Shown: one piece after another, positions 1-64,000 of the stretch
Position numbering within the stretch: the first letter of the stretch is position 1
How the letters are laid out: every line of letters starts with the position of its first letter
NCBI GenBank assembly: GCA_001664005.1
Contig: CP016093.1
Coordinates: 2,425,001-2,489,000, forward strand
Length of the DNA stretch: 64,000 nt
Origin: Rhizobiales bacterium NRL2
GTDB taxonomy: Bacteria > Pseudomonadota > Alphaproteobacteria > Minwuiales > Minwuiaceae
Direction: 5' to 3'
Translations under genes and position numbers: made by a program
The notes under the pieces: model-generated
Told to the model about the DNA's origin: nothing
Database searches by the model: none
Seen by the model: the letters and a program-made list of their open reading frames with translations, nothing else

Positions 1-3000
1 GCGGAGCAGATCGGCCATTCCATCGATCAGCCGCTGGGGCGTCTGCGCGAAGAGAGCGACCAGACGGTGCGCCGTATTGCGGGCGCCACCCAGGATCTCA
101 AGGCCAGGATCGAGGCGCTTTCCCAGGAGATGGCGCGGACGGCGGATCAGTCCGGAGCGGTCGGCAAGGGCGTCGACGACAGCCTGATTCGGGTGCGCAC
201 CGCTGCCGGCGAGATCCGCACCCTGATCGGCGATCTGGATCAATCCACGCGGGAGCGGCTCGAGGAACTGGGCGAACTGGCATCGGGGGCCATTCGGGCG
301 TCCGATCAGGCGGCAGGCCGCGTTGACCGGCGGATGGCCGAACTGGCGGGCTCTCTAGACAGCGTCAATGTCGGCGCCGGCGAAGCGGAGCAGGCGCTGC
401 TGGCCGCGGTCGAACAGGCCCGGGCCGCGGTCGACCTGTTCCGCGAGCATGCCGAGGCGGCGGGCGAGACGGCGTCCGCGACTGCAGATCGCTCCGAAGG
501 CGCCGCAGCGCATGTGACCGAAGCCGGCGCGGCCTTCGCCGCTGCGGGCCGGCAGATCGAAGCCGCCGACATCAGGCTGTCCACCGCGCAGGAGCGGATC
601 GACGCCACCGTTTCGCATCTGTCGGGCGTCGTCGAGGAAGGCATGGCCGGCCTGGAGGAGCGCGTGCGGGAGGTCGCCAGCTTTGCCGAAGCGGCCACGG
701 AGCGGTCGGCCGAACGGCTGGCCGCGGTCTCCGGCGGCCTCGCCGGGACCGCCCGCGACCTGGAGAAGCAGATCGCCTTCCTGGAGCAGCGCACCGAGGC
801 CTCCGGGGAGAAGGGACGGGAGACGTCGGCGCGGCTGTCGGCGCGCGTAGCCGAACTGTCTGCCGCGCTGGAGGAAGTCGGGCTGGAAGCGGCGCGCAGC
901 GATGCCGGTCTGCGGGACCTGGCGGAACGCGGCCAGGACGCCGTCCGCAGCCTGGGCGAGGCGCTCGACGAGGTTGCCCGCGGCGCCGAAGGCAGCGAGG
1001 AACGCGCCCGGCAGTCCGTGGAGTCGATCGAAGGTGCGGCGCTGTCCTTGTTGAGCGCCGGCGACCGTGTCGACGAGCGTCTGGCGCAACTGGGTGACGT
1101 CGTGACCCTGCGCACCGGCGAACTGGAAGACATCGCGGCGCGGATTGCCGCGGCGGCGCTGGCCGCGGAACAGGGGGCGGCCGAACGCCTGGAACAGGTC
1201 GCCGACCGGGTGGAGCATGCGACGTCGGCGGCGGGCGGATCCTTCGCCAGTCTGTCGGATGATCTGTCGGCCTTCATGTCCGACCTTCAGAGCCGGACGG
1301 GAGCCATGCGGGCGACGGTGGACGAGGCCACGGGCGCATCCGACCGGGCCTCGGCGCGGCTGTCGGAATCGGTCGCCGAACTGGCCCTTCTGCTCAAGGA
1401 TATCGAGCAGGCCGTGGGCGGGGCGGGCGAGAACATGTCGACGCTGGATGGTCAGGTGCGGGATCTGGCCGCCGCGATCCGCCACAGCATCGAGGAGAAC
1501 CTGGAAGTCCTGGAGGGACGCAGCCGGGCGGTGACCGCGGAACTGACCGCGCGCTCGGGGGACCTTGAGGAAGCTTCGGGCCGTCTGGAGGAGCGCGCTG
1601 CGCTCTCGGCGGAACGGCTGGTTGCGGTCGAGGGGCGGCTCGGCGCGCAGGCGCGGGAGACGGAAGACGCCTTCGGCGTGTTCGTGGATCTCTGGCGCGA
1701 CCGCACCGAGGGACTGGAAGGGATGGCCGGCCGACTCCGCGCCTTGGCCGAGGGCCTGGACGGGGAGACAGCAGCCAGACTGGAAGGCGTCGTCGGCGGA
1801 CTCCAGCGGGCAGTGGACGAAACCCGGAGCGCTATCGGCAGCCTGGAGACGGAGAAAACGGGCCTGCAGAAGATCAGCTCGGAGCTGGGCGAGAATCTGA
1901 GCGGTGCCGCGGCCGAACTGGAATTGAAACTGTCGGCGGCGGCGGCCACGGCGGACGGCGCCGCCGGGCGGCTGGCTGAGCGGATCGGCGAACTGGAAGC
2001 GGCTGTCGCCAGTCTGGACGCCGCCGCCGGCGCCGGCGCCGAACGGGCCGAGGAACGCACGCGCGATGTCCGTGCCCTGCTGAGCGATGTCACCGATTCA
2101 TCCGCCGTGCTGGGCCGCGAGATCGTGCGCATCGCCGAGCTTGGCGACCGGACGGCGCAGTCGCTGGAGGAGAACGGAAGCCGCCTGGGCGAGACCGCCG
2201 ACGGCATGCAGCGGCAGATGACCGAGGCCGCCGGCCGTCTGGCGGGCGAGGGCGACCGCATTGCAGGGGTGCTGGAACGGCTGCAGGAACATGCCGGCGG
2301 CGCGGACGAGGCGCTTTCGGCATCGCTTTCGGGCCTTGCCCGGAAGGTCACCGAAGCGAGCGAGCTCGCCCGTATCACCGCCGAAAGCCTGGAGGTCGGC
2401 AGCGGCGCTCTGACCGAGGAGGCCGAGCGCGTGCGCGACCGGATCATGGATCTGACCGCCCGGCTGCAGCAGGAGATCGACGGGCTGGACGAGCGGGCCG
2501 GCGCGGTTTCCGGCCGGGTTCTCGGCGCAGCCGACGAGATCGAACTCAGGGCCACCGCGCTCAGCGCCACGGCCGACGGCGCCGCCAATGCGAATCTGGA
2601 AAAGGCGGAGGCGATCGCGCGGCAGATGCAGGCGCTCACCGACCGCAATCAGGCGTCCCAGGCCATGCTCGAGCGGACGGCGGAGCGCATTGCCGAAGCG
2701 GCGAATTCCGGCGAGAACTCCGCGAAGTCCGCCAGCGCCGCGATGGAGGAGGCCGCGAGCGCCATGGCCGCGGCCCTGCCCAAGGCCGGCGAGGTGGAGA
2801 TCGCCGCAGGGCGGCTGGCCGACGCCAGCGCGTCGATGCGGGAAGATCTTGTCCGGACGTCCGAGGAAAGCCTGGAGCGGGCGCGGCGCCTGTCGGAGGA
2901 GCGGGACGCCTTCGCGGCCGAGCACGAGCGGCTGGCCAAGGCAGTCACCGCAAATGCCCAGCGTCTGGCCGGAGAACTGGAGCAGGCCCGGGCTCGGATG

Positions 3001-4104
3001 TCCGCCTTCGTCAATGCCGGCGAGGCCGCAGGGGCCAGCGCCGAACAGGTGACCCGCCGTCTGGAGGCGCAGGTGGAGCGGAGCGAGCAGGTCGCGGCGA
3101 CGCTGGGTGAGCGCGGCAGCGAACTGGAAGCCCTGCTTCAGTCGCGCCTGGCCGCCGTATCGGAGGCCGAGGAAGCGGCGACACGCGCGGCGGAGACACT
3201 GCGCGCCGGCTTCGAGGCGGAGGCCAGGCGGCTGCAGGCGATGCGCGAGAGCGCGGTGGAAGGCGGCCGGGAACTGACCGGGACTGTCGCCGTGGCGCTG
3301 TCCGAGTTGCAGCAGAAATCGGAGGCCTTCGAAACCAGGATCGAGACGCTCGGCGCCGCCTCGGCCAGGCTGAACGAGGATCTGGTCGCGACGGTCCGCG
3401 CCATGACCGAGGAGGTCGAGCGCACCGGTGAGGCGGGCCGGGCGCTGACCGAGACGGCTGAGAAGTCGGACACGGCGATGACCCGCCAGCGCGAGGCATT
3501 CGCCGAGTCCGTGTCGCTCGCAGAGAAGGCGGCGGACCGGGCGCGCCGCCTTCTGGGCGAGCAGGCGACAGCCGTCGCCGGCGCGTCCCAGGCCGTGACC
3601 ATCCAGTCCGGACTGGCCGCCCGCGCTTTCGAAGGGCAGGCGGACAAGCTGCAGTCGGCGGCGGAGAAGGCCGCGGATGCGGCGCGGCGCGTCCGCGAGG
3701 ACATCCGGCTCGACCGCGACAAGCGCTTCCTGCGCTCCGCGGCCATGGTCTCGGAAGGTCTGCATTCACTGTCCGTGGACATGCATGCGATGCTCGGCGA
3801 CACGGTCGACGACCGGCAATGGCGCGCCTTCCGCAAGGGGGACCGGGGTCTGTTCGCCCGCCGGCTGGCCGAGCGCGGCCAGCGCAAGCGGATCGCCCGT
3901 GCGTATGCCGAAGACGGCGAGTTCCGCCGTCACGTGGACATGTACGTCAACGAGTACGAATCCCTGCTGCAGGCAGTGGACGAGGCAGACAGCCAGGGGC
4001 TGCTCTCCTCGGTCTTTCTCAGCGCGGATGTCGGAAAGCTCTACCGCGTGCTATGTGCCGCGCTCGACCGCACGCCCATGACAAGCAGACCTGCAAGACA
4101 CTGA
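1..4104 (+). CDS. Giant coiled-coil protein, possibly TipN-like polarity factor (5' end outside window)
   Basis: The reading frame is open from base 1, so the start lies upstream and 1367 residues are visible. Almost all of it is Ala/Glu/Arg-rich heptad-type helix with very few aromatic residues, typical of a long coiled coil (apolipoprotein/Smc-like composition). The last ~120 residues (from about 3720) differ: they contain W, Y and F, a DDRQWRAFRKGDRG stretch and a conserved-looking globular end. This architecture, an alphaproteobacterial giant coiled coil with a compact C-terminal domain, resembles the TipN pole-marker family from memory; that is inference. The next gene starts one base after its stop, suggesting cotranscription. 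It could also be an unrelated cytoskeletal or chemotaxis-like scaffold. Confidence 0.6.
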   Translation, partial: AEQIGHSIDQPLGRLREESDQTVRRIAGATQDLKARIEALSQEMARTADQSGAVGKGVDDSLIRVRTAAGEIRTLIGDLDQSTRERLEELGELASGAIRASDQAAGRVDRRMAELAGSLDSVNVGAGEAEQALLAAVEQARAAVDLFREHAEAAGETASATADRSEGAAAHVTEAGAAFAAAGRQIEAADIRLSTAQERIDATVSHLSGVVEEGMAGLEERVREVASFAEAATERSAERLAAVSGGLAGTARDLEKQIAFLEQRTEASGEKGRETSARLSARVAELSAALEEVGLEAARSDAGLRDLAERGQDAVRSLGEALDEVARGAEGSEERARQSVESIEGAALSLLSAGDRVDERLAQLGDVVTLRTGELEDIAARIAAAALAAEQGAAERLEQVADRVEHATSAAGGSFASLSDDLSAFMSDLQSRTGAMRATVDEATGASDRASARLSESVAELALLLKDIEQAVGGAGENMSTLDGQVRDLAAAIRHSIEENLEVLEGRSRAVTAELTARSGDLEEASGRLEERAALSAERLVAVEGRLGAQARETEDAFGVFVDLWRDRTEGLEGMAGRLRALAEGLDGETAARLEGVVGGLQRAVDETRSAIGSLETEKTGLQKISSELGENLSGAAAELELKLSAAAATADGAAGRLAERIGELEAAVASLDAAAGAGAERAEERTRDVRALLSDVTDSSAVLGREIVRIAELGDRTAQSLEENGSRLGETADGMQRQMTEAAGRLAGEGDRIAGVLERLQEHAGGADEALSASLSGLARKVTEASELARITAESLEVGSGALTEEAERVRDRIMDLTARLQQEIDGLDERAGAVSGRVLGAADEIELRATALSATADGAANANLEKAEAIARQMQALTDRNQASQAMLERTAERIAEAANSGENSAKSASAAMEEAASAMAAALPKAGEVEIAAGRLADASASMREDLVRTSEESLERARRLSEERDAFAAEHERLAKAVTANAQRLAGELEQARARMSAFVNAGEAAGASAEQVTRRLEAQVERSEQVAATLGERGSELEALLQSRLAAVSEAEEAATRAAETLRAGFEAEARRLQAMRESAVEGGRELTGTVAVALSELQQKSEAFETRIETLGAASARLNEDLVATVRAMTEEVERTGEAGRALTETAEKSDTAMTRQREAFAESVSLAEKAADRARRLLGEQATAVAGASQAVTIQSGLAARAFEGQADKLQSAAEKAADAARRVREDIRLDRDKRFLRSAAMVSEGLHSLSVDMHAMLGDTVDDRQWRAFRKGDRGLFARRLAERGQRKRIARAYAEDGEFRRHVDMYVNEYESLLQAVDEADSQGLLSSVFLSADVGKLYRVLCAALDRTPMTSRPARH

Positions 4105-4105
4105 C

Positions 4106-5266
4106 ATGAAACAAGGCAACTCGATCCTCGGCGAGTACGGGGTGACCGTATTCGAACTGATGAGCCGTCTGGCCATGCAGCACGGTTCGATCAATCTCGG
4201 CCAGGGCTTCCCGGACGACAACGGTCCGGAGGACGTCCGGCGCGTCGCCGCCGAGGCGCTGGAAGACCGGCCCAACCAGTATCCGCCGATGCTCGGCGTG
4301 CCGGAACTGCGCCAGGCCGTGGCGTCCCACGGGAAGCGGTTCTATGACCTGGACGTCGACTGGCAGGCGGAGACGATGGTCACGTCGGGCGCGACAGAGT
4401 CGCTGGCCGCATGCTTTCTGGCGCTGATCGAGCCGGGCGACGAGGTCGTCTGCTTCGAGCCGCTCTATGATTCCTATCTGCCCATGATCCGCCGGGCGGG
4501 CGGCGTCCCGAAGCTGGTGCGCCTGTCGCCGCCTGACTGGAAGTTGCCCGAAGACCGGCTGCGCGCCGCGTTCTCCGACAGGACCAAGCTGATCCTGCTT
4601 AACAACCCGCTCAATCCGGCGGGCAAGGCGTTCAGCCGTGCGGAGCTGGATCTGATCGCCGAACTGGTTCTGGCCCATGACGCCTACGCCGTCTGCGATG
4701 AGGTCTATGAGCACATCGTCTTCGACGGGCTGGCGCACATTCCGCTGATCACCCTGCCGGGCATGCGCGACCGGGCGGTCAAGATCGGGTCGGCCGGCAA
4801 GACGTTCTCGCTGACCGGCTGGAAGGTCGGTTACGCCACCGCGGCGCCGGAACTGCTGCAGCGCATCGCCAAGGCGCATCAGTTCCTGACCTTCACCACA
4901 CCGCCCAACCTGCAACGCGCCGTCGCCTACGGCCTGGAAAAGGAAGCCAGCTACTTCGCCGGCCTGGCGGCGGTGATGCAGGCCAAGCGCGACCGCATTG
5001 CCGAGGGGCTGGTGGCCGCCGGATTCGAACCCGCGACCTGTCAGGGCACGTACTTCCTGAACGCCGATATCCGGGGGCTGGGCTTCACCGACGGCGACGT
5101 CGCGTTCTGCGAGATGATCACGAAGGAGGCCGGCGTCACCGCGGTGCCGGTCAGCGCCTTCTATGCCGGCGCGGAGGCGCCGTCGAACTTCGTGCGCTTC
5201 TGCTTCTCCAAGCAGGACGACATACTCGACGCAGCGTCGGAAAAGCTGGCGGCCCGGTTCACCTAG
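4106..5266 (+). CDS. Class I/II PLP-dependent aminotransferase (methionine/kynurenine aminotransferase-like)
   Basis: 386 aa, full length for fold-type I aminotransferases. The N-terminus has NLGQGFPD (30-37), as in the YbdL/kynurenine aminotransferase group. NNPLNPAGK (166-174) and CDEVYEH (197-203) are the cofactor-ring segment, and SAGKTFSLTGWKVGY (229-243) carries the Schiff-base lysine K232. It should transfer an amino group from a hydrophobic or sulphur amino acid to a 2-oxo acid in the cytosol; the exact substrate cannot be read. The ATG lies one base after the coiled-coil gene stop. Its end overlaps the convergent mgtC-like gene by 4 bp. Confidence 0.88.
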   Translation: MKQGNSILGEYGVTVFELMSRLAMQHGSINLGQGFPDDNGPEDVRRVAAEALEDRPNQYPPMLGVPELRQAVASHGKRFYDLDVDWQAETMVTSGATESLAACFLALIEPGDEVVCFEPLYDSYLPMIRRAGGVPKLVRLSPPDWKLPEDRLRAAFSDRTKLILLNNPLNPAGKAFSRAELDLIAELVLAHDAYAVCDEVYEHIVFDGLAHIPLITLPGMRDRAVKIGSAGKTFSLTGWKVGYATAAPELLQRIAKAHQFLTFTTPPNLQRAVAYGLEKEASYFAGLAAVMQAKRDRIAEGLVAAGFEPATCQGTYFLNADIRGLGFTDGDVAFCEMITKEAGVTAVPVSAFYAGAEAPSNFVRFCFSKQDDILDAASEKLAARFT

Positions 5267-5766
5267 CGGAAGTGCTTGCCGCCGGCCTTGCGGTAATTGG
5301 GGTTCTTCATCGCTTCGGTCCGGCCCTGGATGAACTCGAGGACGAACAGGACGGCTGCGGCGCCCACAGCCAGCGGCAGGGCCAGCCAGAACAGGCCGAG
5401 GCCGCAGGCCACGCCCATCGAGCCGGTCACCCATGTGGCGGCGCCGCTGGCCATGCCTGACAGCCGGTCCTCGCCGGACTTGATGATGGCGCCGGCGCCG
5501 AGGAAGCCGAAGGCGCCGATAATGCCTTCGATGACGCGGCCGGGATCGATCCGGTTGTTGACCGGCGCATCCTGGTGAGCGAGTTCCATGCCCGCGATGG
5601 TGAAGGCGGCCGCGCCGACCGCGACGAGCATGTAGGTGCGCAGGCCGACCGGCTTCTTCTTCAGTTCCCGGTCGAGGCCCAGGATGAACCCGCAGCCGGC
5701 GGCGGCCAGGACGCGGAGCAATGCCTCGCCTACCGGGACGTAGTCCGTCTGCAGCAACTCTTCCAT
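5263..5766 (-). CDS. MgtC/SapB family inner-membrane protein
   Basis: About 167 aa with four to five hydrophobic segments. It has the family signature near the N-terminus: a glycine-rich helix followed by LGLDRELKKKPVGLRTYMLV, then VGAAAF, and IGAFGFLGAGAIIKSG in the middle. MgtC proteins sit in the inner membrane and are tied to Mg2+ limitation and acid survival, often by modulating ATP synthase or phosphate uptake; the role here is not known. Three start codons lie in a row (TTG, ATG, ATG); the third, at 5766, has the best spacing (6 nt) from a GGGAG ribosome-binding site. Short for the family, as it lacks the C-terminal ACT-like domain. Confidence 0.85.
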   Translation of the reverse strand: MEELLQTDYVPVGEALLRVLAAAGCGFILGLDRELKKKPVGLRTYMLVAVGAAAFTIAGMELAHQDAPVNNRIDPGRVIEGIIGAFGFLGAGAIIKSGEDRLSGMASGAATWVTGSMGVACGLGLFWLALPLAVGAAAVLFVLEFIQGRTEAMKNPNYRKAGGKHFR

Positions 5767-5791
5767 CATCAACTCCCGATCTTGCGCCGGT

Positions 5792-7582
5792 TCAGTTGGC
5801 CGAGATGCGTCCTTCCAGAAGCCGGACCACGCGGGGCCAGGATTCTTCCTGCGCCCGGTCGAGCGCGGTCTTGCCCTGCCGATCCTCGATCAAGGGGTTC
5901 GCGCCGCCGTTGAGCAGCGTTTCGGCAACCTCGAAGTGGCCGTTCCACGCCGCACGGATCAGCGGTGTCGTGCCCGTGTCGTCGCGGGCGTTCGGGTCGG
6001 CGCCGTGGGCCAGCAGATCCTCGACGATATGCACGTAGCCATTGATGGCGGCCCATGCAAGCGGGGTGCGGCCATCCAGGTCGACGGTGTCGATGTCGAC
6101 GCCCTTCTCGATCAGGAACTCCACCACCATTTCGCGTCCGCGCCAGGCGGCGGCGATAATGGCGTCCCGGCCGGAAGCGTCGATGGCGTTGGGATCGGCG
6201 CCGGCGCGAAGCAGCGTCTCCATCTTGCCGATATTCCCGCGGTCGACGGCCTCGCGCAGGTTCTCGTCCAGCGCCTTCTGGCGCGCCGGCGGCAGGCGCT
6301 TCTCCGGGCGCTGCTGCTCGAGCTTCCGCCGCCGGTCGGCTGCCTCCCGCTCCGCCTGCTGGCGCTCCTCCAGGCTCATCTCGTCGCGCAGCGCCCTGAG
6401 CGCGCGGCGGGCGACCACGTTGTCCTCCTCCGCAGCGTTCTTCAGCAGGATGTAGGCCTTCTTGCGACTCTCCTCCACGCCATCGCCGGTCAGATGCTTC
6501 TTCGCCAGTTCGATCTGGGCCGGCTCGTAGCCCTTCTCGGCGAGGTTCTCCATGATTGAGCGGGCCCTGGCGCGATCCTTCTCGACGCCATCACCGCGGT
6601 CGAGGGCGCGGGCGAGGTTCATCTCCGCGGCGGGAATGCCTTCCTCGGCGGCCTTGCGATAACGCTCGACGGCCTGGCGCGCCCTTTCCCGTTCAGCCGG
6701 TGTCAGTGCGTCATCCTGCTTTTCGCGCCTCTCGGAGCGTTCCAGGACCTCCGCCGCCTTCTCCGGCTTCGCCGCATCCGGTGTGACGGTGGCGCGTGTA
6801 CGCGCATCCTGTGCGATCTGGCGCGGGGCTTCCGGGGTCGCGCGGTCGGGCGGCTCGATCCTGGGCACGCGCGCTTCGGCCTTGGCGATCTGCAGCCGCT
6901 CGAGCCGGCGCTGCATGGCCGCCAGCCGCTCCTCGGCGTCGCGCGCCGCCGCCTCCTGCTTGCGGGCGGCGGCGAGTTTCTGTTCGACCACGGCCTGGGC
7001 CTTCATCGCCTCCAGGCGGCGGATCTCGGCCTCGATCGCGCGTGCGTCCTCGGGCAGCCGCTCGCGGTCCTGCAGGCGCGATGCGTCAGGTGTCTCTCTC
7101 TCGCCTCTCTCCTCGTCCGGGGTCAGCGGCGCGCCGCGTTCGTAGATCAGGGCGACGTCGCCCGGCGCGGCCGGCTCGGGGGCGGCACCGGCATCGGCCG
7201 GACGGGGCGCGCGGCGGGCGGCCTCGATCGCGGCCGGGCGTACATCGGGCAGCGCGATCTCGGGCGCATTCTCCGGCCTGGCGACTGCGTCTTCGGGCGG
7301 ATCGGGGTCGCTGGATTCGATCGCGGTCTCCACAGGGATCGCCGCGGGCAGGTCCGGCTCGATGCGCAGCACGTTCTGCGGCTCGGGCTGCTGGTAGACG
7401 CCCTCGAAGATCTGGATCGAAATCGGCGGCGCGAAACGGTCGAGATCGCGGTCGAAGAGCTGCGGCGCGGCCACGATCAGAACGCCGAGCGCCGCGCCAT
7501 GGGCGAGACCGGCAACGGTCATGCCCCGGCTGACGTTTTCCGTCACCGAGAGGAACTTCGGTATGATGCGGCGCGCGATCAT
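5792..7582 (-). CDS. Membrane-anchored Sel1-repeat and ankyrin-repeat protein with TonB/TolA-like N-terminus
   Basis: 596 aa. One transmembrane segment at ~22-40 is followed by a Pro/Glu-rich stretch (65-150) and a charged Ala/Glu/Arg helix (170-240), which looks like the TM-plus-periplasmic-linker layout of TonB or TolA. Residues ~297-400 hold Sel1-type repeats (AAEEGIPAAEMNLARALDRG and two more), and ~437-592 hold about five ankyrin repeats (LLRAGADPNAIDASGRDAI and others). Both repeat types are protein-interaction surfaces. No catalytic motif is seen. The repeats are probably periplasmic if the single helix is oriented as in TonB. The ATG at 7582 has no strong ribosome-binding site; an in-frame Met at 7525 is an alternative. 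Confidence 0.75.
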   Translation of the reverse strand: MIARRIIPKFLSVTENVSRGMTVAGLAHGAALGVLIVAAPQLFDRDLDRFAPPISIQIFEGVYQQPEPQNVLRIEPDLPAAIPVETAIESSDPDPPEDAVARPENAPEIALPDVRPAAIEAARRAPRPADAGAAPEPAAPGDVALIYERGAPLTPDEERGERETPDASRLQDRERLPEDARAIEAEIRRLEAMKAQAVVEQKLAAARKQEAAARDAEERLAAMQRRLERLQIAKAEARVPRIEPPDRATPEAPRQIAQDARTRATVTPDAAKPEKAAEVLERSERREKQDDALTPAERERARQAVERYRKAAEEGIPAAEMNLARALDRGDGVEKDRARARSIMENLAEKGYEPAQIELAKKHLTGDGVEESRKKAYILLKNAAEEDNVVARRALRALRDEMSLEERQQAEREAADRRRKLEQQRPEKRLPPARQKALDENLREAVDRGNIGKMETLLRAGADPNAIDASGRDAIIAAAWRGREMVVEFLIEKGVDIDTVDLDGRTPLAWAAINGYVHIVEDLLAHGADPNARDDTGTTPLIRAAWNGHFEVAETLLNGGANPLIEDRQGKTALDRAQEESWPRVVRLLEGRISAN

Positions 7583-7717
7583 GGCGCGTTGGGACCCCGG
7601 GCGTCTGCGTTCAGGCGCGGCGCGCCCTGTGCCCTGCTGGCACAGCGCACGATCCGCACAGGAATTTCAGCAAGATACATGCCCGCGATGGGCGCGTCGC
7701 CGTCAAACGGCCCGGGT

Positions 7718-8707
7718 TCAGCCGCCGGTGACGCTCATGTGCCGGCCGACCGCAGGCGCGGCGCGGCGGCGGTCGATGATGAAATCATGGCCCTTCGGCT
7801 TGCGCGCGATGGCCTCGTCGATGGCCTGGTCGAGAGCATTGCCGCTCGGGTCGGCGCGCAGCGGCGCCCGCAGATCGGCCGCATCCTCCTGGCCAAGGCA
7901 CATGTAGAGCGTACCGGTGCAGGTCAGCCGCACCCGGTTGCAACTCTCGCAGAAATTGTGGGTCATCGGGGTGATGAAGCCCAGCCGCTGGCCGGTCTCC
8001 TTCACCACGGTGTAGCGGGCAGGGCCGCCGGTCTTGTAGTCGGTGTCTTGCAGCGTCCAGTCCTGCGCCAGGCGCGCCCGGACCATGGAAAGCGGCAGAT
8101 ACTGGTCGGTGCGGTCGCCGTCGATGTCGCCCAGCGGCATGGTTTCGATCAGGCAGAGGTCGTGGCCGTGGCGGCCGCACCAGTCGACCATGCAGGAAAT
8201 CTCGTCCTCGTTGACGCCCTTCAGCGCCACGGTGTTGATCTTCACGTGCAGCCCGGCCTTCTGCGCCGCCTCCAGGCCGCGCAGCACCTTGTCCAGCTTG
8301 CCCCAGCGCGTGATGCGCTCGAATTTCTCGGGGTCCAGCGTGTCGATGGAGACGTTGACGCGCCGTACACCGATGGCGGCGAGTTCGTCGGCGAAGCGGT
8401 GAAGCTGGCTGCCGTTCGAGGTCAGCGTGAGCTCCTCGAGCGCGCCGCTTTCCAGATGCCGGCCGAGATTGCGGAACAGGGTCATGACATCGCGGCGCAC
8501 CAGCGGCTCGCCGCCGGTGATGCGCAGCTTGCGTACGCCCTTGGCGACGAAAGCCGAGCAGAGGGTATCCAGTTCCTCCAGGCTCAGCACTTCCGACTTG
8601 GGCAGGAAGGTCATGTTCTCCGACATGCAGTAGACGCAGCGGAAATCGCAGCGGTCCGTCACGGAGACGCGGAGATAGCTGATCGTTCTGCCGAACGGGT
8701 CGATCAA
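7718..8707 (-). CDS. moaA: GTP 3',8-cyclase MoaA
   Basis: Radical SAM enzyme that, with MoaC, turns GTP into cyclic pyranopterin monophosphate, the first step of molybdenum cofactor synthesis. The N-terminal cluster motif is CDFRCVYC (C20, C24, C27). A second 4Fe-4S site is given by FCESC and a later Cys in LTCTG, and the protein ends in the conserved Gly-Gly tail. The frame stays open to 8869, but a TTG at 8707 with GGAAGG upstream gives 329 aa, the usual MoaA length, and avoids an 82-bp overlap with the upstream gene; that start is chosen. No other moa gene is in the window. Confidence 0.93.
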
Positions 8708-8787
8708 TGGTTCGCCCTTCCGATTGCTCAGGTCCAGTCCGCTATATTGCGCGGCGGACCCGGCGTGTAAAGGCGTGGGCGGCCGGC

Positions 8788-9969
8788 CTACTTCTGGTGG
8801 GCGAGCTGGTTCAGCGCTGCCAGATAGTCCGGATCCTGGCGCCAGCGGCGCACGACGGCGAGCGCGCATTCGAACGAGATGTCGTGATAGAGGTCGTGCA
8901 GACGCTGGCGTTCCTCCGAGTGGCTGCGCGTGAGCGAGCCGCGCGCCGCGCGCGTCAGATCATACATGGTCAGGAAAACCTGCCGATCCATCTCCAGCGC
9001 CCGGCAGGCAATGGCGAAGGCCTCGCCGCCCGGTTCGTAGACCAGCCGCCGCATCAGCTCGACGCGCAGTCCGCAGAGCCGGGCCAGGGCGTATTCGAAC
9101 AGGCTGACCTCGCCCTGGCGCAGCGATTTCAAGACGAATCCCGCGTTGAGCTGCCCGGCGTTGTAGAGCCGTTCCACCAGCCGCTCAGAGGGGTCGCGTG
9201 GCTCGTCTTCGCCGTTGTTGGCGCGCACCGCCTCGTTCATGGCGTTCAGCATCGTTTCGTCCAGCGCGGCCTGGTCGAACTTGTAGTTGTCCAGGATGTA
9301 CTGGCGCAGCGCCGCTGAAACCCAGGCGTACATCCGCTTGGCCAGTGGCTTGGGAAGATCCGGCCGGCGCAGCAGCGGCTTCTGATACCGGTCGACGCGC
9401 TCCGATTCGGCCACCAGGTGCTCCAACAGCACTTCGGAGATCTGCGCGCTGCTGTTCTCCAGCAGGGCAACCACCACGTCCTCGCCGCCATGCCTGGCCA
9501 GCGCATCGCTGACCTCGGCGGAGATGTCGGCGCGCATGGCGGTCGCCAACTGATGCTGCAGCGTGCGGTGGCGGACGATCTCGACGAGATCGGCGTCGCG
9601 CAGCGCGCGGCAGTCCATCAGGATGGGGTAGGCGACCTCGATCTGGTCGTTGGCGAGCATGGCCGCCAGTTCCGGCGGGGCGTTGTCGTCGGCGGCGAGT
9701 TTCTCGGCCAGGCGCCGGCGCACCGTCATCTCGACGTCGTGGCTCAGGCGGCGGAGAATGTCGGTCATGATTCCCCGTTCGTTGTCGGACAGGGCGTCGC
9801 CGTCCGTTTCGAACAGGTTCCAGACATCCTCGTAGAGACGCGCGCGGCCTTCCCGGCTCTTGCGCTGAGCCAGATCAAACAACGCCTTGACGTCAGGTTT
9901 GGCTCTCTGCGCCGGATTCAACACCAGAAGCTCCAGTCGTGCGATCTTGCTTCCCACGTTATGCGGCAA
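8788..9969 (-). CDS. DUF2336 domain-containing protein
   Basis: 393 aa, almost wholly alpha-helical with HEAT-like repeats (for example [19 protein letters not shown] and HEAT-type DLVEIVRH segments), matching the alphaproteobacterial DUF2336 family. Function unknown. A second, distinct DUF2336 protein is at 32034. The first start codon is a TTG at 9969 with no clear ribosome-binding site; a GTG at 9957 is equally possible. A TTAA-N7-ATAA box lies immediately upstream of the TTG, which leaves no room for a normal leader and slightly favours the later start. Upstream, on the same strand, is the lone receiver gene. Confidence 0.75.
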
Positions 9970-9972
9970 GGG

Positions 9973-9987
9973 TTAACGAACGAATAA
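9973..9987. promoter_or_regulatory. CtrA-like box TTAA-N7-ATAA
   Basis: TTAACGAACGAATAA matches the CtrA consensus TTAA-N7-TTAA with one mismatch. It lies in the 46-bp gap between the receiver gene and the DUF2336 gene, directly before the latter's TTG. CtrA is a master regulator of cell cycle and motility in Alphaproteobacteria. Binding is inference. Confidence 0.35.
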
Positions 9988-10015
9988 GCATGCAATTTCA
10001 ATTGCGTGACGGGCG

Positions 10016-10414
10016 TCACCCGACGGCGCGACGGACGAAATCCACGATCGCGGGAAGCGGCAGCGGCTTTTCCAGAATGGCGAAGGCCGACAGCGAATCC
10101 CGGCTCGCCTTGGAGAGCTGCTCGGGGAATCCCGACATCAGGATGACCTTGGCCGCCGGCGCGTAGCGGTGGACCATCGCGGCCGCCGCAATGCCGTCGA
10201 TGCCCGGAAGCTGGATGTCGAGCAGAACCACCGTCGGCTGCGCCCGGCGGACTGCGTGCAGACCGGCGAAGACGTTCGATTCGACACGCACCGTGAAGCC
10301 GGAACCCGCGATGAAACGGCCGATGATTTCGCCGCCGGCCCTGTCGTCGTCGATCACGACGACGCTCGGCGTGGCGCCGCCGTCTTCCATCTCACCGATA
10401 TCGCGCGTACTCAT
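10016..10414 (-). CDS. Stand-alone response regulator receiver (CheY-like)
   Basis: 132 aa holding only a receiver domain. The acidic pocket is IDDD (21-24), the phospho-acceptor is D66 in LLDIQLPGIDG, the switch residue is S94 in LMSGFP, and the conserved lysine is K116 in LEKPLP. There is no output domain, so it must act by protein-protein contact in a phosphorelay or chemotaxis-like path. No histidine kinase is nearby. It is divergent from the MarR-family gene at 10501, and the shared 86-bp gap holds a CtrA-like box. Confidence 0.9.
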   Translation of the reverse strand: MSTRDIGEMEDGGATPSVVVIDDDRAGGEIIGRFIAGSGFTVRVESNVFAGLHAVRRAQPTVVLLDIQLPGIDGIAAAAMVHRYAPAAKVILMSGFPEQLSKASRDSLSAFAILEKPLPLPAIVDFVRRAVG

Positions 10415-10469
10415 GATTGATGGCCTGGTTGGGGCAGGGGCTTGTTAAGGAAACGCTGCCACCATCATC

Positions 10470-10484
10470 TTACCGTTCGCTTAA
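10470..10484. promoter_or_regulatory. CtrA-like box TTAC-N7-TTAA
   Basis: TTACCGTTCGCTTAA has one mismatch to the CtrA consensus TTAA-N7-TTAA and is followed by CC, as in many CtrA sites. It lies in the divergent gap between the receiver gene (start 10414) and the MarR-family gene (start 10501), 16 bp before the latter. Could control either gene; binding is inference. Confidence 0.4.
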
Positions 10485-10500
10485 CCGCCGGAGCGACTTC

Positions 10501-10989
10501 ATGGCCGAAAGCCATCAGCCGGACAGCATGACCCGCGATCCGGGCCGCGCCTACCGCGCCGTAACCCGCATGATCGAGCGTCTTCACCGCCTCTACCTGG
10601 ACGTGATCCGGGCGGAACTGGATCGCCTCGGCATCGGCGACATCAGCGCCGTCCAGGCTCTGCTTCTGACCAATATCGGCGAGGCGGAGGTGAACGTCCG
10701 CACCCTGACGGAGCGCGGCTACTATCAGGGCTCAAATGCGTCCTACAACCTCAAGAAGCTGGTCGAGGCCGGCTATATCGAGCAGTTCAAGTCGTCCCAG
10801 GACCGCCGCGCGACGATCGTCCGGCTGACCCGGACCGGACGCGCGCTGTCGGAAAGGATCGCCGGGCTGGAGGCCGATTTCGCCGACGTCTTCGACGCCG
10901 AAGGCAATGATCTGGCGGCGCTGCTGACTCGGCTGGAGGCTCTGGAGCACGGCTGGACCAACCACATCCGCAGCCTGCCGCTCGGCTGA
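10501..10989 (+). CDS. MarR-family winged-helix regulator, LdtR-like
   Basis: 162 aa from the ATG at 10501, which has GGAG about 11 nt upstream; the frame is open further back but those residues look non-coding. The helix-turn-helix region ALLLTNIGEAEV...LTERGYYQGSNASYNLKKL and the wing DRRATIVRLT (about residues 50-120) are those of the alphaproteobacterial MarR subgroup that includes LdtR, a regulator of L,D-transpeptidase and stress genes in rhizobia and Liberibacter. The LdtR link is from memory of the GYY-GSN-SYNLKKL motif; the target genes are unknown here. It is convergent with the sugar operon, 3 bp between stops. Confidence 0.85.
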   Translation: MAESHQPDSMTRDPGRAYRAVTRMIERLHRLYLDVIRAELDRLGIGDISAVQALLLTNIGEAEVNVRTLTERGYYQGSNASYNLKKLVEAGYIEQFKSSQDRRATIVRLTRTGRALSERIAGLEADFADVFDAEGNDLAALLTRLEALEHGWTNHIRSLPLG

Positions 10990-10992
10990 GCG

Positions 10993-13545
10993 TCAGCGCG
11001 CGCCGATCACCCGCGCAGGCACGCCGGCGGCCAGCGCATAGGGCGGGATCGTGCCCGTCACGGTGGATCGCGCCGAGATCACCGCGCCATTGCCGATCTT
11101 CGCGCCGGGCGTGACCAGCACGCTGGAGGCCAGCCAGACGTCGGCGCCGATCAGCACCGGTTCATGCCGGTAGCCCTGGCGCATGATGGGCTCGCGCCCG
11201 CGATAGTTGTGCTCGGAAGCGATGATGGTGCAATGGCCGGCGGTCGCGGTGTCGCGGCCGATGGTGACGTTCTCGCCGGCGTTGATGATCGACGAGAAGG
11301 CGATCTGGGCGCGGTCACCGAGGCGGATCTCGGCGTCGTTCGCGGCCACCAGCCGGGCCATGGTGTCGATGGCGCAGCCATCACCGATGGTGATTTTCCC
11401 GTTCTCGCGCACCTTCAGATCGGCCCACGGCATGATCGTGACCCCGTCGCCGATGGTCAGATTGCGCGGATTTGCCTCGAGCCGGAGCAGGATCGGGCCC
11501 AGCACACGGAGGCCCCGGCCGTGGCGGACGCCGAGAGTCCGGAAGCGGAAGCGGTAGTACCAGGTCCAGAAGCCAGCGCGCTTTGACGACAGTGCCACGG
11601 GTCCGTCCGCACGCATCGGGACGTCTTCTGCGTTGAAGTCGAGGCCGGCTTCTTCGCCGCCGCCGCCGTCTTTCAGGCGCTCGACGGTCGCTGCGATGGC
11701 GGCGATCGTGTCGAGGGCGTCCGGGTCGGCGGCCACGCTCTCGGGCAGGCGGATGTCGAAGGCGCGCTCGATCTCGAGGACGAGGTTCACGATGGAGAAG
11801 CTGTCGATCCGGCCCGAACGGATGAGCGCATCATGATCGTCCGCCCGGCCCGCCGTCAGGATCTGGCCGTTCACGATCTGGCGCACGCGCTCCAGCGTCG
11901 TGGCGGGCGCGATCTGCGGCGCCGTGGGCCTGGTGGCGAATTCCGCGCGGTAGCGTTCCAGATTGGCGCCGCGGGCCAGCTTGCCGGAGGTCGATTTCCT
12001 GAGCCAGCGGGGCGGCACGATATGAACGGCGCGCGGGCTGACCTCGGTGGCGGCGGCGACCGTGGCGCGTACGGCTTCCGACAGGCCCGCCCATTCGGCT
12101 TCGGGGCGGTCGCTTTCGGCGAGCACCAGCAGATGCTGCGTGCCGGCGGCGTCGTCGGCCTCGCCGAGCGCGACGCTCCGGCCCGGCGTGATCCCGTGCA
12201 CGCCTTCGGCCAACGCCTCGATATCATGGGGGTAGATGTTCTTGCCGCCGATGATGATCAGGTCGCGCTTGCGGCCGGTGACGTAGAGATGGCCGTCTTT
12301 CAGGAAACCGAGATCGCCGCTGAGATACCGGCCGCCGTTCAGCGCCTCTGCGGTCGCATCCGGATTGTCGTCGTATTCGCGGAAGAGCGAGGGCGAGTGA
12401 ATCTCGATCTCGCCCGTCGCGCCGTCGGACAGGATCTCGCCGTCATCGCCCAGAATGCGGACCTCGGTGCCTGGCAACACGGCGCCGGACGAGACCAGCC
12501 TTCGGCCGTCCTGTTCGACGACCCGCAGCGGGTCGCCGAAGCCGCCCGACGTGACCGCGTAGGTCGCTTCAGCCATGGCGTAGGAAGCGGCCAGCGCATC
12601 CTCGCGGAAGCCGTGGGCGCGGAAGCGTTCGAGGAAGGCGTCGTGAGCGGCCGCGGTGACCGGCTCGGAACAGTTGACCACGCCACGCAGGCTCGACAGG
12701 TCCCAGCCGCCTGCAGGCGCGTTCCTGGCCATGAAGGCATAGGCGAAATTGGGCAGCCAGCCGAGCGTGCCCTTGTGCCTTGTCACCGCGTCAAGCCACA
12801 TGCCGGGCCGCTGCACCCAGTCGAACGGCGAGATTGCCACCAGCCGGCAGCGGCGGATCAGCGGCAGGAAGAAGCACGCGATCAGTCCCATGTCGTGATA
12901 GAGCGGCAGCCAGGAGACGATGGTGTCGCGCTCGTCGGCGCCGATGGTCTCGCCATAGGCCCGGATCTGCCAGAGCAGGGCGCGGTGGCTGATGACGACG
13001 CCCTTCTTCAACCCCGTCGTGCCCGACGAATACTGCAGAAAGGCGGGGTCGTCAGGGGAAGGAGCGGGCGCGGGATAGTCGCGGCGGTCGCTATCGAGAT
13101 CGCCGGGCGTCGCCAGATGCTCGAAGCTACCGATCCTGTTCACCAGCGGCGCGAGTTTCGGCGCAAGCTCCTCATAGGTGATCAGCGCCCTGGCGCGGCT
13201 GCCGGTGAGCAGCGTACCGATGGTCTCGAAATAGACGGCTTCCGAGAGCTTGGGCGAGGGGTGGGCGAACATCGAAGGGACCGCGCCCAGCAGCAGCGCG
13301 CCGATATAGGCGGCGTAGAGGTCGACACCATGGCGCAGGATCACGACAACGCGGTCGCCCTGAACCATGCCGCGGCCCGCGAGATGTGCCGCCCAGCATT
13401 CGGCCCGGTTCAGCAGTTCGGAATAGGTGAAGGCGCGTTCGCGCCCGTCCGCCTCGATCAGCGTCAGGAACGGGCGCCCGTCCTCGCGCAGCCGGTTGGC
13501 GGCGAGCACGCCCTGGATGGTGTCCTCAGTCCAGGGGGCGTTCAT
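10993..13545 (-). CDS. Trifunctional acyl-AMP ligase / acyl carrier protein / left-handed beta-helix acyltransferase
   Basis: 850 aa, three domains in one chain. Residues ~1-545 form an adenylate-forming ligase of the fatty acyl-AMP ligase type: YSSGTTGLKKG (172-182), SYAMAEATY (321-329), TGRKRD (423-428) and the late lysine K522 in STSGK. Residues ~550-625 are a carrier protein with the phosphopantetheine serine S582 in GRIDSFSIV. Residues ~693-850 are a hexapeptide-repeat (LbH) acyltransferase with H779-N780 in SEHNYRG and a typical AAGVPARVIG end. Inference: an acid is activated as acyl-AMP, loaded on the ACP and passed to a sugar. It is the last gene of the sugar operon; its ATG overlaps the 114-aa gene by 20 bp. 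Confidence 0.85.
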   Translation of the reverse strand: MNAPWTEDTIQGVLAANRLREDGRPFLTLIEADGRERAFTYSELLNRAECWAAHLAGRGMVQGDRVVVILRHGVDLYAAYIGALLLGAVPSMFAHPSPKLSEAVYFETIGTLLTGSRARALITYEELAPKLAPLVNRIGSFEHLATPGDLDSDRRDYPAPAPSPDDPAFLQYSSGTTGLKKGVVISHRALLWQIRAYGETIGADERDTIVSWLPLYHDMGLIACFFLPLIRRCRLVAISPFDWVQRPGMWLDAVTRHKGTLGWLPNFAYAFMARNAPAGGWDLSSLRGVVNCSEPVTAAAHDAFLERFRAHGFREDALAASYAMAEATYAVTSGGFGDPLRVVEQDGRRLVSSGAVLPGTEVRILGDDGEILSDGATGEIEIHSPSLFREYDDNPDATAEALNGGRYLSGDLGFLKDGHLYVTGRKRDLIIIGGKNIYPHDIEALAEGVHGITPGRSVALGEADDAAGTQHLLVLAESDRPEAEWAGLSEAVRATVAAATEVSPRAVHIVPPRWLRKSTSGKLARGANLERYRAEFATRPTAPQIAPATTLERVRQIVNGQILTAGRADDHDALIRSGRIDSFSIVNLVLEIERAFDIRLPESVAADPDALDTIAAIAATVERLKDGGGGEEAGLDFNAEDVPMRADGPVALSSKRAGFWTWYYRFRFRTLGVRHGRGLRVLGPILLRLEANPRNLTIGDGVTIMPWADLKVRENGKITIGDGCAIDTMARLVAANDAEIRLGDRAQIAFSSIINAGENVTIGRDTATAGHCTIIASEHNYRGREPIMRQGYRHEPVLIGADVWLASSVLVTPGAKIGNGAVISARSTVTGTIPPYALAAGVPARVIGAR

Positions 13546-13870
13546 CGAGCCACTCCAGCACGCTCTGGCGTTCCGCGGCGCAATAGCGATCGAAATCCGC
13601 CATGCGGTCGCTGTCGACGACCATGACATAGACCTGCCCGCGCGCATTGCGGACCAGGGCTGTCTTGAAGCCTTCCGATTTCAGCCGGCCGTTCACGGAC
13701 GGTGTGGCGTAGAAGCCGAAATCCTTGGCGGCGACATCCATGCGCTTCCCGGTTTCGGTGACCAGCGTGACCTGTTCGTCCGGCCGCAGCTCGACGTCGC
13801 CGCAGTCGCTGATGGTGATGCCGGGCGCAGGTTCGAACACACGCGGGGGATTCCTTTCCGCCAGCCTCAT
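13526..13870 (-). CDS. Small conserved-looking protein of the sugar operon (unknown function)
   Basis: 114 aa. Not recognised. It is predicted beta-rich in the first 85 residues with a short helical end, has an acidic ISDCGDVELRPDEQ segment and a striking KDFGFYATPSVNGRLKSEGF block (50-69), and has no membrane segment or catalytic signature. Its ATG overlaps the stop of the sugar amidotransferase gene (ATGA) and its own end overlaps the ligase-ACP gene by 20 bp, so it is translationally coupled on both sides. That coupling suggests it works with the amidotransferase or the acyltransferase, for example as an adaptor or a small subunit. Confidence 0.7.
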   Translation of the reverse strand: MRLAERNPPRVFEPAPGITISDCGDVELRPDEQVTLVTETGKRMDVAAKDFGFYATPSVNGRLKSEGFKTALVRNARGQVYVMVVDSDRMADFDRYCAAERQSVLEWLDERPLD

Positions 13871-15018
13871 GCGGCGCGCTCCATCGGCACAGCCGGCCAG
13901 TTCCAGTTCTCGATGGGGAAACCCTCGATCACCCGGCGACCGTCGTGGACCGACCAGATGCCGTGATCGCGGAACTTCTCCTCCAGCGCGGCGAACTCGG
14001 CCGCCGAGAGCCCCATGAACTCGGAGGCGCGGGCGATGTCGGCGTCGGGCCGCTGATCGCCCAGCCGCGCGATTGTGGCCAGCGCCTCCTCGCGGCTCAT
14101 CCGGCCATTGCGGATCTCCAGCGCCAAGTTGTCGAACAGCCGCGTGAAGCCGAACTTGGGCCACTTGAACCAGTGGTGGACGGAGATGAAGTCGCAGTCG
14201 ATGTCGGCATAGTCGTAGAGGCCGATCTTGGGGCCCTCGGGGCGGCGGCGGAAGCCGTTGGCCTCGGCGACGCGCAGGCTCTCGGCGGGATCCCACTGCA
14301 GATAGTAGCCCATGAAGATGGAGCGGACCTGCGCCCGCTGGAATTCTTCCTCGGTCGGCGGGCAGTAGGCCTCCAGCTCGGCGGCGCTCAGCTCGTCGCC
14401 GGCCCAGTCCAGCGCCTCCCGGCCCTGCAGGATGCCGTGCCGCTTCAGCCAGGCGTGGTTCAGAAGGTCCAGGTCGCTGTCGCCCTTATGCCCGCCATAC
14501 TCCATGAACGGGCTCTCGCCCCAGACGATCAGCGGCACGCGTATCTGCACGGCGATCCGCATGGGAATGGCGAAGATGGCGAGGTGCATCGGCACGGCGC
14601 TGGACCCGGTCTCCATCAGCGTCTTCTTCATGAAGCGCGCCTCGACGGACGGATCGATCGAGAAATCGATGTGGTCGACGCCGAGCGCCACCAACCGGTC
14701 CAGGTTGGCCTGTCCCAGGGCGTTGCGGCCCGGCGAGCGCCAGGTCACGGCAAGCACCTTCATGCCCATCTCGAGACACTTCGCGACCTGCCAGAAGCTG
14801 TCCTTGCCGCCGGAAACGGGGACGATGCAGTCATAGGGCGCCTTGCGCGCCTTCGCGCTGCCGAAGAGCCGTTCCAGGGCCTGGCCGCGTCCGGCCCAGT
14901 CGATGGTCAGCCGGTTGTCGCTGTGGCCCTTGCAGGCATTGCAGACCCCGTCGGTGCCGATCTCGATGCCGGGACGGCTGTCGGGCAGGACGCAGCTCTG
15001 ACAGAAACGGACGCTCAT
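13867..15018 (-). CDS. N-acetyl sugar amidotransferase (WbpG/PseA family)
   Basis: 383 aa. N-terminal zinc-type pairs CQSC (C6, C9) and CNAC (C26, C29) are followed by an N-type ATP pyrophosphatase loop PVSGGKDSFW (67-76). This matches the family that turns an acetamido group into an acetamidino group on surface sugars, using ammonia and ATP (WbpG in Pseudomonas O-antigen, PseA in Campylobacter pseudaminate). ATG at 15018 is chosen over 15024 because GGAG is 8 nt away and it overlaps the asnB stop as ATGA. WbpG normally takes ammonia from HisH/HisF; neither is here, while an AsnB-type glutaminase gene is directly coupled upstream. Confidence 0.88.
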   Translation of the reverse strand: MSVRFCQSCVLPDSRPGIEIGTDGVCNACKGHSDNRLTIDWAGRGQALERLFGSAKARKAPYDCIVPVSGGKDSFWQVAKCLEMGMKVLAVTWRSPGRNALGQANLDRLVALGVDHIDFSIDPSVEARFMKKTLMETGSSAVPMHLAIFAIPMRIAVQIRVPLIVWGESPFMEYGGHKGDSDLDLLNHAWLKRHGILQGREALDWAGDELSAAELEAYCPPTEEEFQRAQVRSIFMGYYLQWDPAESLRVAEANGFRRRPEGPKIGLYDYADIDCDFISVHHWFKWPKFGFTRLFDNLALEIRNGRMSREEALATIARLGDQRPDADIARASEFMGLSAAEFAALEEKFRDHGIWSVHDGRRVIEGFPIENWNWPAVPMERAA

Positions 15019-16838
15019 GCCCATTGCTCCATGAACAGCTTGGCGGAGACGAAGGAGAAGAGGAACTTCGAAAAGCTGTTGGGCAGCTCCGCACGGCCCA
15101 TGGCTTCCTCGATCTTCTCCCGGCGGACAATGTCGAAGATTGGGCCGTCGTCCAGGATGCGCTCGCGAGTCTTCGGGTTGTCGAGATCGAAGAGGCTGCG
15201 GAAGGCGGCATTGAAGCCCTTCTTGTGCCGGTCCAGACGCACCGTGTCGTTGAGCACGCCCTTCGCTGCCTCGCGCAGCGGCGCCTTGGCGTAGCCGTCG
15301 CGGATCAGGTGCTCGGGCGGAATGGTGTAGGCGAAGTCGCAGAGGGCGCGGTCCAGATAGGGGCTCCGGTTCTCGATCGAGGAGCGCATCGAATTGAGAT
15401 CGTCTTCGCGGACGATGATCGGCACTGCCTCGACGCAGAGCTCGTTCAGCATGCGGTTGCGCAGCAGGTCGCCGGAGAGCCGTTCCTCGGTGAAGTCCTC
15501 CCGGAAGGGCTCGGTCAGATAGTCCGAGAAGACGTCCGCATTGAGGTAGATGTGGCCACGGAAGTCCGGGTCGTCGTCGTAGAGTCCGGGGTTCTGCAGG
15601 TGCGGGTTACGCACGATGGGCGCGAGATGCGTCTGCCAGTCCTGCAGCCGCGCCGCGCGGTCGGGGTGATTGCGTATGGCGTGCAGGTGCAGGTTGAAGT
15701 GGTCGTAATAGCCGGTGACCAGTTCGTCCGCGCCGGTGCCGGAGACGGCGACCTTGAAGCCCTGCTCCCGCATCGCTTCCGACAGCAGGCTGTGGACGTA
15801 ATAGGACGCGGTGGCCACGGGCTTGCCGTGATAACCGACGAGATCGGCGAAGCGGTCGAGGTCCGACGATTGCGTCAGGCGAATCTCGTGGTGGCGGCAG
15901 CCCAGGTCGTCCACGGTGGCGCGGATGTTGTCGCTCTCGTCGTAGCGGGGATCGGGATCGATGATGGAGAACGCCACGACGTCCGCGCCGTGATGCTTCG
16001 CCGCGAAGGAGGCCAGCGCCGCGCTGTCGACGCCGCCCGACAGGCAGAACGCGATGGGCACGTCGGCGCGGAGCCTGAGGCGCATGCTCTCCGAGAGGTG
16101 ATGGCGTACGCCCTCGACGGCTTCCGTGAAGCTCATGGCGGCTTCGGGCGCGTAGCGGGGCCGCCAGTAGCGGGTGATCTCGACATCGCCATTGCCGCCG
16201 ACGGTGAGATTGCAGCCGGGCGGCAGCTCCTTCACCCCGCGGTGGAACAGGGCGTCGGACTTGTAGAGGGACTTGTAGCCGTTCACCAGGAAGCGGCGCA
16301 CGGTCTCCTGCTCGACCTCGGGCCGCTCGCCGCTCAGCGCCGCCAGGCAGGCGATTTCGGAGGCGAAGTGGAAACCGTCGGGGCCATTGCGCCAGAGCAG
16401 GGGCTTTTCGCCGAACGGGTCGCGGGAGAGGAACAGCCGGTGGCGATCGGCGTCATGGATAGCGAAGGCCCACATGCCTTCCAGCCGGTCGACGCAGCTG
16501 TCGCCCCAGTGACGATACGCCTCCAGCAGCACCTCGGTGTCGGAACGCGTGGCGAAGCGCGCGCCCTGCGCCTCCAGTTCCCGGCGCAGTTCCACGTGAT
16601 TGTAGATCTCGCCATTGAAAACGAGGGTCAGATCGCCACGGCGGAAGGGCTGATTGGAGCGGCGGTCCAGATCGATGATGGCGAGCCGGGTGTGCAGCAG
16701 CGTGACCGCAGCGGCGCCTTCATGGGTCTGGAACAGCCCGCGCGCGTCCGGGCCGCGCCGGTGCAGGGCGCGGAAGGCCGCCTGGAGGCGCGGCGGTGGC
16801 AGCGCGACCGGGCCGATATGTCCGGCGATGCCGCACAT
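15015..16838 (-). CDS. asnB: Glutamine-hydrolysing asparagine synthase-family protein
   Basis: 607 aa, a full two-domain AsnB. The N-terminal glutaminase has the cleaved-Met nucleophile Cys (MCGIAGHIG), RLAIIDL (51-57), FNGEIYNH (74-81) and RSDTEVLL (98-105). The synthase half has the PP-loop CLSGGVDSAA (265-274). AsnB-like proteins in surface-polysaccharide clusters often amidate sugars or supply ammonia rather than make asparagine. Here the gene is 6 bp from the synthase gene upstream and shares an ATGA with the sugar amidotransferase downstream, so a role in amidine formation is the best guess; ordinary asparagine synthesis cannot be excluded. Confidence 0.9.
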   Translation of the reverse strand: MCGIAGHIGPVALPPPRLQAAFRALHRRGPDARGLFQTHEGAAAVTLLHTRLAIIDLDRRSNQPFRRGDLTLVFNGEIYNHVELRRELEAQGARFATRSDTEVLLEAYRHWGDSCVDRLEGMWAFAIHDADRHRLFLSRDPFGEKPLLWRNGPDGFHFASEIACLAALSGERPEVEQETVRRFLVNGYKSLYKSDALFHRGVKELPPGCNLTVGGNGDVEITRYWRPRYAPEAAMSFTEAVEGVRHHLSESMRLRLRADVPIAFCLSGGVDSAALASFAAKHHGADVVAFSIIDPDPRYDESDNIRATVDDLGCRHHEIRLTQSSDLDRFADLVGYHGKPVATASYYVHSLLSEAMREQGFKVAVSGTGADELVTGYYDHFNLHLHAIRNHPDRAARLQDWQTHLAPIVRNPHLQNPGLYDDDPDFRGHIYLNADVFSDYLTEPFREDFTEERLSGDLLRNRMLNELCVEAVPIIVREDDLNSMRSSIENRSPYLDRALCDFAYTIPPEHLIRDGYAKAPLREAAKGVLNDTVRLDRHKKGFNAAFRSLFDLDNPKTRERILDDGPIFDIVRREKIEEAMGRAELPNSFSKFLFSFVSAKLFMEQWA

Positions 16839-16844
16839 CGGCGG

Positions 16845-17858
16845 TCAGGCCAGCAGATCGGGCGCGAAGCGCTGGCCCGTGGCCATGGCCGCGGTCAGCG
16901 TGCGGCCGATGACGCGGTCTTCCTCGCCGGGCGCGAATCCGTCGCCGGGACGGACCCAGATCAGGTCGTCCTCGCCGATGACATGGCCGGGGTGGAGCGG
17001 GCTTTTCGCGGCGATGGAGCGCCTGATGAGCGGCGCGGCGTCGCGCTCGCAATCGGCCATGGCGACGCGGCCGTCGCCAAGCAGGGTCTCGGTCAGGCGG
17101 ATGCGGTCCATCAGCGCCTTCATTTCCGCGGGGTCGGCGGAGAGCTGGTGGTCGCGGAAGTCGGAATGGTCATGCGCGATGGTGAAATGCTTCTCGACGA
17201 TGCGCGCGCCGATGGCAACGGCGACGACCGCTGCGTCGATACCCTGGGTATGGTCGGAATAGCCCACGGCGCAATCGGGCAGGGCGGCCTGCATGGCGGC
17301 GACAGCCCGGACATTGGCCGCATCGGGCGGGGTCGGATAGGCGGAGACGCAGTGCAGCACGCCCAGGCCGGGCGCCACCCCACGGTCGGCCCAGAGGCCG
17401 TGAATCCTGTCCGCGGCCTGCCGAACCAGCGCCATGTCGGCAAGGCCGGTAGAGAAGATCGTGGGCATCTCCCGGCCGGCGACGAAATCGATCAGCGGCC
17501 AGAAATTGTTGTCGGAACTGGCGATCTTGAAGGCGTCGACATGGCCGTCGAGGAAGGCGGCGCTTTCCATGTCCAGCGGCGTCGAGATGAAGGCAAGGCC
17601 CTCGGCCCGCGCCAGCTCGCCCAGCTCGGCGAACTGGTCGTAGCTCAGCTCGAAGCCCTTCAGGCGCTGGAAACGGACGGCGTCCTCGGCCGCGATGAAC
17701 TGCTCCGTGCGGAAGGTCTGGAACTTGACGGCGTCGACGCCGGCGTCGGCGGCGAGATGGACCATCTCCTTCGCCAGGCCGAAATCGCCCTCGTGGTTGT
17801 TGCCGATCTCGGCGATGACGAAGGCGCGCTGGTCGGTGTCGTGGCTGGCGATCCGCAT
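16845..17858 (-). CDS. NeuB/SpsE-family nonulosonate (sialic acid-type) synthase
   Basis: 337 aa from the ATG at 17858. The N-terminal TIM barrel has the family signature AEIGNNHEGD (16-25) and VKFQTF (44-49), with later GYSDHT and EKHF metal and substrate motifs. The C-terminal ~60 residues (RRSIAAKSPLHPGH... onward) form the antifreeze-like SAF domain. These enzymes condense phosphoenolpyruvate with a 6-carbon amino sugar to give a 9-carbon nonulosonate such as Neu5Ac, legionaminic or pseudaminic acid. Which sugar is used cannot be read from sequence. It sits between the GNAT and asnB genes with gaps of 4 and 6 bp. Confidence 0.92.
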   Translation of the reverse strand: MRIASHDTDQRAFVIAEIGNNHEGDFGLAKEMVHLAADAGVDAVKFQTFRTEQFIAAEDAVRFQRLKGFELSYDQFAELGELARAEGLAFISTPLDMESAAFLDGHVDAFKIASSDNNFWPLIDFVAGREMPTIFSTGLADMALVRQAADRIHGLWADRGVAPGLGVLHCVSAYPTPPDAANVRAVAAMQAALPDCAVGYSDHTQGIDAAVVAVAIGARIVEKHFTIAHDHSDFRDHQLSADPAEMKALMDRIRLTETLLGDGRVAMADCERDAAPLIRRSIAAKSPLHPGHVIGEDDLIWVRPGDGFAPGEEDRVIGRTLTAAMATGQRFAPDLLA

Positions 17859-17862
17859 GGCT

Positions 17863-18561
17863 CTACCCGTGATAATGGAAAACGTAGGTGGCGGAGATGA
17901 TCCGGAACTTGTCGCGGCTGTAGGCGTGCAGGGCCCGCGCATTGGCGGCCTGGGTGCCGACCTTCACGCGGCCGAGATCCGGGATGGTCGATTCGGCGAA
18001 GGCCAGCATGTCGGAAGCCAGGCCGCGGCCGCGGAAGCGGCTGTTGACGGCCACCAGGTCGATGACCAGCAGGTCGCCCTGCTGGAAAAGCTGCAGGAAG
18101 CCGGCGATCTCGCCGTCGATCTCCGAGACGACCATGTGGTCGCCGCGCTTGCCGTCGAAATAGTTGCCCGCCCAGGCCCGCTTGATCCGGTCGGCCGTCG
18201 AACGCGGGATGAGCGGATCCATGTGGAAGCGGGAATAGGTGAAGGCGCTCTCGGCCAGCCGTTCCACGGCCGCCCGGTCCTCGGGCAGGGCGAAGCGCCC
18301 GGTGCGGCTGCGGGCCACCGGCCAGGCCGGCCGCTCGAGCTGCAGATTGGTGTCGACCAGACGGAATCCGGCATTCTCCACGCGGCCCACGGTTTCCACG
18401 TCGTTGGCCGGCGCCTTGGCGTCGACAAAGCAGGGACCGTCGCCGGGCAATGGCACGCGATCGAGTTCCCGGCCGGTCGGCGTCAGGTGCCAGGCCGGTT
18501 TCCCGATCATCTCGCTCAGCCATGAATCGGGCTGCAGCGCCATTGCCGGGGCGTCGTTCAT
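17863..18561 (-). CDS. GNAT-family N-acetyltransferase (amino-sugar acetyltransferase, WecD/PseH-like)
   Basis: 232 aa. The acetyl-CoA site is RFRGRGLASDML in the second half, followed by VGTQAANARALHAYSRDKF, the usual motif B. The middle segment SRFHMDPLIPRSTADRIKRAW resembles the dTDP-fucosamine acetyltransferase WecD, and PseH of pseudaminate synthesis plays the same role. It probably acetylates the amine put on by the DegT aminotransferase. The ATG at 18561 overlaps the stop of the SDR gene as ATGA. Confidence 0.85.
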   Translation of the reverse strand: MNDAPAMALQPDSWLSEMIGKPAWHLTPTGRELDRVPLPGDGPCFVDAKAPANDVETVGRVENAGFRLVDTNLQLERPAWPVARSRTGRFALPEDRAAVERLAESAFTYSRFHMDPLIPRSTADRIKRAWAGNYFDGKRGDHMVVSEIDGEIAGFLQLFQQGDLLVIDLVAVNSRFRGRGLASDMLAFAESTIPDLGRVKVGTQAANARALHAYSRDKFRIISATYVFHYHG

Positions 18562-19649
18562 GCCCAGGCGCGGCGGGTCAGATAGACGACCTGGCCGGCG
18601 TCGACACCGCCCTGGTTGAGCTGGTCCCAGTTCGCCTTGTACCAGTCGATGTAGTCGACGAAGCCCCGCTCCAGCGGATATTGAGGATCGTAGCCGATCA
18701 GCGAGCGCGCCTTGTCGACATTCAGCGTGCCGCGTTCCGGCATCAGGCTGTCACGCGGGTTGTGCTTCACGTCGATGCCCGGGAAGTGCTGGCGGATGAT
18801 GTCGACCATCTGGTTGAGCGAGCGCGCGTCGCCATAGGTCAGGTTGAAGATCTCGTTGGCCGCGTCCTTCGAGGTCAGCGCGCCCATGACCCCGCCGATC
18901 AGGTCCTGGACATAGGTGAAGTCCAGGCAGTCGGAGCCGTCGCCGTTGATGGTCAGCGTGTTGCCGCGCAGCGCGTTCTCGATCAGCGCCTGACCGACGC
19001 GGCGGCTGACGCAGCGCTCGCCATAGAGCGCAGAGGGGCGGATGATGGTGAAGGGCAGTCCGAAGACCTGATTGTAGGCGATCACCATCTTCTCGCCCGC
19101 GAACTTCAGCGCGCCGTAGATGCCGAGCGGGTTGCACGAGGTTTCCTCGTCGACCACGCCGTCGGCGAAGGTGCCGTAGACCATCGACGAGGAGAAGTAG
19201 ACGAAGCGGTCGACGTTCAGCCGCGAGGAGCGGGCCACGTCGAGGGCGTTCTCGAGCGTGCGCAGCGAATGGTCGAATGTGGAGTAGGGATCCTTGTTGG
19301 AGCGGTTGGCGTGCGCCACCGCGGCCAGGTGGACGATGGCGTCCGGGTTCAGGTCCTCCATCGTCTCCGACAGGCCATGATAGTCGCGGGCGTCCATCTC
19401 CACGAAAGGCACGCGCGCCTCGTGCAGCAGGTTCATGCGCTGCTTGATGAAGTTGAGATAGATCTCGCCGTTGGGGTTCGTGTACCGCTCGCGCTCGATG
19501 GCGTAGTAGTTGTTGACGCCCAGACTGTCGACGACGGCGACGTCGACGCCGGCCTGCTTCATGGTCAGCGCCATGTTGTGGCCGATGAAGCCGGCGCCGC
19601 CGATGATGACGACCTTGCGCCCCTTCAGGGGATGATCAGTTGCAGACAT
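18558..19649 (-). CDS. NAD-dependent sugar epimerase/dehydratase (extended SDR)
   Basis: 363 aa. The Rossmann motif is IIGGAGFIGH (15-24), the catalytic pair is Y178 and K182 in IYGALK, and the serines lie in YFSSSMVYG (151-159). The NDP-sugar site GDGSDCLDFTYVQD in the C-terminal half fits an NDP-hexose 4-epimerase or 4,6-dehydratase. It lacks the PseB-type sequence, so it is not an obvious pseudaminate dehydratase. Its ATG at 19649 overlaps the end of the aminotransferase gene by 14 bp. Confidence 0.88.
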   Translation of the reverse strand: MSATDHPLKGRKVVIIGGAGFIGHNMALTMKQAGVDVAVVDSLGVNNYYAIERERYTNPNGEIYLNFIKQRMNLLHEARVPFVEMDARDYHGLSETMEDLNPDAIVHLAAVAHANRSNKDPYSTFDHSLRTLENALDVARSSRLNVDRFVYFSSSMVYGTFADGVVDEETSCNPLGIYGALKFAGEKMVIAYNQVFGLPFTIIRPSALYGERCVSRRVGQALIENALRGNTLTINGDGSDCLDFTYVQDLIGGVMGALTSKDAANEIFNLTYGDARSLNQMVDIIRQHFPGIDVKHNPRDSLMPERGTLNVDKARSLIGYDPQYPLERGFVDYIDWYKANWDQLNQGGVDAGQVVYLTRRAWA

Positions 19650-20871
19650 CGTGGATCGCCCTCTTCATCGCTTGCGTAATTCGGTCCATGTCGTCCTCGT
19701 CCAGGTGCGGCCCGACCGGCAGCGCGATCGACTGGCGGCTGATGCGGGTCGCGTGGGGGAAGTCCTCGGCCTTCAGGCCGTACTTGTCGCGGTAGTAGCC
19801 GAGCGCCGGGACAGGGCCGGGGTAGTAGACGGAGCTGCCGACGCCCTGCGCCTTCAGCGCCTTCACGATCTCCGAACGGCGGCCCTCGGCCGGCCCCTTC
19901 AGGATCACGCTCAGGCAGTAGTGGCTGCTTTCCAGGCCGTCATGGCTGGAGCGCAGGAGATCGAGTTCACCGATTTCCTTCAGCCCCGTCTCGAGACGCC
20001 AGTAGTTGCGGTGGCGCGCGGCGAGGAAGCCCTCGAGACGCTTGATCTGCTCGATGCCGATGGCCGCCTGGAGCTCGTTCATGCGGTAGTTGAAGCCGAG
20101 CTGGGTGACGTCATAGACGCCGGGCTCGGCGCGTTCGACCACCGTGCGGTCCAGGCCGAAGGCCTTCTGGCGGCGGATGCGCTCGGCGATGGCGGCGTCG
20201 CGGGTCAGCACCATGCCGCCCTCGGCCGTGGTCATGTGCTTGACGGGATAGAAGGAGAAGCAGCCGAGGTCGCCCAGCAGGCCCGCGTGGATGCCGTCGA
20301 CAGTGGAGCCGATGGCGAGCGCCGCGTCCTCGATGACCGGCAGGCCGTGCTTCGCCGCGATCGCGTTCAGGCGGCGCATGTCGACCGGCATGCCGAGATA
20401 GTGCACCACCGAGATCGCCTTGGTGCGGTCGTTTATGGCAGCTTCGATCTGATCCAGGTCGGCGTTGCCCGTGACCGGCTCGGCGTCGACGAAGACCGGT
20501 TTCGCGCCGACATATTCGACTGCATGGGCCGTGGCGGTGTGGGTCTGGGCGGGCACGATCACCTCGTCGCCTTCACCGAGACCCATCTGGAAATAGGCGA
20601 GATGCAGGCCGGCGGTGCAGGAGGAGACGCTTATCGCCTCGCCGCCGCCGCACCAGGCGGCAAAATCGTTTTCGAAGGCGACGGCGCGGGGCCCGTGAAC
20701 GAGTTGCGGGCTGTCGAGCACTTCGAGCACCGCGCGGCGCTCCTCGTCGCCCAGGATCGGGCGGCCGAAGTGGATTTCCTTCGGTTCAGAAGTAACGGAC
20801 GGGCTCCGCGCGTCCGCTGTGGACGGCGCGTTCGATGGCGAAGCAGACGGCGAGGGCGCTGAATATCCCAT
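19636..20871 (-). CDS. DegT/DnrJ/EryC1/StrS sugar aminotransferase
   Basis: 411 aa. It has the family PLP features: VSSCTAGLHLA (82-92), EDAALAIGS (181-189) and FSFYPVKHMTTAEGGM with the cofactor lysine K211. It puts an amino group on a keto-sugar nucleotide. The start is unusual. No ATG, GTG or TTG exists between the Gfo/Idh stop and the conserved IHFGRPILGDEE region, and the ATG at 20871 lies 86 bp inside the upstream gene. That ATG has a near-perfect GGAGG 9 nt upstream, so the Ser/Pro/Ala-rich first ~30 residues, a product of overlapping frames, appear to be translated. Confidence 0.9.
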   Translation of the reverse strand: MGYSAPSPSASPSNAPSTADARSPSVTSEPKEIHFGRPILGDEERRAVLEVLDSPQLVHGPRAVAFENDFAAWCGGGEAISVSSCTAGLHLAYFQMGLGEGDEVIVPAQTHTATAHAVEYVGAKPVFVDAEPVTGNADLDQIEAAINDRTKAISVVHYLGMPVDMRRLNAIAAKHGLPVIEDAALAIGSTVDGIHAGLLGDLGCFSFYPVKHMTTAEGGMVLTRDAAIAERIRRQKAFGLDRTVVERAEPGVYDVTQLGFNYRMNELQAAIGIEQIKRLEGFLAARHRNYWRLETGLKEIGELDLLRSSHDGLESSHYCLSVILKGPAEGRRSEIVKALKAQGVGSSVYYPGPVPALGYYRDKYGLKAEDFPHATRISRQSIALPVGPHLDEDDMDRITQAMKRAIHDVCN

Positions 20872-21793
20872 CGACGCCTACCTCCGGCTCACGGTCTTCG
20901 ATGACCGCGTCCACGAAATCGTGCAGAAGATCGCCCTTGTCGACACCGGGATAAGCCTCCGTGATCGCCTCCGGCTCCATGCCGGGATCACGGGAACGGT
21001 AAACAAACGCGCTTTCCAAACGGTTAACGAAGCTGGCCGCGGTGCCGTAGACCTCCAGCTTGTGGAAGTGGGGCTTCACGCAGCCGCCATTGCAGCCGAT
21101 CTTGGCCACCATGCCGCTCTCGAAGCGCACGATCGCCTGGACCAGATCGTGATTGGCGAAGCCGCTGTCGCGGGTGGCGATCCGGTTGCCATAGGCCTGG
21201 ACCTCCACGGCGCGGTCGCCGGTCAGCCAGAGCACGAGGTCGATCATGTGCACCGCGCCGCCCAGCACCAGCGAGTAGCCCGGCAGTTCGCCGCGCCAGC
21301 CGCCCAGCAGCTTGTGGATACGGCCGTACTGGTAGTCGGCGTCGATATGGAATATCTCGCCGAAGCGGCCTTCCTCGATCTCCGCCTTCAGCCAGCGGAA
21401 GCGGGGGCAACGGCGCAGGATCAGGTTCGACGACAGCTTCAGATGCGGCTTCTCGCGCAGCTTGTCGCGGACGATGCGGGCATGATCCTCGCGCAGGACG
21501 ACCGGCTTTTCGACGAAGACATGCTTGCCGGCGTCGAGGGCGCGGACGACCTGCTCGAAATGATGCTGGTCGTAGCTGGCGATGGAGACGATGGCGATTT
21601 CCGGATCGTCCAGAACCGCATCCGCATCCGCCGAGATCGGCCGGTCGGGATGGCGGCTGGCGACGTCGGCGCGCTTGTCGGGGCAGAAGTCGGCGAGGCG
21701 GGTCACGCGGCAGCCCGGATGGCGTTCATAGCCCGCGATGTGGCGTTCGCCGACGCCGAGGCCGATCACGCCCGCGGCGATCGGGGCGGTCAT
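20786..21793 (-). CDS. Gfo/Idh/MocA-family NAD(P)-dependent oxidoreductase
   Basis: 335 aa. The Rossmann motif is IGLGVGERH (10-18) and the catalytic loop is VEKPVV (94-99). The C-terminal sheet domain has GGAVHMIDLVLWL with the usual His. In sugar clusters such enzymes oxidise C3 or another hydroxyl of a nucleotide sugar to a ketone for a DegT aminotransferase, as WbpB does before WbpE; that pairing is suggested by the direct gene overlap (86 bp). The ATG at 21793 overlaps the stop of the cytidylyltransferase gene (ATGA). Confidence 0.88.
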   Translation of the reverse strand: MTAPIAAGVIGLGVGERHIAGYERHPGCRVTRLADFCPDKRADVASRHPDRPISADADAVLDDPEIAIVSIASYDQHHFEQVVRALDAGKHVFVEKPVVLREDHARIVRDKLREKPHLKLSSNLILRRCPRFRWLKAEIEEGRFGEIFHIDADYQYGRIHKLLGGWRGELPGYSLVLGGAVHMIDLVLWLTGDRAVEVQAYGNRIATRDSGFANHDLVQAIVRFESGMVAKIGCNGGCVKPHFHKLEVYGTAASFVNRLESAFVYRSRDPGMEPEAITEAYPGVDKGDLLHDFVDAVIEDREPEVGVDGIFSALAVCFAIERAVHSGRAEPVRYF

Positions 21794-22482
21794 GCGCTGC
21801 GCTCTTCCAGTTTCGGCGCCAGTTCGTGCCAATGATAGCGCCAGGCGGGGGCGGAGAGCTCGCGCGCCACCTGCCGGAAACGCTGGAACTCCTCCTCGGT
21901 GTCGATGACCATCGACGTCGCGCTCGCGTCGGTCTCCGCGCGGATGGAGACGATGCGATAGCCCGACTCGGGGCGATAGAACCACGGCGTCACGTGCTCG
22001 CGGTCCGCAGGATCATGCATGCGGCTCTCGGCGCCGAGGAAGATGGCGCTGTCGATGACCTCGATGGACTGCCCCTTGGGGAATGTGCGCTCGACGACAT
22101 TGGACACGAGGTCCGGCCGTTCAGCGCGGAACAGTTCCACAGCGCGGTCGACGATGCGGTAGTCGATCAGCGGGCTGTCGCCGGAGATACGCACGAAGGC
22201 GCGGACGGGAAAGCGTTCCAGGACGCAGCGGAAGCGGCCGGCCACGTCCAGCAGGGGGCCGCGGATCACCGGTGTCCCGCGCGCGGTGCAGTGGGCGGCG
22301 AGCGCATCGTCCAGGGGATCGTCGGACGTCGCCACGATCAGCGGACGGGCGCTGCGGCAGCGTTCCAGCGCGTCGAGGGTGTAGTCGATCAGCCGACGGC
22401 CGGCCACCGCGCGCATCACCTTGGCGGGACAACGTTGCGAGCCCGTGCGCGCCTGTACGATAACCGGGATCAGGTCCTGCAT
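21790..22482 (-). CDS. SpsF-type cytidylyltransferase (sugar-nucleotide transferase)
   Basis: 230 aa from the ATG at 22482. It opens with PVIVQARTGSQRCPAKVM, the nucleotide-binding signature of the SpsF/CMP-KDO synthetase fold, followed by ISGDSPLID, where an acidic residue binds the metal. SpsF and SpsE (NeuB-like) are a known pair in spore-coat sugar clusters, and here too the NeuB-like gene is in the same operon. It is the only candidate in the window for making the CMP-activated donor sugar. The activity is inferred from family and context. Confidence 0.85.
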   Translation of the reverse strand: MQDLIPVIVQARTGSQRCPAKVMRAVAGRRLIDYTLDALERCRSARPLIVATSDDPLDDALAAHCTARGTPVIRGPLLDVAGRFRCVLERFPVRAFVRISGDSPLIDYRIVDRAVELFRAERPDLVSNVVERTFPKGQSIEVIDSAIFLGAESRMHDPADREHVTPWFYRPESGYRIVSIRAETDASATSMVIDTEEEFQRFRQVARELSAPAWRYHWHELAPKLEERSA

Positions 22483-22489
22483 CGTCGTC

Positions 22490-24262
22490 TCAGTCCAGTT
22501 CCAACCTCTCGCCGGCCCGCCTGCGGGCCGCGGCGCAGGGCACGGCGGGCCATTCATCGGGCCGGTCGGCGACGAAGATATCCGTGGTCGGGAACCAGGG
22601 CTCGACGCCGGCGCCGAAATGGAAGCGGTCGTGCTTGTGCAGCAGGGTGATCGCAGGAATTTGCATCGCGCCGGCGATGGCCACCGGCGAGGAGGAAATC
22701 GAAACCATGTAGTCGAGGGCGGCGGTATAGGCGGCCGCCTCGTCGAGCTGGTCACGGCGGTCGATATCGTCCCAGTCGTGCAGGATGACACCCTTCTCGT
22801 CGGCCAGGCGGCGGCAGTCCTCGCGCGCGTCCTTGTACATGCAGTTCACGAAATGGCCGCCCTTCTGCTGCAGGTCGAAGAAGGGCTGGAAGTCCATCAG
22901 TGACATGTAGCCCTTGGCGCGGATCGGCGTGATGAAACCGCCGGACCAGCAGATGCCGATCTTCGGGCCGTCGCCGATGGCGTCGAAACGGGAGCGCCAG
23001 AACGCCACCCGTTCCGGGTCGGGCTTCAGGTAGGCGCCGTTGCGGGCGAAGCTGGCGACATCGCCGCGCACGAGCTGGAAGATCGAGCCGGAGGGGATGA
23101 ACAGGTCCGGCTGCGGCACGCCGTCTTCCCGCAGCCAGCCATAGTGGCGGTGGATCTTGGCGTTGGAGCGGAAGGTGACGTGGCGGTGCACCGTCGCGTC
23201 GGGGAAGGAGCGCTGGAACCAGGTCACAAGACGCCGGTCGCACTCGATGATGACGTGGCCGGCGCGTTCGATGACGTCCTGATAGGCGCTGGCGAAGATG
23301 ATGGCGTCGCCGATGCCCTGTTCATCGCAGATCAGGATGGTCTTGTCGGAAATGTCCTCGCCCTGCCAGCGGGGCAGGTCGTGGACGAAGACGACCGAAT
23401 CCTTGCGCCGCCGGTCCAGGCGCCATTCGTATTCGGCCCAGCCCTTTTCGAGGTCGCCGACACCGAGCAGGGAGGAAGCGTAGGAGAACCGCGTGTCGGC
23501 GTCGTCGGGGCGGAGCGCCACCGATTTCTCCAGGAAGGGCAGGGACTCCGCGAACCGTCCCTCGGCGGAATAGGCGTGGCCCATGTTCGACCAGGCGAGG
23601 TCGTAGTCGGGATTGAGCCGGAGTGACTCCTCGAAGAACGGCCGCGCATGATCGGCGCCCCGCGCTTCAGCCACCGTGACGCCCAACGCCTGCCAGAGCG
23701 TGTAGTCCTGCTGCGACTGCTCGATGGCGAATTTCAGTGTGTCGATGGCCAGGTCGTACTCGCCCTTGCCGCGCTTGACGGCGGCCAGCGCCGTATGGCC
23801 GCGGGGGTCGTCGGGGTTGCGCTGGATGACCATGGCGTACATGCGCTCGGCAGCGTCCAGCATGCCCAGGTCCTGGGCCAGCAGGCCGATCCCGTACAAC
23901 AGCTCCAGATCCTCGCCCGCGGCCTTCAGGGCCTTCTCCATGACGTGGATCGCGGCCTGGACGTTGCCGGCATGGCGCAGGTTGTTGCCCAGCACCAGCA
24001 ACGTGTCGGCGTTGTGCGGGTCCAGCCGGTGGGCCTGCAGCAGTTCGGCCGAGGCCTCCACGAACTTGTTCATGTGTGACAGCTTGCCGGCCTTGGCGAG
24101 ATGCTGGATCGCGCGTTTCAGCTCCGCCCTGGTCGGCGTGCGGTCGTCATCGACGCGGGCGATCGCGTCCAGGATCTGGATCGTGTCGCCCTGCATGATG
24201 GTCCGGCCGACCTTGGGGCCTTGCAGCGGTTCGGACTTGGTCAGATGGGCGTGTCGGGCCAT
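22490..24262 (-). CDS. TPR-domain glycosyltransferase, FlmG-like flagellin glycosyltransferase candidate
   Basis: 590 aa. Residues ~40-270 contain about six tetratricopeptide repeats (for example NADTLLVLGNNLRHAGN and DLAWSNMGHAYSAEGRF). Residues ~290-570 form a GT-B-like C-terminal half with CDEQGIGDAIIFAS and KIGICWSGG, and SISSSPVAIAGAM near the end, as in heptosyltransferase-like domains. This size and layout match FlmG of Caulobacter, which binds flagellins through its TPRs and adds pseudaminic acid. It is the first gene of the sugar operon and is divergent from flbT. Orthology is inference from architecture and place. The start at 24262 is not marked by a strong ribosome-binding site; 24196 is an alternative. 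Confidence 0.8.
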   Translation of the reverse strand: MARHAHLTKSEPLQGPKVGRTIMQGDTIQILDAIARVDDDRTPTRAELKRAIQHLAKAGKLSHMNKFVEASAELLQAHRLDPHNADTLLVLGNNLRHAGNVQAAIHVMEKALKAAGEDLELLYGIGLLAQDLGMLDAAERMYAMVIQRNPDDPRGHTALAAVKRGKGEYDLAIDTLKFAIEQSQQDYTLWQALGVTVAEARGADHARPFFEESLRLNPDYDLAWSNMGHAYSAEGRFAESLPFLEKSVALRPDDADTRFSYASSLLGVGDLEKGWAEYEWRLDRRRKDSVVFVHDLPRWQGEDISDKTILICDEQGIGDAIIFASAYQDVIERAGHVIIECDRRLVTWFQRSFPDATVHRHVTFRSNAKIHRHYGWLREDGVPQPDLFIPSGSIFQLVRGDVASFARNGAYLKPDPERVAFWRSRFDAIGDGPKIGICWSGGFITPIRAKGYMSLMDFQPFFDLQQKGGHFVNCMYKDAREDCRRLADEKGVILHDWDDIDRRDQLDEAAAYTAALDYMVSISSSPVAIAGAMQIPAITLLHKHDRFHFGAGVEPWFPTTDIFVADRPDEWPAVPCAAARRRAGERLELD

Positions 24263-24305
24263 GGGAAACGGTCATCCGTTGTTTCTGGATCGAGCCGCAT
24301 CAAAG

Positions 24306-24317
24306 ACCGTGCACGGT
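24306..24317. promoter_or_regulatory. Perfect 12-bp palindrome ACCGTGCACGGT
   Basis: Fully self-complementary 12-mer, 44 bp upstream of the TPR-glycosyltransferase start, in the flbT divergent region. Could be an operator; no regulator is identified. It touches the CtrA-like box at 24317. Confidence 0.35.
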
Positions 24318-24331
24318 TAAAATTGTTTGAA
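24317..24331. promoter_or_regulatory. CtrA-like box TTAA-N7-TGAA
   Basis: TTAAAATTGTTTGAA has one mismatch to TTAA-N7-TTAA. It is nearer the glycosyltransferase gene (55 bp from its start) and abuts the palindrome at 24306. A possible site for CtrA, which controls flagellar genes in this class; binding is inference. Confidence 0.35.
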
Positions 24332-24359
24332 GCATGACTTCTCTCGGAGCTGTTCGGCG

Positions 24360-24374
24360 TTAACGATAAATCAA
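24360..24374. promoter_or_regulatory. CtrA-like box TTAA-N7-TCAA
   Basis: TTAACGATAAATCAA, followed by CC, has one mismatch to the CtrA consensus. It lies in the middle of the 208-bp gap between the glycosyltransferase operon and flbT, 97 bp before flbT. With the box at 24317 it makes two candidate CtrA sites in one divergent flagellar promoter region. The rest of the gap shows no other clear element. Confidence 0.4.
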
Positions 24375-24470
24375 CCGCGCCCGCGCAGATTCCGCATCGA
24401 TGGCCGTGCCCGCGGCCGTCATGGATGTTCAACTGTCTCGGGAGGGCCGGGCGACCGGCCGGATCGCAAC

Positions 24471-24875
24471 ATGGCGCTGAAACTCACCCTCAAGCCTGGC
24501 GAGAAATTCGTCATCAACGGCGCCGTCATCGCCAATGGCGACCGCCGCGCGACGCTCGTCCTGCACAACAAGGCGTCGATCCTGCGGGAGAAGGACATCC
24601 TGAAGCCCGAGCGCGTCGACACGCCGGCGAAGCGAATCTACTTCGCCATCATGTCGATGTATCTCGACGAAAAGGTCCGGCCGCGGTTCTACGAAGAATT
24701 CGTCTTGCGCATGTCGGAGTTCATGGGGGTCGTCACGGATGCTGACGCCCTGGCGAATTGTGTCGCCATCAGCCAGTGCGTGATGGACCGTCAGTACTAC
24801 AAGGGTCTGACGCTGTGCCGCCGCCTGCTCGACTTCGAAAGAGAGAGACTGAGCTATGAGCCTGCGAGCGTATAG
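24471..24875 (+). CDS. flbT: Flagellar biosynthesis repressor FlbT
   Basis: 134 aa from the ATG at 24471. It begins with the family signature MALKLTLKPGEKFVINGAVI, followed by HNKASILREKDIL and YLDEKVRPRFYEEFV, all typical of FlbT. FlbT binds the 5' leader of flagellin mRNA and controls its stability and translation when flagellar assembly is incomplete. It overlaps flaF by 20 bp, the usual arrangement in Alphaproteobacteria, and is divergent from the TPR-glycosyltransferase. No flagellin gene is in the window. Confidence 0.95.
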   Translation: MALKLTLKPGEKFVINGAVIANGDRRATLVLHNKASILREKDILKPERVDTPAKRIYFAIMSMYLDEKVRPRFYEEFVLRMSEFMGVVTDADALANCVAISQCVMDRQYYKGLTLCRRLLDFERERLSYEPASV

Positions 24876-25215
24876 CAATGCGCAGCGTGTCGTGGAGACG
24901 CCGCGCGATACCGAATACCGCCTGTTCGCCGAGATCACGCGGCGGCTGATCGAGGTCAAGGACCTGCCCCGTCATGACAATGGCGTCATCGAGGCGATCC
25001 ACCGCAACAAGCGGCTGTGGTCGACCCTGATGGCGGATTGCTCCCGGGACGGCAACTCGCTGCCGGAATCCACCCGCGCCTCGATCATCTCGCTGGCGCT
25101 GTGGGTGGACCGTCATTCCAGCGCCGTGATGCGCGGCCAGGAAAGCGTCGACGACCTCGTGGCGGTGAACCGGACCATCATGGAAGGTCTGGCGCAGCGG
25201 CCCGCCGCCGCCTGA
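24856..25215 (+). CDS. flaF: Flagellar biosynthesis regulator FlaF
   Basis: 119 aa, the normal length. It starts with AYSNAQRVVETPRDTEYRLF, continues with NKRLWSTLMADC and ends with LVAVNRTIMEGL, the FlaF pattern. FlaF is a secretion chaperone and activator of flagellin that opposes FlbT. Its ATG lies inside flbT. No obvious terminator follows before the GST gene, 63 bp downstream, which has its own strong ribosome-binding site. Confidence 0.94.
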   Translation: MSLRAYSNAQRVVETPRDTEYRLFAEITRRLIEVKDLPRHDNGVIEAIHRNKRLWSTLMADCSRDGNSLPESTRASIISLALWVDRHSSAVMRGQESVDDLVAVNRTIMEGLAQRPAAA

Positions 25216-25278
25216 TCGCGGTTCCATGCCGGCTCTCCCTGGGCTAGACCGAAGGTCTGAACCGGGGAGGGTTTTCAC

Positions 25279-26037
25279 ATGTCGAGATTCGTATCCATCA
25301 CCGAGGCCCGGGCGATGTCCGGGCTGCGCATGGCGTGCCTGCGCGCAGTGCCGAGCCCCTGGACCGAAGCGGCCAAGGGCATCTTTCACATCAAGGGACT
25401 GGACTGCCAGTACGCGGGGCAGTCGGAGGACGATCCCGAGAACGCCATTGCCGAGTGGGCGGGCGATTCGTCGGCGCCCGTCGTGGCCTATGATGACGAG
25501 CCGCTGCGCAGCGGCTGGGCCGGGATCCTGTTGCTGGCTGAACGCCTCGCGCCTGAGACGCCGCTGCTGCCCGCCGATTTCGAGGGCCGGGCCGTTGTCA
25601 TGGGGCTGGCCCACGAGATCTGCGGCGAGATGGGACTGGGCTGGGCAGCCCGCAATCTCCTCGTCGGAGAGGGATTCGCAAGCGAAGGCGCCAGCGGCTT
25701 CCACCCCAAGGTGGGCAAGTTCCTGGCCGGCAAGTACGGCTATCGGGAAGACGAGGACTATCGTGGCCGCGTCATCCAGATCCTCGAAGGGCTGTCGGCG
25801 CGGATCGCGGGCAGGCGCTTCCTGGTCGGCGACAGCCTGACCGCGGTCGATATCTACTGGGCCGTGTTCTCGAATCTGTTGGCGCCGCTGCCCGAGGACA
25901 AGCTGCCCATGCACCCGCGCTTCCGCCAGATGTGGGAGACGGCGCCCGCAGAGGTGAAGGCCGCGGCCTCCGGCGAACTGATGGCGCACCGGGACCGCAT
26001 CTACGACGAATATCTGGAGACGCCGGCGGTTCTCTGA
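25279..26037 (+). CDS. Glutathione S-transferase-like protein
   Basis: 252 aa. The C-terminal half has the GST helical core: RIAGRRFLVGDSLTAVDIYWA (about 172-192) with the N-capping box and hydrophobic staple, and SAPVVAYDDEPLRSGW (65-80) is the cis-Pro and glutathione-binding segment. The N-terminal thioredoxin part is less standard, starting SITEARAMSGLRMAC, so the substrate and even glutathione use are uncertain. ATG follows GGGGAGGG at good spacing. It ends before a strong bidirectional terminator. Confidence 0.75.
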   Translation: MSRFVSITEARAMSGLRMACLRAVPSPWTEAAKGIFHIKGLDCQYAGQSEDDPENAIAEWAGDSSAPVVAYDDEPLRSGWAGILLLAERLAPETPLLPADFEGRAVVMGLAHEICGEMGLGWAARNLLVGEGFASEGASGFHPKVGKFLAGKYGYREDEDYRGRVIQILEGLSARIAGRRFLVGDSLTAVDIYWAVFSNLLAPLPEDKLPMHPRFRQMWETAPAEVKAAASGELMAHRDRIYDEYLETPAVL

Positions 26038-26069
26038 GCGCCGCCACCGGCAGCAGCACCGGAAAAGCA

Positions 26070-26101
26070 AAAGCCCCGCGGGATCGCTCCCGCGGGGCTT
26101 T
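26070..26101. terminator. Bidirectional rho-independent-type terminator
   Basis: Perfect 14-bp stem AAAGCCCCGCGGGA / TCCCGCGGGGCTTT with a TCGC loop. Runs of A and T sit at the base on both sides, so it can stop the GST gene (+) and hppA (-), which converge here. Confidence 0.93.
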
Positions 26102-26127
26102 CTGTTTCGGGACCGTGGTCCGTCCGC

Positions 26128-28233
<2,106 letters not shown>

Positions 28234-28366
28234 TTCTGTATGTCCCCTGTCGAACGGAAACGAATGGCAGGGTGGCCTCGAAACCCCTCCGAACACGCGG
28301 CCCTGCCGTCGAGAGTGGCGGCTATATGCCAAAACCGCCCGTCCAGCGCAACAGATGCGCAAGATT

Positions 28367-28390
28367 GCGGCACTCCCATGCGGGAGCCGC
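28367..28390 (-). terminator. Weak terminator-like hairpin after the MFS gene
   Basis: GGGAG/CTCCC stem with an ATGC-type loop, extended by four more pairs after a 2-nt bulge, 8 bp past the MFS stop codon. There is no T-run, so it may only pause transcription before hppA. Confidence 0.35.
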
Positions 28391-28398
28391 AGACGCGG

Positions 28399-29631
28399 TC
28401 AGGCGCGGCGCATGCCCCGCCGGGTGGCCATCAGCCAGAAGACGCCGGCCAGGGCGAGGCCGATCACCGGGACGGCGGTGAGCGTGACCGCGTTCCAGCC
28501 GATGAACTCCAGCAACTGGCCGGAACTCAACGAGGAAACGGCAACCATGCCGAACACCAGGAAGTCATTGAACCCCTGCACGCGGGGCGCTTCCTCGGGC
28601 TCGTAGCACTCGGCCAGCAGGGTCGTGCCGCCGACGAACATGAAATTCCAGCCGATGCCGAGAAGCACCAGTGCGGACCAGAAATGCAGGAACTCGAGGC
28701 CCGAAAGCGCGGTGGCGACGCAGATCAGGTTCAGAACGCCGCCGACGGCGATGATTCGCAGAACGCCGAAACGGCTGATCAGGTGCCCGGTGAAGAAGCT
28801 GGGGGCGAACATCGCCACCACGTGCCACTGGATCACGGTGAAGGCCTGGGTGTCGGCGAGCCCGCAGCCCACCATGGCCAGGGGCGTCGCGGTCATGATC
28901 AGGCTCATGACGCCGAAGCCGGCCATGCCGGAGCCTGCGGCCACCCAGAACACCGGCTGCTTCATGATCTCGGACAACGGTCGGCCCTGTTCCGCGCGGG
29001 TCCGGCGGACCGGCCGCGGGATGCGCAGGAACGAGAGGATAACAGCCGAGATGACGCACAATGCGACCACGCCCAGATAGGCGCCGAAATAGGGGATGGC
29101 GATCGCGCCGAGGCCCGGCAGGTCGATCACCATGTCCTTGGTCCATTTCACCAGTTCCGGACCGAGAAAGCCGGCGACGACGCCGCCGGCCATGACCAGG
29201 GAGACCGCGCGGGGCCTGAAGGGGATGGGCGCCATGTCGACGGCGGCATGGCGGTACTGCTGCACGAAGGCCGAGAACATGCCGACCAGCCCGGTGGCGG
29301 CGCAGAACAGCCAGAAACTCTGCAGATAGAGGGCCAGGCAGGCCATGAAGCCGCCGGCAACGCCCAGCAGCGTGCCCATCATGAACCCGGCGCGCCGGCC
29401 GACGCGGCCCATGAGATGAGCGGCGGGTATGGTCATCAGCGCCGTGCCCGTGACGACGGTCGTGACGGGCAGGGTGGCCAGGCCCTTGTTCTCGGCCAGC
29501 CAGTAGCCGACGAGACCGCCCATGGCGATCATCATCGACATGGTGGACGTGCCCAGGCCCTGACAGGTGGCCAGCAAGGCGACGTTGCGCTTCACCTCGG
29601 GGGTGGCGCGATGTTGTGCGGTCGCGGTCAT
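28399..29631 (-). CDS. MFS transporter
   Basis: 410 aa with 12 predicted membrane helices in two halves. A basic loop GRVGRRAG between helices 2 and 3 is the MFS motif A region, and the two halves are joined by a basic, soluble stretch (RIPRPVRRTRAEQGRPL, about 208-224). Substrate unknown; the type is that of small-molecule exporters such as YajR-like or sugar-efflux MFS proteins. The ATG has no clear ribosome-binding site. Confidence 0.88.
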   Translation of the reverse strand: MTATAQHRATPEVKRNVALLATCQGLGTSTMSMMIAMGGLVGYWLAENKGLATLPVTTVVTGTALMTIPAAHLMGRVGRRAGFMMGTLLGVAGGFMACLALYLQSFWLFCAATGLVGMFSAFVQQYRHAAVDMAPIPFRPRAVSLVMAGGVVAGFLGPELVKWTKDMVIDLPGLGAIAIPYFGAYLGVVALCVISAVILSFLRIPRPVRRTRAEQGRPLSEIMKQPVFWVAAGSGMAGFGVMSLIMTATPLAMVGCGLADTQAFTVIQWHVVAMFAPSFFTGHLISRFGVLRIIAVGGVLNLICVATALSGLEFLHFWSALVLLGIGWNFMFVGGTTLLAECYEPEEAPRVQGFNDFLVFGMVAVSSLSSGQLLEFIGWNAVTLTAVPVIGLALAGVFWLMATRRGMRRA

Positions 29632-29701
29632 GGGGCGCGAAGATAGGCGGGAGCGATCAAAAAGCCATCACGTATTTTGCATGCGGCGCATGTAAAACCG
29701 C

Positions 29702-31207
29702 TCAGCCGCCGAAGGGAGCGCCATGCGGTCCCAGACGGACGCCGGGCCGCAGATTGCGGTAGGCGTTCCGCGCCGGGTTGTCGACGAAGGCGCCGGGCGC
29801 CTCGACCACCAGGATCGTCTCGGCGATATCGGTGAAGTCGCCCCGGAAATGCACCGCCGATTTCAGGCCCAGAATGGGCACGTCGGCGGGCTCGATACCG
29901 ATATGGCGGAACATTTCCTTGTCGGCCGCCTGCATCCGGTTCTCGCAGACCACGACGCTGACGCCGGCGGTGGTGAGCACCGCCGTCTTGCCGAGATTGG
30001 CGTTGGTGCCGCCATAGAACGGCCCGGTGCAGAGAAAACGGCCCTCCGACAGACCCGTGACCTCGAACTCCGCCTCGAACGGGGGATCACCGGCAGTGAA
30101 CAGCTTGCCGCCGAGCGCCAGGGTCAGCCGCGCGCCGATGCCGGCCTCGTGGGCGGCGCGGGCCGCGGCCGGATCCGTCAGGTGACCGATCACGGCGCCC
30201 TGCGCGCCGCCTTCGACCAGTGCGCGGAGCAGGCCGGTCGTGTCAGAGGTACCGCCGGCGCCGGAATTGTCCTGGGCGTCGCAGAGCACCACGGTCTTCG
30301 TCGCCCGGTTGGAGAGCCGCAGGGCTTCTGCGACTGCAGCGCCCGGCGCCAGCATGGGCTCGGCGAAACCGGCCTCGTTGGCCAGCACGAAGTCGGCGAT
30401 CTGCTGCGCCGCGCGATCGGCGCTTTCCTGGTCGTCGGCATAGGCGACCACCGCCGGTCCGCATTCGCGGATGTCGGCGGGGTGGAAGCCCGGCGTGTAG
30501 CTGGTCGAGGAGACCGCGCCGCCTTCCAGCCGCGCCACCAGTTCGTAGACCGCCTTCGACGGCTCCACCATGGTGCACTGCCCGGTCAGCGGCGGCAGGA
30601 AGTCCAGCTTGACGAAGGCCCTGGCCTGGCGTGGCCGGCCGCGCAGCAGCTCGTCCAGATGACGCGCCGCACGGCGGCCGGTTTCGGCCATGTCGACATG
30701 CGGATAGGTGCGGTAGGCGATCAGCGCATCCGCCAGATCCACCATCTGCCGGGTGATGTTGACGTGCAGGTCCAGGCTGACGACCACGGGGACCTCGTCG
30801 CCGATGCGGGACCGCAGCCGCGCCAGCAGCTCGCCCTCGCCATCCTCCAGATGCTCGGTCACCATGGCGCCGTGCAGATCCAGATAGACCGCGTCCGCGC
30901 CGTCGCGGACGGCCTGTTCCAGCCCTTCCAGCATCAGCGCGGTGATCCGCTCATAGGCGTCCTCGGTCACATAGCCCGCAGGCACGGCGGCCGACCAGCA
31001 CACCGGCGCCAGTTCGTGTCCCAGGTTCTGCGCCTCGTTGATGAAGCCGCCGGTGCCGATGTTGATGGGCGGGAAGACCTTCAGCATGTCCTCGCCCAGG
31101 GTCAGCGGCGGCCAGCCCTCGCCCTTCTCGAAATGCTCGTAGGTCGTCAGGATCGGCGCGAAGGTGTTGGTTTCGTGCATGAAGCCGGCATGGGCGATAC
31201 GGGCCAT
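29702..31207 (-). CDS. M81-family metallopeptidase (MlrC-like)
   Basis: 501 aa from the ATG at 31207. It starts RIAHAGFMHETNTFAP, typical of the DUF1485/MlrC N-terminal domain, with YLDLHGAMVTE and SLDLHVNIT further on as likely metal-site His/Asp motifs. The C-terminal MlrC domain begins around VVLCDAQDNSGAGG. MlrC in sphingomonads cleaves linearised microcystin; most homologues act on unknown peptides or amides. The start overlaps the stop of the HAD gene by one base, so they form an operon. Confidence 0.85.
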   Translation of the reverse strand: MARIAHAGFMHETNTFAPILTTYEHFEKGEGWPPLTLGEDMLKVFPPINIGTGGFINEAQNLGHELAPVCWSAAVPAGYVTEDAYERITALMLEGLEQAVRDGADAVYLDLHGAMVTEHLEDGEGELLARLRSRIGDEVPVVVSLDLHVNITRQMVDLADALIAYRTYPHVDMAETGRRAARHLDELLRGRPRQARAFVKLDFLPPLTGQCTMVEPSKAVYELVARLEGGAVSSTSYTPGFHPADIRECGPAVVAYADDQESADRAAQQIADFVLANEAGFAEPMLAPGAAVAEALRLSNRATKTVVLCDAQDNSGAGGTSDTTGLLRALVEGGAQGAVIGHLTDPAAARAAHEAGIGARLTLALGGKLFTAGDPPFEAEFEVTGLSEGRFLCTGPFYGGTNANLGKTAVLTTAGVSVVVCENRMQAADKEMFRHIGIEPADVPILGLKSAVHFRGDFTDIAETILVVEAPGAFVDNPARNAYRNLRPGVRLGPHGAPFGG

Positions 31208-31926
31208 CAGTTCTGTCCCTCCTCGGGTTCGCGGCGTCCCTCGATGACATCGAGCGCCGCGCTCAGGAACCGGTTCAGATCCTCGGTGACATAGTGGATG
31301 TGTTCGCCCTCGGAATGGTCGAAGCTCCACTCGCTGATGCCCGGAATCCAGACCGTGGTCATGCCGAGCTCATGCGCCGGGGCGAGGTTGCGCGCCATGT
31401 CTTCGAACATCGCCGCCTTTGCCGGTTCGACCGCGTGCGCTTCCAGGAACCGGCGATAGGGTTCGACGTGCTTCTTGGGCACGTAGTCGGAATGGACGAT
31501 GTCGAAGATGCCCTCGAAATGCTCGTGGATCCCGAGGTGGATCATGATGTTCTCGGCATGGCGGACGGAGCCGTTGGTGAAGATCAGCTTGCGTCCCGGC
31601 AGCCGGCCCAGGATCGCCGGCAATTCCGGATTGGGCGGAATGGGCGAAAGATCGATCTCGTGGACGTAGTCGAGGAAGTCCCGGGGGTTGATGCCGTGAT
31701 GGTCGATCAGGCCCTTCAGGGTGGTTCCGTGCGAGATGAAATAGCCCTTCTGCAGCCGGTGCGCCTCTTCGGCGTCGATCTCCAGCAGGTCCATGATGAA
31801 CTCGCGCATCCGGTCGGATACCTGTGCGAACAGGTCGGAACTCGCCGGGTAGAGCGTGTTGTCGAGATCGAATACCCATGTCTCGACATGGCGCAGGTCG
31901 GGTGCTTCGGGATTGGTCAGAGGCAT
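31207..31926 (-). CDS. HAD-superfamily pyrimidine 5'-nucleotidase
   Basis: 239 aa from the ATG at 31926. HAD motif I is VFDLDNTLYP (D20 nucleophile, D22), motif II is IFTNGS, the lysine is in YVPKKHVEP, and motif III is MFEDMARNL. DNTLYP is the mark of the SDT1/PHM8-like group that removes the phosphate of UMP, CMP or similar. Soluble. An upstream in-frame start (31968) adds only non-conserved residues. Divergent from the DUF2336 gene at 32034. Confidence 0.87.
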   Translation of the reverse strand: MPLTNPEAPDLRHVETWVFDLDNTLYPASSDLFAQVSDRMREFIMDLLEIDAEEAHRLQKGYFISHGTTLKGLIDHHGINPRDFLDYVHEIDLSPIPPNPELPAILGRLPGRKLIFTNGSVRHAENIMIHLGIHEHFEGIFDIVHSDYVPKKHVEPYRRFLEAHAVEPAKAAMFEDMARNLAPAHELGMTTVWIPGISEWSFDHSEGEHIHYVTEDLNRFLSAALDVIEGRREPEEGQN

Positions 31927-31967
31927 GGCGCATTTATAGACGACCGCGCCGCCGGCGGGGCAAGTCA

Positions 31968-31982
31968 TTAACCGCAGGTTAG
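31968..31982. promoter_or_regulatory. CtrA-like box TTAA-N7-TTAG
   Basis: TTAACCGCAGGTTAG has one mismatch to TTAA-N7-TTAA and also contains the perfect inverted repeat TAACC-GCA-GGTTA (31969-31981). It lies between the divergent HAD gene (start 31926) and DUF2336 gene (start 32034), 51 bp before the latter. Binding by CtrA is inference; another dimeric regulator could use the repeat. Confidence 0.42.
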
Positions 31983-32033
31983 CGATCCCGGCTTATCGTG
32001 GTGGGCGAGTGCTCCGAACCGAGGCGGGAGAAA

Positions 32034-33263
32034 ATGATGGCAGATGACGCCCGCGCCACGACGCCCGACTACAGCGAAGCCAAGCCGCTGCTGCTGCGAG
32101 GGGATGCGGCCGACCGCGTGGCTCTGGCCGGGAACCCCGAGACACAGCCGGAGGTGCTTTACTACCTTGTCGACGATGATGACGAGGGCGTGCGCCTGGC
32201 CGTGGCCTCGAATGACGCAGCCCCGGGACTGGCCAATCTCAAGCTCACCGAGGACGACGCCGACGAGGTCCGCATCGAACTGGCGCGGAAGATTGGTCGC
32301 CTGCTGCCGGAGCTGAAGGCGGAGAAGAAGAAGAAACTCCGCGAGTTGACCATCCAGGCCCTGGAGAAACTGTCGGAGGACCAGTTGCCGGCGGTGCGCG
32401 CGGCGCTCGCCGAGGCGGTCAAGAGCTCCCGCGATATCCCGAAGGAATCGGTGATGAAACTGGCGCAGGACGTGGAAGCCATCGTCGCCGCGCCCATTCT
32501 CGAATACTCGCCGCTGCTCAGCGACGCCGATCTGGTGGAACTCATCGCCGCCGGCGTGACGATCGGCGCGCTGCCCGCCATCGCCCGGCGTCACGATCTG
32601 GGTGCCGAGGTCGGCGACGCCATCGTCGCCACCGCGGACATGCCATCCATTGCGGCGCTGCTGCACAACAAGTCCGCGACGATCCGCACGCGCACCCTCG
32701 ACAATGTCGCCGAGGAGGCCGAGCGGTTCGAGGAACTGCATGAGCCGGTCGTCATGCGTCCGGAACTCTCCCAGCGCGCGATGCGCCGGATCGCGTCGTT
32801 CATCTCCCGCTCCCTGCTGGAACAGCTTTCCGAGCGCGGCGGCCTGGACAACAAGACCCGCCGCGTGCTGGCCGAGGCGGTTTCCGAGCGCCTGTCCGAG
32901 GATCGGGACGCCGACGGCAAGCTGGACGCGGACTTCGCCGAGCACCTGGCCAGACAGGGCAAGCTGGACGACGAGGTGCTGCGCGGCGCCCTGGAAAAGA
33001 ACCGCCGCAGTTTCGTGATCCGCGCCCTGGCGCTGCTCGCCGGCCGTTCCGACGCGGGCGTCGAGCGGATCATGGAAATGCAGAACGCCAAGGCGACAAC
33101 GGCGCTGGTCTGGGAGGCCGGGCTGTCCATGCGCACCGCCCTGATGGTGCAGCAGCGCATTGCCAAGGTGGCGCCGAGCCAGATCCTGCCGGCCCGCAAC
33201 GGCGTCGATTTTCCGATGACGCCGGAAGAGATGGAAATCCAGATCGCCCACATCGCCGATTGA
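32034..33263 (+). CDS. DUF2336 domain-containing protein (second copy)
   Basis: 409 aa from the ATG at 32034, which has GGCGGGAGA just upstream; a second ATG follows directly. Helical HEAT-like protein: DRVALAGNPETQPEVLYYL (about residues 23-41), RLAVASNDAAPG and YSPLLSDADLVELIA match the DUF2336 family. It differs clearly from the copy at 8788, so they are old paralogues, not a recent duplication. Function unknown. A CtrA-like box lies upstream. Confidence 0.82.
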   Translation: MMADDARATTPDYSEAKPLLLRGDAADRVALAGNPETQPEVLYYLVDDDDEGVRLAVASNDAAPGLANLKLTEDDADEVRIELARKIGRLLPELKAEKKKKLRELTIQALEKLSEDQLPAVRAALAEAVKSSRDIPKESVMKLAQDVEAIVAAPILEYSPLLSDADLVELIAAGVTIGALPAIARRHDLGAEVGDAIVATADMPSIAALLHNKSATIRTRTLDNVAEEAERFEELHEPVVMRPELSQRAMRRIASFISRSLLEQLSERGGLDNKTRRVLAEAVSERLSEDRDADGKLDADFAEHLARQGKLDDEVLRGALEKNRRSFVIRALALLAGRSDAGVERIMEMQNAKATTALVWEAGLSMRTALMVQQRIAKVAPSQILPARNGVDFPMTPEEMEIQIAHIAD

Positions 33264-33295
33264 TCCGCGCCGCTTCGCGCGGCCACACTCGGGAC

Positions 33296-34291
33296 ATGAG
33301 TGATCGTACCGCTTTCGTCACCGGCGCGACCGGGTTCCTCGGGCTGCATCTCGTGGAACAGCTCCGCCGGCGCGACTGGCATGTGGTGGCGCTGCGCCGC
33401 CGGACGTCCGATACCCGCCTTCTGGACCGCATGGGCGCCGAGCAGGTGGTCGGCGACATCACCGATATCGACAGCCTTCGCCGCGGCATTCCGGTCGGTT
33501 GCGACGCGGTCTTCCATGCCGCGGCGCTGACGTCGATCTGGAAGAAGCAGGCAGAGGAGCAGGAAGCGGTGAATGTCGGGGGCACGCGAAACGTCATCCG
33601 CGCGGCGCTCGACAACGGGGTCGGGCGCGTGCTGCACACCTCGACCTGGAACGTCTTCGACTGGTCGGGCGGGGAGATCACCGAGGATACGCCGAAGGGC
33701 GGCGACACGGTCTGGATCGACTACAACCGGACCAAGCTCGCCGCGGAGGAAGCTGTGCTGGACGCCGTCGGATCGCAGGGGCTGGACGCGGTGATCCTCA
33801 ATCCGAGCCACATCATCGGGCGCTACGACCGCCACAACTGGGCGCGGTTGATCTCGATGGCCGCCATGGGGCGGCTGCCCGGGGTGCCGCCGGGAGCGGG
33901 CGACTTCGCGCACGGTCCGGCGGTGGCGGCGGCACATGTCGCGGCGTTCGAGAAGGGCGGGCGCGGGCGGAACTACCTGCTCGGCGGGCCGCACGCCCGC
34001 TTTCTCGATCTCGTCCGCCTGATCGCCCGCCATGCGCGCCAGGAGAAGGTGCCGAAACGCACGGTGCCCCCGTTCCTGCTGAAAGCGATGGGGCATTTCG
34101 AGGAGAAGCTGGCCGCGATCACCGGCTGGACGCCTGAAGTGACGCCGGAGGCGGCGGAGATGGTTTCGCGGCGGGTGACCATCGTCTCCACGCGGGCGCG
34201 GGACGAACTGGGCTACGCGCCGACGCCGCTCGATGAGGCGGTGGAGGACGCCTATGTCTTCCTGATGCGGGAAAAGCTCATCACTTCCTGA
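33296..34291 (+). CDS. NAD(P)-dependent epimerase/reductase of the extended SDR family
   Basis: 331 aa. The Rossmann motif is FVTGATGFLGLHLVE at residues 6-20, and the catalytic YxxxK is YNRTK in WIDYNRTKLAAE. The pattern resembles dihydroflavonol 4-reductase-like and hopanoid-associated epimerases rather than nucleotide-sugar epimerases. Substrate unknown. The ATG at 33296 is chosen because homology begins there. The end overlaps the convergent methyltransferase gene by 11 bp. Confidence 0.82.
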   Translation: MSDRTAFVTGATGFLGLHLVEQLRRRDWHVVALRRRTSDTRLLDRMGAEQVVGDITDIDSLRRGIPVGCDAVFHAAALTSIWKKQAEEQEAVNVGGTRNVIRAALDNGVGRVLHTSTWNVFDWSGGEITEDTPKGGDTVWIDYNRTKLAAEEAVLDAVGSQGLDAVILNPSHIIGRYDRHNWARLISMAAMGRLPGVPPGAGDFAHGPAVAAAHVAAFEKGGRGRNYLLGGPHARFLDLVRLIARHARQEKVPKRTVPPFLLKAMGHFEEKLAAITGWTPEVTPEAAEMVSRRVTIVSTRARDELGYAPTPLDEAVEDAYVFLMREKLITS

Positions 34292-35039
34292 AGGTTTCGC
34301 CGACGCGTTGCGGCGTGGCGACGACGCCGGCGCGGGCGCGGCGCCGTTTCCGCTTGCGCTCCGCCGCCATCAGCGGCGTGGCCGCATAGACCTGTTTCTG
34401 CGCCTCCACCATGATCAGCCCGCCGAAGCCAGGCCAGAGCCGCTGGCCCATCCGCTCCAGCAGGCGGTTGGCGCGCAGCACCGGCCGCCAGCGGCTCGGG
34501 GGCAGATGCAGCGCCGTCTCGACCCGGACGGAATCGAACATGTTGTCGCGCAGAAGCCGCACGAGCTGGCCCTGGGTATAGGGCTGGCCGTGGCCGAAGG
34601 GCGTGTTCTCGGCCCGGCTCCAGAGACCGCGGCGGTTGGGCACCACGAACAGCGCCCGGCCGCCGCTGTCGAGGACCCGCCAGATCTCCCGCAGCATCGG
34701 GCGGAGGTTCTCGGCCGTCTCCAGGCAATGCACAACCAGGATGCGGTCGAAGCTCTGATCGGGCAGGGGCAGTTCCAGTTCGTCCGCGAGCATCACCCGA
34801 TTGGGGCCGGTGCGCGGCCAGAGCCGGACACCCTGGTTGGCGGGCATCAGCGCGAGCGTCCGCTCGGCTTCGTCCGCGAATGGCCTGAGAAACGGCGTGG
34901 CGTAGCCGATGCCCAGCACGCGCTGGCCCTTCACGTCCGGCCAGATCCGGCGGATGTCGCCCGTCAGGTGACGGCGCGCCACACGCCCCAGATGGCCGGC
35001 ATAGAACTGGCCGAGATCGACGATATCCGGACGCCACAT
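34281..35039 (-). CDS. Class I SAM-dependent methyltransferase
   Basis: 252 aa. The SAM site is QRVLGIGYATPFLRPFA (about 39-55). DQSFDRILVVHCLE and MLREIWRVLDSGGRALFVVPN are motifs IV and V of the UbiE-like fold. The C-terminal tail is unusually basic (RKRKRRRARAG), as if for contact with nucleic acid or membrane. Substrate unknown. It is 12 bp downstream of the EamA gene and probably cotranscribed. Confidence 0.83.
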   Translation of the reverse strand: MWRPDIVDLGQFYAGHLGRVARRHLTGDIRRIWPDVKGQRVLGIGYATPFLRPFADEAERTLALMPANQGVRLWPRTGPNRVMLADELELPLPDQSFDRILVVHCLETAENLRPMLREIWRVLDSGGRALFVVPNRRGLWSRAENTPFGHGQPYTQGQLVRLLRDNMFDSVRVETALHLPPSRWRPVLRANRLLERMGQRLWPGFGGLIMVEAQKQVYAATPLMAAERKRKRRRARAGVVATPQRVGETFRK

Positions 35040-35051
35040 GGCGGCAATCTA

Positions 35052-35933
35052 TCACGCGGGCCGGCGGCGGCGCAGCATTTCGCGGGCCGCCAGCGCCGCG
35101 CCCCCGGTGATCAGCAGGCAGGCCAGGCCGATCCGCCAGGTCGGCTCCGCCTCCCGTGCCGCAATCAGGATCACCGTCGAGATCAGCGGCGCGAGATAGG
35201 CCGACGCGCCGAGGACCCGGATGTCGCCGTGCTTGGTGCCGTGATCCCAGAGGAAGAAGGCGCCGCCCACCGGCCCCAGGCCGAGCCCCAGCACCGCCAG
35301 CCACTGCCATGCGGTCTCCGGCCAGACCGTCTGCTCCAGCCCCAGATGAAGGCCGAAGGCGAGGATTGCGGTGACGCCGCAGAAGCCGCCGACTGCGTCG
35401 GTCGGCACGCCGGGAAAGCGGCGATTGAGGACCGAGTAACCGGACCATATCAGCGCGCAGGCCATCGCGGCGAAATAGCCGCCGGAGAGCCCGGCGAAGG
35501 TGAGGCCGCCCCGGGAGATGATCAGGATGGCGCCGGCGAAGCCCAGAACGGCTCCTGTCAGGTGAAACCAGCGCAGCTGCTCGCCCGGCAGAAGGGCGGA
35601 GAACAGCACGATCAGCAGCGGCCAGAGATAGGCGATCAGGCTGGCGTCGACCACGGGCGCGGTGCGCAGCGCCAGGAAGTACATCGCGTGATAACCGAAC
35701 AGGCCGGTGACGCCCAGCAGCCAGGCCGCCGGCGGCTGCCGCAGGCGGCGAAGTGGGTTGCGCCGTCTGAGGATCCACAGCGCCAGCGCGATCAGGAAGG
35801 CGACCAGGAAGCTCATGGCCGTCAGTTGCAGGGGCGGCACGTCGCCGCTGGCGGCTGTGAACAGCGCCAGCAGCGCCCAGAGCAGGACGGCGCCGATGCC
35901 GACGAGGGTTGCGCGCGCGCTGCGGGCGTTCAT
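35052..35933 (-). CDS. EamA/DMT-family transporter
   Basis: 293 aa from the ATG at 35933, with ten hydrophobic segments in two EamA repeats of five. Proline and glycine positions such as YLWPLLIVLFSALLPGE (end of repeat 1) are typical of drug/metabolite exporters. The substrate is unknown; amino acids or related metabolites are common for the family. Confidence 0.85.
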   Translation of the reverse strand: MNARSARATLVGIGAVLLWALLALFTAASGDVPPLQLTAMSFLVAFLIALALWILRRRNPLRRLRQPPAAWLLGVTGLFGYHAMYFLALRTAPVVDASLIAYLWPLLIVLFSALLPGEQLRWFHLTGAVLGFAGAILIISRGGLTFAGLSGGYFAAMACALIWSGYSVLNRRFPGVPTDAVGGFCGVTAILAFGLHLGLEQTVWPETAWQWLAVLGLGLGPVGGAFFLWDHGTKHGDIRVLGASAYLAPLISTVILIAAREAEPTWRIGLACLLITGGAALAAREMLRRRRPA

Positions 35934-36063
35934 GCTTCCGGTCCGGAGATCTGGTCGGTGATGCGGAAAGCTATGGCGCGGCGGCGGCTGTTGCAATTGA
36001 TGTTCACCGCCCAGGGATCAACCACACATGCCGCCAGTCATGGCACGGCGAGGGAGTAGTTCG

Positions 36064-36672
36064 GTGACCGCCCTTATCCTGTTCCACACCGCCGCAAGCA
36101 ATGTCGCGGTGTTCAGCCGTGTTGCGATGGCGTTTCCCGACGTTCGCCATGTCGTCCGCCCCGATCTGTTGGCCGCGGCCGAAGCCGATGGCGGGTTGAC
36201 CACCAATGTCCGGCGCCAGGCCGTCGAGGCGATGAGGGCCGAACTTCGCGGCGAACGGATGATCTGCACCTGCTCGACGATCGGTCCGGCGGCTGAGGAT
36301 CTCGCCGGCGAAGGGCTGCCCGTGCGGCGGGCTGACGCCATGCTGGCGGAGCGGGCCGTCGCCGACGGCGGACGCGTGGCGGTGCTCTATGCGGTTGCGA
36401 CAACCGAGGCGTCGACACGGGAGCTGTTCGAACGCGTGGCCGCAAAGTCGGGCAACCGCACGGTGGTCGAACTTGTTCTGGTGCCGGATGCCTGGGAGCG
36501 GTTCCGGAACGGTGAGGCCACGGCCTACTACCGGGCCATCGCGGCGGCAGTCGACAAACTGGACGAGGGTTTCAACGTGATTGCCCTGGCCCAGGCGTCG
36601 ATGGCGCCGGCGGCCGAGCTTTGCCGCCGGCGCATGCTGACCTCTCCGGAGGCCAGCTTTCCTTCCGACTAG
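36064..36672 (+). CDS. Asp/Glu racemase-superfamily-like protein
   Basis: 202 aa from the GTG at 36064, with GGGAG 7 nt upstream; ATGs further back lack such a site. It starts [11 protein letters not shown] and has a cysteine-rich [14 protein letters not shown] turn (C68, C70) where racemases of this fold have their first catalytic Cys, and a second Cys near the C-terminus (AAELCRR). [20 protein letters not shown] resembles the second half of the fold. Substrate unknown, and racemase activity is only inferred. The last bases overlap the convergent ribB gene. Confidence 0.6.
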
Positions 36673-37340
36673 CCGGCCCGTTCGAGTCCGGCGCCTTCTG
36701 TCCGCCAGGCCACCAGATCCTCGATCGAGAGCACCGGCATATCATGGCGCCGCGCGAACGCGGCAATCTCCGGCAGCCGGGCCATGGTCCCGTCAGGATT
36801 GGCCAGTTCGCACAGCACAGCGGCGGGCTTGAACCCTGCCAGCCCCGCCAGATCGACGCTGGCCTCCGTGTGGCCGCGCCGCGAAAGGACGCCGCCGTCG
36901 GCGGCCCTGATCGGGAAGATATGGCCCGGCCGCGCCAGATGATCGGCGCGGGCCTGAGCCGCAATCGCCGTGCGCACCGTCGTTACCCGGTCCGTGGCCG
37001 AGACGCCGGTGGTGACGCCTTCGCGGGCCTCGATGGAGATGGTGAAGGCGGTGCCCATCCGCGAGGTGTTGGCGTCCACCATCTGCGGCAGTTCCAGGCG
37101 GTCGATCAACTCGCCCCGCATGGCCAGGCAGACGATGCCCGAACATTCGCGGATCAGCATCGCCATCTGGCGCTCGCTGACCGTCTCGGCGGCGAAGATG
37201 AGGTCGCCCTCGTTCTCCCGATCCTCGTCGTCGACGACCAGGATGCCGTTGCCCTGGCGCAGGGCCGAAAGGGCGGCCTCCACGCGCTGCAACGGCGTTC
37301 CGAATGATGACAGAAGGGGTTCCTGTCCGAGTGTCTGCAT
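36669..37340 (-). CDS. ribB: 3,4-dihydroxy-2-butanone 4-phosphate synthase
   Basis: 223 aa. The acidic loop [12 protein letters not shown] (36-47) binds Mg2+, and [12 protein letters not shown] carries the base and phosphate-binding residues. The enzyme turns ribulose 5-phosphate into the four-carbon unit of riboflavin. It is the RibB domain alone, without the GTP cyclohydrolase II (RibA) fusion common in this class. An FMN riboswitch lies 114-256 bases upstream, and a hairpin touches the ribosome-binding site GGAGG. Confidence 0.95.
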
Positions 37341-37346
37341 GGTGTC

Positions 37347-37366
37347 CTCCCGCAGTGTCCAGCGGG
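37347..37366 (-). promoter_or_regulatory. Hairpin overlapping the ribB ribosome-binding site
   Basis: On the minus strand CCCGC-TGGACACT-GCGGG forms a 5-bp stem whose last two G bases are part of the GGGAGGA site in front of ribB. It is a candidate expression platform by which the FMN riboswitch could block translation. Confidence 0.45.
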
Positions 37367-37453
37367 TGACTCATGCCCAGGGCGCGGTGGCGGGCGGATG
37401 CCCGACAACCGTGAACGCGGCGCGCGCCCGCTCGGCGGGGTTGCGCCGCATGC

Positions 37454-37596
37454 TCTCTCTCCCATCCGGACTGTTACCGTCGGCCCCGGAATTGCACCGA
37501 GTCTGCTGACCCTCAACGTCGCTGAGGCGCTCGCGGGCTTCGAGGCCTGAGCCCCGTTACCGCCGGTCGGGAATTTCACCCTGCCCTGAGAAAGCG
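37454..37596 (-). ncRNA. FMN riboswitch (RFN element)
   Basis: Reading on the minus strand, the conserved RFN elements occur in order: CTTTCTCAGGGCAGGGTGAAA, ATTCCCGACCGGCGGTA, AGCCCGCGAGC, GGTCAGCAGACTCGGTG, AATTCCGGGGCCGACGGTAACAGTCCGGATGGGAGAGAG. These are the strands of the six-helix junction that binds FMN. It lies in the 318-bp gap between the hydrolase gene and ribB, and FMN binding should shut off ribB. Nothing else is seen in that gap apart from the hairpin next to ribB. Confidence 0.97.
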
Positions 37597-37658
37597 TCAC
37601 CAGTCATGTAAGCGGCAAACGCGCCGCGTCGACAAGGTTAGCGGGGGTTACGTCAACG

Positions 37659-38534
37659 TCAATAGCCCGCGATCATCGTCTTCAGCATGGCTGCCGTTTC
37701 CTGCGGCTTGTCCAGAAGCAGGTGATGATAGGCGCCGGGCATCTCCACGAACCCGGTTCCGGGCGGGGCGATCGATTTCATGAACTCCATCGTTGCCGGC
37801 GTGCAGAGCGCGCTTTCGGCGCCCCAGAAGACAGTGGTCGGCGCCTGGACACGCGGGAAATAGTCGCGCTGCTCGGCCCAGAACGCCGGGCCGAAGGCGG
37901 GGTGCCCGAAGATGTTGGTGCGCGCCTTCCAGGTCCAGCCCTTCGGCGTCTCCATCACGCCATCCTCGGCAATGTAGCGGACCGCATAGGGTGTCACGAC
38001 CGGCTGCTCGGGGATCAGGCGAAACCGCTCCAGCGCGATTTCCCGGCTGGGATAGAGGCGCTTCGCGACCCTGGGCGGGCTGTTGCGCGGCGCGTCCGGC
38101 GGGTAGACGGGCGAATCCATCATGATGAAACCCCGGATCAGTTCCGGGCGGTCGGCGGCCAGGCGCATCGACATGCCGCCGCCGAAGCTGTGGCCGACCA
38201 GAACCGGCGGCGCGGCGAAGTCCATCCCGGCGATGACCTGCACGATATCCTCGACGAACCCGTCGGGGGTGACCAGGGCGCGCTCCTCCGAATCGCCCAT
38301 GCCGGCGAAGTCCATCGCCGCGACGCGGTAATCCTGTGCGAGCGCGGGCGCAATGAAGTCCCACCAGCCGCTGTGGGCGGCGTTGCCGTGGCACAGCACG
38401 ACGCCCGGCGCGCCCGCCGCCCCGCGCACGCGGTAGTGAATCTTTGCACCGCCGCTGTCGGCGTAGCGCCTTTCCCAGGGGCTCTCCACCGCCTCGACGA
38501 ACCAGTCGGGCGCCTCCGCGCGCCATCCGCTCAT
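37659..38534 (-). CDS. Alpha/beta-hydrolase
   Basis: 291 aa. The nucleophile elbow is GHSFGGG (S116), the oxyanion region is CHGNAAHSGWWD (48-59), and the catalytic His is in PGAYHHLLLDKP near the C-terminus. MDFAGMGDSE (74-83) is typical of esterases and epoxide-hydrolase-like enzymes. Substrate unknown. The ATG follows GGAGG. Divergent from the crotonase gene at 38605. Confidence 0.87.
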   Translation of the reverse strand: MSGWRAEAPDWFVEAVESPWERRYADSGGAKIHYRVRGAAGAPGVVLCHGNAAHSGWWDFIAPALAQDYRVAAMDFAGMGDSEERALVTPDGFVEDIVQVIAGMDFAAPPVLVGHSFGGGMSMRLAADRPELIRGFIMMDSPVYPPDAPRNSPPRVAKRLYPSREIALERFRLIPEQPVVTPYAVRYIAEDGVMETPKGWTWKARTNIFGHPAFGPAFWAEQRDYFPRVQAPTTVFWGAESALCTPATMEFMKSIAPPGTGFVEMPGAYHHLLLDKPQETAAMLKTMIAGY

Positions 38535-38604
38535 GAAATCCTCCCCACCTCCGATGCGCTTCCTTCATAATGGCTGCGGACCGGATCGCGAAGGGGAGGA
38601 TGCG

Positions 38605-39414
38605 ATGACCCACCAGTACAAATCCGCAAGGTTCGACATCGACGGCGACGGGATCGCCCGCTTCACCATGTGCAAACCGGAGATCCTCAATCCGCTGACC
38701 GACGATCTGCGCGATGATTTCGAGGCCATGGTCAATACCGTCGAGGGCAACCCCGACGTGAAGGTGCTGATCCTGGCGGGCGAGGGCCGGGCGTTCTCCG
38801 CGGGCGGCAACGTCAAGGGCATGGCGGAGCGCAAGGACGCCCAGGCGGCGCAGGCGCGCACGCGTCTCTACGACGCCCACAACTGGCTGCAGCGGCTCTA
38901 CAACATCGATTGCCCGGTGATCGCAGCGGTCGACGGCCTGGCCTTTGGCGGCGGCTTTGCCTTTGCGCTGGTTGCGGATTTCATCTTCGCCAGCGAGAAG
39001 GCGCGTTTCTGCAGCGTGTTCGGCCGCATAGGCCTGATGCCTGATCTGGGCGTGCTCTACACCCTGCCGCGCGTCGTCGGCATGGCGGCGGCGAAGGATC
39101 TGATGTTCACCTGCCGCTCGATCGACGTCGAGGAGGCGAAGGCGCTGGGCATCGTCCACCAGATTCACCGCTCCGAGACGCTGATGGGCGCCGTCGATGA
39201 TTTCGCCGCCCGGCTTGCGCAGAGCTCCAAGGACGCCATCGCCATCACCAAGCGGACGGTCAACGGCGCCTTCGAATCGACCTATGGCGATGTCGTCGAT
39301 GCCGAGGCCAATGGTCAGGCGGTGATGTTCACCACGCCCTTCCACAAGGAAGCGGTGCGGCGGTTCATCGCCAAGGAGCCGTCGCTCTATGACTGGGACC
39401 GGATGACGAAGTAG
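38605..39414 (+). CDS. Enoyl-CoA hydratase/isomerase (crotonase) family protein
   Basis: 269 aa from the ATG at 38605 (GGGGAGG upstream). The oxyanion-hole motifs are FSAGGNVKGM (64-73) and DGLAFGGGFAFAL (110-122). The two glutamates of true hydratases are absent: the first is replaced within GGFAF, and the second site has F. An Asp (D147) sits in MPDLG, where isomerases such as PaaG have their acid, so an isomerase role is more likely than hydration. Frequent in beta-oxidation and aromatic-acid pathways. Confidence 0.85.
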   Translation: MTHQYKSARFDIDGDGIARFTMCKPEILNPLTDDLRDDFEAMVNTVEGNPDVKVLILAGEGRAFSAGGNVKGMAERKDAQAAQARTRLYDAHNWLQRLYNIDCPVIAAVDGLAFGGGFAFALVADFIFASEKARFCSVFGRIGLMPDLGVLYTLPRVVGMAAAKDLMFTCRSIDVEEAKALGIVHQIHRSETLMGAVDDFAARLAQSSKDAIAITKRTVNGAFESTYGDVVDAEANGQAVMFTTPFHKEAVRRFIAKEPSLYDWDRMTK

Positions 39415-39429
39415 CCGCCCCGCCGGCTC

Positions 39430-41565
39430 TCACAACTCGTCGAAGCCGGTGATCGTTTCATCTTCCGCTTCGCGGGCGGCCTCCGCGGCAGGCCTCGGCC
39501 TGTCAGGCGCGCCGCCGGCATCGATCCCGTCCGTGCGGGGGGCGGTCTCCGCTGCAGACGCCGGAGGCGGTGCTCCGGTTCCGGCTCCGGACGTATCCTC
39601 GTCGGTGCCGGACGATTGGCGTGCGCCGCTCTCCCCGGACCCGGCCTCGATTTCGGCGGCGTTCCCGGATGTTGCCGGCGATAGCTCGGGCGTTGCGGGC
39701 GCCGTGGATGGCTCGCTGGCCAGTTCCAGTGCGCCGCCGATCAACGCGTCGCAATCCAGGCTCGGCTGATCGCCGGTCTCGAAGAAGGGCAGGGCGTCCA
39801 GCCCGCCGATGCTGTAGTCGGGATCGGAGAGCGGGCCGCTCAAGTGGATGGGCGCGTTCGCATCGATCAGGCTGAAATCCTTGGCGCGCGCCTCGAGCCG
39901 CATGTCGATCGTCCGCTGCATCAGGTTGAGACGACCCTTTGCGACCAGGACTGATTCCGCCGCATCAACAATGGCCCGGGTGACGATCAGATCGCTGCTG
40001 TCGACTTCCAGGTCGGCGCGCCCGCAGCGGATGGGCAGCATCGCCCGCTCGGGTCCGGCCAACCCCAGCGCCTCCAGCGGGTCGAGGCCGATCCTGCCGA
40101 GCAGTTGCGCGCCGATCGAGCCGCCGCGCATGGCGAGCATGCCATCGCCCTGAAGGCTGTCGAGGATGGCGGCGAAGGACCGGCCCCGGCCCTGAAGGTC
40201 GATCCGGCCGAAGAAGGCTCCGCCCAGCTCGAGCGCGACCCCCGGCTCGGCAAAGAAGGGCCTGAGGTCCAGATCGCGGAACTCCATGCCGGCATCGGCG
40301 GCAAGCGGCGCCGAGCGCCCGTCGAGTTGCATTGCGCCGAAGGCCGTGCCGTCCGCAATGCCGAGTTCCAGCGGATCGGCGCGGAGCAGTCCGTCGGTCA
40401 ACCGCACCCGCGTATCCAGCGAGCTGATCGGCAGGCGGCCGGAACGGACGCTTTCGGCGCGCCAGCCTATGTCCATGTTCATCGCCTGCAGCCGGCCGGT
40501 ACGGATCGCCTGGCCGGAGACCGGCCCGGATCCGTCATTTGGTGCGTCGCCGATGTTGCTCGGTTCTCCGGCGCCGGTCGGCGCTCCGAACAGGGCCGCG
40601 GCGTCCGTCAGGCGAAGGGTCTGCGAAACGATGTCGGCGGACAGGAACGGTTTGCCACCGTCATGGCGGATCTCGAATGAACCGGCGAGATCGCTCTCGC
40701 CGACCGTGCCTGTGAAATCGCTGAAGCGGGTCCGTGCCGGCTCATGGGTGAGATGGCCCTGCAGGCCGTATGGCGGGGTCGTGGGCAGGGGCAAACCGAA
40801 GATCGGGTAGATCGCGGCCATGGTCGGGCCCTCGACGGCAAGGTCGAGATCAAGGCCGGCAAGATCCAGCGGCCGTCGGGCGCTGCCTTCGGCCTCGATC
40901 GATGTGCCGCCGACATCGAGCGCCAGATCAACGGGATAAGGTTCGTTCCCGCGATTCAGGGCGAACGGCGAACCGCCGGTGAAGACGAGATCGACGGCCT
41001 TGTCGCGGAGCTGGCCAGTCAGATCGAGGTGCAATCGTCCCTCGCGGCGGTCGGGTGAGGCAGACGCGGCGATGGCGCCTTCGAGACGCAGATCGTTGCG
41101 CGCGTCGCGGTAGACGACCTCGCCGTCGTTCATCTCCATGCGGCCAAGGTCGGGCAGGGCGCCAGTGGCCGGTCCCTCGCCCGCGAATGGGCCGAAGCGC
41201 CAGTTCGCCGCGCCATCGGGCGCGATGTAGAGGTCGTAGCGGGGCTGCTCCAGGACCACGCGGGGGAACTCGTAGTCGCCCTGCAGAAGCGGCAGCACCC
41301 TGACGTCGATTTCCGTGCGCGCGACCTCCGCGAAAGGCCGCTCCCGGGCCTCCACATTGGCGATCACGAGGCCGGTGAAGATGACGCGGCTGGTCCAGCC
41401 GGGCTCCACGTCCAGCGCCTCGATGGTCACCTCGCGCCCGGCGGCGGCGCTCAGCCGGTCCTGGGCGAACGGCTTCAGCCAGTTCCAGTCGAAAACGAGC
41501 GCGGCGGCCACGACGATGACGGCCAGCGCCGCCAGCGCGCCGCCGGCGATCTTCAGGGGTCTCAT
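39430..41565 (-). CDS. AsmA-family protein
   Basis: 711 aa from the ATG at 41565 (GGAAGGACG upstream). One N-terminal helix (about 6-25) anchors it in the inner membrane. Then comes the AsmA pattern LKPFAQDRLSAAAGREVTIE (30-49) and long beta-repeat domain, with FSLIDANAPIHLSGPLSDP near residue 580. The last ~100 residues are a low-complexity Ser/Ala/Pro/Glu linker. AsmA-like proteins are bridge-type lipid transporters between the two membranes. A second, larger family member is at 55327. Confidence 0.85.
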   Translation of the reverse strand: MRPLKIAGGALAALAVIVVAAALVFDWNWLKPFAQDRLSAAAGREVTIEALDVEPGWTSRVIFTGLVIANVEARERPFAEVARTEIDVRVLPLLQGDYEFPRVVLEQPRYDLYIAPDGAANWRFGPFAGEGPATGALPDLGRMEMNDGEVVYRDARNDLRLEGAIAASASPDRREGRLHLDLTGQLRDKAVDLVFTGGSPFALNRGNEPYPVDLALDVGGTSIEAEGSARRPLDLAGLDLDLAVEGPTMAAIYPIFGLPLPTTPPYGLQGHLTHEPARTRFSDFTGTVGESDLAGSFEIRHDGGKPFLSADIVSQTLRLTDAAALFGAPTGAGEPSNIGDAPNDGSGPVSGQAIRTGRLQAMNMDIGWRAESVRSGRLPISSLDTRVRLTDGLLRADPLELGIADGTAFGAMQLDGRSAPLAADAGMEFRDLDLRPFFAEPGVALELGGAFFGRIDLQGRGRSFAAILDSLQGDGMLAMRGGSIGAQLLGRIGLDPLEALGLAGPERAMLPIRCGRADLEVDSSDLIVTRAIVDAAESVLVAKGRLNLMQRTIDMRLEARAKDFSLIDANAPIHLSGPLSDPDYSIGGLDALPFFETGDQPSLDCDALIGGALELASEPSTAPATPELSPATSGNAAEIEAGSGESGARQSSGTDEDTSGAGTGAPPPASAAETAPRTDGIDAGGAPDRPRPAAEAAREAEDETITGFDEL

Positions 41566-41770
41566 GCGCGTCCTTCCTTCTTGTACGGCGGCGGGCTTGT
41601 CGGCGCCCGCGCGAAGGTTCACGCCTGTTGGATATGGGATCGGGATCGCGGCATTCAGCCGCCGGCCGCCGCGACAAACCTACGCCCCGCCGGGTAGGGC
41701 GGTTATTCGAGGCGGCTCAGCGCGAGGCCGGCGTTATCGGAGGAACCGGCATAGAGGTACCAGCGCGGGA

Positions 41771-41798
41771 TATACAGGCCCGGACAGGCCGATATAAT
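41771..41798 (+). promoter_or_regulatory. Sigma-70-like promoter of the phosphotransferase gene
   Basis: TATACA (41771-41776), 16-bp spacer, TATAAT (41793-41798). A start near 41805 would leave a short leader with GGGGAGG before the TTG at 41833. The rest of the 267-bp gap from 41566 shows no gene. Confidence 0.5.
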
Positions 41799-41832
41799 CC
41801 GGCGCTCGAACGGCAAGGGGAGGACCGGGACA

Positions 41833-42903
41833 TTGAGCGACAAGGCGACCGACGTCGAGATCATGGACGTGCGTCCGCACCATCGCTTCGATGAGGGCGC
41901 GCTGGAGAGCTACCTCGCGCAGCACGTGCCCGGCTTCCGCGGGCCGCTCACGGTCCGGCAGTTCCAGGGTGGCATGTCGAATCCGACCTACTTCCTGGAG
42001 ACCCCCTCGCGCCGCTACGTCATGCGCAAGAAGCCGCCCGGGGAACTGCTGAAATCGGCGCACCAGGTCGACCGAGAGTACCGGGTGATGAAGGCGCTTG
42101 CCGACACGCCGGTGCCGGTGCCGGAGGTGCTGGCGCTCTGCATGGACGACGACGTCATCGGCCAGGCGTTCTACGTCATGGAGCATGTCGAGGGACGGGT
42201 GCTGATCGACCCCGCGGTGCCGTCCATGACCAACGCCGAACGCAGCGCGCTCTACGACCATTTCATCGAGGTCCTCGCCGCCCTCCACAAGGTCGATCCC
42301 GAGGCTGTCGGCCTCGGCGATTTCGGCCGTCCGGGCAATTACTACGCCCGCCAGATCTCCCGCTGGTCGAAGCAGTATGTGGCCTCCAAGACCGAGGAGA
42401 TTCCGGAGATGGAGGCGCTGATGGAATGGCTGCCCGAGAACATCCCGGACGCCGAGGAGGTTTCCATCGTCCACGGCGACTATCGTATCGGCAATTGCGT
42501 GCTGCACCCGACCGAGCCCCGGATCGTCGCCGTGCTCGACTGGGAGCTCTCGACCCTCGGCCATCCGCTGGCCGACGTGGCCTATTGCGCGCAGGAATAT
42601 TACGGGCACGCCGCGGACGGCGGTTTCGCGCACCTGGACGACCCGCGCGAGATCGGCATTCCGACCGAACAGGAATTCCTGCAGCGCTACGCGGATCTCA
42701 CCGGCCAGGGCGAGATCGAGAACTGGCCCTTCTACATCGCCTACACGATGTTCCGCTCCGCGGCGATCGTGCAGGGCGTCTACCGGCGCGGCCTGGACGG
42801 CAACGCCAGTTCGGACGCGGCGAAGAACTTCGCCGGCTTCGCCGAACAGCGCGCGAAATGGGGCTGGAACGTGCTCAGGGACGCGGGCCTGGTTGAACGA
42901 TGA
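41833..42903 (+). CDS. Phosphotransferase (APH) family protein, ACAD10/11 N-domain-like
   Basis: 356 aa. Protein-kinase-like fold: YVMRKKPPGELLKSAH (62-77) holds the ATP lysine, IVHGDYRIGN (212-221) is the catalytic loop with D216, and VLDWELSTLGHPLADV has D236. This is the aminoglycoside-phosphotransferase-like group that acts on hydroxyacyl-CoAs or choline-type substrates, and the LL-SAHQVDREYRV segment is typical of the ACAD10/11-associated branch. TTG start with GGGGAGG 9 nt upstream. Confidence 0.86.
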   Translation: MSDKATDVEIMDVRPHHRFDEGALESYLAQHVPGFRGPLTVRQFQGGMSNPTYFLETPSRRYVMRKKPPGELLKSAHQVDREYRVMKALADTPVPVPEVLALCMDDDVIGQAFYVMEHVEGRVLIDPAVPSMTNAERSALYDHFIEVLAALHKVDPEAVGLGDFGRPGNYYARQISRWSKQYVASKTEEIPEMEALMEWLPENIPDAEEVSIVHGDYRIGNCVLHPTEPRIVAVLDWELSTLGHPLADVAYCAQEYYGHAADGGFAHLDDPREIGIPTEQEFLQRYADLTGQGEIENWPFYIAYTMFRSAAIVQGVYRRGLDGNASSDAAKNFAGFAEQRAKWGWNVLRDAGLVER

Positions 42904-42959
42904 TTCTCCGTCCCGGACCTTGACCGCAGGATCCTGGCAGGCGGCGTTTCAGGGCTGCG

Positions 42960-42980
42960 CCCCGGGATCAAGTCCCGGGG
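42960..42980. repeat. REP-like palindrome between convergent genes
   Basis: CCCCGGGA-TCAAG-TCCCGGGG is a perfect 8-bp stem with a 5-base loop. Sequences of the type CCCCGGA-TTGATC-style palindromes are common intergenic repeats in Alphaproteobacteria, recalled from memory. There is no T-run, but it may also act as a transcription stop between the phosphotransferase (+) and EthD (-) genes. Confidence 0.5.
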
Positions 42981-43008
42981 AGCGCGTACCGACGCCAGCC
43001 GACAACCG

Positions 43009-43680
43009 TTACCCGACGATCACGTGTTCCTTCGTGATCGCGAAATCGAGGCGGTCGTGGTCGATGAAGTTGGCTTCGTCGGCGATGGTCGCCTGGTATT
43101 CCTTCGTCGACGGCGAGGCGCGCATGTCGTCCATGGAATCGAACCAGACCATGGCGTAGCCGTCACAGATCGGGCTTCGTCCCCGGTCATAGGCCGACAG
43201 GCGGGCATGGTTCTGCACATAGCGCCGCACCTGCGGGATCGACGCCCCGAGGGGGCCGTGGATGTCACGCCAGTGGCGTTGGAAATCCTCGACCGCCATG
43301 CCCTTCTTGCGCGGCACGATCTCGACGATCTTGAAGCCGTGATCGGCCACGGGTTCGTCCTTCATCACGTGTTCCTCGACCAGCAGCAGGTTCATGGTAT
43401 CGCGGTCGACGAAACGCTCCTCGTCGGCGATCAGCGCTTCCCACGCCGCCGTCCCCGTATTGCGCTTCATGGTTTCGGTGTCCGGCCACCAGGTCTCGGC
43501 GATGCCGTCGACGGGCAGGTCGCGCTTGGCGTAACCCGAGCGCAGCGGGTGGCTCTGCACATAGCGCTGCAGCCCGTCGAGCTGCAGCACGGCCTTCGGG
43601 TGCTCGTTGAGCCAGTAGTCCTGGAACTCGTCGACAGGCATGCCCGGTTTGCGCATGAACGTCAGCACCGATTTGATCAT
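43009..43680 (-). CDS. EthD-domain protein with two tandem EthD domains
   Basis: 223 aa. Two ferredoxin-like EthD units of about 100 residues are visible: VLTFMRKPGMPVDEFQDYWL (about 5-24) and VEIVPRKKGMAVEDFQRHWR (about 118-137), each with the HP or HG turn at the end of its first helix. EthD-type domains were first found next to a cytochrome P450 for ethyl tert-butyl ether degradation; most have no known activity. The ATG follows GAGGAGG. Confidence 0.8.
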   Translation of the reverse strand: MIKSVLTFMRKPGMPVDEFQDYWLNEHPKAVLQLDGLQRYVQSHPLRSGYAKRDLPVDGIAETWWPDTETMKRNTGTAAWEALIADEERFVDRDTMNLLLVEEHVMKDEPVADHGFKIVEIVPRKKGMAVEDFQRHWRDIHGPLGASIPQVRRYVQNHARLSAYDRGRSPICDGYAMVWFDSMDDMRASPSTKEYQATIADEANFIDHDRLDFAITKEHVIVG

Positions 43681-43725
43681 GATTTCCTCCTCCCCTTGGT
43701 CGTCGGGCCGTAACGCGCGGCCCGT

Positions 43726-44511
43726 TCAGACGCGCCGGTCGCCGGGCAGCACTTCGTGCGGCTCGATCACGGGACGTGTCCTGAGCGTTTCATAATAGGG
43801 CGTGAAGTCGGGCCGTGTCGCCTCGAAGAGCTGATCGTAGGAACCGATGACGAAATAGGTCTGCTGGTAATGGTCGATGATGTAGTCGGTCTGCATGATA
43901 CGCATGAGGTCGAAGGCGAGGCGGTTGGGCGTATCGCTTTCCAGGGCGTAGAGCGTCTCGCCCTTCGAGGAGACGATGCCCGAGCCGTAGATGCGCAGGC
44001 CCTCCTCGCTCATGATCAGGCCGAATTCGACCGTGTACCAGTACAGCCGGGCGAGATAGCCCAGCGCATCCTGCTCCAGCGCCTTCAGCCCGCCCTGGCC
44101 ATAGGCCTGCATGTAGTCGGCGAAGACCGGATTGAACAGCATCGGCACATGGCCGAAGCAGTCGTGGAAGCAGTCCGGTTCCTGCAGGTAGTCGAGCTGT
44201 TCGGGCTTGCGGATCCAGTTGGTGACGGGGAAGCGGCGGTGGGCGAGGTGATCGAAGAAGACATCGTCGTCGATCAGGCCGCGCACGGCGACGATGCGCC
44301 AGTTCGTGGCCGTCTCCAGCCGGTCGGAGAGTCGTTCGAAGTCCGGAATGCCGCCGGCCTCGACCCCCAGCGCATCCAGTCCTTCGATGAACTCCGGCGC
44401 CGCGCGGCCGGGCAGCAATTTCGCCTGGCGCTCGAACAGCGTGCGCCAGACGCCGTGATCCTCGCTGGTGTATCGGTCGTGGCCCTGATCGATGACGGCA
44501 TTGTCGTTCAT
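43726..44511 (-). CDS. phhA: Phenylalanine 4-monooxygenase
   Basis: 261 aa, the usual bacterial length. The iron ligands are H116 (CFHD), H121 (GHVP) and E162 (TVEFG), and the biopterin region is QEPDCFHDCFGHVPML (110-125). It hydroxylates phenylalanine to tyrosine with tetrahydrobiopterin and iron. The frame is open far upstream, but the residues before MNDNAVIDQG are the antisense of thrS, so 44511 is the start. No pterin dehydratase gene is adjacent. Confidence 0.94.
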   Translation of the reverse strand: MNDNAVIDQGHDRYTSEDHGVWRTLFERQAKLLPGRAAPEFIEGLDALGVEAGGIPDFERLSDRLETATNWRIVAVRGLIDDDVFFDHLAHRRFPVTNWIRKPEQLDYLQEPDCFHDCFGHVPMLFNPVFADYMQAYGQGGLKALEQDALGYLARLYWYTVEFGLIMSEEGLRIYGSGIVSSKGETLYALESDTPNRLAFDLMRIMQTDYIIDHYQQTYFVIGSYDQLFEATRPDFTPYYETLRTRPVIEPHEVLPGDRRV

Positions 44512-44605
44512 GGCGCCGCTCCCGTGTCCGGACATGTTGCATCGAATATGGTCATTGCCCGGGTTCCGAAACAGACCGGCGGGATAACGCCGCGGCCCTG
44601 CGCCC

Positions 44606-44633
44606 TTGACTAGCGCCCCCCCGGTCATAAAGT
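44606..44633 (+). promoter_or_regulatory. Sigma-70-like promoter of thrS
   Basis: TTGACT (44606-44611), 16-bp spacer, TAAAGT (44628-44633), about 50 bp before the thrS ATG. Confidence 0.45.
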
Positions 44634-44682
44634 CCGCCGCCTGTACCGCCGTCGACACGGCCAACCGGATCGGAGAACCAAA

Positions 44683-46626
44683 ATGAGCGTGCAGGAGTCC
44701 GCGCCCGTCGTCATCACCTTGCCCGACGGCAAGTCCATGACGTTCGAGCGGACGCCCACCGGTCTGGACGTCGCCGAAGCCATCGGCCCCGGTCTCGCAA
44801 AGGCGGCCCTCGCCGTGCGGGTTGACGGGGAACTGCGCGATCTGGCCCGGCCGATCGAAGACAGCGCCGAGATCGAGATCGTGACCGCGAAGTCGGCCGA
44901 CGAGACCGTGCTGCCGCTGATCCGCCACGACGCGGCGCACGTGCTGGCGCAGGCGGCGCAGGAGCTGTTTCCGGACACCCAGGTGACCATCGGACCGGCG
45001 ATCGAGAACGGATTCTACTACGACTTCGCCCGCGAGGAACCCTTCACGCCCGAGGACCTGGAGGCAATGGAGCAGCGGATGCACGAGATCGTCGACCGCG
45101 ATCTCGACATCGAGCGCGAAGTCTGGGACCGCGATGCCGCCGTCGAGCATTTCCGTTCCCTCGGCGAGGAGTACAAGGCCCGCATCATCGAGGATCTGCC
45201 GGCCGACGAGGAAATCTCGCTCTATCGCCAGGGCGACTGGAAGGATCTGTGCGTCGGCCCGCATCTGCCGTCGACCAGCAAGCTCGGCCACGCCTTCAAG
45301 CTGACCAAGCTGGCGGGCGCCTACTGGCGCGGCGACGCCAAGAACGAACAGCTCCAACGCGTCTACGGCACCGCCTGGCGCAATGAGAAGGAGCTCAAGG
45401 CCTATCTCACCATGCTCGAGGAGGCCGAGAAGCGCGACCATCGCCGCCTCGGCCGGGAGATGGACCTCTTCCACATTCAGGAGGAGGCCCCGGGGATGGC
45501 CTTCTGGCATCCCAAGGGCTGGAAATTCTACCTGGAGCTGGAGCACTACATGCGCCGCCGGCTCGACGCCTCGGGCTACAAGGAGATCCGGACACCGCAG
45601 CTCATCGACAGGAAGCTGTGGGAGGATTCCGGCCACTGGGAGAAGTTCGGCGAGCACATGTTCGTCTCGGAATCGGACGAGCGGCTCTATGCGCTGAAGC
45701 CGATGAACTGTCCCGGTCACGTGCAGATCTTCCGTCAGGGCCTGAAGAGCTACCGCGACCTGCCGCTCAGGCTGGCGGAATTCGGCTGCTGCCACCGCTA
45801 CGAGCCGTCGGGCGCGCTGCACGGGCTGATGCGGGTGCGGAACTTCACCCAGGACGACGCGCACATCTTCTGCGCCGAAGACCAGATCAACGCCGAAAGC
45901 GAGAAGTTCTGCGATCTGCTGCTGGCGGTCTACCGGGATTTCGGCTTCGAGGACGTGAAGGTGAAGTTCTCCGACAGGCCGCCGGTCCGCGCCGGCTCCG
46001 ACGAGACCTGGGACCGGGCCGAGGCGGCGCTCCGGGAAGCGATCGAGGAAGTCGGCCTGCCCTACGAGATGAATCCGGGCGAGGGCGCGTTCTATGGCCC
46101 GAAGCTGGAATTCGTCCTGCGTGACGCCATCGGCCGCGACTGGCAGTGCGGCACGCTGCAGGTGGATTTCGTGCTGCCGGAACGGCTCGAGGCAAGCTAT
46201 GTCGGCGAGGACGGCGACCGTCACCGGCCGGTGATGCTGCACCGCGCGATCCTTGGCTCATTCGAGCGTTTCGCCGGCATCCTCATCGAGAACTTCGCCG
46301 GCCGCTTTCCGCTGTGGCTCGCGCCGGTGCAGGCCGTGGTCACGACCATCACCTCGGACGCCGACGGCTACGCCCGCGAGGTCGCCGCGGCGGCGGCGGC
46401 GCGCGGCCTTCGTGTGGAGGCCGACCTGCGCAACGAGAAGATCAACTACAAGGTGCGCGAGCACAGTGTGGCCAAGATTCCGGTGATGCTGGTGGTCGGC
46501 AAGCGTGAGGCCGAGGAAGGCCGTGTTTCCGTGCGCCGGCTGGGCGAAAAGGACCAACAAGTCCTTGCTCTCGAAGACGCGATTGATATCTTAGTGAGAG
46601 AGGGGACGCCACCGGACCTGAAGTGA
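44683..46626 (+). CDS. thrS: Threonyl-tRNA synthetase
   Basis: 647 aa, full length. The TGS domain is at 1-70 and the editing domain has H82 and H86 in [10 protein letters not shown]. Class II motifs follow: [20 protein letters not shown] (zinc Cys), [12 protein letters not shown] (motif 2) and [13 protein letters not shown] (motif 3), with the anticodon domain from ~555. It charges tRNA-Thr. ATG with GGAG 7 nt upstream. It is followed by infC, as in many proteobacteria. Confidence 0.98.
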
Positions 46627-46711
46627 CCGGTGTGCGTTCCGTCTCTTGTGGCGAATGGCCCGCACGGATCGGGCCGGATGAAGAAGTAACTGTAAGGAAA
46701 AGGGGAAACTC

Positions 46712-47248
46712 ATAGCTCGCCCGCCCATGCAATCAGCGCCGGTCCGTGACGGACCCCGCGCGAACGACATGATCGACAGCAGGGAAATCAGACTGATCGA
46801 TCATGAGGGAAACAACCACGGGGTCGTGGCCACCGTTGACGCGCTCAAGGCTGCGCGCACGATCGGGCTGGACCTCGTCGAGGTGTCTCCCACTGCGAAG
46901 CCGCCTGTCTGCAAGCTGATGGACCTCGGAAAGTACAAGTACGAGGAGCAGAAGAAGGCGAACGTCGCGCGAAAGAAGCAGAAGACCGTCGATGTCAAGG
47001 AAATCAAGATGCGTCCGAACATCGACGATCACGATTACACAACCAAGATGAAGAAGGTCGTCGAGTTCATCGGCGACGGCGACAAGGTGAAGGTCACCAT
47101 GCGCTTCCGCGGCCGCGAGATGGCGCACCAGGAACTCGGTCTGAACGTGATGAAGCGCGTTCAGGAGGAGATGGCCGAAAGCGCCAAGGTGGAGCAGCAT
47201 CCCAAGACCGAGGGCCGCCAGATGATCATGGTTCTCGCTCCGCGCTGA
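46712..47248 (+). CDS. infC: Translation initiation factor IF-3 (ATA start codon)
   Basis: 178 aa when started at ATA 46712. AAGGGG lies 7 nt upstream, whereas the in-frame ATG at 46727 has no such site and would remove residues typical of the class (IARPPM...). IF-3 discriminates against non-AUG starts and so limits its own synthesis; AUU, AUC or AUA starts are well known in infC. The N-domain contains DHEGNNHGVV and LMDLGKYKYE, and the C-domain starts around VDVKEIKMRPNID. It lies 85 bp downstream of thrS. rpmI and rplT do not follow. Confidence 0.95.
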   Translation: MARPPMQSAPVRDGPRANDMIDSREIRLIDHEGNNHGVVATVDALKAARTIGLDLVEVSPTAKPPVCKLMDLGKYKYEEQKKANVARKKQKTVDVKEIKMRPNIDDHDYTTKMKKVVEFIGDGDKVKVTMRFRGREMAHQELGLNVMKRVQEEMAESAKVEQHPKTEGRQMIMVLAPR

Positions 47249-47275
47249 ACCGCCGCGGCGCAGGACGACTATTCA

Positions 47276-47305
47276 AAGGCCCGTTCGGGAAACCGGACGG
47301 GCCTT
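47276..47305 (+). terminator. Terminator-like hairpin after infC
   Basis: 13-bp stem (AAGGCCCGTTCGG paired with CCGGACGGGCCTT, one G-T pair) closed by a GAAA loop. It lies between infC and the convergent hydrolase gene, and can act from both sides; the T-tract is short. Confidence 0.75.
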
Positions 47306-47312
47306 CGGCGTT

Positions 47313-48113
47313 TCAGACGAGGTGCGCGAAAAGCGCCGGCTGCGTAACCGGTCCCATATGACCGACACCGGCGATGCGCTCTTGCCGGGCTTGAGGCAGG
47401 ACCTCGCGCAGGCGCCGGATCACCGCCTTCGCGGTCTCAGGGCCATGCTCGGTTTCGATCAGGGTGACGGGGACGTCGATCATGGCGTAGAAGCCGGCGT
47501 GGACATGTTTCAGCGCGCCCGAGGCGGTGTCGGCATGAATTTGCGGCGCCTGACGCAGGATTGCGGTCCGCATGCGTTCGGGTATTTCCGCCCAGGGCTG
47601 GCCGTTCCACAGCGATATGAAGTCGCGGATCGCGTCCTCGTGACGGCCTTCGGCCATCGCCGGCGCGATCCTGGCGACCGCCGCGTCATCGGGCGCGAGC
47701 GCCGGGGCGTCCTCGGCATGTTCGCGCAAGACGCCGATCGCAACCGGCTCGACGGCGGCTATGGAGGCGATGCCGGCATGACCGCGCGCGGCGGCGATCA
47801 GTGCCACCAGCCCGCCCATGGAATGCCCGAACAGTTTCGCGGGCTCGGTCTCCCGCGCCAGCATGGTCATGAGTACCGTGCAATGGCGCTCGATGGCGTC
47901 ATCGCCGGCTGAAACCTGCGTGCCGCCATAGCCGTCGAAGGCGGGAATGACGACGCGATGACCCCGCGCGGCCCAGGTCTCCGCCAATGGCAGCAGGGTC
48001 GGCGCGCCGGCGCCGGAGGCATGAAGCGCCATGATCGCCGGGCCGTGGCCCAGTTCGAAATACTCGATGCGGCCGAATTCGCCTTCGGCGATCCGGGGCG
48101 CGGGAACGCTCAA
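47313..48113 (-). CDS. Alpha/beta-hydrolase
   Basis: 266 aa from the TTG at 48113, which overlaps the panC stop as TTGA. The nucleophile is S98 in FGHSMGG (95-101), the oxyanion loop is ALHASGAGAP (29-38), and the C-terminal His is in GVGHMGPVTQP. Substrate unknown. No other start lies between the panC stop and the conserved beta-strand, so the rare start is required. Confidence 0.85.
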   Translation of the reverse strand: MSVPAPRIAEGEFGRIEYFELGHGPAIMALHASGAGAPTLLPLAETWAARGHRVVIPAFDGYGGTQVSAGDDAIERHCTVLMTMLARETEPAKLFGHSMGGLVALIAAARGHAGIASIAAVEPVAIGVLREHAEDAPALAPDDAAVARIAPAMAEGRHEDAIRDFISLWNGQPWAEIPERMRTAILRQAPQIHADTASGALKHVHAGFYAMIDVPVTLIETEHGPETAKAVIRRLREVLPQARQERIAGVGHMGPVTQPALFAHLV

Positions 48114-48964
48114 GCGGCCGGATCCACGGGCACGTTGTCGATCAGCCGCGCCTTGCCGAGAAAGACGGCGGCAAAGGCGCGCGCGGGCTGCGTCGGCCGG
48201 GTCGTCAGTTCGAGGGTTTCGGCATCCCGCACCTCGAGGTAGTCGAGTTGACCGAACCCGGCGCGGTCGAGCCGCGCCTTGCCCCGATCGATGGCGCGGC
48301 GCACGTCCTCGCCCTGGCCGGCGGCTTCGGCAATGTCGGTCAGCACCCGGAACAGGGTGGGGGCCGCGGCGCGCTCGGCTTCGGTCAGGTACCAGTTGCG
48401 CGACGACATGGCGAGCCCGTCGGTCTCGCGCACCGTGTCGATTCCGCGGATCTCCGTCGGGATATTCAGATCGCGGGCCATGCGGCGGACCACCATGAGC
48501 TGCTGATAGTCCTTGCGGCCGAAATAGGCCCGGTCCGCCAGGCATTGCAGCAGCAGCTTGGTGACGACCACGGCCACGCCGCCGAAATGGCCCGGCCGCG
48601 ACGCCCCGCAGAGACAGTCGGTCAGGCCGCTCACATTGACGGAGGTCGAGAAGCCGTCCGGATACATTTCCCCGGCCTCGGGTGCCCAGAGCACGTCCGC
48701 GCCCGCCGCGTCGAGCAGCGCCGCGTCGCGTGCTTCGTCCCGGGGATAGGCCTCCAGGTCGGTGGCCCTGTCGAACTGTTTCGGATTGACGAAGATCGAC
48801 ACGACCGTGCGGTCGTTCTGGGCCATCGAATTGCGGACCAGCGACATGTGGCCGTCGTGCAGCCAGCCCATGGTCGGCACCAGTCCCACGCTTTCTCCGG
48901 CGGCTCGCCAGCCGCGCACGGCCTCACGCAGCTCCGCCACCGTCCTGACGGTCTTGAGATTCAT
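48110..48964 (-). CDS. panC: Pantothenate synthetase
   Basis: 284 aa. The ATP motif is PTMGWLHDGHMSLV (30-43), the pantoate site FVNPKQF (58-64) follows, and MSSRNWYL is the KMSKS-like loop. It joins pantoate and beta-alanine with ATP to give pantothenate, the precursor of coenzyme A and of the ACP prosthetic group. panB is not in the window. It lies 10 bp from the bactofilin gene in the same operon. Confidence 0.96.
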   Translation of the reverse strand: MNLKTVRTVAELREAVRGWRAAGESVGLVPTMGWLHDGHMSLVRNSMAQNDRTVVSIFVNPKQFDRATDLEAYPRDEARDAALLDAAGADVLWAPEAGEMYPDGFSTSVNVSGLTDCLCGASRPGHFGGVAVVVTKLLLQCLADRAYFGRKDYQQLMVVRRMARDLNIPTEIRGIDTVRETDGLAMSSRNWYLTEAERAAAPTLFRVLTDIAEAAGQGEDVRRAIDRGKARLDRAGFGQLDYLEVRDAETLELTTRPTQPARAFAAVFLGKARLIDNVPVDPAA

Positions 48965-48974
48965 GGCGTCGCCG

Positions 48975-49424
48975 TCAGCTTTCCTTGACCCGGCTGTCCT
49001 TGTCGGCCTTGTCGGAGCCGGTCTGCAGCAGCTTGGGCATCGATGTCGGCAGCGGCGCGCGCGGATCGTCGACCTTGCGGACCTGGCCTTCCAGATGGGC
49101 GCCGGCCTCCATGGCCAGGCTGCGGTGAAGAATGTCGCCGACCACCTTCGCGGTCTTTGAGAGGCTGACTTCGGAGCCGCGGACCCGGCCGTTCACCTCG
49201 CCGCGGATCGTCACCGCCTCGGCAATGATCTCGCCCCTGACGGTTGCGCTCTCGCCGATGACGAGCTGGTTGCAGTTGATGTCGCCGGTGACCTCGCCGT
49301 CGATCTGGATCTCGCCGTCGCTGTGGAGATCGCCGGTTATCGCCAGGCCGCGATTGATCAGGGAAGGGGCCGCCGGGGCCCTGACGGCGGGCTTATCCGC
49401 TGGCGTCCTTGACTTTGAAAACAT
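48975..49424 (-). CDS. Bactofilin (polymer-forming cytoskeletal protein)
   Basis: 149 aa. The middle ~100 residues form the right-handed beta-helix core (GLAITGDLHSDGEIQIDGEV, VRGEIIAEAVTIRGEVNGRV), with short disordered Pro/Ala- and Lys/Asp-rich ends, as in BacA/CcmA. It forms membrane-bound filaments that localise cell-wall enzymes. Its start lies 32 bp inside the upstream M23 peptidase gene; this pairing is known in other bacteria (CcmA with Csd1 in Helicobacter, bactofilin with LmdC in stalked Alphaproteobacteria). Confidence 0.95.
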   Translation of the reverse strand: MFSKSRTPADKPAVRAPAAPSLINRGLAITGDLHSDGEIQIDGEVTGDINCNQLVIGESATVRGEIIAEAVTIRGEVNGRVRGSEVSLSKTAKVVGDILHRSLAMEAGAHLEGQVRKVDDPRAPLPTSMPKLLQTGSDKADKDSRVKES

Positions 49425-50994
49425 AACGACCTGCCCTCAGGAAATTGGATGGATCGACCTGCTCGCCCTGGAACAGTACCTCATAGTGGACGTGACTGCC
49501 CGTACTGCGTCCGCTGGAGCCCATCGTGCCGACCTGATCGTGGAACTCGACGCTCTGGCCGGCCTCCACATCGATGGAGCGGAGATGGGCGTAGCGGGTG
49601 ACGAAACCATAGCCGTGATCGATCTCGACCAGCCGGCCATAGGCCGACTTGCGCCCGGCGAAGGTCACCAGACCCCGCGCGGTGGTGTAGATCGGCGTGC
49701 GCGCCGGAGCTGCGATGTCGATACCCTTGTGCACCGCACGGCGCCCCGTGATCGGGTCCTTGCGGGGACCGAACTCACTGGAAACATAACCCGTGGTCGT
49801 GGGTCGGGCGAGAGGCGCGTTCTCCAGCAGCTCCTGCATCGCCTCCCAGCGCAGCAGATCCATTTCCAGGGTGCCGACCATGGATTCGAAGCTCTCGTCC
49901 TCGGCGAGACCCTCGTCGTCCAGGGCGATCATCGGTCCGCCGATGCCGGGCCGGTAGGCATGGGTGGTCTCCAGCAGCTCGTTCAGCGGGATCTCGGTCA
50001 TCTGCAGCGTTGCTTCCAGCGCGGCGATGTTGCGTTGCGCCCTGGATCGAATGCCGCGCAGCAGTTCGAGCTGCGTCTGGCGCACCTGGTCGAGCCGGCC
50101 TTCCAGGGACGAGACGGTGCTGGCGAGACGGTAGCCCTTGCGCTCCGCCTCGATCTGTTCCTCGTGGGTGCGGGTCAATGCATCGGCGGTTGCCGCCAGG
50201 CGCTTGCGCAGCGAGGCGTTGGAGCGTTGCGTCTGGTCGAGATCGGAAGTCAGTGCGGCGATGCGCGAGGACATCTGGCGGATTTCCGCGCGGGCGACGT
50301 CGCGGGAACCCTCCACGGTTTCGATCGCCTGCTGCTGTTCGTAGAGACGCTGTCGGACCACGTCCTGATTGGCGGTGCTCTGCATCAGCGCGCTTTCCAG
50401 GGCGCTGAGGCGGCTCTCATAGGCGCGCCGGCGTTCCGCCTCTCGCTGGCGTCCGCTGTTCGCGCCGGCCAGTGCCGAAGCGGTTTCCCGCAGACGGGTC
50501 TCCATGAGGTGGTTGGAAGCGACGCTGACCTGGAGACGCTGCCGTAGATGCCCGAGATGCTGGTCGAGTTCCCGGCTTTCGTTCAGCGCAACGTGGAATG
50601 CGGTCTCGACTTCGGCCAGACGGGTCTGGGCCTGAACGAGATCGCGCTCCAGCACGCCGCGCGTGGCGATCAGGCGGTGCAGTTCGCGGTACTGACGGAC
50701 GATCTCAGTGGTCGCGTTGGAATACTGGGCGCGCACGGCCGCCAGTTCGCCGCCCAGCCGGGTCCGGTCCCGCTCCAGCGCGCCCATGCGTTCCTGGCTC
50801 TGCGCCAGCATGGCCTGCTGCTCGCTGGCGGTCCATGTGGCGATGCCCGCCCAGAGCAGGGTGCCTAGAGCCACGCCGCTCACAAAGATCTGCAGGCCGG
50901 ATGAGACGCGCAGGAAGCGCAGCCGGCCGTCGGTTCGCACGAATATCTGTCGGTCCCGGTAGACCCGGCCCCACATGCGCGCAAAGGCTGTCAC
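49393..50994 (-). CDS. M23-family peptidoglycan endopeptidase with membrane anchor and coiled coil
   Basis: 533 aa from the GTG at 50994, with GGAGGGGG 7 nt upstream. One transmembrane helix (about 33-54) is followed by a long coiled coil (about 58-330) and a C-terminal LytM domain. The zinc ligands are in HKGIDIAAP (~420) and HVHYE (~501), with FGPRKDPITG before them, and these key residues are all present, so it should be catalytically active. It is coupled to the bactofilin by a 32-bp overlap, which suggests its activity is localised by that filament for cell-shape control. Confidence 0.92.
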   Translation of the reverse strand: MTAFARMWGRVYRDRQIFVRTDGRLRFLRVSSGLQIFVSGVALGTLLWAGIATWTASEQQAMLAQSQERMGALERDRTRLGGELAAVRAQYSNATTEIVRQYRELHRLIATRGVLERDLVQAQTRLAEVETAFHVALNESRELDQHLGHLRQRLQVSVASNHLMETRLRETASALAGANSGRQREAERRRAYESRLSALESALMQSTANQDVVRQRLYEQQQAIETVEGSRDVARAEIRQMSSRIAALTSDLDQTQRSNASLRKRLAATADALTRTHEEQIEAERKGYRLASTVSSLEGRLDQVRQTQLELLRGIRSRAQRNIAALEATLQMTEIPLNELLETTHAYRPGIGGPMIALDDEGLAEDESFESMVGTLEMDLLRWEAMQELLENAPLARPTTTGYVSSEFGPRKDPITGRRAVHKGIDIAAPARTPIYTTARGLVTFAGRKSAYGRLVEIDHGYGFVTRYAHLRSIDVEAGQSVEFHDQVGTMGSSGRSTGSHVHYEVLFQGEQVDPSNFLRAGRYVFKVKDASG

Positions 50995-51074
50995 GGATAC
51001 GCCCCCTCCGCCAACGGTCTTGCCCCTCGCAAGTCCACGGATAGAACCGGAAGCGCCGCAGTGATTCAACGTCT

Positions 51075-51091
51075 AAGTTCGGAACGAACTT
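51075..51091. promoter_or_regulatory. Inverted repeat AAGTTCG-GAA-CGAACTT
   Basis: Perfect 7-bp arms with a 3-base spacer, directly after the DUF455 stop codon and 81 bp before the M23 gene start. It could be an operator for the M23-bactofilin operon or a weak transcription stop for the glnE group. Confidence 0.4.
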
Positions 51092-51916
51092 TCAGCTTCC
51101 CCGATTCGGCCCCGGGAAGGTAGCGGGATCGTACAGTTCCGGCGGCATTCCCGCGCGGCGGCGGGCCTCGACATTGAACGGCGGCTTCAGGCCACCGCGG
51201 AAATTGTGCGCCACCAGTTCGCGCCAGTAGGACTGCGGTTCCCGTCCGCGCGATCTGGCCAGCCGGTCGAACCAGCGCGCGCCGGCGGCCACGTGCCCGA
51301 TCTCCTCGTCGTGAATGGTCTGCAGGATATCGGCGCTTTCGCCGTCGCCGGCGCGCCGCAGCCGCGCCACCATCGCCGGCGTCACGTCGAGGCCGCGCGC
51401 CTCCAGCACCATGTGGGCGACAGCCAGCCGCGCGCAGGCATCGTGCGCCGTGCCCGAGGCCGCCTCCCACAACCCGTCATGGGCCGGAAGGTCGCCATAG
51501 GCGGCGCCGAGATCGGCCAGCCGGCCGGCGAGTATGGTGAAATGCCGCGCCTCGTCATCGGCCACCCCCAGCCAGTCATCGACGAACGCGTCATCTGCGA
51601 CGACCGGTGCGAACCGGGCCACCATGTCGACGGCGAGGTCGATGGCGTTGAGTTCGATATGGGCGATGGCGTGCAGCAAGGCGATACGGGAGTGCCCGGC
51701 GCCGGCCTTGCGGCGCTTCGGCATATCGCGGGGGGCGCGAAGTTCGGGCCGCTCGGGCCGGCCAGGTCGGTCGGGCGGAATGTCGCCGCCCATCCCGGCC
51801 AGTTCACCCGCCCGCCAGCGGCGCCCGAGCGATCGCGCGGCCCCGGCTTTCGATGTCGCGTCCGAAGTCTTCAGTACGGCGCAGGCCGCCGCTGTCAGAC
51901 TGGCGCCATCGTTCAT
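51092..51916 (-). CDS. DUF455 ferritin-like protein
   Basis: 274 aa. HAIAHIELNAIDLAVDM (82-98) and DDEARHFTIL supply the Glu/His ligands of a di-iron four-helix bundle, and IHDEEIGHVAAGARWF gives the second set. The C-terminal FRGGLKPPFN is typical of the family. A non-haem di-iron oxidoreductase is likely; the substrate is unknown (related MiaE-like proteins hydroxylate tRNA). The ATG overlaps the bcp stop (ATGA), so it belongs to the glnE-bcp operon. Confidence 0.87.
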   Translation of the reverse strand: MNDGASLTAAACAVLKTSDATSKAGAARSLGRRWRAGELAGMGGDIPPDRPGRPERPELRAPRDMPKRRKAGAGHSRIALLHAIAHIELNAIDLAVDMVARFAPVVADDAFVDDWLGVADDEARHFTILAGRLADLGAAYGDLPAHDGLWEAASGTAHDACARLAVAHMVLEARGLDVTPAMVARLRRAGDGESADILQTIHDEEIGHVAAGARWFDRLARSRGREPQSYWRELVAHNFRGGLKPPFNVEARRRAGMPPELYDPATFPGPNRGS

Positions 51917-52383
51917 CCGCCCCGGACGGCCTCCAGCACCGCCTCGGCATGTCCGGGCACCTTGACCTTGCGCCAGACCTTCGACAGATGGCCCGCGGGA
52001 TCGATCAGGAACGTGGAGCGCTCGATCCCCATCGACTTTCGGCCATACATGTTCTTCTCGACCCAGACACCGTAGGACTCGCTGACCGAACCGTCCTCGT
52101 CGGCGGCGAGGATGACGCCGAGATCGTGCTTGGCCTTGAACTTCTCGTGCTTGGCGACCGTGTCGCGCGAGACCCCGATCACGACCGCATTGGCCGCCTC
52201 GAATTCATCGGCCAGGCCGGTGAAGGCGATCGCCTCCTTGGTGCAGCCCGGCGTGTCGTCGCGCGGATAGAAATACAGAACCACGTTCCGGCCCTGAAGC
52301 TCCTTCAGGCTGATCTCGCGGCCGCCGTCCGCCGCCATGGTGAAGTCGGGGGCCTTGTCGCCCGCCTCCGGTTTGCCACTCAT
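51913..52383 (-). CDS. bcp: Thioredoxin-dependent peroxiredoxin (Bcp/PrxQ family)
   Basis: 156 aa. The peroxidatic cysteine is C47 in FYPRDDTPGCTKE, and GVSRDTVAKHEKF and STFLIDPAG are conserved. It reduces hydrogen peroxide and organic peroxides. C47 is the only cysteine; the resolving Cys that E. coli Bcp has five residues later is Ala here (CTKEA), so it works as a 1-Cys enzyme, needing an outside thiol. Coupled to both neighbours by ATGA overlaps. Confidence 0.93.
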   Translation of the reverse strand: MSGKPEAGDKAPDFTMAADGGREISLKELQGRNVVLYFYPRDDTPGCTKEAIAFTGLADEFEAANAVVIGVSRDTVAKHEKFKAKHDLGVILAADEDGSVSESYGVWVEKNMYGRKSMGIERSTFLIDPAGHLSKVWRKVKVPGHAEAVLEAVRGG

Positions 52384-55346
52384 GCGCTGTCTCCTGTCGC
52401 CATGGTCTCGTTCTCCTCGCCAAGTATCTCCTGGAAAGCCCGATATACGTCGGCCTCCGCTCTGCGGACCGCCGCCCTGACGTCGTCGAAATCACCGCCG
52501 CCAACGATCTCGGCCGCCAGCAGGCGGAAATCCTCGGAGGCGTTCTCCTCCTTGAAGCCGTGATGAAAGCAGAGCCGCAGCAGCATCTGTGTTGACTTGA
52601 GGACGCGGTTGGCCTCGCTCAACGCCTCGTACTGCGCATCTGTCAGCAGACCCGCCTCGTGCAGGCGGTCCATCGCGGCGCCCACATGGCCCCGCACGAC
52701 CGCGGGCCGGTCGCTGGCGTGGGCCAGGATCAGGTACTGGGTCAGGAACTCCAGGTCGACCAGGCCGCCCCGCACCTGCTTGACCGACCACGGATCCCGC
52801 GTGCCGTGCTGTTTCGCGATCCGCCGGCGCATGTCCAGCACGCTCCGCCGCAGGTCCTCGCCGTCGCGGCGGCGCAGCACGATCTCACGCAGCGTCGTCA
52901 GCAGATTCTCGGCCAGGTCCTCGGGCCCGGCGATGATCCGCGCACGGGTGGCCGCCATGACTTCCCAGGTCCATGCGTCGTTCTGCATGTAGGTGGAATA
53001 GGCCGACAGCGGCACAGCGACGGCGCTCTTGTTGCCCGATGGCCGTAGGCGCATATCGATTTCGTAGAGCTGACCTTCCGAGGTCATGGTGTTCACCGCG
53101 GAAATGAAACGCTGGCTGAGGCGGGAGAAATAGGGCCCGATCTGCAGCGCCGCCGGGCCGTCGGAATGCTTCGCTTCACCGCGGTCGTCGTAGACGAAGA
53201 CGAGATCCAGATCGGAACCGAAGGTCAGTTCCTCGGCGCCCAGCTTGCCCATGGCGATCACCGCCATGCCGGCGCCGGGAACATGGCCATGGCGGCGGGC
53301 CACCTCGTCGGCGACATGGGGCAACAGGGCCCGGATCGACGTGTCGGCGATACGGGTGAGACCGCGGCCGACCGCGTCGGGCGTGAGGCTGCCGTTCAGC
53401 AGGCCGACACCGATCTCGAATTTCCGGTCGTTGGCGAAACGCCGGACACCGTCCAGCACGTCCTCGTAGTTCTCCGCCATCGACAGTTCGCGGTCGCAAT
53501 GCGCGACGATGGCGGACAGGTCGTCCACGGCCTCGTCGCCCGGATCCAGCAGGATGTCGAGCAGACCCGCATTGCGGCTGAGCGTATCGGCCAGAGCCGG
53601 CGCGGTGCCCATGATGCGGGCGATGAAGGTCAGCAGTCCGGGATTGGCGTGCAACAGTGACATGAACTGCACGCCCGCGGGCAGGCGGGAAAGGAAGCGG
53701 TCGAAGTTCGCCAGCGCGCCGTCCGGGTTGGATGTCCTGGACAGCGCCGTCAGGATCGTGGGGGCTAGGGTCGTCAGAAGCTGGCGGGCGCGGGTGGTCC
53801 GCAGGGCGCGGTAGCGGCCGCTGTGCCAGCTCTTCACGCTGCTGATGACGCTGGATGGCGAGCCGAAACCCATGTCGGCGAGGGACTCGACCGTGCCCGG
53901 ATCGTCGTCGGTGCCGGTGAAGACCAGGTTGCCCTGGTCGGCCGCAAGGCTCGGCTCCTCGGCGAAGAGGTCGGCATAGTGCGCCGCGACGCGGCGCATG
54001 TGACCGGTCAGGGCGCCGGCGAAGCCTTCGCTGTCCTCATAGCCGCAGAACCGCGCCAACCGCCGCAGGCCGGCCTCGTCCGACGGCAGCTTCTGGGTCT
54101 GGGCGTCGTCGAGCATCTGCAGGCGATGCTCGACCGATCTGAGGTGAACATAGGCCGCCTTCAGTTCCTCCGCCGTGTCCGGTTCCACGCGCCCGGTCTC
54201 CACCAGCGCATCGACCGCGGCGACCGTGGCGGGAACCCTCAGCCGCGGGTCGCGCCCGCCCGCGATGAGCTGCTGTGTCTGGGCGAAGAACTCGATCTCG
54301 CGGATGCCGCCGCGCCCGACCTTGATGTCGTGGCCAGCGACGGCGATACGGTCATGCCCCTTGCTGGAGTGAATCTGGCGCTTGATCGACTGGATGTCCG
54401 CGATCGCCGCGAAATCCAGGCTCTTGCGCCAGATGAACGGGGAAAGTTCGTGCAGGAACATCTCGCCCAGCGCGATGTCGCCGGCGGCGGCCCGGGCCTT
54501 GATCATGGCCGCCCTTTCCCAGTTCTGGGCCATGGTCTCGTAGTAGGTCAGTGCGTTTTCCAGCGACACGGCGAGCGGCGAAACCGAGGGGTCGGGGCGC
54601 AGCCGGAGGTCGGTGCGGAAGACGTAACCGTCGCCGGTGCGCTCCTGCATGAGCTGCACCAGAGAGCGGGTGAGGCGCGAGGCGTGCTCGGAGATGTCGC
54701 GCGCGCCGCGGTAGCGGATCCGTTCGGGATCGTAGACCACGATCAGATCGATGTCGGAAGAATAGTTGAGTTCGAAGGCGCCCATCTTGCCCATGGCGAT
54801 GGCGACCACGCCGCACGTCTCGGCCGGATCGTCGCCTTCGGGGATCTCGATATCTCCCTTCTCGGCGGACTGGCGGAGCAGCACGCCAAGACCGCGGTGC
54901 ACCGCCGCATCCGCAAGATCCGTGAGGGCCGAAGTGACCTGCTCCAGCCGCCATGCGCCGCTAAGGTCGGCCAGCCCGATGAGCAGGGCCGCGCGGCGTT
55001 TGGCGCGCCGCAGTTCCGGCGCCGCGACACGATTCGACTGGACGGCGGTCACCGGCGCGCGCAGCTCGTCGAGGATGGTTGCGAAAACCTCCTCCGGCGA
55101 CCGTGTGGCCAGCGACAGCACGACGTCGGTTTCCTTCATCGCCAGCCCGGTCAGATAGGGGCTGCATCCGAAGACTCCGTCCAGCAGGGTGCGGAATCCG
55201 TCGTGCGTTTCGGGCCCCACCGGGCCATCATCGCTCTCGGCAGTTGCGGTCCTTGCGGCTGCGCGCCATCTCTCCCAGGCGCGCCCGGCCGCTTCGGCGT
55301 CGGACGGGAGAGGGGCACTCCGGATCATGTCGGGGAATGGGGTCAC
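52380..55346 (-). CDS. glnE: Bifunctional glutamine synthetase adenylyltransferase/adenylyl-removing enzyme
   Basis: 988 aa, with two nucleotidyltransferase halves: NYSSDIDLIVVYD (194-206) for removal and FGSDLDLVFVYD (about 707-718) for addition of AMP to a tyrosine of glutamine synthetase. GRGGIREIEFFAQ and VRGGLVDLEFLTQ follow each. It sets glutamine synthetase activity in response to PII. The first start is a GTG at 55346; an ATG at 55328 is possible, and neither has a strong ribosome-binding site. It overlaps the divergent AsmA-like gene. Confidence 0.95.
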   Translation of the reverse strand: MTPFPDMIRSAPLPSDAEAAGRAWERWRAAARTATAESDDGPVGPETHDGFRTLLDGVFGCSPYLTGLAMKETDVVLSLATRSPEEVFATILDELRAPVTAVQSNRVAAPELRRAKRRAALLIGLADLSGAWRLEQVTSALTDLADAAVHRGLGVLLRQSAEKGDIEIPEGDDPAETCGVVAIAMGKMGAFELNYSSDIDLIVVYDPERIRYRGARDISEHASRLTRSLVQLMQERTGDGYVFRTDLRLRPDPSVSPLAVSLENALTYYETMAQNWERAAMIKARAAAGDIALGEMFLHELSPFIWRKSLDFAAIADIQSIKRQIHSSKGHDRIAVAGHDIKVGRGGIREIEFFAQTQQLIAGGRDPRLRVPATVAAVDALVETGRVEPDTAEELKAAYVHLRSVEHRLQMLDDAQTQKLPSDEAGLRRLARFCGYEDSEGFAGALTGHMRRVAAHYADLFAEEPSLAADQGNLVFTGTDDDPGTVESLADMGFGSPSSVISSVKSWHSGRYRALRTTRARQLLTTLAPTILTALSRTSNPDGALANFDRFLSRLPAGVQFMSLLHANPGLLTFIARIMGTAPALADTLSRNAGLLDILLDPGDEAVDDLSAIVAHCDRELSMAENYEDVLDGVRRFANDRKFEIGVGLLNGSLTPDAVGRGLTRIADTSIRALLPHVADEVARRHGHVPGAGMAVIAMGKLGAEELTFGSDLDLVFVYDDRGEAKHSDGPAALQIGPYFSRLSQRFISAVNTMTSEGQLYEIDMRLRPSGNKSAVAVPLSAYSTYMQNDAWTWEVMAATRARIIAGPEDLAENLLTTLREIVLRRRDGEDLRRSVLDMRRRIAKQHGTRDPWSVKQVRGGLVDLEFLTQYLILAHASDRPAVVRGHVGAAMDRLHEAGLLTDAQYEALSEANRVLKSTQMLLRLCFHHGFKEENASEDFRLLAAEIVGGGDFDDVRAAVRRAEADVYRAFQEILGEENETMATGDSA

Positions 55347-58300
55347 GGCGATCGCTGGTCAGTTGAAAGAGGGGGAGACTGGGGCCGCCGACGGCGAGAA
55401 TCAAGCCACGCGCTCCCGCTGGCGCCTCGGCTTTCTCATCCCGGTCTACTTCGTCGGCGGCGTATTCGCCTTTGCCGCCGTACTGGCGGTGCTGGCCGCC
55501 TGGCGGCTGTCGGAGGGCCCGGTGCTGATCGGCTTTCTGACGCCCTATCTGCAGGAGTCCATCGGCGGGCTGCCAGAGGGCTGGCGGCTGGAGGTGGGGG
55601 AAACGGCGATCGCCTGGGACGGCGCCGCGCGCACGGTCAACCTGACGGCCGACAACGTGACATTCGTCAACCAGAACAACCAGCGCGTCCTGCTGGTGCC
55701 GGAGATGGCCTTCTCGCTCTGGGGCGACGCGCTGTTGCAGGGCAATCTGCGGCCGCGCGAGGTGACGGCCCGGGGCGTGAGCCTGCTCCTGACCCGCACG
55801 GAGGACGGCGGCTTCGCCATGGGATTGACCCGCAGCACCGAGGAGGGCGGCCACCCCCAACGGCCCGTGCCGCAGATTGTCGCCGAACTGTTCGGCGTGG
55901 GCGCGGCCGAGGAGGATGCGCTGCGGCGGGTACGTTCCATATCGCTGGTGGACTCCCGGGTGCGCATTGTCGATCAGGTCAGCGACCGCGTCTTCGGGCT
56001 GGAGGGGCAAACGATCCGGATTCGCTCCGCCGGCGATCACCTGACCATCCAGGCCTCGGTCGATCTCAGCGCCCGCGACCTCATCCTGCCGCTCTGGATC
56101 GAACTGGACTACCGACCCGAAGGCGAGCAGGCGAGCGGCCTGGTGCGCTTCGAAGCCGTCCGGCCTCCGGAACTGGTGACAGCACTCGAAGCGCCGGACT
56201 GGCTGGCGGGCGTCCGCTTTCCTGTCTCGGGAGAGGCCCGGTTCGGTTATTCCGCCCGGACCGGCCCGGAACCGCTGACGCTCCGGCTCTATGGCGGGGA
56301 AGGGGAGTTCGATCTGCCCGGGCACCTGCCTGCGCCGGTCCCGGTCGCCGCCATGGAAATCGAAGGCGCCGTCGACATCGAGACCCAGTCGATGGAGATC
56401 CAGCGTCTGGTCTATGACGCCGGCGCGTTCGTCGCCCGCGCCGAAGGAAGGGTGCGCGTGCGCGACATCGGACCGGATCTCGCTCTCACGATCTCGGGCG
56501 TTGAGGTGCCGGGCGACCTGATCGGGGACTACTGGCCGCTGGGCGTCGCCGAACCGGTGCGCGACTGGGTCACCGGGCATGTGCGGACCGCGACCGCCGA
56601 AAGGGTGGTCGCCGTCCTCGACATCGCCGCCGAGATGTGGAGCCTCGATCAACCGCCCGGCGAGGCGTTCGACATCGACATCGCCTTCCGTGACGCCACG
56701 GTCACGCTCTACCCGCCCTTCGACCCGGTGACGCAGGGCAGGGGCGAACTCACGGTCACCGGCGACAGCTTCGAACTGAACCTCGAATCGGGGCGACTGG
56801 GCGATCTCGCCCTGTCCGACGGGCATGTCGCCATCGAGAGCTTCGCGGCGAAGCCGCCGGTTCTGACCACGGAGTTCGTCACCCGCGGAACCATTGCCGA
56901 GACCGTTGCCTCCGTGCTGCACGATCCGATCGCGGCCGGCGTGGAAGGCGGCGGTGCGCTGCTCGGGGTCGGCGGTACGGCGGCGACGCGGGTCCGCCTG
57001 AACCTTCCGATCCATGCCGGCGTGTCGCTGGAGGACACGGACTTCGTGGCGAACGCCAATCTGACCGGGGTCGTCGCAGACGGACTGCTCGGTGATCTCG
57101 CTCTCAGCGCCGAATCGATGGCGTTGAGCGTCGACCGCCGCGGCGCCGAACTGGCCGGCCGGGTCCGTTCCGGGGCGTCGTGGCTGGACATCAACTGGAT
57201 CGAGCATTTCGGGGTCGAAGCCGGGCGTCGCGAACTCGCCTTTTCCGGTCTGGTGCAGTCGGCGCTGCTGGCCGAGCAGGGACTCGACCAGGCCAGGCGG
57301 CTCCAGGGCCCGCTGGGTCTGAGCGGGCGGCTGACGTTCCGGGGCGCGGATTCCGTCGAGGGAGTCGTCGAGGCGGACCTGACCGAAGCGGCGCTTGAGA
57401 TCGGCGAGATCGGTTGGCGCAAGCCGGCCGGGGAGCCGGGACGGCTCGGTTTCGTCCATGCCCCCGGACCGGGCGGGAACGTCGCGATCCGCAATCTCGA
57501 CTTCCACGGCGGCGGGCTCGATATCGCCGGCAGCTTGATGATTTCCGGCGCGGGCGAGTTGTTGCGCGCGGATCTGGAACGCGCGCGTCTCGGCGGCAAC
57601 GACCTCGCGCTTTCCCTGGCGAAGATGGATGACGGCGCCTGGCGAACCCGGATCAGGGGCGCCAGTCTCGACCTCCAGCCGCTTCTGGAAGCCGATGACA
57701 GGGAGGGCACTGACCTGACCGCGTTCGAGGGCGCGGCGATCGACATCGCGGTCGACAGCCTGCGGCTCCGCCAGGAAACCGCGCTCGAAAGCTTCACCGG
57801 CGATCTGCGGATCGAGCAGGGCATGCCCGTCGGCCGTGCCGAGGGCCGTCTGAACGGCGAGGCGGCTTTGACCTTCGCCGCCGACCATGACGGCTCCGGA
57901 TGGCGCTTCGACCTTGCCTCCGCCAATGCCGGACTCGCGCTGTCGGCGGCCGGTCTGACCGATGCGATCAGCGGCGGCGACCTGTCGATCGGCGGCGTGG
58001 CGGCCGCGCCGGACGTCATCACGGGCGTCGCCACGGTATCCGACTTCACGCTGCGGGAGACGCCCGGCTTTGCGCGACTGCTGAGTCTTGCTTCCTTCAC
58101 CGGCATTGCCGAGGCGCTGTCGGGCCGCGGCCTGTCATTCAGCCTTGCCGAACTGCCGTTCGCCTATCGTGAAGGCCGTTTGGACGTGCGCAAGGGGCGC
58201 ATGGTCGGTCCGTCGATCGGCCTGACCGCGGAGGGCTACTACGCGCCGCAGACCGAGCAGATCCGCTTCGTGGGCAATCTGATTCCCGCCTATTCGATCT

Positions 58301-58521
58301 CGCAGGTGCTGGGCGCGATACCGCTGCTGGGCGAGATCCTGGGCGGTGACCAGGGCCTGTTCGGCGTTACCTATGTGGTCGAGGGCAATGCATCCGACCC
58401 ACAGGTCGCGGTCAACGCGCTGTCGGCGCTGGCCCCCGGCATCCTGCGCCGGATGTTCCTCGCCCCCGTCGATCCGGTGGAGTCGACGCCTCCGCCCACC
58501 GGTTCCATGCAGTCGCCCTAA
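55327..58521 (+). CDS. Large AsmA-like (YhdP/DUF3971) inner-membrane protein
   Basis: 1064 aa from the ATG at 55327. One N-terminal helix (34-59) is followed by a very long run of beta-repeats, and the C-terminal region with [24 protein letters not shown] and [10 protein letters not shown] is the AsmA-like C-terminal domain. YhdP, TamB and AsmA-like proteins carry phospholipids to the outer membrane. The gene begins inside the first codons of glnE on the other strand and ends with a 4-bp overlap with tyrS. Confidence 0.85.
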
Positions 58522-59771
58522 CCGGCGCGCAGCAGGACGTGGCGCTTCTTGCCGGCCGAGAGCTTGGCCGCGCCGTCGCTGACGAGGTCCGCTTGGGAAA
58601 TGCTGAGGCGGAAATCGTCGATGCGCCGGTCGTTCAGGCGGGCGCCGCCGTTCTGGATCAGCTTGCGCGCTTCGGAGTTGGACTTCGCAAGTCCGGCGCG
58701 GACCAGGGCGTCGAGAATGCCGACGCCGGCCAGCAGTTCCGATTGCGGCAGGGAGACTGTGGGCAGGCCTTCGGCGCTCTCGCGCGCCTCGAAGGCGCGC
58801 CGCGAGGTCTCGGCCGCCTCGGCCGCGGCCGAGGCGCCGTGGGCTAGCATCGTCGCGGCATCGGCCAGCGCCTTCTTGGCCTCGTTGATCTCGTTGCCCT
58901 CGAGGGCGGCGAGGCGGTCGATCTCGTCCAGCGGCAGTTCGGTGAACAGCTTCAGGAAGCGCGCGACATCGGCGTCGGCGGTGTTGCGCCAGAACTGCCA
59001 GTAGTCATAGGGGCTGAGCCGGTCCGCATTCAGCCAGATCGCGCCTTCGTGGGTCTTGCCCATCTTCTGGCCGCTGGCCGTGGTCAGCAGCGGCGAGGTC
59101 AGGCCATAGAGGTCCATGCCGTCGACGCGGCGGCCCAGCTCCACGCCGTTGACGATATTGCCCCACTGATCGGAACCGCCCATCTGCAGGCGGCAGTTCA
59201 TCCGCCGGCCGAGTTCCAGGAAGTCATAGGCCTGGAGGATCATGTAGTTGAATTCGAGGAATGAAAGCGGCTGCTCGCGCTCCAGCCGCAGCCGCACCGA
59301 ATCGAAGCTCAGCATGCGGTTGACCGAGAAATGCCGCCCCACTTCCCGCAGGAAGGGGATGTATTCCAGCTTGTCCAGCCAGTCGGCGTTGTTGACCATG
59401 ATGGCGTCGGTCGGCCCGTCACCGAAGGTCAGGAATTTTTCGAACACGCGGCGGATGCCGGTCATGTTGCGTTCGATCTGGTCGTCGGTCAGCAGTTGCC
59501 GGGCGCTGTCCTTGCCGGACGGGTCGCCCACCCTGGTGGTGCCGCCGCCCATGAGCACGATCGGCTTGTGCCCGGTCTTCTGCATCCACCGCAGCAGCAT
59601 GATCGGCAACAGGCTGCCGACGTGCAGGCTGTCGGCGGTGCAATCGAAGCCGATATAGCCCGTCACCGTTTCCTTCGAGAGCCTGGAATCGAGATCGTCC
59701 CAGTCCGTGCACTGGTGCACGAAGCCGCGGGCGCTGAGAGTCGAGAGGAAATCGGATCGGGCGTCGGTCAT
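58518..59771 (-). CDS. tyrS: Tyrosyl-tRNA synthetase
   Basis: 417 aa from the ATG at 59771; the frame runs on to 59933 but only non-conserved residues are added. Class I motifs: [10 protein letters not shown] (44-53, HIGH-type) and KMGKT (~234, KMSKS-type). GGSDQWGNI and MILQAYDF fit the tyrosine site, and an S4 domain closes the C-terminus ([18 protein letters not shown]). It charges tRNA-Tyr. Confidence 0.97.
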
Positions 59772-59826
59772 CTGTCTTCGAGTTGGTTCTTTGCATTCAG
59801 GCGGCGGCGTGTAGCACACTGCTTCA

Positions 59827-60984
59827 ATGAGGCAAAGCACACCCGGATCCCCGACCCGCGCGATCGGGCTGATGAGCGGCACGTCGGCCGATGGCGTCGA
59901 CGTCGCCTGGCTGGCCAGCGACGGCCTGAGCATCGCGGAAACGGGGCCATTCGAGAGCTATCCCTTCGAAGACGGGGAACGCGCCCGGATCCTTGCCGCC
60001 ATGGGCGACGCCGCCCCGGGACCGGACGCCGTCCGGGCGGTGACCGAAGCCCATGCGCGGGCCGTCGAGGCGTTCCTGTCCGCCCATCCCGACCTGCGCG
60101 GCAGGACCGACGTCATCGGCTTCCATGGCCAGACCACCTTTCACGATCCCGAAAACCACCGCACCGTGCAGATCGGCGACGCCGAGGCGCTGGCCGGGGC
60201 CACGGGACTCCCGGTGGTTCATGATTTCCGCAGCGCGGACGTGGCCGCGGGCGGGCAGGGCGCGCCGCTCGCGCCGCTCTATCACGTGGCGCTGGCCGAG
60301 GGGCTGACGCAGCCGCTCGCGGTCCTGAACCTCGGCGGCGTGGGCAACGTCACCTGGATCGGTCCGCAGGCGCCGCCCATGGCCTTCGACACCGGGCCGG
60401 CGAATGCGCTGATCGACGACTGGATGGCCGCCGGCAGCGGCGAACGCTTCGACGCGGACGGGCAGACCGCCGCCAGCGGTCGGGTCGACCGAAGCCGCCT
60501 CGACGCCTGGCTCGGTCATTCCTATTTCGGAAGAAAGCCGCCCAAATCACTGGACCGGAACGATTTCACTGCGTCCGTTGATGGCATGAGCCTGACCGAT
60601 GGCGCCGCCACGCTTGCCGCTTTCACGGTCGAGTCGGTGGCGCTGGCGCTGGTTCACATGCCGGCGCCGCCTGTGCGCTGGCTGGTCACGGGCGGCGGGC
60701 GGCACAACAGGCACATCATGTCGGAACTGGCGCAGCGTCTCGGCGCGCCGGTGGCGCCCGTCGAGGCCGTCGGCTGGAACGGGGATGCGCTGGAGGCCCA
60801 GGCCTTCGCCTTTCTGGCGGTGCGCTCCCTGCGCGGCCTGCCGCTCAGCCTGCCCTCGACGACAGGCGTCCCCCGCCCGATGCCGGGGGGACGGCTGGTT
60901 CAGCCTACGGGCTCTGCCTCCGAGCGGCGGCCATCGACATATCTGCCGACCAGCCCGTCCACCTCGTCGAGTTCGTTCTCGTAG
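59827..60984 (+). CDS. anmK: Anhydro-N-acetylmuramic acid kinase
   Basis: 385 aa. The ATP motif is [14 protein letters not shown] (14-27), followed by [22 protein letters not shown] and [11 protein letters not shown], all diagnostic. It phosphorylates 1,6-anhydro-MurNAc in cell-wall recycling. The usual end, near [12 protein letters not shown], is followed by ~30 residues of low-complexity Ser/Thr tail that reads through the end of the convergent hydrolase gene (85-bp overlap), so the tail is probably an accident of a lost stop. Confidence 0.94.
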
Positions 60985-61556
60985 AAGTGCGAGGCGCCGG
61001 CGATCTTTTCGTAGTCGATGACGATACCCTTCTGGGACTTCAGCTTGTCCACCAGCTTGCGCACGTCGGGCTCCGGCACCAGGTCATCGTCCGTGCCGTG
61101 AATGATCAGCCCGGACGACGGACAGGGCGCGAGGAAGGAAAAGTCGAACATGTTCGCCGGCGGCGATACGGAGATGAAGCCCTCGACCTCCGGGCGGCGC
61201 ATCAGGAGCTGCATGCCGATCCAGGCGCCGAAGGAGAAGCCCGCGATCCAGCAGGCGCCGGCGTCGGGCTTGATCTGCTGCATCCAGTCCAGCGCGGAGG
61301 CCGCGTCGGACAGCTCCCCCACGCCCTGGTCGAATTCGCCCTGGCTGCGGCCGACGCCGCGGAAGTTGAACCGCAGCACGGCGAATCCGCGCGCCTTGAA
61401 CAGCTGGAACAGGTTGTAGACCAGCCGATTGTTCATGTTTCCGCCATACAGCGGGTGGGGATGCAGGATCAGTGCGATTGGGGCCGTCTCGTCCTCGACG
61501 TGATGATATCGGCCTTCAAGTCGCCCGTCGGGTCCGTTGAAGATGACTTCGGGCAT
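60900..61556 (-). CDS. Alpha/beta-hydrolase, dienelactone hydrolase/KANL3-like
   Basis: 218 aa from the ATG at 61556. The oxyanion segment is LHPHPLYGGNMNN (31-43), the nucleophile is S108 in AGFSFGAW, the acid is D in GTDDDLVPE, and the base is H in [11 protein letters not shown]. This is a widespread small bacterial group without a known substrate. Upstream Met residues at 61622 and others look non-coding. The end overlaps anmK. Confidence 0.86.
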   Translation of the reverse strand: MPEVIFNGPDGRLEGRYHHVEDETAPIALILHPHPLYGGNMNNRLVYNLFQLFKARGFAVLRFNFRGVGRSQGEFDQGVGELSDAASALDWMQQIKPDAGACWIAGFSFGAWIGMQLLMRRPEVEGFISVSPPANMFDFSFLAPCPSSGLIIHGTDDDLVPEPDVRKLVDKLKSQKGIVIDYEKIAGASHFYENELDEVDGLVGRYVDGRRSEAEPVG

Positions 61557-61658
61557 GTTGTTCCGGTACAGCTTGAGGGGGTTCCGGCGCGAAGCCGCCA
61601 GCGCGCCTTCATATAGAAACATTATGTCTCGCGCCAGTATTTGTAGCCCTTGGCTTTA

Positions 61659-61686
61659 TTGACGTAATCTGGCTGTGAAATATATT
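61659..61686 (+). promoter_or_regulatory. Sigma-70-like promoter of the cysE-desulfurase operon
   Basis: TTGACG (61659-61664), 16-bp spacer, TATATT (61681-61686). A start near 61693 leaves a leader of about 34 nt before the cysE ATG. The surrounding AT-rich segment could hold an Rrf2/IscR-type site, which was not resolved. Confidence 0.6.
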
Positions 61687-61726
61687 CCGCCAGACCGACA
61701 GGCACCCGACAAGGGGGAGGTCCGGC

Positions 61727-62470
61727 ATGTGGCGGGCTCTGAAAGACGACATTGCGGCGATCAAGGAACGCGATCCGGCGGCGAAGTCCGCGCTCGAGAT
61801 CGTGGTCTGCTATCCCAGCTTCCACGCCGTCATGTTCTACCGCGTCGCCAATGCGCTCTGGCGGCGGCGGCTCTACTTCGTCGGCCGCTTCATCTCCCAG
61901 ACCGGCCGGTTTCTGACGGGCATCGAGATACATCCCGGCGCGAAGATCGGACGGCGGTTCTTCATCGACCACGGCATGGGCGTCGTGATCGGGGAGACGG
62001 CGGAGATCGGCGACAACGTCACGCTCTATCACGACGTCACCCTGGGCGGCGTCGCGCCGTCGGTCGATTCCGCCGCGCAGGTAGGACAGAAGCGGCATCC
62101 GACGCTGGAGGACGACGTGATCGTGGGCTCCGGCGCGCAGGTGCTGGGTCCGATCACGGTGCGCAAGGGCGCCCGCGTCGGCGCCAATGCAGTCGTGGTC
62201 AAGGAAGTGCCCCCGGGCGTGTCGGTGGTGGGCATCCCCGCGGAAATCGTCGGCAAGTCCAGGCCGAAGCTGGTCGATGACCCGAAAGACGCGCGCCGCG
62301 CCTTTGCCGCCTATGGCATGCCCCTGGAAGGCGTCACCAACCCGGTCGACCAGCGCATGAGCGAGATTCTGGACGAGATGGAGCAGCTTCGCGAACGCGT
62401 GACCGAGCTGGAAGGACGTCTTGCCGAGCGCGAACCGAAGGTCAGGGTCGTCTCCGGCGGCGAGGACTGA
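61727..62470 (+). CDS. cysE: Serine O-acetyltransferase
   Basis: 247 aa. Left-handed beta-helix acyltransferase: [20 protein letters not shown] (66-85) with the catalytic His, [10 protein letters not shown] (98-107) and [13 protein letters not shown] (145-157). This is the shorter EpsC-type form, with a C-terminal coiled coil (about 205-240) and without the long N-terminal domain of E. coli CysE. It makes O-acetylserine for cysteine. GGGGGAGG precedes the ATG. The next gene is a cysteine desulfurase, so cysteine supply and sulphur mobilisation are linked. Confidence 0.94.
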
Positions 62471-62483
62471 TAAACCCCCGCAT

Positions 62484-63593
62484 ATGCGGACTGATTTCCA
62501 TTATCTGGACTGCAACGCCACCGCGCCGCTTCGTCCCGAAGCGCAGTCGGCGATGGCATCCGCCATGGCGGTTTCCGGCAACCCTTCCAGCGTCCACGGA
62601 CCGGGCCGCGCCGCACGGGCGGTGATCGAGCGCGCGCGGGAGCAGGTCGCGGCGATGGTCGGGGTTCCGGCCGCGGCGGTGCATTTCACGGCGAGCGGCA
62701 CCGAGGCGAACAACTGGGCGCTGGCCTCTTCCGGCCGGGCGCCGCTGGCCATGGCGAGTTCCCACGATTCCGTCCTGCGGGCGGTGGAGCGCGCGGGCGG
62801 CGAAATCCTCGCGGTCGACGGTCACGGCCTTCTCGACCCGGCGGAACTCGGCCGGGCGATGGACGAGGCGGACCTTGCCATCGTCTCGGTTGTGGCGGTG
62901 AACAACGAGACCGGCGTGATCCAGCCGCTGGCCGCGATCGCGGAGATATGCCGGGACCGTGGGGCGCTCCTTCACATCGACGCCGTGCAGGCGCCGGGCC
63001 GGATCGACATGACCGCGATCGCAAGCGCCGGCGACCTGATCAGCCTCTCCGCCCACAAGCTGGGCGGACCGGCGGGGGCCGGCGCGCTGCTGGTGCGCGA
63101 GAGGCTGGACCTGGATCCCCTGATAGTCGGCGGCGGGCAGGAGAAGCGGCGGCGCGCGGGCACCGAGAATCTGATTGGCATCGCGGGCTTCGGCGCGGCC
63201 GCCGAGGCCGTGGCGCAGGAAGCCGGCGAAGCGGCGCGTCTCGCAACATTACGGGACAGGCTCGAGCGCCGCTTGAGCGACGTTTGTGAAGCGGCTGAAA
63301 TCATAGGCCGAAGTGCCGAACGTGCGCCCAACACGACCTGCGTCCGGATGCCCGGCGTGCCGGCGGAAACCCAACTCATGGCGCTCGATCTGGCCGGGGT
63401 GGCGACAAGCGCCGGGGCCGCTTGCAGCTCGGGCAAGGTCCAGCCCTCCCACGTGCTCCGGGCGATGGGCTTCGACGAAGAGGCGGCGGGCGAGGCCATC
63501 CGCATTTCCACCGGCTGGACCACGACGGAGGCCGACATCGACGCCCTGCTGGCGGCCTGGGAAGCGCTCTGGCGGCGGAAGACGGCGGCATGA
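62484..63593 (+). CDS. Cysteine desulfurase family aminotransferase (NifS/IscS-like)
   Basis: 369 aa from the ATG at 62484. The N-terminus LDCNATAPLRPE matches class V aminotransferases, TASGTEANNWAL binds PLP, SAHKLGGPAGAGAL holds the cofactor lysine, and AACSSGKVQPSHVL carries the catalytic Cys on the mobile loop. It removes sulphur from cysteine to give a persulfide for Fe-S clusters. It lies 13 bp from cysE, without a clear ribosome-binding site, and overlaps the next desulfurase gene as ATGA. Confidence 0.9.
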   Translation: MRTDFHYLDCNATAPLRPEAQSAMASAMAVSGNPSSVHGPGRAARAVIERAREQVAAMVGVPAAAVHFTASGTEANNWALASSGRAPLAMASSHDSVLRAVERAGGEILAVDGHGLLDPAELGRAMDEADLAIVSVVAVNNETGVIQPLAAIAEICRDRGALLHIDAVQAPGRIDMTAIASAGDLISLSAHKLGGPAGAGALLVRERLDLDPLIVGGGQEKRRRAGTENLIGIAGFGAAAEAVAQEAGEAARLATLRDRLERRLSDVCEAAEIIGRSAERAPNTTCVRMPGVPAETQLMALDLAGVATSAGAACSSGKVQPSHVLRAMGFDEEAAGEAIRISTGWTTTEADIDALLAAWEALWRRKTAA

Positions 63594-64000
63594 CAAGGCC
63601 CGTCTATCTGGATCATCACGCCACCACGCCGGTCGATCCGGACGTGCTGCAGGAGATGCTGCCCTGGTTCACCGAACGGCCGGGCAATCCCCATTCGCGT
63701 CATCACGAGCACGGCTGGGACGCGGAGGCCGCCGTGGATCTCGCCCGCACCGAGATCGCGCGGCTGCTCAACGCCGCCGACGAGGCGGTTGTCTTCACCA
63801 GCGGCGCGACCGAGGCCAACAACTGGGCGCTCAAGGGTGCTGCACGGGTTCTGCCCGAAGGCCGGCGGCGCATTGTCGTCTCGGCGATCGAGCATCCCTG
63901 CGTGCTGGAAAGCGCGCGCGCCCTGGCGGCGGAGGGCTTCGACGTCACCGAACTGGCTGTCGACGCCGGCGGCGGCGTCGGGCCCGACAAGGTGGCCGCC
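63590..64000 (+). CDS. Second cysteine desulfurase (IscS-like; cut by window end)
   Basis: First 137 residues. ATG at 63590 overlaps the stop of the previous gene (ATGA). The N-terminus PVYLDHHATTPVDPDVL is the IscS/NifS signature, followed by NPHSRHHEHGWDAE and TSGATEANNWALKG (the PLP-binding loop). The active-site Lys and Cys lie beyond the window. Two tandem desulfurases at the head of a suf/isc-type operon are known in Alphaproteobacteria; SufBCD genes would be expected next. Confidence 0.88.
   Translation, partial: MTRPVYLDHHATTPVDPDVLQEMLPWFTERPGNPHSRHHEHGWDAEAAVDLARTEIARLLNAADEAVVFTSGATEANNWALKGAARVLPEGRRRIVVSAIEHPCVLESARALAAEGFDVTELAVDAGGGVGPDKVAA

Follow-up and report, generated by a model that had tools for sequence, protein, structure and literature searches.

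Architecture of the fusion gene and its operon

The window, a stretch of 64,000 nucleotides from Rhizobiales bacterium NRL2, carries on its reverse strand an 11-gene operon, the last gene of which encodes one protein comprised of an acyl-AMP ligase, an acyl carrier protein (ACP) and an LbH (hexapeptide) acyltransferase domain. Genes of nonulosonic acid synthesis precede it, and the flagellar genes flbT and flaF adjoin the other end of the operon. The features are as follows.

10993..13545 (-), FAAL-ACP-LbH fusion gene, 850 aa (translation and fused orthologues)
11926..13545 (-), FAAL domain, about residues 1-540, with the Lys522 codon at 11980-11982 (Pfam and solved relatives)
11656..11889 (-), ACP domain, about residues 553-630, with the Ser582 codon at 11800-11802 (PP-binding 21.0 bits; D581 and S582 invariant)
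10996..11580 (-), LbH (hexapeptide) acyltransferase domain, about residues 656-850, with the His779 codon at 11209-11211 (Pfam, solved relatives and alignment)
13526..13870 (-), small conserved ORF, 114 aa, with a 20-base overlap with the start of the fusion gene (no Pfam family at cut-off)
13867..15024 (-), WbuX-family N-acetyl sugar amidotransferase (TIGR03573 over cut-off)
15015..16838 (-), asparagine-synthase-type amidotransferase (TIGR01536 over cut-off)
16845..17867 (-), NeuB-family nonulosonic acid synthase (PF03102; start approximate, from orthologues)
17863..18561 (-), WecD-like GNAT N-acyltransferase (family matches)
18558..19649 (-), NAD-dependent sugar-nucleotide dehydratase/epimerase (family matches)
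19636..20871 (-), DegT aminotransferase, PseC-like (family matches)
20786..21784 (-), MocA-type oxidoreductase (family match; start approximate, from orthologues)
21790..22482 (-), cytidylyltransferase, CMP-sugar type (PF02348; start approximate, from orthologues)
22490..24262 (-), 590-aa TPR protein built like FlmG, its glycosyltransferase half putative (TPR families; weak Glyco_transf_9, E=0.041)
24327..24875 (+), flbT (PF07378, E=1.6e-43)
24856..25215 (+), flaF (PF07309, E=1.3e-33)

Translation of 10993-13545 (-) gives a stop-free chain of 850 residues with the N-terminus MNAPWTED; the mechanical ORF start lies upstream of the chosen start, at 13647, and the fused orthologues align from MNAPW. 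The frame is more than chance, as seen from its codon-position GC (0.67/0.52/0.86) and its recurrence in five same-genus genomes. Pfam places an AMP-binding domain at residues 31-391 (E=1.3e-62) and a hexapeptide repeat (Hexapep PF00132) at residues 797-831 (E=2.9e-9). The carrier domain gave no PP-binding match at E<=0.001 when the whole protein was scanned, and the C-terminal piece scanned alone gave 21.0 bits vs a cut-off of 20.8 (E=4e-4). The motifs are SSGTTG at residues 173-178, STSGK ending at Lys522, GRIDSFS at 578-584 with Ser582, and EHNYRG from residue 778, containing His779, which we take from the alignment to be the catalytic histidine. The 850-aa frame, the Pfam domains and the fused orthologues in five further genomes bear out the sequence-only reading that a single protein joins ligase, carrier and hexapeptide acyltransferase, and its numbering of Lys522 and Ser582 proved correct when the motif positions were re-derived from the translation. 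The structure model of the full-length protein (10 sequences) was of fair quality in the ligase but of poor quality in the LbH, and the LbH modelled alone (4 sequences) had a mean pLDDT of 46.5; the models thus lend no geometric support to ACP-to-LbH transfer, and nothing is drawn from domain geometry.

Six Minwuia-type alphaproteobacteria, that of the window and those with the five other fused-gene clusters, share one gene order: TPR protein, cytidylyltransferase, MocA, DegT, dehydratase, GNAT, NeuB, AsnB, WbuX, small ORF, fusion. In G005 and G008 part of the TPR gene lies outside the stretch read. Genes downstream of the fusion are alike in the window and G007 and different in the other clusters. 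At the opposite end, flbT-flaF adjoin the TPR gene divergently in the window, and flbT is found there in three of the five other stretches. Caulobacter FlmG is described in PMC7591256 as a 596-residue TPR-plus-glycosyltransferase protein that glycosylates flagellin. Of the features looked for in an FlmG-type locus, the window has NeuB, the cytidylyltransferase, the 590-aa TPR protein and flbT-flaF, while the glycosyltransferase half is weakly matched (E=0.041), and the C-terminal half of this TPR protein found no counterpart in the PDB; the window is thus a candidate for such a locus. Flagellin genes lie elsewhere in the source genome (four matches, three of them over cut-off).

In standard pathways NeuB would be preceded by a nucleotide-sugar hydrolase of PseG/NeuC type; no such enzyme is among the families listed for the scanned operon genes (16845-22482 (-)). 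The 114-aa ORF, which adjoins the WbuX gene in the window, recurs in each of the other five clusters with the fusion and in those of G098, G104 and G303, the G303 copy lying between two AsnB genes; this conserved protein may be a partner of the amidotransferases.

Ligase type, conserved residues and distribution of the fusion

On the basis of its sequence, the ligase domain is assigned to the fatty acyl-AMP ligase (FAAL) type. The solved structures nearest to it, by sequence and by fold, are FAALs, several of which carry bound long-chain acyl-adenylates. The CoA-blocking elements described for EcFAAL in PMC8460268 are W224, M231, F279 and the helix T252-R258. In our reading of the alignment the three residues correspond to W212, M219 and F267 of the fusion protein and are identical in all seven rows compared, and the helix corresponds, as sequence and in a gap-free alignment, to residues 240-246, with R246 replaced by Asn in three of the seven rows, as it is in Legionella FAAL. 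The FAAL-specific insertion region comprises 40 residues in four of the fused proteins, 43 in the relative at locus L048 and 25 in the window protein and G007, so that the last two have about 15 residues fewer than the four other fused proteins; as the shortening is common to two genomes, a sequencing error is unlikely. From the assignment to the FAAL type, acyl transfer to ACP with rejection of CoA is predicted.

Residues K522, D581 and S582 are kept in all seven rows, which represent the six fused proteins and L048 (41% identical); no homologue compared has thus lost Ser582 or the ligase lysine, the change that the sequence-only reading had named as refuting it. H779 is present in 5/5 rows reaching that site, as well as in the G005 piece past its gap and in a standalone LbH from the genome G303. 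Identity between the window protein and those of G003, G004 and G008 is 65-68% in the FAAL domain, 47-56% in the ACP, 36-40% in the ACP-LbH linker and 73-75% in the LbH. One PPTase-family gene was found in the source genome. No ketosynthase match lies within the window, and one has to go about 105 kb past the window edge to reach the nearest, which is partial; a polyketide role is therefore unlikely.

An order-level search covered nine genomes, seven of them of the window's genus. The fused gene is present in the window genome and in five further genomes of the same genus, with 63-91% identity. The G005 copy is broken by unrelated sequence together with a stretch of N, which we take to be a scaffold fault and not a real gene split. 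The seventh same-genus genome, G006, is uninformative on the presence of the fusion, as its sugar cluster is truncated on both sides by the ends of a contig of 3,460 bases. The two genomes of other genera of the family gave ligase-region matches only, among the matches listed. No three-domain match beyond the genus was found in 385 genomes of the class (E<=1e-40), a sample that includes the window genome and three same-genus genomes, or in 398 genomes of the phylum (E<=1e-60), which include the window genome; two first-look candidates were scored in most genomes of both samples, so that a three-domain case may have been missed in either. Matches covering 80% of the fusion protein were absent from 72,556 plasmid records and from 50,697 phage records. 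An 826-codon frame with an LbH in G189 was rejected as a fusion, since the 628 aa examined were without a ligase or ACP Pfam match and the part of the frame that precedes the LbH looks spurious. The earlier description of the fusion as unusual is therefore supported within this searched scope, where the LbH-fused form among the matches listed is confined to the same genus.

Relatives of the separate parts

Further sugar clusters, those with the most similar dehydratase, were read in G303, G098, G104, G059, G245 and G016; in a seventh such genome, G040, the contig is 4,763 bases long. Most of the core sugar genes recur in all six genomes, and the fusion is in none of the stretches read (0/6). 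An LbH is found in G303 alone, as a standalone protein of 228 aa that is 53% identical to that of the fusion and is encoded between an AsnB and a WbuX gene. The stretches read in G303 contain no FAAL-ACP match, though a small ACP gene standing by itself may have escaped notice, and no FAAL is listed for this genome at E<=1e-40 with 2 of 25 candidates scored, leaving room for one elsewhere in G303. The occurrence of most core genes in all six genomes, of the LbH in one and of the fusion in none suggests that a sugar-cluster LbH gained a ligase and an ACP, and makes the acyl-transfer part look like an optional decoration on a shared pathway. Two related sugar clusters hold an additional gene pair between core genes (L189:10951-12603 and L191:7083-8716), which by eye is formyltransferase-like and deacetylase-like.

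The LbH type is rare. Among 372 genomes of the class, four of the genus and G303 match at E<=1e-20, and in the profile search the next relative scored 87.8 bits vs 360.7 for G303, with at most 8 candidates scored per genome in both cases. The nearest solved relatives of the domain are acetyltransferases, e.g. galactoside O-acetyltransferase (E=5.8e-13). At the last-coil positions presumed to bind CoA, the residues of the fusion recur in 3/27 (A806), 3/27 (R826) and 7/27 (G831) of the comparison LbH rows, and the fused LbHs are not clearly set apart from the 27 other rows at these sites. The missing Lys of the VTK motif was dropped as an argument against CoA, as Gly stands there in 7/27 comparison rows (25 loci).

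The nearest FAAL-ACP halves are those of L057, L058, L092/L109 and L048 (G129, G356, G405 and a gammaproteobacterium), which are 39-47% identical. Of their ACPs, those of L058 and L109 score above the Pfam cut-off, and that of L057, at 12.3 bits, does not reach it. Past the ACP, a GDSL/SGNH domain follows in G405, the sequence in G129 and G356 matches no Pfam family at cut-off, and the L048 frame is cut by the contig end. No nonulosonic-acid genes lie in the stretches read around these relatives (G129, G356, G405 and L048). Other joined forms are ACP-FAAL-PlsC in L064 and FAAL-PlsC in L106. In a FAAL tree of 31 rows, from which L021 was left out as too short, the six LbH-fused proteins form one group (100/100), which nests with L057, L058, L092/L109 and L048 at 84/81, not a firm fork; the PlsC fusions lie apart. 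We infer from these comparisons that the FAAL-ACP unit was probably joined once to a sugar-cluster LbH, in an ancestor of this genus.

TPR proteins adjoin the FAAL-ACP relatives of G129 (L084:57-3801) and L048 (3074-3661). Proteins of about 820 aa at L098 and L103 have a different domain order, with the FAAL first, then a weak GDSL match and a weak ACP match at the end.

Putative route of acyl transfer and alternatives

The chain, by its sequence, has three domains, conserved catalytic residues, a ligase of FAAL type and a place in a sugar operon. The order ligase, ACP, acyltransferase suggests that an acyl-AMP, then an acyl-ACP and then an acylated sugar are formed. In such a route the FAAL domain would use ATP to convert a carboxylic acid, for which a short hydroxy acid and a fatty acid are candidates, to its acyl-AMP. 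The acyl group would then pass to the phosphopantetheine arm on Ser582 of the protein's own ACP, not to CoA. From this ACP the LbH, with His779 as the base, would hand it on to the putative product of the rest of the operon, either the nonulosonic acid or a nucleotide-linked precursor, which would be acylated on a hydroxyl or an amino group. The finished sugar would be attached to flagellin by the FlmG-like protein. That the fusion is in this way a self-loading acyltransferase, working from ligase through ACP and LbH to the sugar without free acyl-CoA, is the reading we prefer, at about even odds. Priming of the ACP, transfer in cis to the LbH, the acceptor, the acid and flagellin as the target are all inferred parts of the route. 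Several observations weigh against it: the G303 LbH without a FAAL in the stretches read, CoA-site residues that do not clearly distinguish the fused LbHs, the poor LbH models, the shortened insertion region of the window protein and G007, the single PPTase-family gene, and the weak glycosyltransferase match of the TPR protein. The sequence-only reading, which saw a self-contained device that activates an acid, holds it as a thioester and transfers it, presumably to the sugar, stands for the domains, their conservation, the rarity of the fusion and its setting, that is, a conserved chain of FAAL-type ligase, ACP serine and LbH placed in a nonulosonic-acid operon near flagellin-regulator genes; for its last step, from ACP through LbH to the sugar, the transfer is putative.

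The affinity of the LbH to solved acetyltransferases (galactoside O-acetyltransferase, E=5.8e-13) would fit a different arrangement, in which this domain is an ordinary acetyl-CoA sugar acetyltransferase, the FAAL-ACP feeds some other operon-encoded enzyme, e.g. the WecD-like GNAT, and the fusion does no more than keep the proteins together. The 53% identical LbH of G303, with no FAAL-ACP in the stretch read, points the same way, and LbHs of this type may draw on a different donor, perhaps acetyl-CoA. However, the GNAT is also present in the clusters of G098, G104, G245 and G303 without a FAAL in the stretch read and thus seems not to need one, whereas the FAAL-ACP is fused to the LbH, and never to the GNAT, in all six genomes, and FAAL-ACP or ACP-FAAL units are joined to domains of acyl-transfer type elsewhere. 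We consider a tethered acetyltransferase unlikely. It is less probable still that the same machine serves a target other than the nonulosonic acid, i.e. flagellin itself, a lipid or another envelope glycan. The FAAL-ACP relatives of G129, G356 and G405 do lack nonulosonic-acid genes in the stretches read, and the PlsC-type fusions presumably act on lipids, but the fusion ends a fixed 11-gene sugar operon in six genomes, with the genes beyond it differing between most of them, and a matching sugar cluster surrounds the most similar LbH from beyond the genus.

A further alternative concerns the acid only and overlaps with the self-loading reading: the ligase may activate a small, non-fatty acid (a hydroxy acid, an amino acid or acetate), giving a small acyl group. 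Nonulosonic acids are recorded in PMC6388019 with N-hydroxybutyryl, N-formyl, N-acetimidoyl and N-glyceroyl groups, which is consistent with a small acid, while the nearest solved relatives of the ligase are FAALs, several with long-chain acyl-adenylates bound, which speaks against it; a small acid is a serious possibility that we do not favor outright. Taking the self-loading reading further, we propose, with some hesitation, that FAAL-ACP is a portable acyl-loading cassette placed on various acyltransferases, LbH here and GDSL/SGNH or PlsC elsewhere, that would acylate sugars or lipids without acyl-CoA and in this genus would acylate a flagellar nonulosonic acid with a group other than acetyl.

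Galactoside and maltose O-acetyltransferases, which are matched by the LbH domain of the fusion among solved structures and share its fold, use acetyl-CoA and have neither ligase nor ACP. LpxA and LpxD are LbH acyltransferases that transfer an acyl group from ACP to a sugar nucleotide, drawing on free cellular ACP without a ligase; the proposed activity resembles theirs in an LbH with an ACP donor and a sugar-nucleotide acceptor and differs in that the fusion has its own ligase and its own ACP. The FAAL-ACP proteins of G129, G356, G405 and L048 share the FAAL-ACP order of the LbH fusion but have other C-terminal sequence. In the HapA and NocH didomains of natural-product pathways, as described in PMC11837247, a FAAL is likewise fused to its own ACP, on which the acid is loaded, but these proteins feed polyketide or peptide assembly, whereas the present fusion has an acyltransferase in the same chain and lies in a sugar operon. 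A FAAL fused to a lysophospholipid acyltransferase is on record in PMC8460268. The fusions of this kind at L064 and L106 also unite a ligase with an acyltransferase, to which L064 adds an ACP, but differ from the LbH fusion in the PlsC-kind acyltransferase, the N-terminal position of the ACP in L064 and the FAAL branch to which they belong. The same 2021 study (PMC8460268) places typical bacterial FAALs always in polyketide or peptide contexts, with a few odd fusions. A search of the open-licence literature for a FAAL or acyl-AMP ligase combined with a hexapeptide domain and an ACP found none; FAAL-ACP didomains and FAAL-acyltransferase fusions are known, but none that we came across includes an LbH or belongs to a sugar operon. 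A self-loading sugar acyltransferase would extend FAALs to sugar chemistry, and since one chain would then activate, carry and transfer the acyl group, a single purified protein would suffice to test such an acylation step.

A trio of ligase, carrier and acyltransferase in possibly split form is seen in G356, where the neighbors of a second FAAL (L086:302-3452) are a small ORF, ACP-like by eye, and an AAT-family (penicillin acyltransferase) protein.
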